64,000 bases of DNA from Branchiostoma floridae (lineage: Eukaryota > Chordata > Leptocardii > Amphioxiformes > Branchiostomatidae), in contig NC_049994.1 of assembly GCF_000003815.2 (NCBI RefSeq), forward strand, positions 6,480,858 through 6,544,857. The letters are read 5' to 3'. The first letter of the stretch is position 1, and each line of letters opens with the position of its first letter. A program made the position numbers and the translations under genes. The notes under the pieces were generated by a model. That model did no database searches. It had not been told where the DNA came from and saw only the letters and a program-made list of their open reading frames with translations. This document shows, piece after piece, positions 1 through 64,000 of this stretch.

Positions 1-782
1 GGTCAAAATTATTGAATTTCGTGGGAGAAAATAGAGTATTATTTAGCAGTTTTAAGTTCATGGTAGCTCTATAGTCATATTGTATAGTTATGAAAACATA
101 ATGACAATAGTAACCATGAAAGGCTTTGACATAAAACCACCACAAAACTTTCAAGAATCACAGTGTCACATTTTACTTCGGTTGCAAAGTTTATTCATAT
201 GGTAATATGAAGTGATAGAGGAAAATGCTTATACAGCTTGTCTTTCATATCTTTACATGATGTGGTAATATAACAAAAATAAAGCAAACATTTCATGGCA
301 CACATATAAATATAGACTTTTTGCTCTAATGTTAGTGTATGTAGTAGTATTTACAGCTTCAAACTTTATTCTTTTTAAGTATTTTTAGAAAATGATATGA
401 TTTTATCAACAATGTATGACTTCTTTGCAGTCATTTTTATTATAATCTTGTCAGGAACATTTTTGAATATAAGTTCATCTGTGACGGGTAAGTCAACATT
501 ATGTTACAATTTTAAACTCAACAACAAGGATCAGAAAACTGATCGAAAGCTTGTTGGTAAGTGCTTTATTTTGTGTACGGATTTTAAAATTGTAACAATT
601 TTAAACATTGTATAGTTTGACAAGCTAGATTTATACAACCAGTCAACTAATTTCTAAGTGAGGTATTTTGTACAGTTGGTCAATTCGAAAGATGTCTTTG
701 ACAAAATTTGCTTATTCACCCTTTCATTTGCAATTTCACTTCCAATTTTCCTTTTTTTTTTTTGCCTAAGATTTTTCCTTTC
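1..782. other. 3' flank of ORC2
   Basis: AT-rich sequence with no coding region that I recognise. On the minus strand, AATAAA motifs at 565-570, 436-441, 365-370 and 190-195 could end the ORC2 transcript; I cannot tell which is used. Bases about 530-612 (GCTTGTTGGTAAG, then CTTTATTTTGTGTACGG) match one arm of the inverted repeat at 35589-35785, so this stretch includes a repeat fragment. Confidence 0.5.
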
Positions 783-3700
783 CTATGACATGGGGTTCTC
801 CATGTATTCAGCTAACATGGCTCCATCAAGGGGAATTAACAAGTTCTCCACTCCATCTGAACCCTGCGGACAAATAAAAATGAATCATTGAATGAAAAAA
901 ACATTCATTGTACATTTACTCTTATTCTCTCACAAAGTAAGTACAGCTTGTAGCAGTAACGCACAATTTTTTAATACAAATTGGAGAAGAAAATGGTATC
1001 TTTTTACATCCTCATACCATAAAGAACGATATTCATGTAAATTATATCAATATTACACACCAGTGAAGTATTCTACTCATCTACAGTTGTATTGCCGCTG
1101 TATTGAACATTGTTAAATACTAGTAGTGATTGTACAGCAATGATATTTATATAGATTTGCTAAGGACACAGATAAACACACACAAAAAAAAAAAATTAAA
1201 GATTTCATATCTCCCCAAAATATGTAAGTTTGATTTAATTTTTGGAATCTTAAAAATCCTCACTAATTCTGTCTAATAAGTAGGCATTTTTCCTGGACCT
1301 GTCTGTTTAAAATCAAGCACTAACTTTGGTATCATAAATTTAAATTTGAACCTTGCCCAACTCCACTTTCTGCAATCCCGCTGAAACAAAATTAAACACA
1401 GGCCAGCAGGAATGAACTTGCACACACAAACACACCAACAAACGAACATACAAACCAAAACAATACCTCCATTTTTTCGGAGGTAATGACAAGAGATGGA
1501 AGAACGCTACCTTCTTGGTCCTGATGAGCTTGTGGTCCTTAAACTCTGTGAGCTGTGCTCGGAGTGTCAGGTGGGAGTGGACCAGGAACTTCTCTCTACA
1601 ACGCTGGTACAGGTCATGGAAGGACATGCCTACAACAAACACATTCGAAAACAGTTTCATCAGGTTGGTAGAATATAGGATGAAGGAGAATTCTTTTTAC
1701 ACAACAAGTAGGTACTTACATTGCTTTCGATGTCTCTCTGAGACCTTCGTCAGGGCTTCTATAACTGGAGTTCTGCTTCTCACCGCTATATGTAGCCGAT
1801 GTAAGTGGCGCTTTGCGGTTAGAAAACAATCCCAAACGTGGCTAAGCTCCAGTTAGAAGCTCTGACAAAGGTGCATGAGAGACATCGAAACATAAGCAAT
1901 GTAAGTACCTACTGGTTGTGTTAAATAAGAATTCTCCTTCATCCTACAACAAACACATTTAAAATCTAATGATTAAGGAAGCGAGTTCAAATGGTACAAA
2001 TCATCATCAGAACCAATGATAGAAAAACGTCTGATTCTGAATCAGTAGCATGGACAGGACCATGCTTTGTTTTGTTTCTTCATTTTGTTATTTGTATGAC
2101 CAGTAAACCACTAGTCTGCGTTAACACAATCCATTGCTGGCTAGGCGGGAACTGTAAGCCGGCCGCTAGGAGTGCGATTTTAGTCAGGCTAGTAAACTCC
2201 TGGTAACACACACTAGTCTCTAGCCTTGTGTACGTAAAAAAGCATTAGTACCCATTTTAGAACATGCTGTAGGCCGGAACGGCTCTTCTCAAACAAGTGA
2301 CATTTGACTTTATGTCCCATTCGATATCATATGAAGATACATGCAGGTAGTACGCATTTTCACCTGACCGGAGTGTTCTTGATTATTACATAACATTGCA
2401 AATAAAAAAAAACTGTAAATTTTAAAGTATCTCATTCAGGAGTTTTCTTAGCAAAAAAAAGCCATTATGTCTTTGAGATTATTTCAATAGTTTGATAAAG
2501 AAGGGAAAATTGTCATCTTTTGCTGTGCTGTGTATGCACGTTTACACATTCTGTGCAGCAAACAGTTCTGAGTTATACAGTACAAACCTATGTAACTGGA
2601 GTCATCTTTATGTTCTAGCTGGTACAGAGCCAACAGGTGGAAAACTCCTCTGGAACAAAGAGAAAATATGTATGTAATTACAATTTCAACATGTGATTAC
2701 AGCTCTGGGGAACATAGTAGATATATGTAAGTTATCAAAACAAAATGTTAATGGTCATGTGAAAGAAATTTCAACTTTGACAGATGAAATAATTATTACA
2801 CTCTGCAAGAGTCAAATTTTCATAATATTTGTTTCCATAAAAATGGTACCTTAAAGCTCACTGATAGTGGTAAAGAATTGTTGTTAACGTTATCAGTTCA
2901 AATTTATGGCCATAGTGGAAATCAATCATTGTTTGAATTAGTAGCTCAGGTACAGGTAACTTTACCGGAACTTGTGTACCTATAGTAATACATTATATAT
3001 AATATATATATATTTCGCTTTACATTTTTGTTTAGGTACTTACACAGCTCTAAACAGACCAAAGTATGCAGTAATACACATACAATACACAGGTTTATCA
3101 TTTTCAAGGCAAACTATCAATTTGCTCACTCAGGCAAAAGCCAAACAGTACAGTCTTTCCTTAGTTCCTCTTCATTTATTGAGCCTCTGAACCTTTTTTT
3201 TATTTTTCAGGCCACACCAATTCAATTTCTTGGTTCTCGAATTTTTAAAATTTAAAAAAAAATGTTGAACTGGAAAAATATAATAATACTAAAGCCTGAG
3301 GACCAGGTGTATGCTTTGGTGCACTAAGTTTTATGGGGTGAATACTGTCGTGTTCAATTGCAAGTTTTCCTCTCTACACTCTATAGCGTTATGATGTCCT
3401 CTTGCTATATTTTCACTTTTAAAAATCCGAGAACCAAGAAATTAAATTGGTATTGCCTTAATAGTGTTCTAAAAAAGAAAACACAACAAAACAAATATTT
3501 CACCTTGCGTTAGGAGTGAGACTCCTGAGTACATGTACGAGCGAGCTGAGCGCGAGAACGCCCGACTGTTGCACCATGAGGGAGTTCTCGTAGGAAGTCT
3601 CCTCCACGTAGGGTTCATACGAGGTCACGTCATACCACAGCCAGTTGAACCGACTCGACTTGTTCTGGTCCCATACTGAACAAGTACACAAAAATATAAA

Positions 3701-6700
3701 TTTCAAGATAAAAACATATTAGGAAAGGCAACAAAAAGGCAATTTGAACTCCATTTAGATACAGCTAATGCTGTTTTTGACAGGGCCTAGGAAAAAAAAG
3801 TTGTGTTCCCTGTTTGAAATTCCCTACCTACCCTAGAAAAACCAGCCAACACTAGACTTTTTTGGGGGGTAGGAAGTGCAGTCACATAGCTTCCAGTTAG
3901 AATTTTATTCAGCCTGCTTCTTATTGAAGTAAAAACACTGCTTGTCCTATCTAATGAAGGATAAATGTACATGTGTATCTATAATGCACAAAATTCAAGT
4001 TTGACATTGAAAGACACTTACAAGTAGTGTCCTCGTGTATTTCAGCTTTGTTCAAGTATAAGTTTAAGTTTTGGCCAGCCTAAAAAAACAATCCGTAGTA
4101 CCTATTTTTTTCAGGACTGAAACAGGAAACACAACATTCTAGGCTCAATCGATCTATTTTTTTTTTCTTCTACAACATATAAGAGGCTATAACCTATTGG
4201 TTTGAGAAGGGTGCCTCAGCTGGCATTTGGGTTTTCGCATATTAAGTCCTTAACATGAGGCATATGACACATATCTTAGTTTCTTAAAGGGGGCATATGA
4301 TAGACTTATTACAGGAAATGAATTCTATTATATAAAAGGAAATTCTACGATACAGGTCTAGGAAAAATTATTCATTTTTTTTTATCATTCAAATATGCCC
4401 CATCCATACCTCCACATCAAACATTTGTATCTTCACCTTCTATACTACTTACTTAATGGTGCATTGATGTGGTCGATGGTTGCTATGATACGGACCCCGC
4501 CCACCTGAGCCAGCTGACACAGAACAGTCTGTACCTTCTCCCCACGCAGCATGGGGCCATCGATGTTGTGGATGAACAGGAATAGCTCTTCTGTTTAGGG
4601 AGAAAATGTTCTGTATTAAAGGGGCATTCCACTCCACACGGGAGTGTTATTTTCCAATAGATATTAATTCTAGAAAGTGATAACTGCATACTACTTCACA
4701 TTATACGATAAAGTACCCAGTTGCCCCACATGCCTCAAAAGCATTCAGTCTTCTACTAAACTCCCCAAGTACCCTCTAATTGAATTAATCCTATGGCTGA
4801 ATACAATGCAAAACCTTTAGGTAAGGTTACAAAACTAATTTCAGGTTCGCTAAGAAATCTCGTCTTGTTCTTGTATTCTTTGCTTATAATCTTATGAGCA
4901 ATTTGCCTTCTCGGTGTGCTCAGCGTACCTCATTTATTCCAAAAATATGTACGACAAACACAGTGTCTATGCGTATAGGGAATGCATTGGTAGGGTCTGC
5001 ATGGGTTTTTGAGTGTCATTATTGTACACATCACGTAATTCATCCCAAGGTGAATTCCACAAAATTCGACTGATTATGTATTCATTGCCACATTATCTAT
5101 TGGAAAACAAGACTCCCTTCTGGAGTGGAGTGCCCCTTTAAGTCACTGTACCAAAGCTGCATATCAGAAGTGGGTGTACTAAAAAAAACTGCTATATCGC
5201 AACAATCTTTTACATTTGTAGGTATAGTTTCAAAATACTTGAACATCAATGGTACTGTATATGAATTGGATGAAACTTAATTATATGTATAACTATTTGA
5301 TGTTAGATCAAGATCAAACTTAGCACTGGAAAGAGATGAAAACATTTTACGTTCATAGAAATCAGCACTATCTTCGATTTCTTCCCTTGATTCTCTGCAT
5401 AAGACACTTGAAGTCTAACAATTCTACTAACTGTTTGGTTATGTTTTTGTCATCATTGAAGACCTCTGTCATTACTTGTCAAATTGTTTGAGTACTGGTA
5501 CAGGTACAGCAACAAATCCAGACCTCCAATCTGAACTTCTATACTGGTATCTCTGCCTGTACAATGTACTTAGGCCTAGGGAAAAAAATGTTGTGTTTCC
5601 TGTTTCAGTCCTGAAAAAATTAGGGTCGGTAGGTAGGGGATATCTTTTTTTTTTTTGTAATTTTTTTTAGGCTAGCCAAAAATCTAGTGATACATATTAC
5701 AATACAGTTGAACAAAGGAAACTGAAATGTATGAGGACACTTGTCTTTCTATGTCAAACTTTGATTTTGTGCACAATAGATACATTAATCCTTCATTAGA
5801 TAGGACAAGCAGACTGTTTTTACTTCAATAGGAAGCAGGTTGAATAAAAATTCTAACTGGAATCTTTGTGACTCCACTGCCCACCCTAAAAAAAAGTCTA
5901 GGTTTTTCTAGGGAAGGTAGGGAAACAGGAAACACAACATTTTTTTTTCCTAGGCCTTAGTGTTAAATTTAGTTATTAATAAGAGGTTCTACACTGACTG
6001 ATATCATGGTAAATACACATGCAAGTGGAACAGTGCATGAATTGTAAATATAGAGCAAATGAAAAGTGGCTTTTCTTTTGAATTTCCGAGACAAACCCTA
6101 CCTCCAGTCTCTTCAAAAGTGTCCTTGATGAAGGTTAGCTGGTCCTGTACACTTCTGAAGCTCCCAGTGTGCTCCAGTACTTCTTCTGTTATTGAATTCA
6201 AAATCTGTAGGGAAGAGAAAAAAAAAGGTTATTAGCTAGGCACTTGTCACGAATCAAGAATTCAATTTGGCCGAATTGCCAGCGAGCTCCAAATGGGCAT
6301 TTTCTGCTACTTGTAATGTCCTGGCGATTACTTAGGCCTTCAGGCAATTCAGACAATTCTGAATGGTTCACATTGCACTGCAGCAAATTGATTTTGCAGC
6401 AGTAACAATAGATGATACATGTAATTGTTGCCCTGATATCATTGTAACCTTACTTGACATCATCTAATATGTATATAATACACTCCTTTAAGTTTGGGAT
6501 GACCACATCAGTCCTGAAAAAAATAGGGTCGGCAGGTAGGGATTATCTTTTTTTCCTTGTAATTTTTTTTAGGCTGGCCAAAACTCTAGCGTGACAGTAG
6601 AACAAATTAAGCTGAAATGCATGGGACACTAAGTGTCTTTCAATGTCAAACTTTAATGTTGTGCATAATAGAAATATTTATCCTTCATTAGATAGGACAA

Positions 6701-9700
6701 GCAGTATTTTACTTCAATAGGAATTAGGCAAAATAAAAATAACTGGAAGCTATGTGACTCCACTGCCCACCCAAAAAAAGTCTAGGGTTGGCAAATATTT
6801 CTAGGGTAGGTAGGGAAACAGGAAACACAACATTTTTTTTCCTTAGCCTTATTCAGTGACTTACCAACCTGTTGAAACTATTCATAGATTTGTACTCACA
6901 TGTTTAACAGTTATACTTGGAAAGTACCCGTTGACCACCATCTGTACTGTGTCCCTGAGTATGGTGGATCTGAACTGTTCTATACTCACATGTTTAACAG
7001 TTATACTTGGAAAGTATCCGTTGACCACCATCTGTACTGTGTCCCTGAGTATGGTGGATCTGAACTGTTCTATACTCATCACATGTTTAACAGTTATACT
7101 TGGAAAGTATCCGTTGACCACCATCTGTACTGTATCCCTGAGTATGGTGGATCTGAACTGTTCTATACTCACATGTTTAACAGTTATACTTGGGAAGTAC
7201 CCATTGACCACCATCTGTACTGTGTCCCTGAGTATGGTGGATCTGAACTGTTCTATACTCACATGTTTAACAGTTATACTTGGAAAGTATCCGTTGACCA
7301 CCATCTGTACTGTGTCCCTGAGTATGGTGGATCTGAACTGTTCTATACTCATCACATGTTTAACAGTTATACTTGGGAAGTACCCATTGACCACCATCTG
7401 TACTGTATCCCTGAGTATCTGAACTGTTCCATACTCACATGTTTAACAGTTATACTTGGGAAGTACCCGTTGACCACCATCTGTACTGTATCCCTGAGTA
7501 TGGTGGATCTGAACTGGTCCATACTCACATGTTTAACAGTTATACTTGGGAAGTACCCGTTGACCACCATCTGTACTGTATCCCTGAGTATGGTGGATCT
7601 GAACTGGTCCATACTCACATGTTTAACAGTTATACTTGGGAAGTACCCGTTGACCACCATCTGTACTGTATCCCTGAGTATGGTGGATCTGAACTGGTCC
7701 ATACTCACATGTTTAACAGTTATACTTGGGAAGTACCCATTGACCACCATCTGTACTGTATCCCTGAGTATGGTGGATCTGAACTGGTCGATCAGCACTC
7801 TCTTGGACCCGAGTCCATACAGCAGCAAGTTGAAGCCATTACTGTGTAGGTACAAAACGGATTGAGCTTCATTAGAAAGCCAAGTTCTCATCTGTTTAAG
7901 AAGAGCCACTATGGTATGTTATTATGTTAATGATGTGATGAGGTCACTGCGGTCAAATGGTTCCTTCCGCGCTGTATACCATCAGCCCTTTTTGATCACC
8001 CTGTCATCTTGAAATAAAGCATTATGTGACTTTGGTTGCATCCTTGTCACTGAGTCAATCATCAGCATATTACATTGATTTCATAATTATTATTTTGTTT
8101 ATTAAGACAACACATATGCATGTATTTATTTTTAGTTCAAATACTGAGCTGGTCCATGATTGCTAGACATCCAGGTTATACGATTCACAACAATTTGAAC
8201 AAATGATTTACTCAACCAACTGGATACATTTTCAGATGTTAAAATGTCTGACCATTTCCAAAATTTATGCAGATGTTTGAATAACTATTATCTTGCATGA
8301 ATGAGCTATTTTCTATATGTGATAAACCGACATACATGTATTAAAATTGGTGTGGGTGAAGAAATGGTCCCATGCATTACCTCAGCTGTAGCATCCACTT
8401 GTGGAAGTGGCACCTGTGTTCCTGATACAGCTGCTGCAGGTGCTGGATGTGTGCTGCAGGTGCGTGCTGCAGGGCTGACTGCAGCCTGGCCTGGTCCATG
8501 CGGGGGATGTTCAGCCTGGACAGGGTGCGGTCGGACGTGGGGCCAGGCCGGGCCCCGCCGTGGGCATGGAAGTACTCCTCTACCATCTCTGGCTGTGGGA
8601 GTAGTTACAATGTAATATCAGACAGGGTGCGGTCGGACGTGGGGCCAGGCCGGGCCCCGCCGTGGGCATGGAAGTACTCCTCTACCATCTCTGGCTGTGG
8701 GAGTAGTTACAATGTAATATCAGACAGGGTGCGGTCGGACGTGGGGCCGGGCCGGGCACCGCCATGGGCATGGAAGTACTCCTCTACCATCTCTGGCTGT
8801 GGGAGTAGTTACAATGTAATATCAGACAGGGTGCGGTCGGACGTGGGGCCGGGCCGGGCACCGCCGTGGGCATGGAAGTACTCCTCTACCATCTCTGGCT
8901 GTGAGAGTAGTTACAATGTAATATCAGACAGGGTGCGGTCGGACGTGGGGCCAGGCCGGGCACCGCCGTGGGCATGGAAGTACTCCTCTACCATCTCTGG
9001 CTGTGGGAGTAGTTACAATGTAATATCAGACAGGGTGCGGTCGGACGTGGGGCCAGGCCGGGCACCACCGTGGGCATGGAAGTACTCCTCTACCATCTCT
9101 GGCTGTGGGAGTAGGCCAAGATCAGAGCTGTCATACATATTCCTTTAAGACTTGATGTACAGACTTTTTTGGTGTGTTTTACAAAATGTAGTTTGAGTTG
9201 TTCTGTATCTACAGCTATTGGGCAGATGTCAAAGTTAGGGCTGTCCATAGGAAAGGATCCCTTGCAAACATGGGTTTTAACACAGACTGAAGGTAGACAG
9301 AAGGTGGACTTACTGCTGGCAAAAGGGGAGTTAGTCCCAGAATAAGTCCACCCCATTTTACCATGTCTGAAGGCTGTTGGTGTTAGCTTTGGTGGGCTAT
9401 TATCCGCACTGAGTCCTTCACACTGATTAAGAGAGTAAGTCCATCTTCAGTCCCTATTATGTCCTGCTCATTAATCACCAGTGCTGGGAGAAGGCCTCAG
9501 CACAGATGTAAGATGTGCCCTTCTGTTCTTTATCTGGGGGGTTCATCATGGGATGACATCAATTTGTCATGCATCCAAGCTCTACTTACAGGAAGGTCCT
9601 GCAGAAGAAAACTATAGACTGTAACTTAGGGACCGTACGGCATTTAGCGAGGGGGGAGGGCCGGTCGCCAGGGGGGGGAGGGCCAAGCAAAAAAATATTT

Positions 9701-12700
9701 TGCCAGGGGGAGGGCCTAGCAATTTCTTTTTTACTTGGGGGGAGGGCCAAGCAAAAAAAAATATCTTGGTCTGCCAGCAAAATATGTCCCTTAAAATCCA
9801 AGAAACGGCGTTTCAGAGGGTCAAGATTTCAAAATTTTTCTGGACCTCTGCAAGGGATCGCCCGAGGTTGGCGCTCGGGATACAGTGAAAATGCGAAAGG
9901 GAGGGGGCGGGGCTTATGCATGACGCCCTCGAAAACCTTCTTCACGTACAGAAATGTTATTAAACTCTAGATTAGTCTGCCAGCAAAATTTACCCCTGTC
10001 TTATTGCCCACAAAATGTAAGAAATGGCGTTTCAGAGCTCGAGGGTAAATATTTGCAAATTTCCCTGGATCCCTTTTGACGTGACCGGCCTCGCGCCTTT
10101 GATGACCGACATCGTGACAATGTGTTTGGGGGGGATTTAATTTTGTATTTCTAAATTGTTTGTCAGCAAAATATCTCCTCAAACTGAAGGAAATAGCTTT
10201 TAAGAGGGTCAAGATTTCAAAATTCTCCCGGACCTACCTTGCGATTCTTCGTGCCTTTGGCGCCGAACATGGTGTTCGGAACGTCGTTCTCAAAAACTTG
10301 AAACCCTCGTATTTTTTTTTCATAGAAATGTCATCTAACCAGCAAATTTTCCCATAAAAAAGCAATGCAGGAAATCGTGGCAAAAAAAGCGTGGCATTTC
10401 TAAAAGACCTCCTGCAAATCTGCGGTCTCACGCCCGCCGGCGGCTAGAGAGAGGCGACCGGTCTTACCCCGCCGTGGGAATCAGCGTCACGCGTCGGCGC
10501 CCCCCTCCCCACTACAGTTTTGGAAGTCTAATCGTGCTGTCGTTTTGGTTTTCATTTTTTCCCCCGATTTACCGTAAGTTATTACCACCACAGAACCAAG
10601 AAAAAGTCCAAAATATGAAAATTGAAAATAGTTTCCGTCAAGCCGCTCAGGCCCGCGAGCTTGCAATACGTAAATTTAGGGAGCGGGGCGCGCGCCGCTT
10701 CGTGGCGCAAATCTACTAGAAATCCAGGTACAAATGCTTTTAGGTGTTGTTTTAATATCAAAACAATGAAATAGCTTCTATAAAGCAAATATTTATGCCT
10801 CTATGAAGCAGATATTTATCCCTCTATTAAGCAGATATTTTGAGCCATTCTGTTTTCCTTTTTTTACTAGGGGTGAGAGATCTGCTTCTCGATGAAAATC
10901 ATGAAAAAGTATGACGCAAAGCACATTTCCAAATGCGGGAGCGCAGTGTTTTATTGGCGTCTTGAATATTTTTTTTCAAAGTTGATAGGAGGGGGGAGGG
11001 CCAAGCAAAAATATTTTGTCTTGGGGGGAGGGCCTAGCAAAAAAAAATTTACCTGGGGGGAGGGCCATGCAAAAATTTTTTGACCCGACCCTCTGGCGAC
11101 CGGCCCTCCCCCCTCACTAAACGCCGTACGGTCCCTTAGTGTAAGCTGAGTAAACATGGGCTGGTTCATCAAGTTGATCATGGTCTACAAACATTGCTAC
11201 TTACATGACAATTGTTACAGAAAGGCCAATAGAGAAATACCATGACCAGTAGCTGTTAGTGTCCTGGGGTTACAGACTACCTTTGTTTGTTTAATGATTA
11301 CAGGCAAGACGGATGAGTTTTTAAATGGGTGACTTGTACTGCTGAGGGAGGTCACAGAGAAGGAGAGCCCCTGCAATTGCTGGCTTTATTACATCTTCAA
11401 AAGTGTTCTTCTACAGGGTACCTTGATATACAGATGCAAGCGCACTGTAATTGGATCAAGTTTCAGTTTTTCAAATATGATCAGCTATGATGAAAATCAA
11501 ACCCCTCCTGTGTACATTTTTACATGTATCTGATGTGCTCTGAACAACATTAACACTAACAGGCACAATCCAATCCTGGTGATTTCCTCCTTTTCATAAC
11601 ACTGCCAGCCAGACACATAAGGGTAGAGACAATGGTAGACTGTAGGTATCATTTAGAGTCAGCATTAATTTGGTGTGACCACTTCCACTGTATGCTGCCC
11701 ATTGACCTGGAGTATCATGTTTACATTGTGCCTACAATTTCCTTCAGTTCTGTGGAAAAGTCTCATACCTCCAGATTCTTGCAATTGGCTTATTTATATT
11801 TCATCATTTAGGTATACTGTGAGAATGAAGCAACCTGTCTTCCATACTCATGTTCATCTTTGATAAACCTGATAGCAGTCTGAGTGTGGACTGACCTTTC
11901 AGTGACCTAGAAGCTTCATGACCTCATGACCCCTCTCTTAAGTTAGAGCCCTTCTCTTTACTGAACTGGACCATGTCTTTCTAATTAAGCACAACTCATG
12001 AGGGAATGACAGCCCCAGATTCTGGTCAATGCTCCCTTGTCTGTGTCTTAGGGTGGAGAAAGCCACAAATTCTTTAGTTTGTTTCATTTTAGCAACTTGG
12101 TATGGAGTGGCCAGGTCACATGACCTATCAGGGTACTGCTGGCCTGATCCATCATGTGACCTGGCCACTCTACTGGTTGGGTAGTGTTGACACTGTCAAA
12201 ATACACTGAATGAAGGCTCCAAAAAAGTATACCCATATTTCAATCTAAAAATTTCTTCACCACCAGAAAGTCACTTGAGTCTAGTCTATAACAATTCAGA
12301 GAAAACAGAGGGTTGTTCGGCTCAATCTCCAAGAAAAGCTGCCTCTTTGAAAGAAACTTCACCTTTACCCCAGTTCCCTCCTGATACAACTGATATACCC
12401 AACAACTAAAACCTGTCCTTACACCAACTAAACTGCTGAACTGACCAAACTTTTGACCAAAACAGGAAAGCTTAGACCCTACCTGTCCTTACTAACTCAA
12501 AAAGAATCCAGATTAGGCAAATGTTTTCAAGGAAAAGAAGGATTTTCAAGGATTTTAAGTGGCATTAAGAAGTTCACGTATTCCAATTTGTTCCCTCTAC
12601 TGTGCAACGCAACTCTGACATCAGCCCTATTCTAATCTCTGTATCACCCTTGGTCCCAGCCGTCGCAGGTCAGATCAGCCTCCGGCCTTTCGGCGATCCT

Positions 12701-15700
12701 ACCCGTGGCTAGACTGGTAACCTCAGGTGATACAGAATACACTGTATCGAATTCTATGTGACTGTACTCACCAGAACATTGTCCTGCCCCCCTCCCCTCC
12801 TTTTCCTGGTACTAGTGGTTGATGTCTGTTGTTTCCTAGGTTTAGCAGGCTCCTCTTCTGCACTGCTGTCACTTTCTCCACTGTCATCACTCTCACTTTC
12901 ATCGGAACTACTGGCTCTGGAGGAAGCTGGTACAAAATAAAAGCAATCTTAAATGTCTTTGAGGTCAACTTTTTGTATCAGATATTCAATTATGAATCAC
13001 TACACAGTTTACCTACATTATTTAAATTTGTAGGGCAGCATTGTGCCGTCTGGGTTTGAGAGAATCTTTAAAGTTAAAATGGTGCATTCTGAGGTATCCT
13101 GATTTTCAAAGTACTGTCAGAGAGGTCACAGTCTTCAACTGTGACCTACTAGTAGTGGCATCCCTGGTCAATAAGAATTTCATGCTTGTCAGAGGATCTG
13201 CTCCCCAGTGTAAGGGCGTCTTCAGTGTGTCTAGTGTGTCCAATTTCTCATTATTCTTAGAACAGTGCGTCCAATTGACGCCTTGATGCATGCCGGGCTA
13301 GACACCTTAGTCAAACATTTCAGGCAGCGTCCACTAGCTACCTTAGGTCAGCTATCTTGCGTATCTATATTAACATGAAGATGTCTAGCCTTATCAATGT
13401 AATTGCACAATAATGTAGCATTTACTTTGATCAATGTCTGTTACAAAAAAAAATGTACACGTTATGTAAAAAGGATATTCAACCTGGATACTTTTGTATC
13501 AGGCTTACTACCACAGTACTATTAATAGGCTGATTGTTAAATTTATAACAACAATATGAAGGGATGTAAAAATAAACAATGCTGTTATGTACCTTTTGTC
13601 TTTCTTGCAGGTTTTCTTGCGGACCTCCTGACTGGTGTTTTACCACTTGTTGGTTTGGGCGTCTGATTCTTCACAGAGTCTTCAGCTGAAATGGCAGGAT
13701 GTTCATTCAACAACTGATGCTTGCCTATTATAATACTAGTGTTGTCTGGAAAGCTAAGTAATTGAGACACATTCAAACCTGGATTCAGCAACCAGTCAAG
13801 GGACTGAGGAAAAATACTGTAAAATAATGCAGAAATTTTTGCGGTGGTTTTATGTCTGCAGTTTTTGCGTTGCCATTTCACCGCAAACTTAAAACCACCG
13901 CAAACATTTTTCCATGGCAGTAAGAGACTATAGTGCATGGTGCTAACGCAAACTAAATTTAAGACCACCTCGAACAGTCCTTTTTTCCCGCTACCGCAAA
14001 ATCAAATCCCGGCGAACTTAAATACATTTACAGTAGTTGATGAGGACAAGTGGTTGATGAGGACATGGTAGAGTTAACGGGTGCCTATGTATTCATACGA
14101 TCCTTACGATAAACAAACGATCCTTACAAAAACCATACGAACCCCTACTAAGAAACATAGTACGGAATTCATAAAATCCACTTCTAAGAAACATAGTTAA
14201 GATCCTTACAGAATTCATACAATCCTTACAGCATCTTTATGGAATTCATACGATCCACTACTACGAGACATACGACGTGTACAGAATTCATACAATACTT
14301 ACGGAATTGATGCATGCATAGCAACAGGTATTGTGGGTAATATGTCAAAGGTGAAGGCCCCTGAGAAAGTCACGTCTGAACCCTGTTATGCAGATCAGTT
14401 CTCAATGGTCGAGGCAAGAACTGTAAAACACAACTCAGGGGCCTTCACCATTATATTGACATGTAACCCACAGTTCCTGTCGCCATGCATGTGCACTCGG
14501 AAGTGTGAATGAGCTTATTGACAGGATTTAATGTATCTTGTGTTACTGGTGGTGGTTGCTTGTGCCAGGTGGCTGCCTTACACTAGTTACAGGTTTAACT
14601 ATACATTTTCTGTTATCAATAATTACAAAATGTTGTATGTTACCTAATCTGGTCATCTGGCCTGTCCTTTTGGGAGTCTTAAAAGAGTAGACTTCACTGC
14701 CAGCCACACCCTTCTGGTCAACTAGTGCTGTAGAAGAATTGATGATAAGGATAAAAAAATTGACAACATATTGTGCGTTCTCTGAAGGCCTAGATTCTAG
14801 AGGTGGGTACTGGTACAGAAAATTCAGGTCCAGGTACGGTGCAGGTCCAGAGGATCAGGTCCAGACCTGAACCTGGACCTACTAGTAATGGTCTGTGAAT
14901 GGGCGATACTCAATGGTCCATTTTGTTACAAAGGAATTTGTTTGGTAGAGTATGCCTCTTCACGTAAACAATGCTAACTGCCTCTGTTAATTTAGACCAA
15001 GTTTGACTGTAGAAACTTGGTAATAATGACTTTTAACTCTCCTATACTGCTCGTTATTTTCTTGGGCCGATACGCCTCAAAACACGTAAATGCCTGCCAC
15101 TGCAGAGCCGGTATAATCTGTTCATTTTCTAATCGGTCCAACGTCCGGTACACTGAATTTTTTCAGGTCCAGACTGGTCCAACAAGAAAAAAAACAGTTT
15201 GTACTGGTACATCATACCGGTATCCACCCCTACTAGATTTTAAAGTTTTTTTTAACATTTGTTTTCAATTTGAAGGCAGAAGGATGAGTAAATTTTTTGC
15301 TAACCTTGAACCTGGACACACACACTAAGACAGACCAAAAACAGAACCTCTGCTTACATAGAGTTAATGCCAATAATGCAGATACCACCATGCCCACCCC
15401 CACCTGTTGGGTGCTGAATGGACTCTTCCTGTCCATCCTCCTCCTCAGAGCTATCCTGGTCCTGATTGGTCAGGTGTAGGACTCCAGCCTTCCTCTGGGC
15501 CGATGAGCTTTTTGCAGCCCTAGAACTCGATCCTTGGAAAACAGAGTGGATAAATGAGAAAAAGGTTGTTTTTTGAGCTCACCGGAGTGAGTGAGTGAGT
15601 GAGTGAGTGAGTCAAATTACCTGCCCAAGTGACCACCTCTTCTTAGCGACCACCTGGCCATTACTACCGCTTTTTCTCGGCCGAAAATTTTCCCCATTGA

Positions 15701-16676
15701 CGTAAGCATTAATCAACCTCTTCACAGCGACCATCTGGTCAACGCGAACGCGGCCGCCAAAAATTGGGACCGCACAGGACGAAATCCCTGCCCATAACGA
15801 CCGTGTCATTTTCAAATCTTGAGGTGTCATCGATTTCCAGTGATACTTCGAGTTAGTCCGGTTTCAAGATAAAGCAATTCTTGGCCACCATGATAGATCG
15901 TGCTTGCTTGCATTTGTAGCTGAAAAACACTTAGTAGATTCCTATACAAGTTTTATAAATTGACAATGATAGAATTGTGGTATGCTATGATCTATGAACC
16001 AACAGCTTCCATTCTAGTTTTATCGCCATGTCGTCTATGGAGCCGAGGAAAGTATCGAGAACTTCCCCATGCAGACTCCTAACACGCGGATCCAACATGA
16101 TCTTGAAACCAGCGGACTAACTCCAAATAACTCATGAATATGTTGTAGGAGTTGTTGCATTTTTAAAATTCATAAATGTATAAACAATGTCTCCAGAGCG
16201 TCACACAAGGTCGTTGCCCAATATACACTGCATATTAATATTAGAGTCGTTTGTGATGTTTAGGCAGACCACAGAGGAATATGGCAAGGCACAATTTTGG
16301 AGTTCAACACTGGAAATCCAGTGCCCACATTGGGTTCTTTGGCATATTTGCTATAAATAACCTTCACATATCAACCTGCATGTGCTACTACATTGTATAA
16401 CATACCCTGCTGAAAATTAGAGAAATTCAAAACTACCCGCGCGCGCAATATCCATATTCAGATCTATCCTGCCCCCCTCCCCACCTTACTGTGTCCGACA
16501 GCTCCAATACTTTTCATACTGAAAATAAGACAGTATCATAAAAATTACATGAGCAAAGGCAGAAACAGTAACGGGTTCTCACTTAAAGTTGGTCTTTTGT
16601 CCTCCACATGCTGAGCAACGTCTTCGTCTCCCACAAATTGGACTTCCATGCTTCCGTTCGCCTTGGGCGCGGCCAT
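783..16676 (-). CDS. ORC2: Origin recognition complex subunit 2 (ORC2), complete 13-exon gene
   Basis: Encodes a subunit of the nuclear origin recognition complex, which marks replication origins and helps load the MCM helicase. Coding exons in transcript order: 16583-16676, 15404-15532, 14644-14727, 13593-13685, 12772-12926, 8381-8592, 7709-7841, 6102-6204, 4453-4590, 3504-3675, 2588-2649, 1511-1629, 783-863. They sum to 1575 nt (524 residues; the human protein has 577). Every junction has GT-AG borders and the phases agree throughout, which supports completeness. Matches to vertebrate ORC2 as I know it: [11 protein letters not shown] at the N-terminus, an acidic/serine and basic linker (exons 2-5), EEYFHAH (exon 6), [13 protein letters not shown] (about 257-269), [10 protein letters not shown] (exon 8), [14 protein letters not shown] (exon 10), and [17 protein letters not shown] of the winged-helix region (exon 12). 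The start is the ATG before APKANGS; no in-frame ATG lies between it and the upstream stop. Repeats built from exons 6 and 7 are listed separately. Confidence 0.95.
1646..1942. mobile_element. Penelope-like inverted insertion with 17-bp target duplication at the ORC2 exon 12 acceptor
   Basis: A 297-bp insertion flanked by identical 17-bp copies (CCTACAACAAACACATT) at 1629-1645 and 1943-1959. Inside are inverted arms of roughly 90 bp: GGATGAAGGAGAATTC at about 1678 against GAATTCTCCTTCATCC at about 1929-1944. On the minus strand the left arm reads CTGACGA, a short stem, then GAAA, resembling the hammerhead-type ends described for Penelope-like retroelements; this family call is inference. The duplicated target includes the 3' splice site of ORC2 exon 12 (AG at 1630-1631). 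Confidence 0.65.
2118..2200. repeat. Dispersed 'GCTGGCTGGG / GCGCGATTTTAGTCAG' repeat, copy 1
   Basis: A short dispersed repeat with the core GCTGGCTAGGCGGGAACTGT and then GTGCGATTTTAGTCAGGCTA. Related copies lie at about 29285-29370, 36206-36303 and 60222-60303. The family is not recognised and no coding capacity is seen. Confidence 0.55.
3786..4146. mobile_element. MITE family A, copy 1 (ORC2 intron)
   Basis: About 360 bp, starting CCTAGGAAAAAAAAGTTG and ending in the inverse (CAGGAAACACAACATTCTAGG). The interior shares TTGTCCTATCTAATGAAGG and GACATTGAAAGACACTTA (or their complements) with the copies at 5571-5966 and 6513-6849. This copy lies in the opposite orientation to those two. Non-coding. 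Confidence 0.75.
4620..5137. mobile_element. TTAA-flanked 518-bp non-autonomous DNA element
   Basis: The TIRs read AGGGGCATTCCACTCCACAC at the left and the inverse of AGGGGCACTCCACTCC at the right, extending to a shared TTTTCCAATAGATA. TTAA lies directly outside both ends (4616-4619 and 5138-5141). This target site is typical of piggyBac and Kolobok transposons. No ORF. It sits in the ORC2 intron between exons 8 and 9. Confidence 0.75.
5571..5966. mobile_element. MITE family A, copy 2 (ORC2 intron 8)
   Basis: Begins CCTAGGGAAAAAAATGTTG and ends CACAACATTTTTTTTTCC, with TIRs matching copy 1. The interior contains TAGATAGGACAAGCAG, shared with copy 3. Confidence 0.75.
6513..6849. mobile_element. 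MITE family A, copy 3 (ORC2 intron 7, left end truncated)
   Basis: Starts inside the left TIR at TCAGTCCTGAAAAAAATAGG and ends with the full right TIR (GGAAACACAACATTTTTTTT). Same orientation as copy 2. The outer left TIR is missing. Confidence 0.7.
6902..7800. repeat. 90-bp tandem array built from the 3' edge of ORC2 exon 7 plus its 5' splice site
   Basis: Ten units start at about 6902, 6992, 7085, 7175, 7265, 7358, 7441, 7531, 7621 and 7711. Spacing is 90 bp except two 93-bp steps and one 83-bp step. On the minus strand a unit is 81 bp of coding sequence ([13 protein letters not shown] through PSITVKH) followed by 9 bp of intron, GTGAGTATG. The unit at 7711 belongs to the real exon 7; the others fill the start of intron 7. 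Because 90 is a multiple of 3, long open frames appear on both strands. These are not separate genes. Confidence 0.93.
8519..9113. repeat. 102-bp tandem array built from the 5' edge of ORC2 exon 6 plus its 3' splice site
   Basis: Six near-identical units start at 8519, 8621, 8723, 8825, 8927 and 9029. On the minus strand each holds 28 bp of intron end (TGATATTACATTG ... CTCCCACAG) and the first 74 bp of exon 6, encoding [13 protein letters not shown] and onward. The unit at 8519-8620 is the working one, continuous with the rest of exon 6; five extra copies lie in intron 5. Each carries an intact acceptor but no exon 3' end. Units differ by only a few bases, so the amplification looks recent. 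Confidence 0.93.
9629..11135. mobile_element. 1.5-kb TIR element with TTA target duplication and G-rich subterminal repeats
   Basis: The termini are GGGACCGTACGGCATTTAGC at the left and the inverse of GGGACCGTACGGCGTTTAGT at the right; both run into GGGGGGAGGGCCGGTCGCC. TTA flanks both ends (9626-9628, 11136-11138), a 3-bp duplication as in Harbinger-type transposons (inference). Just inside each end are several GGGGGAGGGCC(A/T)AGCAAAA motifs, all in the same orientation. A further motif, TTTCAGAGGGTCAAGATTTC, recurs inside. No transposase recognised. Lies in ORC2 intron 5. Confidence 0.8.
11139..12640. other. ORC2 intron 5 remainder
   Basis: Non-coding intron sequence. The only structure noted is a hairpin at about 12106-12172 whose arms share AGTGGCCAGGTCACATGA and its inverse. 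Confidence 0.4.
12640..12740. repeat. Short TIR element
   Basis: Starts CTGTATCACCCTTGG and ends GGTGATACAG, with GC-rich interior (CCTCCGGCCTTTCGG). A related sequence (CATCACCCTCGGTCCCAGCC, then CCTCCGGCCTTCGGGCC) occurs at about 50128-50187. Confidence 0.55.
13815..14036. mobile_element. TACTGTAAA-type MITE, copy 1
   Basis: About 220 bp with termini TACTGTAAA and TTTACAGTA. The interior carries repeated GCGGTGGTTTTA and GCAAACTTAAA motifs. A second member lies at 47793-48004. Sits in ORC2 intron 3, next to exon 4. Confidence 0.75.
14085..14310. repeat. Degenerate tandem repeat
   Basis: Loose repetition of ATACGATCCTTACGGAATTC-like units with interspersed CTAAGAAACATAG. Unit length is irregular and the origin is unknown. 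Confidence 0.5.
14311..14492. mobile_element. Short TIR element (ORC2 intron 3)
   Basis: About 180 bp with inverted arms: TGCATGCATAGCAACAGG at the left against the inverse of CCTGTCGCCATGCATG at the right. Both arms run on to GGTGAAGGCCCCTGAG. Confidence 0.65.
14798..15232. mobile_element. hAT-type MITE, copy 1
   Basis: 435 bp with termini TAGAGGTGGGTACTGGTAC and CCGGTATCCACCCCTA. The flanking 8-bp sequences are CTAGATTC (14790-14797) and CTAGATTT (15233-15240), one mismatch apart. The 8-bp duplication and ends match the hAT pattern. The copy at 25789-26228 is clearly related. Lies in ORC2 intron 2. Confidence 0.8.
15585..15612. repeat. (GAGT)n microsatellite
   Basis: About seven uninterrupted GAGT units in ORC2 intron 1. 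Confidence 0.9.
15851..16121. mobile_element. TIR element in ORC2 intron 1
   Basis: Inverted arms: GAGTTAGTCCGGTTTCAAGAT at the left, against ATCTTGAAACCAGCGGACTA with ACTC at the right. Non-coding. The preceding sequence (about 15613-15850, GACCACCTGGCCATTAC motifs) looks like a separate old repeat. Confidence 0.6.
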
Positions 16677-16984
16677 GTTGATGATGATGACGAAAAGAAC
16701 CGCACGAGGGCGCTTCTTCACAAGTGTTAAAGCAGATGTTGGGTGGCTGGCCACTAACTCGTAACCTGCCTACCTCGGTACCTTGTGCTTCGAGCTATTA
16801 CTTAGTCGTTAAGATTGTTAAGTTATGGGGTTGAGTGGGGTGAGGAAGCAAATTAAAAATAAACCGAAGTGTGATTCTTGAAACGCATCGTACTGACAAT
16901 TAAAAGACTTTCTTTGGCGGCCTGATAACATGTTTACATGGATCAAACTTTCAAAGACCACTGTCGCCTTTTATATGATCAATA

Positions 16985-17945
16985 CTTCGGATCACTTCGG
17001 AACGTAGACTTGCGAGAGCTACGTGCAAATACGTGCTGTCTACGTGCCAAAACGTGGGCAATCTTTTGGGATCCGTAAGTGGTATTTATATAAGTACATT
17101 CGAGCACCACTGAGTATGTGGTGGTAATATGATAGAATAATTATTGTTGTACAGTTGTATATACATTGTATATGTTCGAAGACAAAGGCAACCGTATTCT
17201 TTTATATTACCTTGGCTTTATTTCATTCAGAGGTTGCTGTTGTTTTGGAAATACATTACTTTGGTTTATTTTGTTGCTAATTTCATTTTCAGTTACTATC
17301 ATTACGACTACTTTACTTTGTACTTATATTGCATATTCAGTTTGCTAGAATCAATTATGTTTTGTTAAACATTGTTTTATTCACCTTCTGCATACAAAAC
17401 CTAAGTTATGGCATTTTTATTTGACCTCTGATCTCCATCCTTCATTTTGAGTTACCTCAGTTGATTTTGTTTGTTTTCTGTTTACTTATTGTATATGATT
17501 TGTTGCTTATGTATTGTATTTATTGCTTGTGCATTGTAGGACTCCAGGAAGAATAGTGATACTACATTTAGTATCACTAATGGAGATCCAAATAAAACAA
17601 ACAAACAAACAAACATGTACCGCCTCCGTACGAACTCGTAGGGAATCCGTCGGATTTTGGAGCACGCAGACACGCCGTATATGTAGAACTTTACGTGCAG
17701 GCAAAACTTTGTGTGCCATCGGGCTGCGGACGCGCCTGCCCCGTACATCCTTCAGGAACGTTTTCAGAAATACGTGGCGGTCGTGGCCTCCCAAAAAAAC
17801 GTACGGACAAATTGCACGTACGGCGGGTTGTGCCCTTAGCTTTAGTCAATAAGCGCACCTTTAGAGGACACCAATTGTGATACTCTATTAGAGCATCACA
17901 ATTGGTGTCTTCTGAAGCGACTATTAATGACCTTCCCACATATTA
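16985..17945. repeat. Repeat cluster: LINE 3' tail and palindromic element
   Basis: From about 17120 to 17614 the plus strand looks like the 3' end of an old LINE, ending ATGGAGATCCAAATAAAAC and then (AAAC)n. Flanking GC-rich pieces (16985-17090 and 17616-17850) share ACGTGC and CGTACG motifs and may be two halves of an element split by the LINE. A palindrome at 17840-17930 has arms with GACACCAATTGTGAT and its inverse. No host gene. Confidence 0.45.
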
Positions 17946-18102
17946 GGACTCGGTACAAGGCATATTCTGTTTTGTGATCTTTTGTAATACAATCTTTATT
18001 GACACGACAAAAGTACAGCGACTTTCGTAAGGTCTACATGTATAACAACTACTTACAGTACAACTAAACACACATATATGGATATCTATAGGTATGAATA
18101 AA

Positions 18103-18612
18103 TCAACATATAGGGTCTAGCATGTCATTAACACTATTAGTTCTACGGTATAAACATTCGTGGATATATTTGACTACTTGTACACAGTGAGGGTTATCGC
18201 CTCCCAGAATGTAGTTGAATTTATCTATCGAACAGAGAGTAGCAAATTCTTTAGAACAAGCGGAAAGTAATGTGAACAGCTCTGTGCGTTTATCATTATA
18301 TCGAGAACAATCCATAACAAAGTGACGTTCGTCTTCGATCTCATTTGGGCAAAATGGACAAAACCTCTGTTCACGGGGAATTTTAGCATATCTTCCGGCT
18401 TCTATATTTAGTCTGATTCTCATCTTTGTAATTGCTCTACGAAGTTCGAAACTGTGTACATTCGAAAGATACTTCTTTTGTCCGTATCTTTCCTTTAGCG
18501 TAGAATAAATGCAAAGTTTTGAGTTATTCTGGATAGAAGAATGCCATTCTTGTATGTATATATCCTGTAAACGGAGTCGTAATTGGTCGGTTAGCATATT
18601 AACATGATACAA
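18103..18612 (-). pseudogene. LINE reverse transcriptase C-terminal fragment
   Basis: An open frame of 169 codons without a host-gene match. The segment ELRRAITKMRIRLNIEAGRY followed by PREQRFCPFC, EDERHFVMDC and SRYNDKR is the cysteine/histidine C-terminal region common in animal non-LTR retrotransposon proteins. The catalytic part is missing, so this is a 5'-truncated copy. Confidence 0.75.
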
Positions 18613-19291
18613 CCTCGGGTTTGTCCATACATGTCCAAAACCATTATAGTTGAGAATGTCAGTTACGTGATTTGTCCAGTCGTATTCACCGGAAAGTAAA
18701 ACATCATATGCTTCACGTAGTAAAGAATCTTCGGGTAAGTTTGCTAGACGGTGCCAGTATTTGATTAATTGTATCTCAGCATTGATCGAATTGGGTTACG
18801 GAGTGTCTCACGGGAAAGGGGGGAGAGTTCCTTGCAAAATTCCGACGGTCTATAAAAGGCACGTCGTATAAATAGAATCCCTAACCCTCTCAATCAACCG
18901 ATAAACTCAGCTGTTTCCACGTCTCTGATGAGAGAATTTAGAAGGTCAACGGGTTATTAGAGCACAATGGTGTGTTGCGCAAAAGAACGTTTGCGCCAGT
19001 CGAACTGCATAGTCTGATGACGGCACTGTCATTAGATACAACAAAAAGCGTACATTCTTGCAAGAAGCAAAGTGTATCTCATGGACTGAAACTCCAAACG
19101 CATCCAACTAAAAGGTACGTATGTTGATGGGTTACTAACAAGTTTTATGTATAGCTTAATGATGATTGACGGAACCAGTTACCACATTAGCATGTAATAT
19201 TACATTTGTATAACTGTGTGATAACTGAGCAGTTACTCAAGGGAAAGGATAGATTTGTCAACAGGCAGACGTTTTACACAGCGTCTGATGA

Positions 19292-19483
19292 TAGTCTCTA
19301 CCAGACTCCGAGTCGCTGGAAAAAATCGTAGAAATGGTACAAATAGAGGAGTATGCCGGCCAGAGGAATATAGCCGGCTAGGCAACAGTAACGCGACCGC
19401 GAGCTGTTCCCTGGCCGGTTATAATCCTCTCTATTTGTTCCATTTCTATGATTTTCCAGCGATCCGGAGTCTGGTAGAGACTA
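19292..19483. mobile_element. Mutator-type MITE, copy 1
   Basis: 192 bp with TIRs of about 55 bp, starting TAGTCTCTACCAGACTCC, flanked by a perfect 9-bp duplication GTCTGATGA (19283-19291 and 19484-19492). A 9-bp duplication is characteristic of Mutator-like elements. A second copy begins at 27639. Confidence 0.85.
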
Positions 19484-19492
19484 GTCTGATGA

Positions 19493-20290
19493 CCTAAATC
19501 TCTATTCAGATGCTTGAGTAAGGCCCTGATTGTATGGATGTCATCCTCGAGCTCGGGGAACCAAAAAACAGAAAAATGGCGCGAGCGTACAAATAAAAAA
19601 GATTGGCAAACAGAGTCCTCCCCAGAGGCCCTATACTCCTAGCCCAGCTCCACTATACTACTTTTTGAAATTTAGTGTGTTCTTCCCTATATTTTCTTGT
19701 TTAGTTTTGCTAAAATTAATGAAACTTCACAGATTTTTGTGCCAAGTGGCATCACTTTTCCAGTCGGCATTGTCTGCAAAAACTTGTGGATGGGCGATGA
19801 TCAAAATAATAGTCGTTTTGCCACTTCACAACAAAAGAATCACAATAATATATTATACTTGTAGTATTTGACACCCTCTGTCATTGCAAAATGAACCCAT
19901 TTTCATGAAAGCGCAGCACGTTGGTTCGGCTTATTTTTACCAGCCCCTCCACTATACTAAAAAATTCTGGGGAGAACCCTACCAAAGAAGTTGCCTTCAT
20001 TGTGAGATCTAATAAGTGGAAAGGAAGGCGGAACAAATGACTGAACACAGAGCATGGCATACCGAACAATAACTCTTTATTTTTAATTTTCTTCTTTCAT
20101 ATATTCTTCTTTCACTTTTGACTAATTTTGGCACTGTACTACGTAAGTAGCCATATTCTAGGACAATCTACGGCACATATTTGCTCATTTTGTAGAATCT
20201 GCTTGGAGATTAGGGCTCATGTTCTCTATGCCGGGGAAGGGAAGAAGGACTTTTACCGCCCGGAGCGAAAGTCCGCGAAGGAGCGGCTAT
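19493..20290. other. Intergenic, no gene recognised
   Basis: Short open frames only. No domain, splice structure or repeat that I can name. GATCTGCTTGGAGATTA-like sequence near 20200 recurs at about 24868. Confidence 0.4.
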
Positions 20291-20294
20291 AGCT

Positions 20295-20374
20295 AATTAA
20301 CTTTGGTCTTGCTGTACTTCAACATACTTTGTCCAGACAAAGTATGTTGAAGTACAGCAAGGCCAAAGTTAATT
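20295..20374. repeat. Near-perfect 39-bp palindrome with 2-nt spacer
   Basis: The left arm (20295-20333) contains CTTGCTGTACTTCAACATAC; the right arm (20336-20374) is its inverse with one mismatch (ACC against GCC). The spacer is CA. Function unknown. Confidence 0.9.
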
Positions 20375-20478
20375 TCAAAAAAGTTAATTTCAAAAACAAC
20401 ATAGTTCCCTGACGTGTGCCATTATATATATATAAAAAAAAATGTTATTGAGCCATCCGCGACAGTAAATGACCTTTC

Positions 20479-23400
20479 TTTTTTTTTTTTTTTTTTATAA
20501 TTCTTTATTATATTTTCACTGATAAATATAACAGTCACACAACAGAAAATGAAGAACCTCCCTTAAATATTAACCTATCCAAGTCTAACAGCCACATTGT
20601 AAACTTAACAACTCATATAATATGATTATTATTATGTCATTACTAACGTTATTCATTTTAGTTATCAAATCATTACATATCATTTTATCACATTACATGT
20701 CATCTTTTCATATAAGCATTGTATCATTACTCGCATAATCATTTCAGTATTGTAATCAAATATCATTATCACGTCATTTCTATATTCTTTCATGATTATT
20801 TCTACATTTCAAAATCAAATTAAACACAAAGTTCCCCACTTACCCCGATGCTTCTCCAGCTTCCCTCTCCGAGATGCAATGAGACGTTCAGTTTTTTCAA
20901 AAGTAGATATTAGTCTTTTAAAGGCCTGGAAGTTTATCATTTTTAAGCGTCTACACCGGAAGATGAAAACTTTACCTAACAAAATAATCAAATTTTTCAG
21001 GGGGGGCGCATCGTTACATGTATCTCCAAATATGATAATAAAGGAATTTAGGTAGCACTCTATAGAAGTTTCTACTTTCAACCAATTTTTTACATCATTC
21101 CAAAATGATACTACATGTGGACACTCCCAGAAAATATGAACATAGGATTCTACATCGTCATGACAGAAAGAACAAGAGCTAGAGTCTATTAATTTCCATA
21201 TATGTAGAATTTTGTTACAAGGTAAAAATTTATTAATTAATCGGTATTGAAAATATCTAGTACTTGGATCAATAGTACATCTATATAAGTTTGTAAATAC
21301 ATCTCGCCATGGTATAGGTTTGTCAAAATAATAGAACCAAGAAAGTCTAGTCTTGTGTGCAAGGCTGACCTCGTTCATGGACGTAAGAAAGTAGATATAC
21401 ATGCTTTTATTGATCTTTATATTTCGTAACCATTTATAATTTTTTTGAAAGGGCAGGCACACAAGGTCTTTACGCTTCTCAGTACTAAGTATTTTTTTCC
21501 ATTTACCGGGAATAGTTGAAATAAGTTGTAGATATCTATGTTGGTCACAAGCATTTGGGAAATTTGTACTGAATTCATCATAAGACATAAAATTGCCGTC
21601 CGGGGACAGCAAGTCATTTATGAAATATATATTCCTATTCATAAAAGCTGTCAAACAAACAGTTTTACCATCAATGATAATATTAGAGTTTAAACAAATT
21701 ACTTGTTGTCGTATATTTGCCGGCGTCGTGGGCTCTACGTGCTGAAATTGAAACCAGGCCATAAAAACTTCAGAAAAAAATCCTTTTAAACAAAGGTTTA
21801 TCACCGAGGACAGCTGGTAAAAAGGAAATAAACTATGACTAAGTTGAGGATGGAAGACTGTTACCCAGGAGGAAAACCATTCGGGATGAGAATAAAGTTT
21901 AGGTACCCATGAAGCTTTTATAGAAGTGTTGAATGCGCGTAAGTTTTTTAAATTTAGTCCTCCATTTTCCGATGTATTGTATAAAACCTTCCGTGCAACT
22001 CGTTCAGGACCGTTGTCCCAAATAAAAGAAAATATCTTCTTTTCATATACTTTGAAAAAGGAATCGTTAGGGGATGGTAAGACTTGAAATAGATTTGTAA
22101 ATTGGGGAACCACCAAGGTGTTAATAATAACAATTTTACCATACAGGGACAGATATTTATTCTTCATAGGTCGCAATAGTCTATCTAATCTTTCCAATCG
22201 GGGTTCGAAATTAACGCTTGTAATTAAATTTAGATCAACGGGAATATTGATACCCAGTAGGTCAACATCCCCGTCAACCCACTGTATCGGTAGATGAGTG
22301 GGCAAACGAAAATTCGTGGCTTTTAAGGGACCTAATCGTAATATTTTGCATTTATCTACATTCAAAGAAAGACCTGAGATATTGGAAAAACGCTCTAAAT
22401 CAGACAACAAGGCATAAAATGATTCTAGCTTTGGTTCGAATGGAAAATTTGAATCGTCGGCGTACTGCGATATCTTTGTAATCTTTTCATATATCTTTAA
22501 ACCCCGAATAGAAGGATTAGCCCTAATCTTAATAGCAAGAATCTCAACCGCCATGAGAAAAAGATATGGGGACAATGGACATCCTTGGCGAACTCCGCGA
22601 CTTAAAATGAAGGGGTCTGAAATATAACCGCTGTTTATGACGCAACTCGTTGTTTTTTCATATAAGACCTTTACCCATGTAATTAGCTGTGGACCAAAGT
22701 TGAAAAATTCTAAAGCTTTAAACATGAAATCCCACCTTAACGTGTCAAATGCTTTTTTAAAATCAGCTACAAATATTAACCCAGGTTTACTCTCTTGATC
22801 GTAATGTTCTATTGTGTCTATTAGTCTTCTAATATTGTCGCCTATATACCTATCCTTAATAAACCCTGTCTGATCCTGTTCAATTATGTCCGTAATTACA
22901 TGTTTGATTCTCAAAGATATGCATTTGGAAAGTATTCTTGTGTCACAACCTAAAAGGGTAAGGGGGCGCCAATTCCCCATGGCAGTTGGGTCCTTGTCTA
23001 TACCTTTACTGTCTTTTTTGAGTAGCAATGAAATAAGTCCTTTTCTTTGAGTTTCTGAGAGATATCCATTACCAAATGAATAATTAAAACATGTTAACAT
23101 TGGTATTTTAAAGACATCAAAAAAAAATCTTATAGACTTCTATAGGTATACCATCAATCCCTGGTGATTTCCCAGCCTGAAATGAATGTATTGCATTTTT
23201 CAATTCTTCTTCGGTTATTAGACCTTCACAAAGTTGCTGTTGCTCATCTGATAAACGTTTACCATAGTCCTCGGGGAAAAAACCATCACAATTTACATCA
23301 GAAAGAGGCATTGGAATATCTTCAAAAGAGTACAGTTCAGAATAAAAATTAACCTGATCAGAAAGAATGTCTTTTGGGTTAGAAGTTACCTCCCCCGAGG

Positions 23401-24475
23401 GCCTTTTGAGTCGTTGTATATTTTTTCTTGTATAATTACGGTGAATTAGATTTATAAAATATTTAGTGCACTTTTCCCCCAGCTCCATCCAACGTGATTT
23501 TGACCTTAACAAGATACCATTTAGTCGTTCATTATATAAAGATTCTAATAACTTTTGTTTATAAATTAATTCATCTAATTGGGCGGGTGGGGGAGAGGCG
23601 ACACTATCAATTTGACTCTGCAACATATTAATTTCGTCAATCAGTTCTTTTTCTTTCATCAGGTATTGTTTTTTTCTCCAGCTACTAAATTTAATACAGT
23701 GACCACGAAAAAAGCACTTTGCCGTATCCCAGACAATTTGAGGATTTGCGGTGTTGACGTTGTTTTTAAAAAATTCTGACATAATTTGTTTGGTCTGTAC
23801 AAGAAAAAGTTTGTCATCAAGAAGGGATTGATTAAATTGCCAGTAGCCAGGCCCTCGTGGGAAATCCGCCGTAACAAAAGACAAGGTGATTAAATTGTGA
23901 TCAGATCTAAATTTGTCTGCAATAGAACACTTAGTAACTCTGTTTAATAATGAAAAGGATATCAGAAAATAATCTAGCCTACTAGCGTAGAGCCCCCGGC
24001 GCCATGTATACCGAACAACATTAGGGTTTCTAAAACGCCACACATCATGCAAGTCGAATTTTCCTTTTAGCTCCGAAATAGCTTCTAGTGCGTTAGGGTG
24101 ATAATTTCGAAGTCGAGCACCTGATCTATCCATAGCTGAATTCTGCACTGTATTAAAATCTCCGACCACAACTAAATGTTCATTACTAATCTCAAATGTA
24201 TCTATAGCTTCTTCTAATTCCTTAAAAAAGGACGGACAGTCATCATTTGGAGCATATAAGTTCACAAGACAAAAATGTAAATTGTCTACCTCGATGTCTA
24301 ACACAATCCACCGTCCACTTTCATCCGTTTTAAACTGATGAACCTGAACGCTGGCGCTACTCTTTATCAAAATAGCTACCCCTCTTTGATTTGAAGTACC
24401 ATGGGAGAAATATGACCTTTCTTTGTGCCCCAACGATACAGAGAGCATAGAATCAGTATTGGGCGTTGCCGCAAT
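20479..24475 (-). mobile_element. L1/Tx1-type LINE, 5'-truncated, poly(A) tail
   Basis: A minus-strand non-LTR retrotransposon. An 18-bp poly(T) on the plus strand (20479-20496) is its poly(A) tail, followed upstream by a 3' UTR and a long ORF2. The 5' junction is near 24475, where a repeat with GCATTATTACGTCACAG-like sequence resumes (also at about 25655). The start of the endonuclease domain is missing, so the copy is 5'-truncated. I found no target site duplication. Confidence 0.88.
20815..24448 (-). pseudogene. LINE ORF2: endonuclease and reverse transcriptase, one frameshift
   Basis: Two adjoining frames (24448-23117 and 23100-20815) form one ORF2. The first holds an APE-type endonuclease lacking its first roughly 40-50 residues but keeping GDFNT and SDHNLI, and then the RT entry (QAGKSPGIDGIP). 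The second holds RT motifs NWRPLTLL, QTGFIKDRY, FVADFKKAFD, SRGVRQGCPLSPYLF and QYADD, and ends with a CSFC...H...C finger (about residue 690). The frame breaks at a run of nine T (minus strand) near 23120; one base fewer would keep it open. This could be a real single-base mutation or an assembly homopolymer error. The remaining sequence is free of stops, so the insertion is young. The missing endonuclease start still makes it unlikely to be active. Confidence 0.88.
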
Positions 24476-24476
24476 T

Positions 24477-24600
24477 GAACCTAAACATTATTACGTCACA
24501 GTTTGTTTACCGCAAAGAATGCCGGGACTGTTTGTGATCAATAGATGTTACTATTGTTGCATTGTTGCCCAGCACAACACCGACAACAACATCACGCTAT
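24477..24600. repeat. Dispersed repeat, copy 1 (pair with 25650-25780)
   Basis: ACGTCACAGTTTGTTTACCG, AAGAATGCCGGG and CACAACACCGACAACAACATC are shared with 25650-25780 in the same orientation. Family unknown. Confidence 0.7.
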
Positions 24601-24743
24601 ACATCATCAGCACAAGTAGAGTAGATGTAATTTACTTCCAGTAGTTGTATATCATAACTTGGGCATACCTTACGGATACATAGTCGTAGAAGGCTCACTG
24701 CTTGTTGAACACAACAGGTTTACGGTTACAGGTTTGGGATACA

Positions 24744-24905
24744 GTGAGATCTAATCTCGAACCAGATCCATGGTGCGTAATGTATAGTATCAAACTTCCC
24801 GTAGGCCATTTGACTCCCTTGGCCGGCTACACTCCTTGGCCAGCTTTGATACTATCTTATGGCACCGTAGGATCTGCTTGGAGATTAAGTGAGATCTACT
24901 AGCAA
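24744..24905. mobile_element. Short TIR element
   Basis: Inverted arms GATCTAATCTCGAACCAGATC and the inverse of GATCTGCTTGGAGATTAAG. The interior carries a second inverted pair (TAGTATCAAA / TTTGATACTA). Confidence 0.55.
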
Positions 24906-24984
24906 GTTGAGTAATAACACAGAGACAAGTCTAGATTGTTACATTCTACAAACTACATACCAGGCGCAGTATTTTATTTCGTTT

Positions 24985-26790
24985 GAGATACGTGTGTTGT
25001 TTGTATTTACAGATACAATCATAAAACCCACACATTACAGAAAAATGTGGGATCCTTCGTCTTCCAAACACTGTCTCACAAAAAGAAGTCAACCCTAATA
25101 AGTTATAGTTAACTTTTAGTCTAGAATAGTCGTTTACAATTCTGTTTACCATTTTATGTTTGTCATTTGCATTCGTCACTTGCATAAACATCATACAAAA
25201 TGTATCATTTACTTAGCACCAATTATGTCCGGACTACTTGTGGTCTGTGGTCAAATGATGATACAATTGTTTATATTAAGAGCTTTCCTTGGTTATATAC
25301 ATGTACTAGTAAAAAAAATGAATACGCGTAGGGTAGATAAATGAGTGCGTTCTCTGTTATAGGATATGGAACCATATGCATTGTACGACAAACAAACCCC
25401 CTTGCTATCACTGTCTTCCGGTTACTCGTCTTCGGATCGGCACCTGCAGCTTGAATTTCAGTCGTTCCGTCTTTTTCTGGGAGGTAGTTTTTTTTCAACG
25501 CAGCTAGCTCCCGATAGCAAAATATTTCTCTGCACGCCAGACGGCGCCAGTGAACAATGCGAGCTTGGAAATCTACATAAAGACTTGACACCATCTCGCT
25601 GTGGAATTTCATTCAACTACCACGTACTTGATGTATGTTGCTGCAATTAATGGAACCTAAGCATTATTACGTCACAGTTTGTTTACCGCAAAGAATGCCG
25701 GGGCCGTTTGTTTGTTGTTGTGATCAATCTATGTTGATATTGTTACATTGTTACCCTGCACAACACCGACAACAACATCACTCCACACTAGGGGTGGGTA
25801 CCGGTACAGAAAATCCATGTCCAGGTCCGGTTCAGGTCCAAAGGATCAGGTCCAGGTCCGGACCTGAACCTGGACCTGATTCAGTATGACTCATACCAAT
25901 GGTCCATTTCACTACAAAGAAATCTGTTTGGTGGAGTATTAGACGTACACTGGCGTTTTAAAATCCTACAACGCTAACTGCACCTGCATGTACGATTGGC
26001 TGTAAAACTTGGTAGAAATTACTGTAAACTCTACTCTACTTCACTCTTGTTGTATTCTTCCACCTACAAGCGCCAAAACGTGTGAATGCCTGACAAAATA
26101 ATCTGTTAATTTCCTAATCGGTCCAACATCCGGTCCACCTAATTTTTTCAGGTCCGGTTTTTCTGGACCGGTCCAATAAGAAAAAAAAACAGTTTTGTAC
26201 CTGTACGCTGTACCGGTACCCAGCCCTACTCCACACAGTACGTTACAATCAACATCACCATCATCACTGCTGAAGTAGAGGCAAAGTACCTCCAATACTT
26301 TTATATCAACACAATTAAAGCTGTTGATATTTATTTGTGCTAAATAAATAATACATTTTCGTTGAAGAGGTTCATTAGTCACGTATACGTATATGCACAG
26401 TTAATAGAATTTTCATCCAACAGAGACTATTTTGTAAAGATAAACACACGTATTGACGTACCTCCAAATCTTTGATAGCTATCAATCCATCTTGTTCACA
26501 GAGTGACAAAGTTCTCGCGAAAGTTGCGAAAACTAGGTCGAGATTTTTTATGACGTTTATTGCAAGTTCTTGCCCGAAGGCCAATTGCAAATGGAAATAA
26601 CAAAATGATTAGTAATAGGCAGTATACTTACCGACAATTCTAGTCTAAAAGTTAACTCTGAAATATAACTTGTTAGGGTTGACTACTTTTTCCGAGACAG
26701 TGGAAGACGAATTCGAAGGATCCCATTTCAAGACCTTGTCATGTGTGGGCTCTGTACATAGTGTTATATAAAACACAAACAACACGCAGT
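24985..26790. repeat. Imperfect inverted duplication enclosing repeats
   Basis: The arm at about 24985-25235 and the inverted arm at about 26332-26790 share GGGATCCTTCGTCTTCCA-like, GTCAACCCTAATAAGTTATA-like and ACAAACAACACACGTATC-like sequences. Between them lie a repeat copy and the hAT-type MITE at 25789-26228. Open frames at 25271-25650 (both strands) and 26375-26590 show no recognised domain. Confidence 0.6.
25789..26228. mobile_element. hAT-type MITE, copy 2
   Basis: 440 bp with termini TAGGGGTGGGTACCGGTAC and CCGGTACCCAGCCCTA. It is flanked by a perfect 8-bp duplication CTCCACAC (25781-25788 and 26229-26236). Related to 14798-15232. Confidence 0.88.
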
Positions 26791-26867
26791 AAAGGTGACA
26801 TGCTTTTCAAAAAGACACTCTCTGCAGTCTATTTTCTTTCTGAGATACTTGTCGTTGTTTCGAAAAT

Positions 26868-27128
26868 TTGGAAATCACACTGCAGAAAAGAAACAAAAAC
26901 TCTAAACTATTCCAATCTTGTATTGTCTCAATTTTGCTTTATGGTTGTGAGTCATGGACGATGAATACTTCTCAGACCAGGAAACTGGGCAGGTCCTTCA
27001 CCAGGATGCTACGTGTGGTATACAACAAACCTTGTCCTTGGTGGGAACACACAACAAACAATGAACTGTATACGGGGCCCTTCCACGCATTTCTACTGAA
27101 GTTCACGGTCAGGCGAGACGCCGATTAG
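26868..27128 (+). pseudogene. LINE protein fragment
   Basis: The frame reads FQSCIVSILLYGCESWTM and then LGRSFTRMLRVVYNK. This matches the 'LLYGCETWT ... RMLRISY' segment C-terminal to the RT domain of many animal LINEs. Only a short stretch survives. Confidence 0.65.
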
Positions 27129-27638
27129 ACATTGCTCGACATATGAAGAACTTTATTGCACGAAAATTGTACATGATACAATGTATGGCAACAGCTATAA
27201 CACAAAGTACAAAATAGAGAAATAGGATAAAGATTAATAACCTAGTTAACATAACAATAAGGGCTAACGTAATTCTTTGATATAGTATTGCAATGGAGTA
27301 GGCTAATCGTTAGTTTCAGTATTCTTTCTAATAGATCGTTTTCATGTGACGTCACAGTCGCGTTCGGATGTTCGAACAGCCATGTTGGATGATAAGCTGC
27401 TCGATCGCCACACAGCTGTGTGTTGCACGTGGTGGACCCGTACGTGGAAATAAGTTGTTTTTTTTTATTATCTAGAAACGGGATGGATGTTTGTTGTGCT
27501 AACTGCGAGTTCCATGAACACAGGATTCAGCCTACTCGCCGTTTCTACCTAACAACACTACAGTCCATCCCTTTTTTTAGCTCGATTGAATCTCTCTTCT
27601 GGCGGCCCGCCAACATGGGCCCCGGCGTGGAGTTTGCT

Positions 27639-27911
27639 TAGTCTCTACCAGACTCCGGATCGCTGGAAAATCGTAGAAATGGAACAAATAGAGAGGAATA
27701 TAACCGGCCAGGGAACAGCTCGCGACGATATTCCTCTGGCCGGCTTACTCCTCTGATTTGTTCCATTTCTACGAGTTTCCAGCGATCCGGAGGGTTACAG
27801 AGATCAAATTCNNNNNNNNNNNNNNNNNNNNNNNNNNNNNNNNNNNNNNNNNNNNNNNNNNNNNNNNNNNNNNNNNNNNNNNNNNNNNNNNNNNNNNNNN
27901 NNNNNNNNNNN
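27639..27911. mobile_element. Mutator-type MITE, copy 2, right end lost in assembly gap
   Basis: Starts TAGTCTCTACCAGACTCCGG and runs into the N gap at 27812. GAGTTTGCT precedes it (27630-27638) and reappears directly after the gap (27912-27920), giving a 9-bp target duplication. The paralogous element at 59178-60945 has one GAAGTTTGCT at this place, an empty site. Confidence 0.82.
27812..27911. other. Assembly gap (100 N)
   Basis: A run of N inside the second Mutator-type MITE. A fixed 100-N length usually means unknown size. Confidence 0.99.
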
Positions 27912-28066
27912 GAGTTTGCTCATCTGTGATCAATTGTTAGAAATTTAGTCGATTTTGTGCACATAAAGATGTGGTCTCTTAGAAAATAGCACTCTCTTCT
28001 GGAGGGAAATAGTTTCATAAGAGTCATTTTATGGAATATGGCGCATTTACATTTCATTATATTACA

Positions 28067-28344
28067 GCTACGGCCGCGTGGCGCGTTGGTACACCCGATC
28101 CCTCGATCTCGGAAGTTAAGCAACGCGACGGTCCGGACAGTGCTTGGATGGGAGACCAACCAAGGACGTCCGGATTGCTGTAGCCTCACGAAGCTTTCCA
28201 CGAAATCGTCTTCCGGGAGGGACGTAAAACGGGGGTCCCGTGCTCGAGGAGGTGCCTCGACCACGTTAATCAGCCTCATTACTCATAATGGGTACCTACT
28301 GGCTGGCAAAATACACCTGGTGATTATTATTATTATTATTATTC
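28067..28344 (+). mobile_element. 5S rRNA-derived SINE with (ATT)n tail
   Basis: The head (28067 to about 28187) resembles 5S rRNA: CTACGGCC, CTCGATCTCGGAAGTTAAGC, TGCTTGGATGGGAGACC and a closing CTGTAGCC. It is followed by a roughly 130-bp body and an (ATT) tail of about seven units. This is the layout of SINE3/Deu-type SINEs; internal promoter boxes A and C are recognisable. The paralogous TIR element near 59680 lacks it, so it is an insertion, not a 5S gene. Confidence 0.85.
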
Positions 28345-28631
28345 CAGTTATTTGCTCAATGAGCATATAAGCTTCCCGCGTCGATCAGCGGTTGAACTTT
28401 TTATGTCAAGTCAAGCGTAGAGACAGGTTAACCGGTTAGACACGGGCAGGTCAACACTGCAAGCTTGAAGATCTCTAACTTTGTCATCAACTTTGTCTCA
28501 CAGGTGGGAATATATTTACTGCGTAGATTCTAGGTGAAGAAACGAAGGTTGTCTTCTGTCGCTGTGAACAGGGTTAACGTTACTTTAAAAAGCTTCATAG
28601 CATGCAAGTTACTAGTACCACACATATGTGT

Positions 28632-29032
28632 AGCTATACACCTTTCTCACGCGGCGGCCATGATAGATCTAAAACGAGTTCAATGCAGCAAACAAAAGAC
28701 TGTCCATCATAATTAGCAGTTCAGCCAATGATAACCTGCCAATTAGGAAAGTGACCAATAAGTGAAAGGCTGCAAATCAATCAAAAATTTGCGTTATTAT
28801 GTTTTTGTTTTGCATCTCTTACGGGACTATGAGATCAGTCTACACTACTCTAAATCGCTACATCTTTCAGTGCATAACACTACTTGTAATATTTATTATT
28901 CTATCTTGTATTTTAAGAAATTGTGTGGTTTGGGGGAAAACTAAATGGGACCTGATTTTAGAAATAAGTTTTGTCTGTTTGCCTCATTGACCTCATCTTC
29001 GATCTATCATGGCCGCCGCGTGAGAAAGATGT
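28632..29032. mobile_element. TIR element nested in the 27334-30509 element
   Basis: About 400 bp with roughly 27-bp perfect TIRs (CTTTCTCACGCGGCGGCCAT and on to GATAGATC, then the inverse). Absent from the paralogous position near 59975 in the other copy. Confidence 0.75.
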
Positions 29033-29589
29033 ATTGCGTTGTAGAAAACATGTACCGATGTCTCCTCCTGAGTAAAACGACCAATCCTTACCCTCAGGGA
29101 ATTCTTCTGGTTTTCATAATGGCGATACGCTCGAATGTTTATCTTGTTCTCAGTTTAGCGTATTTGGGGGAGAAGACAATAACGTTACGGTGTCGAGGTG
29201 ATGTACAAATTGGTGGGGTAAGACGTTGTAGTCCAACTTTGTCGCAGTATGGCTGAAAATACGTAGTTTGGGTTATTACATTTTGCACTAGATGTGTTTA
29301 CACAATCTCTCGCTGGCTGGGTTTAATGATGGGCGGTAACTGTCGGGCTAGGAGAGCGATAATCATTGTAGTAAGGCTATGGTTACTTACGACGTAGTTC
29401 AGACCGTACTTCAGGCACGTACCTGGGCCGAAAGTCAAGTCGTATCGAAGTTCGTTGTGTGAACTTCGTGGGAGTTCGCCAAATTACTTCTCGCCTTGTC
29501 AAACTACGTCATAGTTGGCTGAAGCACGCCGTAGCTCAGTTTTGACCGGAGTAGAAAACCATAATTGTCATACGGAGTCAGAGGTCATG

Positions 29590-30330
29590 CCCGTAGCCAG
29601 GATTTTGGTTGGGGGATTCTTTTATTTTAGTACTTGTGGGACCACCGAGCGCCGTAGGCGCGAGACTCACGTCGAAGGCGTGAGCTGCCTAAGGGGGTCC
29701 GGGGGCATGCTCCCCCGAAAAAATTGAAATCTTNNNNNNNNNNNNNNNNNNNNNNNNNNNNNNNNNNNNNNNNNNNNNNNNNNNNNNNNNNNNNNNNNNN
29801 NNNNNNNNNNNNNNNNNNNNNNNNNNNNNNNNNTAAGATAGATATGGTAAACATATGCCTGTCTGTATACCCCCCTCACATTAGGCGAAACTCGATCGGA
29901 CGACGAGTCTGCGAGCTCTAAATTACGAGGAGGCATCATCCTGAGGGGCATTTCCGGACTTTGCAGGTTTCAAATTTTGCAGCTATGATCTGTGGCTCTT
30001 TTTATTAGAGATATAGGTTCTTTCGGGCGACGGACTCACCACATCATGTACACCATGTCCGGTCCCGAGGCCGCAAGCCGTCGCAAGGGAGGTCCGGGAA
30101 ATTTTGCAATCTGGACCCTCTGAAACGCCATTTGAGGCGGACTCCCCCGACATATTTTCACCATGTCCGATACCAAAGGGTTGAATGAAATGTCTATCAG
30201 TGAATAATGCAAATCAGCCATGCCTTTGAAAAAAAATCTTGGACATGAAAAAGTGGACCTTTGAGCGTGAAAAAGTGGACCTCTGAGCATGTGGGGGGGG
30301 GGGGGGTTCTTCCGAACTTCTTTGTCTTTA
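29590..30330. repeat. Repeat mosaic around the assembly gap 29734-29833
   Basis: Contains GAGCGCCGTAGGCGCGAG, GGGGGCATGCTCCCCC and GACCCTCTGAAACGCCATTT. The last resembles motifs inside the 9629-11135 element (GAAATGGCGTTTCAGAG). Not present at the equivalent place in 59178-60945. No coding function. Confidence 0.45.
29734..29833. other. Assembly gap (100 N)
   Basis: A run of N inside repeat sequence. Confidence 0.99.
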
Positions 30331-30725
30331 TATCTAGCCTTGGCTACATCACTGAATGAATGAACAGTACGGAGACAAATCAGCGCACTTGAACCCTCAA
30401 GTAACTTTGCTAGCGCCGTTCTGTGTTCTATTCATCCAAGTTACTAGTATCATCCTACATGGCGCCCACGTGTGACAAGGCGGTTTTCGAACGTTCTGTG
30501 AAAACGATCTATAGCAGAGCAGTCCTTGATACATTTGCCTATTTTTGCATCATGAGAGTTCTGACATCTAAAGATATATACAAATCGGTTTGTAGCATCG
30601 AGTCTCATGAAAACTGTTGTACTTGATTCGAGAAATATGAATAATTCATTACGTAAACTAGCGTATCCAGAACACCCCATGTAACTCGACATGGCGAACT
30701 AGTCGGTAAACTGCTCATTTAGTCC

Positions 30726-31130
30726 TCACCTCACCTCACCTCTCCTCACCGGTTCCATAGCCTCACCGGCCGTAGGGGCAGCACTTCCGTCAACATAAGT
30801 TTTCCACCTTTGTCTGTTCTCAGCCAAGGTTGCCAGATGGTGGACTGTTTGTCCCGACCATTCTTTCAAATCACTAGTCCAAGTCCGTCTTGCACCCTCC
30901 GCCCTTCCTTGGAGTATAGTGTGGGTCAAAGTGCTCTTTGCTCTTGTAGCATGGCCAAACCACTGTAGTTTCTTCTTTTTCACTAGTGACAGGAAACTTG
31001 GACGTGGGCCTACTAGGGTCTTAACACGCTGCATGACTTCTCTGTTAGAAGTGTGAGTTGACCAGTGGACACGAAGTAGTCTTCGGTAGCAATTCATATC
31101 ATTTAGTCCCCAGAAGCAAAAAGGAGAAAA
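30726..31130 (-). pseudogene. LINE protein C-terminal fragment
   Basis: Encodes NDMNCYRRLLRVHWSTHTSN, then VKKKKLQWFGHATR and TILQGRAEGARR with DLKEWSGQTVHHL. This is the typical post-RT tail of a LINE family whose members read CYRRLL...KLKWYGHVTR...ILQG. The RT core is absent. Confidence 0.75.
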
Positions 31131-31229
31131 GGCCGTCCATACTTTAACAGAAGCTACCCATTTCCAACTGAGTGAAATTATACAAGCCGTGCAAAGTGCC
31201 TTTCCCAATTGTATAAATGACACCGTGAA

Positions 31230-32127
31230 ACTTAGACAAAGGATGAGAATTTACATAAATTTGTTTCTTCATTAGGCCTGACTGACAAAACCGGTTTGCC
31301 AGGATTTTCAGTCTTATATTTGGCTGTTGTCTGCCTTTTGAATCATTCTGGCTGTTCAACAAGAGAGGGAAGACACCGTCGTTTACAGTACAAGTCACTC
31401 ATCGGTAAATATTCTAAGCATATTTTCTTCCTCCTAGTATATGAGTTGTTTTCTTCAGACCAGCTTCTGTCTTATCTGGCACGCTATTTTTACTGGCCAA
31501 ACTTTCATATTTAACCAAATTTCCTACTATAACTTTATGTATGTTTCTGATCTTTCAAAAAACAAGGTATGCATTGGGCTTGCTTCGCCTTCTTCTGGAA
31601 GTCGGAGTTTGATTCGTGATTTTTTTACGTATTGGTCAGCTTTATTGTCTCATTCGATTGTTTCCATGGAAAATACTGTCTTAGACTTCTAAAGAAACCA
31701 ACAACAGGAAGTAACGAATTTTGATTTTTCACCCGGCCACAAGAAAGAGGGAAGCTCTTGCAGACAACGTCTTAGCTCGGCCATTGCAAAGTGCTGTCTG
31801 CAATCCCAAAGGAATGGAAATAACCTCGGCACTCCGATTCGACCTCACTCGTGATTTTGCACTTTATGTAATACTATGTGTTCGTATGATATGTAACTGG
31901 GTGTATGTTATTGTATCTGTTTGTGTATTCGTACATACTGTATGTTTTTTTATTGTATGAGCCCTGGAAGATCAACTCAATCTGAGCTAAATGGCATCTC
32001 AATAAACTCATAAAACAATAGTACTTACTTAATAAACTCAAACGACTTAGAACCGAAAGGTTTACAACTCTCACCTCTGATTGCCTAATAATTTTTTTCA
32101 TCCTGGTCTTCCAGCAGTCATATCAAG
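31230..32127. other. Upstream of COMT; possible LINE 3' end
   Basis: No gene recognised. Sequence about 31720-32020 ends GAGCCCTGGAAGATCAACTC, then CTCAATAAACTCATAAAACA, resembling a LINE 3' terminus on the plus strand. A COMT promoter should lie here, but I see no convincing core element. Confidence 0.4.
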
Positions 32128-35100
32128 ATGGAGTCCACCACATCAGCGGTGTTGAGTGCAGTGACGGGAACGGTTGCCATGACAGCAGCCTACGCGTACG
32201 CTCAACGGGACTGGCTGAAGGACCAATGGCTGGCCTTCATCTCCCCCGCCATCTACAACTTTCTGAAGGGAACAACAAGGGAGCAGCGCGCTCTTAAATA
32301 CCTCAAGGTATGATATTGACCTTTTTTTAGAAACAATGACCCTTGGCAGTTCTGAATTTTCTGAGACTAAACCATAGTTTAGTCTTACTTACTTTCAAAG
32401 TGAGGCTGCAGTTGGTGCTTCAAAATAAGCATGTAAGACTTGCAAGAGAAGTTAAGTATTTATTAGTAAAAGAATGTGATAGCACCCATTTATCCCATCA
32501 TTTTACTAGTAAGAGAAATTGATATTGTTTCCATTAGTGAAATAATGTGACAGCACCCCTACATCACATCATTTTACTACACTCGGCACAAAAAGTTTGG
32601 AATATCAACTTTGGTATATCATATTTACGCTATTTATGCATCAATTTCAATGTATTATATATCAATAGAAAGCTTATGTGGTTTTCTTTCCTATGGTATC
32701 AAACTTATTATGATTGTAAACACATAAAACGAGCACAAGGCCTGCTTACGTGAGTGGGTCACGAAAGAAAAGTGCCCAAATTCCCCTACTTCTGTTCAAC
32801 ACTGCATTGTCCTGTTGTTATTGGCGCGTGTGTCACTGGTTCAATCAATCCTCTTTTCACCTCACATTTTGTATACGGAACATGCAAGGTTTTAGTACAC
32901 TTGAGTAGAGTTCATCTGCCCTTTCGATAGTTGGATGGCAGAATTAAAGCGTGGATGCGGCAAGGAGAACCGCACGCTGACAATGCAAGAGTAACTTTCG
33001 GCATTTGGTGGTGGAGTCAGCGTCATGGTGTGGGGCGGTATAACCACCATAGGGTAAACAAGACTCGTCATCATTCCAGGTAAATTAATGTGGTGACATA
33101 TAGGGACACCATCCTCCATCCAGTAGCAACATTCTACCGCTTCAATGTTGGACCAAATGCCATTCTGCTAGATTACAACACCAGTCCACACAGAGCAAGG
33201 ACCATTGGATGCTGGAGCACAGACTTAGGGTGGAATAGCCTTCCTACGGCTTATGGCTAGCACTCGATTGATCACCTCTTGCCATGGTTCAGATTTTTTG
33301 CTTGAATAAAGAGTAATAGTAGCTTTGATTGACATGTCCTGTTTATTCAACTTGCCTTCATTCACAAGTCGGACGGAAGAAAATGAACAGAATGTAGTGA
33401 TTGACTTTAGTAGGGTAATTTTGGCACTTTATCTTTAGGACCCCCTGTACGTAAGCGGGCCTAGTCCTCGTTCCATGAATGTACACTCATAAAATACTCT
33501 ACTCAGATATGCTAAAAAGAAACTTGGATGTTCTGTATACCAAACGTTAGGGGATAAAAGGATTGATTGAATCATTGTCGCGGCCATAACAACGGTTGAA
33601 CCGGACGATACAGTTTTGAACAGAAACGGAGGAATTTGGGCACTTTTTTTTCGTGACCCACTCACGTTAGCAGGCCTAGTGTATGTTCCATGAGTTAACA
33701 ATGATAATGAGTTTGATACCATTGGAAAGAAAATCATGCAAGCTTTCTATAGATATATAATATATTGAAATTGATGCAGAAACAACATAAATATGATCAA
33801 CCGAAGTTGGTATTCCAAACTTTTTGTGCTGAGTGTAGTAAGAAAAGAAAGGTTGGTCTATTAGTGAAAGTATATGATAGCACCCCCTATCCCTTTATTT
33901 TACTAGAATATAAAGATAGCTATACATGTGAAATAATGTGATATCATTGTGTGAACCATTATCACATGTATAAGTAGTTTTCGACAGAAACACTTTTTTG
34001 AACTAAATTGTGATAAATATACAGTACTCAGTGTAGGCATGCCATCTTCCGTGGGAAGTTAATAGTTTCATCGTTTGTGGGATCGTGTGGCGCAATCGGT
34101 AAAGTGCTTTGCTCGGAGCCTAGAGGTCCCGTGTTCGAATCTTGCTTTGTCACCGATTCTGTACCCTTGGGAAAGGTACTTTATACGACTTTTCTCACTT
34201 CACTCAGGTGATCATGAAAATGAAATGCTGTGTTACGTAATTCACTATTCAAATACAATTCAATCTCTACAACTGGATAAAAACGGATGTTTATTTCCGG
34301 ACGTTTCGAGCGTAGATCACGCAAAAGACCTGCAAGGGTTCACCATCAAAGCAGTTTTTTTTTATTAAACTGAAATACAGAAACTTTCTACTTCTTGCAG
34401 AAAAGATATTACAGGTAATAAATAAGACACAAATACTGGGTAATAGTATGTTCATGTTCATGCTACGATACGTGTTGTTTACATGGTGACAAGCAGCTTT
34501 ATTACCCTTTGAAATATTCATGGGTGTAATATTTTCACCTGTGTATGTATGTCTGTGATTGGTTGTGTCAACTCAAGATAACTAAAGAACTGTTGCTGAA
34601 TGGTGAATGATTTTGCTGTGTTGGTGGCGTGTGACAAAAACGGAAATAATTACGGGAATCTTCGGCCCATAACGGCTTCACATGGAACTGCAGCGAAACA
34701 TGTTTTTTTTTTATATTTCGTGTTCTGAATAAGCCGTGATTACGATTGATGGTTGGTAGATAGCTGTTGTGCTAGGAAAGAAGGGCATACGTTTGGGCCC
34801 CCAGCGATTGGTGTTGAAATTGCAAGGTAAATTTTGTCAAAACTTTTCGAAGACGATTACTCAAGAAAGAAATAACGGATTTTCATGATTTTTGNNNNNN
34901 NNNNNNNNNNNNNNNNNNNNNNNNNNNNNNNNNNNNNNNNNNNNNNNNNNNNNNNNNNNNNNNNNNNNNNNNNNNNNNNNNNNNNNNNNNNNNNTAGTCA
35001 GAACAATTCAAGTTGATTTGATTTGCATTTGTGTAACCTTTTGAATACGATCCTAACGATTTAGTGGTTAAACCAGTTTTTCTAGTTAGCTGTACTGGTA

Positions 35101-37180
35101 TTGAATTGTTCTGACTAGTTCATTCTTTCAACGCTGAAGAAGAGTGATGGATGTCACTCGAAACGTCAGGAAATAAATATCCGTTTTTATCCAGTTGTAG
35201 AGATTGAGTTGTATTTGAATATTGCTTACCTGGATGTTTAACCTTCATAAACGTACGTAATTCACTCTTTCTTTAAGTACAGCAGATTTCAAGAGACTTC
35301 ATAGCATTCCATAAACAAATTTGAATGTCCCTTTCGATTTTTCAGCTCCCCAAATGAAAAAAAATAGGCGAATACAAAAAACATTGCTTTGTTGTTAATC
35401 TCATTAAAGATATACGGAAACACGCGTTGGAATCAACCTGATTGTAGCTAGCAAGATACATGAATTGAATATTCACGCAGATTACCCTATATTGTTTACC
35501 TTGTAGAATTTTTAGACCATACGAAAGTCTCTTTACTTTTCGTGCAATATTGTCAATAACTCGGCTTCATCTATTAAGTTACGATATTAAACTCTATATC
35601 CGTACACAAAATAAAGCGCTTACCAACAAGCTTTCGATCCGTCCTCTGGTCCTTATCAAGTCGAAATAATCCATTAAGCCTATGTCACACATCCAGACCG
35701 GAAATGTGACGTCAGCAAAGGGTCAAAGGACTGATCAAAAGCTTGTTGGTAAGCGCTTTATTTTGTGTACGGTTATAGAGTTTATGATTGTAACGTAAAC
35801 TAATGTTAACTACCGTCACAGATGAAGTTACATTCAAGTATATGCTTCATCAATATTTTCGACCTTACATTATCAGGAGCACGCCCGACAAGGAGATCCT
35901 GACAGCGTTCTGGAAACGTTTGACGAGTTCTGCAGGACCCAGGAATGGGCCATGAACGCGGCGGAGGAGAAAGGCGACATCCTGGACGAAATAGTGCGCG
36001 AGCTGCAGCCGACCACATGCCTGGAGCTGGGGACGTACTGCGGCTACTCGGCGGTTCGCATTGCCCGAAATCTGTCTCCCTCCGCCCGCCTCATCACCAT
36101 AGAAGTCAACCCGGATTATGCCGCAGTGGCCAGGGAAGTTGTAAAGCTTGCTGGTCTACAGGACAAGGTATTACTAACTTTATACGCTTATACTATGATT
36201 AGTAGCCTGTGTTTACACTATCTCTCGCTGGCTGGGGTTAATGACCCCCTCCCCAAAGTAATTGTAGGTCCGGCTGCTAGGGCGCGATTTTAGTCAGACT
36301 ACTACCATTGGGCAAATTACAAATTAGTGTTTTGGACTTTTAGAGTATGATTCAAATCAAGAATATTCTATGTGCACTGTACTTAGCTTTGGCGAGCTTT
36401 TGCTATAACATTCTATAAGACTGTCAAATTTGTTTCGGCATTTTTCTATTTTCTCTTTTACTAGCATTGATGTTTATATGTATTATGAACGGAATTATTC
36501 ACTGCAATACTAAATGAACCACGTCGCTATATAAGCTGACTAGATATCGCAATAAACCAGGGAATATCATTAACATATACAAAAATGGAAATGCTATCTA
36601 TTTGCATATGCAAAATCATCAAACTAATTTTACAGTCTGTTGTTTCAAGACTAAATCATCACGCTCAAGAAAGTGATCCCAATTTCGCTGTTTTCCTTTA
36701 TTGCTGATTTATTTTTCAAAAACAAGGAAATTACGTATAATTGTCTTTCCCAACTTTGAAATAGACAGGCAAGTTATTCAGCAATCGGATGTACATGTAC
36801 ATTTGACTGTTAAAGTTCCTTTCTTGAAAATTAAAGATTACTAAATCATGTTTACACAGATCGAGGTCATCAACCTTGACAGCGCTGACGTCATCCGAGA
36901 GCTGAAGACCAAGTATGACGTCACGAAGCTGGACCTGGTTTTCCTGGATCACTGGAAGTACCTCTACATCCGGGACATCAAACTCATCGAGGAAGAGAAG
37001 TTGTTGAAGAAGGGATCTGTTGTTTTTGCAGATAACGTCATTATTCCAGGAGCTCCCGGTTATCTTGAGTACATAAGAGGCTCCAAGAACTACAAGTCGA
37101 CTTTCTATTCTGTTCACTTTGAGTATATGGATGACATGAAGGATGGAGTGGAAAAGTCAGTGTATATTGGTGATGAGTAA
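32128..37180 (+). CDS. COMT: Catechol O-methyltransferase, membrane-anchored form, 3 exons
   Basis: Transfers a methyl group from S-adenosylmethionine to a catechol hydroxyl, using Mg2+. Exons 32128-32307, 35877-36167 and 36860-37180 are all phase 0 with GT-AG borders, giving 263 residues (human membrane form 271). Residues about 8-27 are hydrophobic, consistent with a signal anchor. EWAMN (83-87) and LELGTYCGYSAVR (109-121, SAM site; E110) match the family, as does E136 in IEVNPDY. Mg2+ ligands D187, D215 and N216, catalytic K190 in DHWK and catechol-binding E245 all align with human soluble COMT D141, D169, N170, K144 and E199 at a constant offset of 46, so the enzyme looks functional. Intron 1 (3.6 kb) is filled with mobile elements. 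A possible poly(A) signal AATAAA lies at 37571-37576. Confidence 0.95.
32577..33838. mobile_element. Tc1-like transposon remnant with long TIRs
   Basis: 1262 bp in COMT intron 1. It is flanked by TA (32575-32576, 33839-33840), with termini CTACACTCGGCACAAAAAGT and the inverse, and TIRs extending about 200 bp. The interior around 33005-33220 still encodes GGGVSVMVWGGI and GPNAILLDYNTSPHRA, recognisable as the C-terminal half of a Tc1-type DDE transposase, broken by stops. It lies inside an older repeat with GTGATAGCACCCC motifs (32470-32576, 33839-33905). Confidence 0.82.
34079..34247 (+). mobile_element. tRNA-derived SINE
   Basis: Box A-like TGGCGCAATCGG (34088-34099) and box B-like GTGTTCGAATC (34131-34141) lie in a tRNA-like head, followed by a SINE-type body CTTGGGAAAGGTACTTTATA and CTCACTTCACTCAGGTG. 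The head is too degraded to be a working tRNA gene. The insertion at 34248 interrupts what follows. Confidence 0.7.
34895..34994. other. Assembly gap (100 N)
   Basis: A run of N inside the Penelope-like insertion of COMT intron 1. Confidence 0.99.
34995..35117. repeat. 17-bp inverted repeat beside the assembly gap
   Basis: TAGTCAGAACAATTCAA (34995-35011) and its exact inverse (35101-35117). The left arm starts at the gap edge, so the true arm may be longer. Confidence 0.8.
35134..35167 (+). ncRNA. Hammerhead-ribozyme-like motif
   Basis: CTGAAGA (35134-35140), a 6-bp stem GAGTGA/TCACTC with a 6-nt loop, then GAAA (35160-35163) and CGTC. This follows the hammerhead order CUGANGA, stem II, GAAA, stem III, UH. 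An extra A before stem II and a very short stem III are deviations, so self-cleavage is uncertain. Confidence 0.45.
35589..35785. mobile_element. Palindromic element in COMT intron 1
   Basis: About 197 bp with roughly 50-bp arms. The left arm runs AACTCTATATCCGTACAC to AAGCGCTTACCAACAAGC; the right arm is the inverse. A single-arm relative lies at about 530-612. Confidence 0.75.
36206..36303. repeat. Dispersed 'GCTGGCTGGG' repeat, copy 3 (COMT intron 2)
   Basis: CTCTCGCTGGCTGGGGTTA followed by GGGCGCGATTTTAGTCAG, matching the copies listed under 2118-2200. Confidence 0.6.
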
Positions 37181-38156
37181 GCAGTAACGCCACCTGGCGG
37201 CATTGTAAAAAACGACAATTACAGGTGGTTAAGGCATATTTTAGCCTCGCTCGTTGTTTTAGTCTTGGTTAGTTGTTACATGATATTAACTGATAGTCTC
37301 CAAGAGAAGGCTGTTTTTTCGGGGGGTTCATTTTGCATCTCTTTCTTCGCAATGAAACGAATTATTTGGCAACATTTAGAAGTACACCAATGTATTCCTA
37401 GGGCTGAATTGCACTTCATTGTAGTACTACATACTAAAGCGATCTATGTCAGAAATGTAATACAAAAAAAGGCTACATACATATCGTAATATTTGTATTA
37501 AAAACAATTACAGACAAGGTTCGTCATTTACAATGCTTTATATATTATGGTAATGTAGTGTTGTGCAGCTAATAAATCTATGCATGGACTTGCAATGAAC
37601 TTAAAATATTTATCCTCGTAGGCTTGTAGCTTTAGTATGATATCAACTAGTTTCATATTTACAATGTGGAGATGACTTCGTTTAACAGAGGAGCATAACG
37701 TACAGATTTGCTGTCACATATATTTGTATTTCCACTGCAATTTTCCATGTGAAAGTATAGTTCCAAGACTTCATAGCTCTGCCTACATACTAAATGACAC
37801 TTAAGGATTGAAATAGGTAATGAATAAGTACTTTTTATGCTTTTAAAAGCATTTTCATTGCAGCATTACAGATATCACAAGACACTTGCGATATATTTTA
37901 CTGAACATTGGTTATATATAACTCCTTACATAAGAAGCAATATAGTATTAAAGATGATTAAATATCAGTTCTATTTGTGTTTCTGCTTCTTTGAATTTGA
38001 ATTTCTTTCTATACTTGAAAGTAATGATCTTGAAAACATATTCTTTGCACACCCACACGCTTAAGGTTTCCTACCTGGCATTCAAATATTGCACCCTATA
38101 GAAAAGAGCTCATTATTTGCCCTCCCTGTATTTCATGCACATTTCTTTTGAAGCTA

Positions 38157-41100
38157 TCAGCGTGCAACTGCACACAACTCAAATGGAAAAGGCACATTGA
38201 TGGCACTGCCCAACTTTCCCAACATGGACGGCTCAGGTGCGCCCTCTGGCAGATTGAATGTGAAACGCTGCATCAGGGAGACGAACAGCATGAAGAGCTC
38301 CATCTTGGCCAGCTGTTCACCGAGACATACCCGGTGGCCTGGAGAAAAATGTTAACAAGCATGGTAAACAGAATTGTACTTGCTTTATCCTAGGGACAGC
38401 CTCCCCGATCTGTTGACCGGACATAATATTACCAGAAGGGTTACATCCTTGATTAGCGTGCGTAGTCCAGTGGTTAGCGGCCCTGCCTCTGGAACTAGAA
38501 GCCGTGAGTTAGATTCCGGCTGTGTCGTTCACCCGACATGTTCGCTACCAGAAATGGTTGCAGTCCTTAGTACAGGATGTTAAGCCGTGGTCCACTGTTC
38601 ATTGTGCTCGTCGAAAAGAGCTAAGGGAATTTCCCCGTACAATGAACCTGTAAATACTGTACATAGCGTCTGTCCTCTCTGTCACAACCAGTGGAAGATT
38701 AGCTCTTCAGTGAGCTAAAACTGGATTGAGATCACTTTCCTTTCCCTTCTTTCCTTGCATCAATGAAAATAGTACTCTACAAGCAGAGGTTGAGTTGCGT
38801 AGATATCGTAGTAGTCGGAAAAATTACACCGGTGCTCCTTGCCGGCTTAAACTGCTAAAGTTTGCTACCAATGAGAAAACGGGAAATAATGAGCTGAAAA
38901 CAGGCAAGATGTTGTATACACGTTTCTCAGTGTATCTTTCTGTTTGTTTCTTTTCAGGTAGAAGGCAATGAGAACGTTGCTATTACTATACAATTCAATG
39001 ACTATTGTATTTGCTCAGTGTAAAATATATAAGATTTCCACACTGACTCACCGATACCAAACGGGACGAGCGCCTCGTGTTTGACGAAGTTTCCGTCCTG
39101 ATCCAGGAAACGTTCGGGTCGGAAGGTGTTCGTCTCCGGGAACAGCTGAGGGTCCATGTGCACGGACCACAGGTTGATCTGGCACACGAGCATGGAAGAA
39201 TAATTCAACGATGACTACAAAAAATAAGTAGTTGATTGAATGAATGGTTGAGAGACAAAATATAAACATGCATCCCTCGTCCAAGAAGAGGTTGGGTTGA
39301 TAGTGGCTCTCCTGCTGCACCTAGTTACAAATCGGCTGTAATGTGTCAGATAAAGGGGCGATATCATATTGATTCTCCAAAAGAGAATCCTGGATCTCTC
39401 TTTGGAGAATTAATATGATAAGGGGGTGCTATCACATCCATTCTCCAATAGAAGAATCCTGAATCTTTCTTTGGAGAATTAATGCGATAAAGGGGTGCTA
39501 TCACATTAATTCTCCAAAAGAGAATTCTGTATCTCTCTTTGGAGAATTAATGTGATAAGGGGGGCGCTATCACATTAATTCTCCAATAGAAGAATCCTGA
39601 AACTCTCTTTAATAGGAGAATTAATGTGATAAAGGGGGTGATATCGCATTGTTTCTCCATTAAGAGAATCCTGGATCTCTCTTTGGAAAATAAATTTGAT
39701 AAAAGGGGTGCTATCACATTAGTTCTTCACAAGAAGAATACCGGATCTCGCTTTGAAGAATTAATGTGAAAAATGGGTACTATCACATTAATTCTACAAT
39801 ATATGAATCCTGGACCTCTCTTTGGAGAATGAATGTGACAAAGGGGTGCTATCACATTAATTCTACAATAGAAGAATCTGTCTTTGGAGAATCAATGTGA
39901 TAAAGAGGGTGCTATCATATTAATTCTCGAAAAGAGAATCCTGAATCTCTCTTTGGAGAACTAATGTGATAAAGGGGGTGCTATCACTCTAGTTTTCCAA
40001 TAGAAGAATTCGGAGAAGAATCCTGAATCAGAAGTGAATTCTTGTTGGCGAAAAAATGAGACAATGTTTCTACCTATCACTATCACATGTTTTACAGTTA
40101 TCACGCTTTTAATGAGAAATCCTTTTGACCTAAAAGAATGAGATAGATAGCTAACTCTAGATCACTGGCTTCAGGGCTTGTCATTAAATCAATCAGACAT
40201 GGAGAGAAGGGGTTGCACGAGGAGCTCCACAGAGCTGACCTCCATGGAGGTTGCTCGTGCAGCCCTCCAGCTCCACCGAGCGAGCTCTATGCGCTATGAA
40301 TACAAACACTTGGTTCTCGTCACCTTCATGGAATTTTTAGTACTACATAGAGGAGGTTCTCTCGTAGAGGACAAACAGCCGGAATGAACTAGCAGCTGTA
40401 CGCAAAACATGGTACACGGGCTATTAATGTATACATTTGGTTCACGTCACCCAAAACAAATTGGTCTTAGCGCTCTGTACGGTAACAGAGGGTTGTTTGA
40501 GCAACGCTCTACGGGTTATGAATGTAAACACTTGGTTCACGTCACCATCAACAAATCGGTGTTTAGGGCTCCATACAGAGATAGTGTAAACAACAAACAC
40601 ACGGAGCCGATAACTGACCAAGCAGCTCCAAGGGCTATATGAATGTAAACACTTGGTTCACGTCACCATCAACAAATCGGTGTTTAGGGCTCCATACAGA
40701 GGTATTGTAAACAACAAACACACAGAGCCGATAGCTGTTTGAGCAGCTCCACGGGCTATATGAATGTAAACACTTGGTCTACGTCACCATCAACAAATCG
40801 GTGTTTAGAAGTCCATACAGAGATACTGTAAACAACAAACACACGGAGCCGATAGCTGACCAAGCAGCTCCACGGGCTATATGAATGTAAACACTTAGTT
40901 CACGTCACCATCAATAAATCGGTGTTTAGGGCTCCATACAGAGATAGTGTAAACAACAAACACACAGAGCCGATAACTGACCAAGCAGCTCCACGGGCTA
41001 TGAATGTAAACACTTGGTTCACGTCACCATCAACAAATCGGTGTTTAGGGCTCCATACAGAGATACTGTAAACAACAAACACACGGAGCCGATAGCTGTT

Positions 41101-44100
41101 TGAGCAGCTCCACGGGCTATATGAATGTAAATACTTGGTTCACGTCATCAACAAATCGGTGTTTAGGGCTCCATACAGAGATAGTGTAAACAACAAACAC
41201 ACGGAGCCGATAGCTGACCGAGCAGCTCCACGGGCTATATGAATGTAAACACTTGGTTCACGTCACCCAAAACAAATCGGTGTTAGGGCTCTATACAGGA
41301 ATACTGTAAACAACAAACATACAGAGAGCCGATAGCTGACCGAGCAGCTCTACGGGCTATGAATGTAAACTCTTGGTTCACGTCATCAACAAATCGGTGT
41401 TAGGGCTCCATACAGAGATACGGTCAGAGGTCTGTCCAAGCAGCGCTCTACGGGCTATGAATGTAAACATTTGGTTCACGTCACCCAAAACAAATCGTTC
41501 TATGAAACAAACATACACAGAGCGGAGATCTGAGCCAGCACCTCTACGCACTATGAATATAAACCATGCGGACAAACAATACTCAGTATCTCATGTACCT
41601 TTAAATGACCCAAGAAACTGAATATGTTTTTTCTTCATGCTGATTTTGGGTTACAGAATAGTGAGTTTGGAAAAGTAGTCGGAATTTACCGGCTCGCTCA
41701 CTTCACATGGGGACCCAACCTCTTCTTTGAAAATAGATGTGCGTTGTTTGTTTGCCATTGTAAAGAATGCGGAAGCTTCGCACCTCCGTGCTAATAGCTG
41801 TTATTGGTTTACTTCAGCCCTGTAACAAGTTTGTGGAAATCTGTTGGTCCACTACCAAAACAAAAGAAACATTTGGTTTCATAAACGATATATTGCTACC
41901 TGTTATGAGGAGATTTCCAAACCAGGGTGCCTGTTTTTATAAGAATATAACGGCTTTCATAAGAGTTTTATGGAATATGTATGAATCTATATATATGTAT
42001 TTCATACGATTCATTATAAAAAAAACACACGGATTTAAACTCAAATGAGTTGCGAAATGCACAAGATATATTTACTATTATTAGAGATCGTATGAATTCC
42101 GTGATCTTAATCTCAAAGAAAGTTCTTGTTGTCCAAGACGAACTCAAAATAACCCATTCATTGAATGAAGCGAGCGGTGAAATGTTTGTCCCTCTCGCAA
42201 GGAAAGCTGAAAGTTCGCACCTCCTTGCTAATCCGACATCGCCCCAAAGCGCGCCCTTACCATGCCAGAACACTCGCCGGAAGCAGCTGGCTGACTGGCC
42301 AGTAACTTTTCAAGGAGACGTTGGTAGAGTAAAGTGTGACTTTTTTCTTGAAGGTCTGACTTTTCCCCGCTGGTCTTACCGGCATATATATATGAGAAGG
42401 TTACAATATCGAAGACTCTACCAAGCTGTACATGCCTGTACATTCAACATCGACTTGAAGAACAAAAATAATCCCGTGCAGCGCTGCTTGGACAGACCTC
42501 TGACCGATTTGTTTTGGGTGACGTGAACCGAATGTTTACAATCAAAGCCCGTAGAGCGCTGCTTGGACAGACCTCTGACCGATTTGTTTTGGGTGACGTG
42601 AACCAAAAAACGTGAACCAAGTGTTTACATTCATATAGCCCGTGGAGCTGCTCAAACAGCTACCGGCTCTGTGTGTTTGTTGTTTACAATACCTCTGTAT
42701 GGAGCCCTGAACACCGATTTGTTGATGGTGACGTGAACCAAGTGTTTACATTCATATAGCCCGTGGAGCTGCTCAAACAGCTATCGGCTCTGTGTGTTTG
42801 TTGTTTACAATATCTCTGTATGGAGCCCTAAACACCGATTTGTTGATGGTGACGTGAACCAAGTGTTTACATTCATATAGCCCGTGGAGCTGCTTGGTCA
42901 GCTATCGGCTCCGTGTGTTTGTTGTTTACAATATCTCTGTATGGAGCCCTAAACACCGATTCGTTGATGGTGACGTGAACCAAGTGTTTACATTCATATA
43001 GCCCGTGGAGCTGCTCAAACAGCTATCGGCTCTGTGTGTTTGTTGTTTACAATATCTCTGTATGGAGCCCTAAACACCGATTTGTTGATGGTGACGTGAA
43101 CCAAGTGTTTACATTCATATAGCCCGTGGAGCTGCTCAAACAGCTATCCGCTCCGTGTGTTTGTTGTTTACAATATCTCTGTATGGAGACCTAAACACCG
43201 ATTTGTTGATGGTGACGTGAACCAATTGTTTACATTCATATAGCCCGTGGAGCTGCTCAAACAGCTATCGGCTCTGTGTGTTTGTTGTTTACACTATCTC
43301 TGTATGGAGACCTAAACACCGATTTGTTGATGGTGGCGTGAACCAAGTGTTTACATTCATATAGCACGTGGAGCTGCTCAAACAGCTATCGGCTCCATGT
43401 GTTTGTTGTTTACAGTATCTCCGTACAGAGCCCTGAACACCGATTTGTTGATGGTGACGTGAACCAAGTGTTTACATTCATAACCCGTAGAGCGTTGCTC
43501 AAACAACCCTCTGTTACCGTACAGAGCGCTAAGACCAATTTGTTTTGGGTGACGTGAACCAAATGTATACATTGATAGCCCGTGTACCATGTTTTGCGTA
43601 CAGCTGCTAGTTCAGTCCGGCTGTTTGTCCTCTACGAGAGAACCTCCTCCATGTAGTACTAAAAATTCCATGAAGGTGACGAGAACCAAGTGTTTGTATT
43701 CATAGTGCATAGAGCTCGCTCGGTGGAGCTGGAGGGCTGCACGAGCAACCTCCATGGAGGTCAGCTCTGTGGAGCTCCTCCATGGAGGTTGCTCGTGCAG
43801 CCCCTATTGGACATGGATAGACGTATGCAAATGCATATGGATAAAAGAATACAAAAAGACAACAAAAAACTTCAGGGAGACAAGAAAGATTGGACGGAGG
43901 CGGGCAAACAGAAAAGGGTATATAGATATTGGTAAGTAGCTATAGACGTAGATAGATATGAATAGATAAAAGACGAATACAGATTGAGATAGATGGATCA
44001 GTCTATGGATAGAGGAAAGAATAAAACCCAAATTTTCTTACAAAAATCATGGCATCCTGGGGGATGTTGTAACCATTCAGGGTGGTGTCCCGGGATGCTG

Positions 44101-47100
44101 CGTGGGGAATACTGAGTGGTGCGACGGGTTTCATTCGCTGCACTTCCGCTAGGGTCGCTGCTGTGTAGGGCAGTTGGTTCCGTTGTGCGTAGGACGGCGC
44201 GCTCTGCCCCAACACCGAGTCTATCTCCTGATGAACCTGTGGGCACATGCTTGCTGTTATTGGATGTTTGGCGTCACGTGAGTATGACGTAATCTAACTT
44301 CCGCCATGTTGATGGGTGAAACTGTTCGGTGAGTAATGTTTGAACACGTTATTGTCCACACTTTTATTCTGCATATCTATGAAGTATCAATATCTCCTTT
44401 CTTAGAATTACCAAATAAAATAGTCAAGGTTTCCTTTTGCCATCCTGCTACTGCCCTTACATTTCAAAATTGAGTTCGACTACTGAGTTTAAGCCGAAAA
44501 TGCGTTAGTTACTATCCTACACCCTACACCTCTATCACTATCTAACGTTACTAAAGGTTGCCGGAACTTGCCTTTTCCTGGATGTCTGGGTTGAGCATCA
44601 TGTACAGCAGGGCCCAGCGGGTAGTGGTGGCGGTGGTCTCAGTACCGGCCAGGAACAAGTCTATCAGCACCTGGGGGAAAACATATCAGTCAGTTTCTTC
44701 TACAGATAACTCATTCATCCATTCTCTATTGGCTCATTCATTCATCCAATCCTTTCTTCGTCTATCAATAAATTCATCTACGCATTCATTCATTCATTCA
44801 TTGATTCATCTCACCGCACCTCTTGCAGCTCCTTGTCGGTGAAGTGCTCCCGAGCTTTTTCCTCCGGAGCCCGCTGCTTCTCCAGGAGAAAGGCGTCTAT
44901 AAAGTCCCGGATGTCGTTTGGGTCAAAGGTCAGCCTGTGCTTCTCCATCTGTTCACGGCAGAACTCTTGGAGAGCCTGAAACATTTTTAATAATCTTCCT
45001 TGCCTTGAATCTTTCCCGAAAGTTCCGAGGTACCGAAACACTGGGTGTATCGCTCCAAGCCTGTCTGTGACAGAGGGCTTTTCTTCGATTGTGGCGTTCA
45101 ACAGTTCAATCAGTCGTAGGAAATCAGGGTCGCCGTACTCGAATCGGCCCCCGAAGGCAATTGAACAAATGATGTTACTGACAGCGTTTTGCATCATGAT
45201 TTTAAGATCGAACGGCTGTCCGTTTTGTGACAAAATTTCCTGGACAAGCGCGTCGGTTTCTTCGGTGACTTTGCCCTCCAAACTCCGCTTGCCGACGCCG
45301 AAGTCCCGGAGAGTCATCAGGGCGAATTTACGCTGGTGTTTCCATTGTGGTCCGTAGGCAGCAAACAGGACACCTGGAAATAAATAGTGCTTTTGTGATA
45401 CTCCTTCCCCCCGATAAAAAAGACGGATGAAAGGAAAAGGTAGCGATTTTTCCCACCAACCTCTGCTTGTAGAGAAGTTTTGTGACATTGCTGTAAACTT
45501 GTTTTTGATTTTAAATACAAAATGGTGAGGCACAATCTATATACACCTCAGCCCGATCTCAAAAATATCTATCGTGCAGGGGTCTGGCCGGATGACATAG
45601 GCCCTAGCACGATCTAGACACGGTTTTTCCCGATATCGGCGAGCCAACAACCTCTCGCCGACAGCTTTTTTTCAGCGTCTAGATGGAACTGCAATATCGC
45701 CGTCAAGATATCGGGAAAATTTCTCCCGAAAGGTCCGGACCATTCGTACGAGACCTTACCGATAGCTTAGCAGGGGTCCCCGACAATTTCGCGCGCGTGT
45801 AGATGCGTCCCGACTTCGGGAAGGCTCATTAGCATATATAACGCCTTTTGGAAAATCGCGCTTTATGTTTATGACTGCAAGCGCCATGGGTGTCCGGCAC
45901 CCTACGTTCTATATCCCTCCCGACATCTCCACAGACATCGGTAAAAACTGTGTGTAGATTGGGCCTAATAGTGGGCAAAATTCCCCACCAATAGAACAGA
46001 AACAGGATCAGCAGGAGGCAATTACACCCCTGCTATGATTGGTTACAGACCCCCAACTGTATTTTTTTAATCTATAACAGTGACCACTAACAGATGAAAT
46101 GTAGCAGTTACTATAGATAAGACACCTCATGTCCTGCTGAGTTAGAGGCTGTTACCTCATTGAGGTCTTAGTTTATCAAACATGACAAACAGGGGTAAAA
46201 AGCTTACAGTTTTGAACAAAGTTCTGTTGTTATTTTGAAAAATAGCTCAATACACCCTCGAGCCATATCTAGTCCCTGATTCGCTACTGTGATAGCCTGC
46301 TCACCAACTGTGGTGTGTTGTAGTTGGCTACCTGGGGTGTGAGTGGTCATCAAATCCTATGTTCTCCTCCCTCTGACCAAGGGCCTTCGAGAGCCTTTCT
46401 ACAGTCATCCGACCAGACCCCTGCATGACAGATATTTTTGAGATCGGGCTGGGGTGCGGTATCCAGGCTATATATAGCTATGGCTACGGCAGAACGTGAC
46501 AAGTCATACGGAAAAGGTGTTTTCAGCAATGAAGCAGTGTCAGTATGGCGAAGATTGTAACGTTGGTGTTGTCACAATATTTACAAGAATTTGGATCAGA
46601 ACATCGGCCATGCTGAACAAAAGAAAGGGATCGAGTATGCATAATTTGAAATGTCATTAAAAAGCTGCAATAGTGTATAAAAACTACGGCCTATGCTATG
46701 TCCCAAGAACAGTTCCACAATTTTATATGCAAATGCAGGTCCCACAAGGTGCTGCCAAAAACGAATTCCCTAGGGAATGCGTGCGTGGAATAGTTAGAAT
46801 TCCTGGCAACTCTATCGCAGTACTATACCAACGCCCCCCCCCCCTGAGGCGTCGCCAAAAAGGTACCATAAGAGACGTTAACTTACCTTTAGCTGTACGT
46901 TTTGTTGTTTCATCCCCACGTATATCTGCCACTACTGGTGGTACTCTGCGACTGGAGAAATCCTCAGCTCTCTTGACCAGGGTAGTCCGGATAGTCTCGT
47001 ACCCAGAGAGGACGATGGCAAGATTCCCGCCCAACCTGATGCTCATGACGTCACCATACTGTTTGGACAGTTCCGTGAAAGTGGCGGGAAGAAAGGCAGT

Positions 47101-48339
47101 CTGGGAGAGGAAAGACAAATGAGGAACAATTTTAGGAAGTACAATGCAACTTGTATTTTGAACATCTGTAAGCTCATACACAGATTGACTCCTTGAATGT
47201 TAAACTAATTTGTAACCCAAGATCGATTCCCATGTGCATACATGAAGAAATTCCACGCATGTTTTCTACTCGATCACGATCTTGTACTATTGGCTCCGCT
47301 TCTTGGGTGTTGCCAAAATCTGTCTATTCAATCGTACTGAGCCGTGTCCAACTTCACCTTAAGGACTTTGAACCATTGCGGCAGGTCTAAGGCGGGAAAT
47401 CCCCCAGCTGCAGCCTGGCACTGAACGACACAACTGTGGTGGTTGTTACTACCGTGCCAAAGGAGACGCCAGAATTACAATTTCCATGATAATTGCCGGT
47501 ACGTGCGGCAGAGATGTACAAATTTGTACTTAATTTGGATACTTAATGAGGAAAATCTATATTTACAGTGTTTTTCAGTATAGGCCTCAAATAAATAGTT
47601 TGTGGTGGGTGGAAGATTCTAATTATGTCAATAAGTCCCTAATTTGCATAATTGATGTGAAAGTGTCCTAATTCTTCTTAGTATATGTAGTAAATGATTG
47701 GGCTGTCAATATTGTGACCTGTTCAAATTAGTTAAAGGTGTACATAAGCAAGCATAAATCATACAGATGTGAAAGTATTTGCATAATCAGAATACTGTAA
47801 ATGCATTTAAGTTCGCGGGGATTTAATTTCGTGGTAGCGGGAAAAGGGACTTTTCGCTGTGGTTTTAATTTCGCGGTAACACCATAGACTGCAGTCTAAT
47901 ACTATAGTAGAAAAATGTTCGCGGTGGTTTTAAATTCGCGTTGAAGTGGTCGCCGCGAAAACCGCGAACATTAATCCACCGCGAACATTTCTGCATTTAC
48001 AGTATTTCATGGAGTTATGAAGTCTCCGAACTCTTGTTTGGCAAGCCTTGCAATTACGTAGGAGCGGTCGTCTATCTCTGGTCAATTTTTCACCCCATAG
48101 AATTGTAATACTAATATCTTTCCGTATGCTAGTGGGCCTGACAGAGAATATTTTCCTAAACTCACCTTGGCTAACATGGGGATGTTCCCGAGAAGCGGCC
48201 AGCCCCTGGGTCCGGGCGGGAGGTTTCTGGGCCGCTGGAGATACAGATATGTCAGCAGACACACACATGCAGCCGCCAGAAACGTCGGCAGGTCGCCATA
48301 ATGACGAGCAGTCGTCACGACTTCCAGCAAAATACTCAT
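38157..48339 (-). CDS. Cytochrome P450, CYP2 clan, copy 1 (7 exons)
   Basis: A microsomal haem monooxygenase; substrate unknown. Exons in transcript order: 48166-48339, 46887-47100, 44820-45373, 44572-44670, 44042-44236, 39052-39178, 38157-38338, total 514 residues with consistent phases. Residues about 16-35 form a membrane anchor, followed by the proline-rich hinge LPPGPRGWPLLGNIP. The oxygen-activation motif AGTETT is at 322-327, ExxR is EVQR (378-381), PERF is at 433-436, and the haem loop FGIGHRVCLG has Cys459. All key motifs are intact. Exon 3 (554 bp) corresponds to three fused exons of vertebrate CYP2 genes, which usually have nine. Exon 4 ends in a GC donor (AAG|GCAAGT). Exon 3 also has a second possible donor 6 bp downstream. 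I cannot assign a CYP subfamily from sequence alone. Confidence 0.94.
38456..38720 (+). mobile_element. tRNA-derived SINE (P450 copy 1, intron 6)
   Basis: Box A-like TAGTCCAGTGGTTAGCGG near 38463 and box B-like GAGTTAGATTCC near 38506, then a body ending near GTGGAAGATTAGCTCTTCAG. Unit 2 of the duplication has no equivalent, so it inserted after the duplication or was lost there. Confidence 0.7.
39355..40020. repeat. Tandem array of hairpin-forming ~60-bp units (P450 copy 1, intron 5)
   Basis: About ten units, each reading GGGGTGCTATCACATTAATT, CTCCAAAAGAGAATCCTG, then CTCTCTTTGGAGAATTAATG and TGATAAAG. Each unit can fold on itself because TATCACATTAATTCTCC pairs with GGAGAATTAATGTGATA. A matching array lies at 52985-53640 in copy 2. 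Single related units flank the Tc1 element in COMT intron 1. Confidence 0.85.
40204..43809. mobile_element. 3.6-kb foldback element with long inverted arms made of ~120-bp tandem repeats
   Basis: Flanked by a perfect 8-bp duplication GACATGGA (40196-40203, 43810-43817). P450 copy 2 carries a single GACATGGA at the equivalent place (53811-53818), so the insertion is exactly defined. Inverted arms of about 1.3-1.4 kb begin with GGGG(C/T)TGCACGAG and CCTCCATGGAGG motifs. They continue as about ten units each of a 118-121-bp repeat containing ACACTTGGTTCACGTCACC and ACAAATCGGTGTTTAGGGC. The centre (about 41590-42480) is unique, with no transposase recognised; TTCGCACCTCC(G/T)TGCTAAT occurs twice there. 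Lies in intron 5 of P450 copy 1. Confidence 0.9.
45544..46457. mobile_element. 0.9-kb TIR element (P450 copy 1, intron 2)
   Basis: Arms start CACCTCAGCCCGATCTC and CACCCCAGCCCGATCTC (inverse at the right) and share AAAAATATCT and GGTCTGG(C/T)CGGATGAC. P450 copy 2 has no such sequence in its intron 2. Terminal bases and target duplication are unclear. Confidence 0.75.
47793..48004. mobile_element. TACTGTAAA-type MITE, copy 2 (P450 copy 1, intron 1)
   Basis: Termini TACTGTAAATGCATTTAAG and the inverse; the interior carries AATTTCGCGGTA and TTCGCGGTGGTTTTAA. Related to 13815-14036. Absent from P450 copy 2. Confidence 0.8.
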
Positions 48340-48450
48340 CTTCGTACTCTAAACTGCGTATCGTTACAGAAATCGTCACAGGAAACGCTGCAGAAACGTT
48401 ACAGTTCACAAAACTGTTGGTCTCTGCCCTGTACTGACTGGGATACCCCC

Positions 48451-48460
48451 AATAAATACA
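48451..48460 (-). promoter_or_regulatory. Candidate TATA-like box, P450 copy 1
   Basis: TGTATTTATT on the minus strand, about 115 bp upstream of the ATG. It is conserved at the matching position in copy 2 (57046-57055), in a stretch that is otherwise diverging. Confidence 0.4.
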
Positions 48461-48949
48461 ATTGGGACGTACCAAAGCAGCTTGATAGGGGTGACCTGAT
48501 AATTCCCAAATATTGTATTCAAATCTTAACGCAAAGTCATAGTTTTTTTCTATAAAAATAAGTTTTGAATGCTTTTGTCAATGTAGTACATGCATAGAAT
48601 TGTAGCACGATTGATGATAGAATGACCAGCCAACTCTAAAAAAACATTTAAAGAACCAGTCCCTCTCACTTTTCAATGAAGGCCAAAAATACTGCTCTGA
48701 CCATGCGGACGCTGAACCCTTGCGTCATCTAAGGTGAATGACCGCACGGTCACTAAGACAACTACAGCTGTCATTGAAAAAGCAAACAACACAATGAAAT
48801 AGAGAGGTTAAATCTTAACCATGTAAAATCATCTGTTTTTACCGGTCGGTTTAGTAAATTCCAGATATTGTCAAAAATCAACATATTCAAAATGTGTTTT
48901 TTAATCAATGGTAGGCGATATAGCATTCTATAACATCTCCTTGTGATCG

Positions 48950-50200
48950 ATGTTATTCTGCTATCACATTAGTACTGACGAACACACAGTTAACCTACAC
49001 ATGAGCAAAACTATAGCTTTTAGATTGAAAATTTGGAGCGTACTAATATGTCAGTTTCTGTCCCTCTCTATCTATGACACCTGAATATTTCTTATATTTG
49101 TATGTTATACTAGTACCTGTTTCTCTTATTTTTATGGTATTTTTATGGTGTATCAACCTTGCATAACTTTCATGTTGGTGTTCATTTGTACATAACGTTA
49201 CCATACGAAGCTTTATCGGCGACCTCATGAAAATCGTTCTTGCAATTCGATTTCAGTTGTCAAACAACAGATACGTTCTATACAGACCTGATCTTACTCT
49301 ACTCTATTATTTACTAGTTCACAAATTCAATACATGTAATTGTATTCCTTCTGAGCTACTGAAGCTGTTGTGTAGGAAAGCTGTAATTAGTGGCTGTAGA
49401 TGTATGCCAAACTGACCGTGAGGTCATTGACCTCTATTTCAGGGACTTTGCCTACTTAAATTGGCCTCTCGGTCACCTGCATGAAAACATAAGGCCTCAT
49501 GCATGCTGATTTCATTATATAAACAAGAGCTATCTAATACTCAAAATTCGTGACCATAGCTTGTTCAGAAGATTAGAAAACACACCCGGTAGTTGCGCTT
49601 CAGTACCAAGGAAAGCCGCTAGGGGTCCAAAATTTAATAATTTTCAGCTTTTATTACGCCCCACCAACACACCAAGTATGAAACCAATCCATCCAGCTGT
49701 TCTTGAGTTATCTTGTTCACAGATGTATCACCCGAGGTATCAGCCCGACCTCGGGTCGCCCGGATCGCCCGACGGCCGAAGGCATAAAGTGCTGTACAAT
49801 TCAGCCCAATGAATACATTAGTTTATGTCATACCTGTGACGCGAAAACGTTCGATACGGGTGTTCCGGACCGGGCCATAACTTCCGTATTAGACCGGTTC
49901 GAAAGGCGTATCACACAGGCTCCATTCGAATAAATCGAACTGTTTCGAGCGGGCCGAGTGGGGCGCTATCGAATGTTCGAATACCTGATTCAGACGTTGG
50001 AACATTACTGTTGCAACACTTTTTGTTCGAGGGCACCAAATTTGTTCAAATTCTAGCGCATTTCGCATCAAAACAGGGATTTTCTTAGGTGGGTTGACAT
50101 AAATAAAATACAACACGGTGTATTCCGCATCACCCTCGGTCCCAGCCCTCCCGCGGGTCGGATCACCCTCCGGCCTTCGGGCCAAATATAATAAGTATAA
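48950..50200. other. Spacer between the duplication units
   Basis: No gene recognised. Includes a dispersed repeat at 49835-50090 (GTGACGCGAAAACGTTCGAT, TTCGAGGGCACCAAATTTGT), whose second copy is at 58662-58895, and GC-rich repeat ends (GTATCACCCGAGGTATCAGC at 49726; CATCACCCTCGGTCCCAGCC at 50128). Confidence 0.5.
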
Positions 50201-50458
50201 ATACTTATCGTAATATTTGTATTGAAAAGATAATCAGAGACAGGGTTCGTCTTTCACAATGCTTTTTACATTATGATAAATGTATTATTGTTCAGAAAAC
50301 ATCTAATCTGACTTGTGCAGCAAATGGATCTATGCATGTACATGTACTTGAATTTCTTATCAAGATATTACCCTTGTAGGGGTGTAGCTATATATAGTGT
50401 GATATCAACCAGCTTCTTATCTAAAATGTGAGCTGACACTGTTTAACAAAGGAGTGCA

Positions 50459-51232
50459 ATGTATATGTCACAGGGAAGATTGGAATCTAGGGGGATTCGG
50501 AATCTTCCTAGGGGAGATTAGAATTCCAATTTCCCCTGGGGGAGATTGGAATTCCATTCTCTCCTAGGGGAATCCAGAATTCTCCTAGGAGAGATTGGAA
50601 TTCTACCAGGACAATCTTTGAATCTACCTGGAGTGGCTTCGTAGTTTAAAACAATGCAACAATGGATTTATAATTATTTCTAAGATTAAATCATCATATC
50701 TTACGCTTCATATCTAACACTTATAATTTTTCAAACAATTTAAGGTTAAGAATACTTCTCTATAGTGTACAGTATCATCTTATCCTATACTATAGCTCAT
50801 TAAACATTACATTTTCAAACATTTAGTAATAGAGGAGAATTCGTAATTCTACAAGGACAATCTTTGATTTTACCAGAAATTCAGATTAGATGAAATTGTT
50901 TTGGAAAATAGACTGAATCATTTGACAAGTTACATTTCTATCTAGTCAATTTCACACAAAGAAGCTGGCAGAAAAAAACAAGGCCAATAGGAAGGATGCC
51001 AAAAAAATGCAACATAGCTAACTGGAAAAAATGATTGAGAACATTTAGTCACTCAACTCATAATGGTCTCCATAAGAATTCCAATCTCTCCTAGGGGAGA
51101 TTGGAATTCCAGATTCCCATAGGAGAGATTGGAATTCCAATCTGCCGTAGGGGAAATTGGAATTCCAATCTCCCCTAGGAGGATTCCGAATCCCCCTGGA
51201 TTCCAATCTCCCCTGTGACATATACATTCAAT
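50459..51232. mobile_element. Palindromic foldback element, P450 copy 2 3' flank
   Basis: TIRs start TGTATATGTCACAGGG and end CCTGTGACATATACA. Both ends are arrays of GGGGAGATTGGAATTCCAAT-type units that are themselves palindromic (GGAATTCC centres). The interior, about 50640-51055, is AT-rich. In unit 1 the equivalent place (about 37700) is uninterrupted. Confidence 0.8.
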
Positions 51233-51986
51233 GTCACACATATATTTGTAATTTCACTGCAATTTTTCAGGTGAAAGTATAGTTCCAAGACTTCATACGT
51301 ATGCGTCTGCTCAAATAATAAATGACACATTTGGATTGAGATAGGTCAATAATAAGTACTTTTTAAATCATTTTACAACAGCATTGAAGATATCTGCCAG
51401 ACACTTTACGCAATACATTTTACTGGGTATTGGTGCATACATAACTCGTTACAGAAGAAGAAATAGAGCATTAAAGATGATGAAATGTCAGTTCTACTTG
51501 TGTTTCTATTTGTTTTTATCCTATCACTTGAAAATTATTATCTTTAAAACAGATTCTTTGCACACCCACACGCTTATTATTTTATATGTCAATGTTCACA
51601 TTACAATTCCGAAAGAAACAAACTTTTCCTTAAAATCTACAAATCTCTCCCAAGCTTTTCTCATCTGACCGACCAACAAAAAACAATATTCTTACTTAAG
51701 TCGCCCAACCCATTTATATATGCAAAAGTTGGACAATTCATCTCCCACTGCATACGGAAAAGAATTCAAACCCATTAAATAGCTTATGTAGAAATAGATT
51801 TAGATTAGATGTTATTTCTCTTTTGATTTATCTATAGTTCCCATTTTCCTTCTCTGTTAAGTGTACAATTAATATGTATACCACTACTTTACTTTGTCTT
51901 CAATAAGCCCTCGGATATGATCTTGAACTTGCAAAAAAGGTCATTTTTGTCCTTCCCGCATTTCATGAACATTACTGTTGAAGCTA

Positions 51987-54900
51987 TCAGCGTGCAACTG
52001 CACACAACTCAAATGGGCAAGGCACATTGATAGCACTGGCCAACTTTCCCAACATGGACGGCTCAGGTGCGCCCTCTGGCAGGTGGAACGTGAAACGCTG
52101 CATCAGGGAGACGAACAGCATGAAGACCTCCATCTTGGCCAGCTGTTCACCGAGACATACCCGGGGGCCTGGAGTAAAAAAAAAGTTAACAAGTACTGTA
52201 AACATGCATGCATTGTAGTCAAACAGTCAAAAGGACAGTCTCCCTAACCTGCTGACCGGATCTATACCAAAAGGGGACGATGCATCAATAATACTAGTAT
52301 GTTGGAGTTAAAGTGCTACACAGTTATTTAGCGATAAGAAGCAGAACTGCAGTTAGAAGCTCTGACGAATGTGTCTGAGAGGCATTAAAACGCAAGTAAC
52401 GTAAGTAACTGCTGGTTGTGTAAAAGAATTCTCCTATATCCTAAACTGCTAAAGTTTGCTACCAATGAGAAACAAAACGCGAATAATGAACCGAAAACAG
52501 GCAAGCCAATAATAAAGAGGCTGTATACCTGTTTCTCAATGTATATAAACAGGTGGAAAGCAATGCGTACGTGGTTACTTAGACTATATACCCGTATGCA
52601 TTCATAGGATATTGTATTTGCTCCGCGTAAAGGTAGATAGATAAAAGGTTCCCACACTGACTCACCGATACCAAACGGGATGACCGCCTCGTGTTTGACG
52701 AAGTTTCCGTCCTGATCCAGGAAACGTTCGGGTCGGAAGGTGTTCGGATCCGGGAACAGCTGAGGGTCCATGTGCACGGACCACAGGTTGACCTGGAACA
52801 CATGCATGGAAGAATGATTAAATGATGACTACAACTTTAAGTAGTTGCATGGTTGAATGAATGTTTGAGAGACGAAATATAAACATGCACCCCTCGTCAA
52901 AGCAGAGGTTGGGTCGCGGTGATAGTAGGAGGCTCTCTTGCCGCCAAAGATTTCACACCTAGTTACAAATCGGCTGTAAAGTGTCAGATAAAATGGGTGC
53001 TATCACCTTACTTCTCCAAAAGAAAATCCTGAATATCTCTTTGGATTATTAATGTAATAAAGGGGTGCTATCACATTAATTCTCCAAAAGAATCCTTAAT
53101 CTCTCTTTTGAGAATAAATGTGATAAAGGGGGTGCTTTCATATTAGAAGAGAATCCTGAATCTCTCTTTTGAGAATCAATGTGATAAAGGGGGTATTATC
53201 ATATTAATTCTCCAAAAGAAAATTCTGACTCTCTCTTTGAAAAAATTATGTGATAAAGGGGGTGCTATTACATTAATTCTCCAAAAGAAAAATCCTGATA
53301 TCTCTTTGCAGAATAAATGTGATAAAGAGGGTGCTATCACATTGATTCTCCAATTCCAAAAGAGAATCCAGAATTTCTCTTTGGAGAATAAATGTGATAA
53401 AGGGGGTGCTATAACTTTCTCCAAAAGAAGAATCCTGATCTCTTTTTGGAGAATTAATGTGATAAAGGGGTTGCCTGAATCTCACTTCGGAGAATTAATG
53501 TGATAAAGGGGGTGCTGTCACATTAATTGTCAAGTAGAAGAATCTCTCCTAGAAGAATTAATGTGATAAAACCAGAGTGTTGTCACAATAGTTCTCTAAT
53601 AAAAAGAATCCTGAGAAGAATCCTGAATCAGAAGAGAATCCTTGTTGATGAAAAAAATGAGACAAAGTTTTTACTTATCACAATCATATGTTTTGTAGTT
53701 ATGAGTTAAACGCTTTTCATGACAAATACTTTTTTGAGCTACAGCTAAAAGAATGAGATAAATGGCTTACTCCCCATCACTGGCTTCATGGCTTGTCATT
53801 AAATCAATCAGACATGGAAAGACGTATGGAAATGCATATGGATAAAAGAATAGATAAATCAACAGAGAACTTCAGGGAGACAGGAAATATTGTAGGAAGG
53901 CTAGCAAACAGAATAGCGTATATAGATATAGGTAGGTAGATACAGCTGCAGATAGATATGGATAAAGAAAAGACTAATTCAGATTGTGTTGTTGGACGGA
54001 TCAGAAGAAAGAATCAAAACCATAATTTTACTTACAAAAATCATGGCATCCTGAGGGATGTTGTAGCCATTCAATGCGGTGTCCCTGGACGCTGCGTGGG
54101 GAACGCTGAGTGGCGCGACGGGTTTCATTCGCTGCACTTCCGCTAGGGTCGCTGTTGTGTAGGGTAGCTGGTTCCGTTGTGCGTAGGACGGCGCGCTCTG
54201 CCCTAACACCGAGTCTATCTCCTGATGAACCTGTGTAGGCACATGCTTGCTGTTATTGGGTGCTTGAAATCACGTGAGTATGACGTAATCTAGCTTCCGC
54301 CATGTTGATGGGTGAAACTGCTCGGTGAAGAAGGTTTTAAACAAGTTATTGCCCGCAAGTTTTTCTGCATATCTAAGAAGCATCAATATTTTCTTTCTTA
54401 GAATTACCAAATGAAAGAGTCATGGTTTTCTTTTGCCACCCTACTACTTCCCTTACATTTGAAAATTGAGTTCGACTACTGAATCAATTGCGTTCAATGC
54501 GTTATTTACTATCTAACGTTACTAAAAGTTGCCGGGAACTTGCCTTTTCCTGGATGTCTGGGTTGAGCATCATGTACAACAGGCCCCAGCGAGTGGTGGT
54601 GGCGGTGGTCTCAGTACCGCCCAAGAACAAGTCTATCAGCACCTGGGGTAAAACATAATACTTGAAGTCAGTTTCTTCTGCAAATGTTTAATTTATCCCT
54701 TCATCTATATTGACTCATTCATTCATTCATCCTATCTTTTCTTCGTCTATTAATTCATCTATTGATTCTTCTACCCATTTATTCCTTCCTTCCTTCCTTC
54801 ATTCATTCATTCATCCATCCTAACGCACCTCTTGCAGCTCCTTGTCGGTGAAGTGCTCCCGAGCTTTTTCCTCCGGAGCCCGCTGCTGCTCCAGCAGAAA

Positions 54901-56935
54901 GGCGTCTATAAAGTCCCGGATGTCGTTTGGGTCAAAGGTCAGCCTGTGCTTCTCTATCTGTTCACGGCAGAACTCTTGGAGACCCTGAAACATTTTTACC
55001 ATTCTTTCTTGACTTGAATTTCCTTTGAGGTATCGAAACACGGGAATTATCGTACCAATCTTGTCAACGAGAGAGGCATTTTCTTCGACTGTGGCGTTCA
55101 ACAGTTGAATAAGTCGTAGGAAATCTGGATCGCCGTATTCAAATCTTTCCCCAAAGGCAATCGAACAAATGACGTTACTGACAGCGTTTTGTATTATAAT
55201 TTTAGGATCGAATGGTTGTCCGTTTTGTGAGAGAACTTCTTGAACTAGCGCGTTGGCTTCTTCGTTGACTTTGCCCTCCAAACTCCGCTTGCCGAAGCCG
55301 AAGTCCCGGAGAGTCATCAGGGCGAATTTACGCTGGTGTTTCCATTGTGGTCCGTAGGCAGCATACAGGATACCTGGAAATAAACAGTGCTTTTGTGATA
55401 CTCTCTAATCAGAGGTTGGTGGGAAAAATCGTGACCTTTTCCTTTCATCTTTTTTTTTTCGATTGGCCTTCCCACTGTGGTTTCGCCAAAAAAAACGGAT
55501 GAAAGGAAAAGGTCACGATTTTCCCTACCCATCCACCTCTGCTTGAAGAGAAATTTTGTGACATTGTTGTTAATTTGATTTTGATTTCTAATAGAAAAAT
55601 GCTGAGGCACAACCTTTAAAAATATTCAGGACAACTGACTAACTACGGCAGAATGTGACGTCATACGGAAAAGTGTTTTCAGCAATGAAGAAGTGTTAAT
55701 ATGGCAAAGATTTTACGTTGGGTTGTCACAAAATTGACAAAAATTGGGACCAAAACATTGGCCATGCTGAACAGAAGAAAAGGATTAAATAGGCATAAAA
55801 AGGGTACCATAAGAGACGCTAAGTTACCTTTAACTGAACTTTTTGTCGTTCCATCTCCACGTAGATCTGCCACGGATGCCGGTATTTTGCGACTGGACAA
55901 ATCTTCAGCTCTCTTGACCAGGGCAGTCCGGATAGTCTCGTACCCAGAGAGGACGATGGCAATTGTGCCGCCAATCCAGATGGTCATGACGTCACCATAC
56001 TGTTTGGACAGTTCCGTGAAAGTGGCGGGAAGAAAGGCGGACTGGGAGGGGAATAAAATGAGGGACATCGTCTGTACAATGTAACTTGTATTTTGAACAT
56101 CTGTAAGCTCATACACAGATTGACTCTTTGACCGTTACACAGATTTGTAACCTAAGATCGATTCCCATGTCAATACATGAAGAAATCCCATGAATGTTTT
56201 CAACTATATCACATCTTGTACTATCGGCTCCGCGCCTTGGGTGTTGCCAAAATGTGTCTATTCAGTAGAAGCTAATCAATTGCACAACAGATCACCGCAC
56301 ACTTCTTTTAATTTTTTTTTATTGAACAAACACATAAAGGCAAAATAACAGACGAGTAGCGGCCCACTCAAGTTAAGACAACTTATATCGGTACCGCTAT
56401 TAAAAGAAAAATAAGAATAACATGCACTTCTTTTAATTGCAAGGAAACATCAGATTCCGTGGTGTTGTGGTCCAGCTGGATTTCTTCGCTTTGTTGCACC
56501 TTACGGATAATTGCACGAAATAACTTGGCAAATACATTGAATGTTTGCTTTTCCAATGCCAGCCGTAGTTTGTCTTCGTGACCGTGGGTTCATTCACCCT
56601 GAATTTTGTTTACCTGAATGTCTAACCTAAATAAACGTTGGCAAATATGGTGTGCAATCAAACGGCTTCTAATGTATCTCCGATTTTGTTTTACCCATAG
56701 AATTGGCTCATATCTTTCCCTATGCTAGTGGTGCTGATAGAGAATATTTTCTTGAACTCACCTTGGCTAACGTTGGGATGTTCCCGAGAAGCGGCCAGCC
56801 CCTGGGTCCGGGCGGGAGGTTTCTGGGCCGCTGGAGATACAGATATGTCAGCAGACACACACATGTAGCCGCCAGAAACGTCGGGAGGTCGGCAAAATGA
56901 CGAGCAGTCGTCACGACTTCCAGCAAAATACTCAT
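51987..56935 (-). CDS. Cytochrome P450, CYP2 clan, copy 2 (7 exons)
   Basis: Tandem paralogue of the 38157-48339 gene. Exons: 56762-56935, 55828-56041, 54829-55373, 54544-54642, 54036-54230, 52666-52792, 51987-52168, giving 511 residues. Intron positions and phases are identical to copy 1, including the GC donor after exon 4 (54543-54542 on the minus strand). The ATG is at 56935, the only one conserved in both copies. Exon 3 is three codons shorter (KGNSSQERM region). GGTETT replaces AGTETT, and the haem loop reads FGIGPRVCLG (Cys456), with Pro where copy 1 has His. Residues differ throughout exons 2 and 3, the region that usually holds substrate contacts, so specificity may differ (inference). 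No frame disruption is seen. Confidence 0.94.
52345..52442. mobile_element. Penelope-like end fragment (P450 copy 2, intron 6)
   Basis: AGTTAGAAGCTCTGACGAA, then GCTGGTTGTGTAAAAGAATT and CTCCTATATCC, matching the right arm of the ORC2 insertion at 1646-1942. Single arm only. Confidence 0.6.
52985..53640. repeat. Hairpin-unit tandem array, P450 copy 2 intron 5
   Basis: Same unit as 39355-40020 (GGGGGTGCTATCACATTAAT, CTCCAAAAGA, TTTGGAGAATTAATGTGATA). It predates the P450 duplication; unit number and order now differ between the copies. Confidence 0.85.
55410..55550. repeat. Local inverted repeat (P450 copy 2, intron 2)
   Basis: Arms of about 50 bp: CAGAGGTTGGTGGGAAAAAT then CGTGACCTTTTCCTTTCATC, and the inverse ending CCACCTCTGCTTG. 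Copy 1 has only the arm next to CTCTGCTTG (45420-45470). Confidence 0.75.
56314..56424 (-). mobile_element. Short retroinsertion with 14-bp target duplication (P450 copy 2, intron 1)
   Basis: CACTTCTTTTAATT flanks the insertion at 56300-56313 and 56425-56438. Poly(T) at the left end on the plus strand marks a poly(A)-tailed minus-strand insert of about 110 bp, a 5'-truncated LINE or SINE piece. Confidence 0.75.
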
Positions 56936-57045
56936 CTTTGTATTCAAATAAGCGTATCGTTACAGAAATCGTCACAGAAAACGCTGCAGAAACGTTACAG
57001 TTCACAAAACAGTTGATCTTTGCTCTCTAGTGGCTGGGCTGCTAC

Positions 57046-57055
57046 AATAAATACA
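57046..57055 (-). promoter_or_regulatory. Candidate TATA-like box, P450 copy 2
   Basis: TGTATTTATT on the minus strand, about 115 bp upstream of the ATG, conserved with copy 1 (48451-48460). Confidence 0.4.
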
Positions 57056-57549
57056 TTTGGAACGTACCAAAGTACCAGACAGAGGTGATCAGACAATTCC
57101 CAAATGAAGTATTTAAATTTCAACACAAAGTCATAGTTTGTTTTCCATGAAAATGGGAATTAAATGCGTTTTAAATGTGGTACATGCATAGAAATGTAGC
57201 ACGATTGATGATAGAATAACCAGCTAACTCTAAAACATAACAAGTCCCTCTCCAGTTTCAATCTTTGGTACGTCCCTATTGTAAAGGCCCAAAATACTGC
57301 TTTGCCATTGCGGACGCTGAACCCTTGCGTCATCCAGGGTGAATGACCCTACGGTCACGAAGACAACTACAGCTATCATTGCAATTGCAAAAGCAAACAT
57401 CGCCTTGAAATAGAGAGGTTAAATCTTAATCGTATAAAATCATCTGTTTTTACCGGTCGGTTCAATAAATTCCAGATACTATTAAAAATCAACATATATG
57501 TTATTCAAAATTTGGTTTTTAATCATTCTATAACATTTATGTCATACAT

Positions 57550-58658
57550 GTAACGTAAGGTTACCAGTTTACGTGCAGGACCAGTTTACGGTCACTTCAA
57601 TGGGCGGTGCAGACTTCAAGGTGAATTGTGAAAAATAAAATTCTCTTCAGTAGGCAAGAAGTACGTCTATAGGATCTATGTGCATGTATCTTATTTATGA
57701 TATATGTTTGCATCAAGCAAAGCAGCCGACTAAACAGTTGAAAAGCCTGCTAACAATTTAAATTGACGATTTATGATCGTAGAACACTGTTACAGATGGC
57801 CCGCTTTGATCGTAATTCTCAACCGCTAACTTCGTCCCCTCATTCTAAATCCTACAAACTCTATATCAATTGCAAAATCGTCTGAAACCAAACCTGCAGT
57901 TCTTATCTCAAGAATTCATGGTGATTTTATGTATGTTATCCAAAAGAAGTCTTAAAAACTAACACGAAAACAAATGACTGTCGTCGCCGAGCCGGTAGTT
58001 TTCGAACGCCATGTTGTACCACGTGACTATGCAGTTCATAGCTTGTGCATTGGAGGGCAGGGCAAAATCGCTAAGGGGCGCTGTTTTAGCCAAATTCATG
58101 TGGGGAGGGCACGGCACGAGGAAGCCAACGTATACTGAACGCGTTTCAAGGCCAATAACTATCTATACTCTTGATAAAAAACATATAAATGCGTCGTCGA
58201 CGTCATGAGTACCATTGGGCAAGTTGTGGAACAGTATGGTGCTAGGAGTGGCGTTCTGTTGGGGCAAAGATGACCGACCGGTACGTTTAGCGGCGATGCA
58301 AAGTGCACGGCATGGCGTCGATGTAAACAATCATCCACCGTGTTATCTCAGTGAACTACTTGGGGAACTTTTTATGGGAAATGATCAATTACATCACCTT
58401 TAGACAAATAACCACAGGGAGAAACACCCAACTGACCGTAAATTGGTCACCCTGAAAGAATTTTTGGCTGCAGGCTTGTTTATTGAAGCAGCTCGCACGG
58501 CGATAAATCCAACTGAGAAGAAATATTATACCACACAGAAGTTGAGGCAGACCGACTAAGATATCTTCCAAAATGAGAGTTTTTTCATTTCTGCCTGCGC
58601 GATTTCCGTAAAACTGCGTTGTTAACAAATCGACCGTAAACTGGTAACCTTACGTTAC
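57550..58658. mobile_element. 1.1-kb TIR element
   Basis: ACGTAAGGTTACCAGTTTAC at 57553 and its inverse at about 58636-58655. The interior has a second GACCGTAAATTGGTCACC motif near 58435. No protein recognised. Confidence 0.6.
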
Positions 58659-58661
58659 CTG

Positions 58662-58895
58662 TGACGCGAAAACGTTCGATACGGGTGTTCCGGGCCATAA
58701 CTTCTGTATCGCACAAGTTCGAAAGGCGTATCACATCGGCTTTCTTAGAGTAAATCGAATTATTTCGAGCGGGCCGAGTGTGGCACGGTTGGCAATTCGA
58801 ATGCCTCATTCGGACGTGGAACACGACGGAACATTCGAGGGCACCAAATTTGTTCAACTTCTGGCGCATTTCGCATCAAAACATGGGTTTTCTCA
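58662..58895. repeat. Dispersed repeat, copy 2 (pair with 49835-50090)
   Basis: Shares GTGACGCGAAAACGTTCGAT, TTTCGAGCGGGCCGAGTG and TTCGAGGGCACCAAATTTGT with the copy near 49840, same orientation. Confidence 0.75.
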
Positions 58896-59177
58896 GGTTG
58901 GTATGACATTGGATAGTATCCAAAATGAACAGATTCAAAGGTATATATGTAGTTTGCGGCCCACCACGTGTTTCTGTTGAGCCGATAAAATTGCTTTGTG
59001 TTGAGGATCTAGTGAAGCTTTAATGTATATTTGTATGAAAGTATGTAACATTTCGTCTTTGTTTAACTCACGTTTTTGGTACCTTATTCTGGGCCAGCAA
59101 ATTCGATGGCGCCAAAACTTTTTGGGCGTGTGAGCTTCCGGGCGTTGGTGCGATGTTTTCTCCTAACGTCGGCAATA

Positions 59178-60945
59178 GATCGTTTTCATGTGACGTCACA
59201 GTCGCGTTCGAACGTTCGAACGGCCATGTTGGATGATAAGCTGCTCGATCTCCACACGACTGTGTGTTGCACGTGGTGGTACATGCATATGGAAAGAAGT
59301 TTTTTTGCTATACGGGCTGGTTGTTCGATGTGCTAACTGCGAGTTCCATGAACACAGGATACAGCGTACTCGCCGTTTCTATCTAACAACACAGTTATCC
59401 CTTTTTAACTCGATTGAATCACAGACTATTCTAGCGGCCTGCCAACATGGGTCCCCGTGCGAAGTTTGCTCATCTGTGATCAATTGTTACAAATTTAGTC
59501 GTTTTTTTTTTGTACGTAAAGACGTGTTTTTTTTTGAGAAAATAGTACTCTCCTACAAATTTAGTCGTTTTTTTTTGTACGTAAAGACGTGGTCATTTAG
59601 AAAATAGCACTCTCCTTTGGAGGAAAATAGTTTAAGAGTCATTTCATATGGCATACGGCCCATCTACATGTCGTTATTCTACTTATCTGCACAATGAGCA
59701 TATACGTTTCCCACGTCAGGGGTTGAACTTTTACCTCAAGTCAAGTCAAGTGTAGTGACAGGTTAACCGGTTAGACAACATCTTCAGACAGGGTGTGACA
59801 CGGGCAGGTCAGCACTGCAAGCTTAAAGATCTCTAACTTTGTCATCAACTTTGTCTCACAGGTGGGAATATATTTACTGTGTAGGTTCTAGTTGAAGAAA
59901 TGAAGGTTGTCTTCTGTCGCAGTGAGCAGGGTTTGAAAAGCTTCATAGCATGCAAGTTATCACGCACACATATGCGTACCTATTATTGTAGAAAATATGT
60001 CACGACCAAACCTTAGCCTCAGGGAATTCTTCTGGTTTTCATAATGGCGATACGATCGAATGTTTATCTTGTTCTCAGTTTAGCGTATTGGGGGAGAATA
60101 CAATAACGTTACGGTGTCGAGGTGATGTACAAGTTGGTGGGGTTAAGACGTTGTAGTCCAACTTTGTCGCAGTATGGTTTAAAATACGTAGTTTGGGTTG
60201 TTACATTTTGCACTAGACGTGTTTACAAAATCTCTCACTGGCTGGGTTTATTGAGGGGGACGGAAACTGTCGGGCTAGGAGAGCGTTTTTAGTCAGGCTA
60301 TGGTTACTTACGAAGTAGTTGAGTCAGACAGTACCTCAGGCCGAAAGACAAGTCGTATTGAAGCTCATTGGGTGAACTACGCGAGTTCTCCAAATTACGT
60401 CGCGCCTTGTCAAACAACGTTGTAGTTGACTGAAGCACGCCGTAGCTCAGTCTTGACCGGAGTAGAAAACCATTCACACGGAGTCAGAGTTGGAGAAGCA
60501 CCAAATCTTGCCCCTTGTGAGGCAAGTGGATAGTGAGGGCAGCTGGATACTGGGGTAGACTGTGTAACACAAACTCCGCTGTATAGGGCTGTAGCTAGTC
60601 TAGTCCTCCGTGCGCAGCCTATATGATAGGAGTGTACATAACGTTATATAGTCGCCCAGGGTAGCGGTAATAGATGTCCGGGTATTCAACCATCGGCAAG
60701 AGCGTTAGATCGTCAAATGCCTTTTCTCTGAAAGCATATGGATCAAGACCTATTATTGCAACTTTGCCCTGATATCTAGCCTTGGCTACATCACTATATC
60801 ATTCACAGTACGGAGACAAAACAGCACACTTGAACCCGCCGCAAGTAACTTTGGTAGCGCCGTTCTCATCTATATATCCAGGTTATCATCCAACATGGCG
60901 CCCACGCGTGGCGAAGCGGTTTTCGAATGTTCTGTGAAAACGATC
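59178..60945. mobile_element. GATCGTTTTCA TIR element, copy 2 (1.77 kb)
   Basis: Left end GATCGTTTTCATGTGACGTC, right end TGTTCTGTGAAAACGATC, TA outside both ends. Less disrupted relative of 27334-30509; it serves as the empty-site reference for insertions in that copy. Contains the 'CTCACTGGCTGGG' dispersed repeat at 60222-60303. No transposase found. Confidence 0.78.
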
Positions 60946-61323
60946 TATAGCATGTTCCGGACCCATTTTTCGTTGCGCTCGAGCGCGAACGGTTGCCTGG
61001 ATAAGGATTAAGCCCTCGACCGACCGTGGAATAAGGATTAGGGAATCTTTCACACCTCTACCCATCAGAAATACACACCCACCCACACTGAGATGTGTAT
61101 TCGTGTGTGTATTCCAGATCGACTAGTTAGGCATTCGTGTCAAGTACCACTAGAAACCAAAAAGTGGGCACAACTCTTACTTTCTGCTACTCTACACGAT
61201 TGTTTTATCATAAAATGCGTTGCTATTGATTGTTTTTTATTTTGCACTGTGCGACATTCAAAGATCAACCTGTCTATCTCCCTATCTATCTACCTATCTC
61301 TCTCTCTCTATATATACATATTC

Positions 61324-61327
61324 TAGT

Positions 61328-61371
<44 letters not shown>
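61324..61371. repeat. (TA)n microsatellite
   Basis: Mostly uninterrupted TA dinucleotides, preceded by CTATCTCTC-type simple sequence at 61270-61312. Confidence 0.9.
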
Positions 61372-61373
<2 letters not shown>

Positions 61374-61599
61374 GCAGTGTTTGTTATCTAATACTTCTAA
61401 TACTGCCCTTAGAAAACACAGATGTCAATTGAAATATTTTATTTCTCTTCAAAAATAAAATATGTACATCCTTTGTACGTCATCTGACGGTGGTTATATA
61501 GCACTTAAATATCATACACTCATCCCACCTGGATGGCGGTTTTTGCTTTTCAGAACAGTAACAAACGTTTTCATATATGATATAAAGATATACATGTAG

Positions 61600-62070
61600 C
61601 ACTTAGTTACTCCAAAGCAATGTTTCACTGTATGTACATACATGTACGTACATGACAAATATACTAACTTATTGCAACAAATATACTTACTCACTTACTC
61701 CGGAGCATACTCCAGAGCAGTGTTTGTACTCCGGAGCAGTATTTTTACTCCGGAGCAGTGTTTTTACTCCGGAGCAACACGTATAGTTACTCCAAAGCAA
61801 TGTTTCACTGCATGTACATATAGATGATATATGTCCGTACGTACATGGCAAATATACATACTTACAACAAATATACATACTCACTTACTCCGGAGCAGTA
61901 AGTTTTTTTTTTTTACTCCGGAGCAGTTTTTCTTTTACTCCGGAGCAACACGTATAGCTACTCCAAAGCAATATTTCCCTGCATGTACGTATAGACGGTA
62001 TAGGTTCTTACGTACATGACAAATGTACTTACTTATAACAAATATACTTACTCACATACTCCGGAGTCCT
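61600..62070. repeat. Tandem repeat with palindromic ACTCCGGAGC motifs
   Basis: Three degenerate units of about 170 bp, each with GTTACTCCAAAGCAATGTTT, TGTACGTACATG and one or more ACTCCGGAGCAG motifs. About ten CTCCGGAG or close variants occur. Lies 250 bp upstream of the small-peptide gene. Confidence 0.75.
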
Positions 62071-62318
62071 AGTTTGGCGATGGTTGGGAAAGCCACAGTC
62101 GCTTCTGTACGACGACGGTCTTTTTGTTGTGCAGACATGCAAATGTGCTCTTTGAATTAAGCTTTTTTTAGTTTCGTGAAACAAAATTGACTGAGTAAAA
62201 GTATGTATTTTGCTTGAGTATTTTATTTTATTTTATTTTTACCGTAGTTCTGACGTATTGATATCGCGTCAGTACTGCTAGGCCTAACACATTCCATGAA
62301 TGTACTTGTAGGTGAAAG

Positions 62319-63582
62319 ATGAAAGGAACCATGAAAGTCCTTCTCCTGTTGATCGTGTTGGTGACCATGGTGCCTGATGATGTTGTCGGCTACCCCAAAT
62401 GTTTTTGCCCCCCAGACTGCTTGTGTGAAGTTGATGAGGACTTTAACCGAGCTGCACGAGAGCGCAAACCACGAGACCTGGCAGCAGGTACTACCACTAT
62501 GGCATATGACAGATTATGAATATTGCTAACTGAAAAAAATATTTTATATATGTTTCGCGCGGTTAAAGGGAATATACATGGAGTACGCAGTGGGTATACT
62601 TAAGTTAACCCCCACCTGATTGCATGGAGGTTTTTCTTATTGTCCTACATGGTTTAATTAGTAGAATCGTATTATCCTATATTGTTTAATTAGTAGAATT
62701 ACAAGATGTATTCTGTATTCTTCCTTTTTTTATTGTTAACCATACAAAAGTAACTGTACTTTTTTGGCGTGTCTATAAAGCTTGCATGTTATCTGACATG
62801 TATGAACAAAAAACAAGATGTTGACTGACTGAATCTTCTAGAAAAAATCGCTCTATAACAAACATCCTTTGACCCAATTTCTCCTGATATGACCATCCGT
62901 ATGACGTAACAACGAAATCTGTCCTTACGCCAACTATTATATAAAACCGTTCTTTCTGGACTGAGCAAGTTCTGACCAAAACAGCAAAGCTTAGACTCTA
63001 TTAGTACCTTTAAGTCATAAACACAAATGTCTCAAGATTGGGCCAAAATGTTCGTGGAAAAAAATATAGGATTGTCCAGAATTTTAGGTGGCACCTCAAC
63101 TGTATTCCCATTGTGTGTCCTCTATTGCAAAACTCAACTCTGGCGTCTGCACTAAATATCAATTTGTTCATAGCCATGTCACAGTGGTCTGCCACTCTGG
63201 CACTCAGCCAAATTGCGAAATTTCTGTGCCTCCTGAGATATGAGTTTGACTTTGACCACTTGGCAGGAAAGTTGTGTTTATTCAGTCTATCGGTTCTTTG
63301 GAGGTGTATTGATTTAGCCTCATGCGTTGAAAAATCTAGCTGCATGAAAAGTTCACAACACACTTATCACGAAAAGCAGGGTTTACATAAGCAATAACAG
63401 GGATGTTTACGCCACATTTGCAATCAATTGTCAATTTTCTTTGAATAGGTTCTAACATCATGGGGAGCGTGCTAAATAATGTGTATATAAGCCATTTTTT
63501 TCGTGTTTTTGCAGATGTTGCTTCGATCAAGACAGTGAATGATGCATATGAAAACGGGGCCCCACAACGTCCTCTTTTCTGA
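62319..63582 (+). CDS. Putative small secreted cysteine-containing peptide, 2 exons
   Basis: Not recognised as a known family. Exon 1 (62319-62487) begins with an ATG and a clear signal peptide (hydrophobic VLLLLIVLVTM, likely cleaved after DDVVG). It continues with four clustered cysteines, CFCPPDCLC, and ends phase 1 at a GTACTA donor. Exon 2 (63515-63582), after the acceptor TTTTTGCAG, stays in frame and stops at TGA, giving 78 residues in total, about 54 mature. RERK at about residues 49-52 could be a prohormone-convertase site, and the tail is acidic to neutral, ending RPLF. A strong donor (GTAAGT near 63611) beyond the stop suggests a further non-coding exon or another isoform. A defence peptide, hormone precursor or matrix peptide are all possible; nothing in the sequence decides. 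Confidence 0.55.
62520..63514. other. Intron of the putative peptide gene
   Basis: No coding feature recognised; AT-rich, with short open frames on both strands that lack homology or splice support. Confidence 0.45.
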
Positions 63583-64000
63583 CATTGACGTGGATACAGC
63601 ACACGCAGCAGTAAGTACTACGGAAATTTTTTTCGATATTATTTATCCCTGTCAAACAGCAGGAAATCGACATATTGAAGAATCCTGGGGCTCTAAATTT
63701 ATAAACATTTTCCGTAGTAATTATAATACACCCGTTTACCTTTTTAACATTGCGGGAATTCAAAGGTTGACTGAACTTCGCAGATCACTGATCCGGGCCC
63801 TTCCAGTGAGTTGTGGGTGAATATTTCACCATAGCTCGACTGTCACTTCACAGTCGGGCGACCCTCTGGCGATCCAAAGCCGAAGTTCCACTTTTGTTTT
63901 CTCTAAAGTATGTATTATTTTGAAAAAAGACGACACAACTTTTACCAACTTTGTTTATTGACATCAATTTCATCTCTACCCTATTTAGATTGCTGTGTTA
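63583..64000. other. Downstream of the peptide gene
   Basis: Candidate 3' UTR and intron. A donor-like GTAAGT lies near 63611. Nothing else recognised before the window ends. Confidence 0.4.

Follow-up and report, generated by a model that had tools for sequence, protein, structure and literature searches.

Why should a core replication gene, and an essential one, carry rows of copied splice sites beside two of its exons, and are the copies put to any use? We addressed this question for ORC2 in a 64,000-nucleotide stretch of the Branchiostoma floridae genome (hereafter the window).

The minus-strand gene and its exons

Eight exons with GT–AG splice sites, running from 8592 to 783 on the minus strand, join into a C-terminal reading frame that stays open for 339 residues. 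This part of the protein matches the Pfam families RecA-like_ORC2 (PF04084, E = 1e-83) and ORC2 WHD (winged helix; PF24882, E = 6.1e-24), and its top match in the PDB is the ORC2 chain of entry 5uj8 (E = 1e-132), which we take to be the human protein. Judged from its predicted product, the gene is ORC2. The exon that bears the first array (array A), numbered exon 7 in the original prediction, is entered in phase 2 and left in phase 0. When its native donor at 7708 is used, the protein aligns to ORC2 of 5uj8 without a gap across the junction. The features discussed below are collected in Table 1.

Table 1. Positions in the window of the two arrays, selected donor sites and the adjoining ORC2 exons
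Feature	Position	Strand	Basis or remark
Array A	6893..7786	-	TRF period 90, 9.9 copies, score 1538
Array B, polarity opposite to array A	8519..9114	-	TRF, acceptor scan; 102 bp units
Donor 1, native, GTGAGTAT	7701..7708	-	Motif scan
Donor 5, GTGATG, mismatched to GTRAGT at +5 and +6	7350..7355	-	Motif scan
Donor 8, GTGATG	7077..7082	-	Motif scan
83 bp unit, donor 4 to donor 5, with 7 bp deletion	7356..7438	-	Frame break, leads to stop
Native ORC2 exon bearing array A	7709..7841	-	133 bp; acceptor ACACAG/TAATGG, donor ACAT/GTGAGT
Next ORC2 exon, splice partner of 7841..7709	6102..6204	-	Exon joining
Native preceding ORC2 exon	8381..8592	-	212 bp; acceptor is the last of array B

Two arrays of opposite polarity

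In array A the final 81 bp of the exon occur ten times, once with a 7 bp deletion. Nine copies continue into GTGAGTATG, GTGAGTATA or GTGATGAGTATA; the tenth runs into unique intron. A splice signal lies inside the units: the motif CATGTGA locates ten minus-strand donors, at 7708, 7618, 7528, 7438, 7355, 7262, 7172, 7082, 6989 and 6899, compared with 9.9 copies counted by TRF. Their spacings are 90, 90, 90, 83, 93, 90, 90, 93 and 90 bp. Eight of the ten donors read GTGAGT, while GTGATG occurs at the two (7355 and 7082) that open both 93 bp units. The units are not uniform but differ from one another in an ordered manner (GAC or GAA, and the 83 and 93 bp types). When a 287-base piece of the array was compared with the genome (one assembly; 513,431,437 bases in 431 contigs), it matched array A only.

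Splicing from donors 2, 3 or 4 would leave the exon open and in phase, with a length of 223, 313 or 403 nt, and would add 30, 60 or 90 amino acids. In units 2–4 the native residues are encoded again, joined by V-S-M. Donors 5–10 are out of frame because of the 7 bp deletion in the 83 bp unit, and a stop is reached after 158 codons, counted from the first codon of the exon. The anatomy of this array thus agrees with the original prediction, which had described ten units each with an ORC2 exon end and a 5' splice site, 90 bp units holding 81 bp of exon end, GTGAGT in most units and GTGATG in the 93 bp variants, in-phase gains of 30, 60 or 90 residues through donors 2–4, and a frame break caused by the 83 bp unit.

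A second array, missed in that prediction, is made of the copied start of the preceding ORC2 exon. Each unit of array B joins 27 nt of intron end, with its 3' splice site, to 75 nt of exon start. The motif CTC[CT]CACAG locates six acceptors, compared with 5.8 TRF copies, and their first exon bases are 9102, 9000, 8898, 8796, 8694 and 8592. All five upstream acceptors bring in an in-frame TAA, and ORC2 can therefore be obtained from the last acceptor (8592) only. The intron ahead of the first acceptor has its last 12 nt, and nothing further, in common with the units. Arrays A and B sit on the outer sides of two neighbouring ORC2 exons; for the intron between these exons, the TRF list contains no array.

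At the joints between units of array B (for example on the sense strand just before 8694), a 16 nt filler, TGATATTACATTGTAA, separates the exon part from the intron part. In the intron immediately upstream of the first acceptor this filler is missing. A templated origin was considered on the basis of an 11 nt inverted match in the next intron, but was rejected as too weak, an equal match being found in 11 of 300 shuffles.

Relation to the known mirages of amphioxus

The original prediction took an arrangement of this kind to be unusual. This is less well founded for amphioxus, where minisatellite arrays spanning exon–intron boundaries have been described as a class of their own, termed 'mirages', in Adh3, BflGb6 and BflGb9 (PMC3087553; for the Adh3 mirages, Canestro et al. 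2002, as cited there). PGBD5 and troponin C (TnC) add further lancelet boundary arrays (PMC3902484). The ORC2 units likewise span an exon–intron boundary of a gene, and a splice signal lies within the units of both arrays. Arrays A and B are two new members of this known class.

ORC2 differs from the globin and Adh3 mirages in having both polarities on neighbouring exons of one gene. Its units of 90 and 102 bp compare with 150–160 bp for the globin genes and 10–72 bp for Adh3, according to the passages of PMC3087553 that give unit lengths. Lancelet PGBD5, like ORC2, has two boundary-spanning arrays in one gene (60 bp and 108 bp repeats); unlike those of ORC2, its repeats are called imperfect, and two genome versions disagreed on their copy number (PMC3902484). 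VCBP3 introns contain partial exons with splice sites, and the likeness to ORC2 lies in these copies of exon pieces beside a coding exon; in the portion of the paper concerned they are not, however, described as a tandem minisatellite, and the authors marked the data as not shown (PMC2632668). Intron gain by tandem duplication across an exon–intron boundary shares such a duplication with the ORC2 arrays. It made a new intron, whereas the ORC2 arrays extend existing introns and no new intron position is evident.

In the passages of PMC3087553 and PMC3902484 that deal with splicing, mirages in the Adh3, globin and TnC genes are stated to leave regular splicing undisturbed. Ebner et al. (2010; PMC3087553) point out that cryptic splicing could occur at the repeated signals, and put mirages forward as an origin of new introns. 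The same paper gives a mirage length that differs between haplotypes for BflGb6 and, as cited there, even somatically for Adh3. For PGBD5, a 57-residue exon was predicted from most of two 108 bp repeats; it came without cDNA support and was omitted by the authors (PMC3902484). In a cell assay, haplotype segments of amphioxus VCBP genes are described as producing a variety of transcripts, part of them frame-shifted. Taken with the partial exons of VCBP3, these cases indicate that copies of boundaries may not be silent in every case.

Similar arrays elsewhere in the genome

Over the whole genome, CAGGTAAGT donor pairs 79–109 bp apart number 182, compared with 4 for the pattern read backwards, and CAGGTGAGT pairs number 1575, compared with 1. 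We rejected these figures as counts of mirages, as dispersed repeat families and simple minisatellites fill the places listed (about 100 each). The backward pattern was likewise rejected as a control, as it leaves the commonness of donors uncontrolled.

Instead of counting, 14 arrays were chosen by eye among the CAGGTAAGT matches listed, outside the evident dispersed family. Five of these (L041, L042, L043, L047 and L049) were judged to share the build of a mirage, with an open frame up to the first donor and copies of the exon end behind it. The other nine (L036–L040, L044, L045, L046 and L048) were excluded before any variants were counted, on the grounds of a short or ambiguous frame (168 versus 150 nt in L046, 147 versus 144 nt in L048), a frame that is partly repeat, or a 22 bp unit (L040). 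The frames of the five retained arrays were set from open frames, also before variant counting. That of L043 is not clearly the longest (198 versus 180 nt) and was picked for its cysteine-rich pattern.

A Pfam match was obtained for one of ten submitted frames: L041 resembles N_BRCA1_IG (E = 1.5e-4, below the curated cut-off), and a 90 bp, four-copy array lies at this exon (L041:2503–2861, reverse orientation). The L047 frame gave no match when searched against the PDB. The open frame extends to extra donors in L041 (three of three) and L047 (two of five), and to none in L042, L043 and L049. ORC2 is thus probably not alone in this genome in bearing such arrays. L049 is far larger than the ORC2 arrays, with about 26 units of 81 bp according to TRF (L049:2508–4572), and its exon reads as coiled-coil-like.

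Differences between units are mostly synonymous

We compared the exon-derived parts of the units with the native exon ends, dropping units with more than 20% mismatch. This cut-off leaves L042 with three units only; 23 units of L049 were matched. As a null model, the same base changes were placed randomly on the same bases in 20,000 draws. Array A, with the 83 bp unit excluded, has five differing sites, four synonymous and one nonsynonymous. In array B all four differing sites are synonymous, as is a further variable position at the breakpoint that was excluded from the count. Together, eight of nine ORC2 differences are synonymous, compared with a random mean of 2.9, and 11 of the 20,000 placements reached as high a number. 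For the five other arrays 27 of 42 differences are synonymous (random mean 13.5), a value reached by none of the 20,000 placements.

Taken singly, placements as high numbered 641 for ORC2 array A, 174 for ORC2 array B, 577 for L041, 91 for L043 and 233 for L049, where 8 of 12 differences are synonymous. The bias is not notable in L047 (4/9; 5040 placements as high) or in L042 (3/4; 2348 placements), and we count both arrays against the explanation favoured below. In the two shifted frames of all seven arrays, 9 of 54 and 6 of 53 differences are synonymous.

None of the extra units is readable in frame in ORC2 array B, L042, L043 or L049. As a consequence, the bias in ORC2 array B, L043 and L049 cannot stem from translated units, which points to the exon as the source of the copies rather than to translated long forms. 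On the simplest account, the copies would derive from the functional exon or exchange sequence with it, or units of the array would once have served as exon end.

Splicing and maintenance of the ORC2 arrays

We consider it probable that arrays A and B are mirages of which only the native sites are spliced, the copies leaving with the intron, and that the exon seeds the copies or exchanges with them. Short tandem duplications spanning an exon–intron boundary, followed by growth through unequal exchange or slippage, would have placed array A in the intron that follows the donor of one ORC2 exon, and array B in the intron that leads up to the acceptor of the exon before it. The spliceosome would then pair the exon-proximal native sites, i.e. 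the first donor of array A and the last acceptor of array B, and the ORC2 protein would remain unchanged. Exclusive use of the native sites is likely in view of the published cases, the ungapped junction and the stops brought by donors 5–10 of array A and the five upstream acceptors of array B, which prevent 11 of the 14 extra sites from yielding a complete protein. Since GTGAGT is common to eight of the ten donors, the choice among them would have to depend on position rather than on the donor core. An exon copy that is kept coding by selection, and that repeatedly seeds or exchanges with its array, would account for unit differences that are mostly synonymous even though most units are untranslatable.

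The original prediction raised instead the possibility that array A is used, with donors 2–4 lengthening the ATPase-like core of ORC2 by 30, 60 or 90 residues in isoforms that vary with the length of the array. Its structural premise stands: these donors are open, in phase and carry GTGAGT as the native donor does, and the units that they would add encode native residues joined by V-S-M. The isoforms themselves are quite unlikely, as one to three extra 30-residue copies would enter a region that is ungapped relative to ORC2 of 5uj8, mostly synonymous variation is also found in arrays that cannot be translated, and splicing is said to proceed undisturbed by the mirages of Adh3, globin and TnC genes (PMC3087553, PMC3902484). 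The premature stops behind donors 5–10 and all five upstream acceptors of array B would suit another role, in which splicing from distal donors occurs at low frequency, the frame-shifted transcripts decay and array length tunes the dose of ORC2; the length variation reported for BflGb6 haplotypes and, as cited, for Adh3 somatically (PMC3087553) would fit as well. At the ORC2 locus both distal-site use and length variation are hypothetical, and we hold such a role to be very unlikely. The same low probability attaches to a length-variable splicing dial that unites the two, with near donors leading to in-frame long ORC2 and far donors to decay-prone transcripts. If true, the number of units would tune the amount or form of ORC2 between individuals or even between cells.

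Misassembly or the merging of haplotypes could also lie behind the arrays or the number of their copies. Haplotype merging and older shotgun data both went into one published chromosome assembly of B. floridae (PMC7269912), and Ebner et al. call one mirage aberrantly assembled in the draft genome (PMC3087553). Against such an origin, which appears improbable, stand the ordered differences between the units of array A and the presence of similar arrays at other loci.

With native splicing and exon-fed copies as the preferred reading, a core replication gene with two opposite mirages joins a little-studied class. A rule for that class may follow, namely that coding selection leaves its mark on boundary copies even where these are untranslatable, which points to exchange with the exon. 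Such a coding mark across the mirage class seems worth testing, and it bears on how repeats at splice sites persist harmlessly and on their possible seeding of new introns.

Other repeats in the window

Further repeats of other kinds are found in the window. A long inverted repeat at 40219–43780, with 783 nt arms that are 95% complementary, resembles a foldback-type mobile element, and its arms contain 121 bp tandem arrays (40506–41421 and 42610–43505, TRF). Two distant arrays, at 39349–40009 and 53012–53515, consist of units of roughly 69 bp (GATAAAGGGGGTGCTATCACATTAATTCTCC...) that are related to each other and in which internal inverted repeats can be seen by eye in the TRF consensus.
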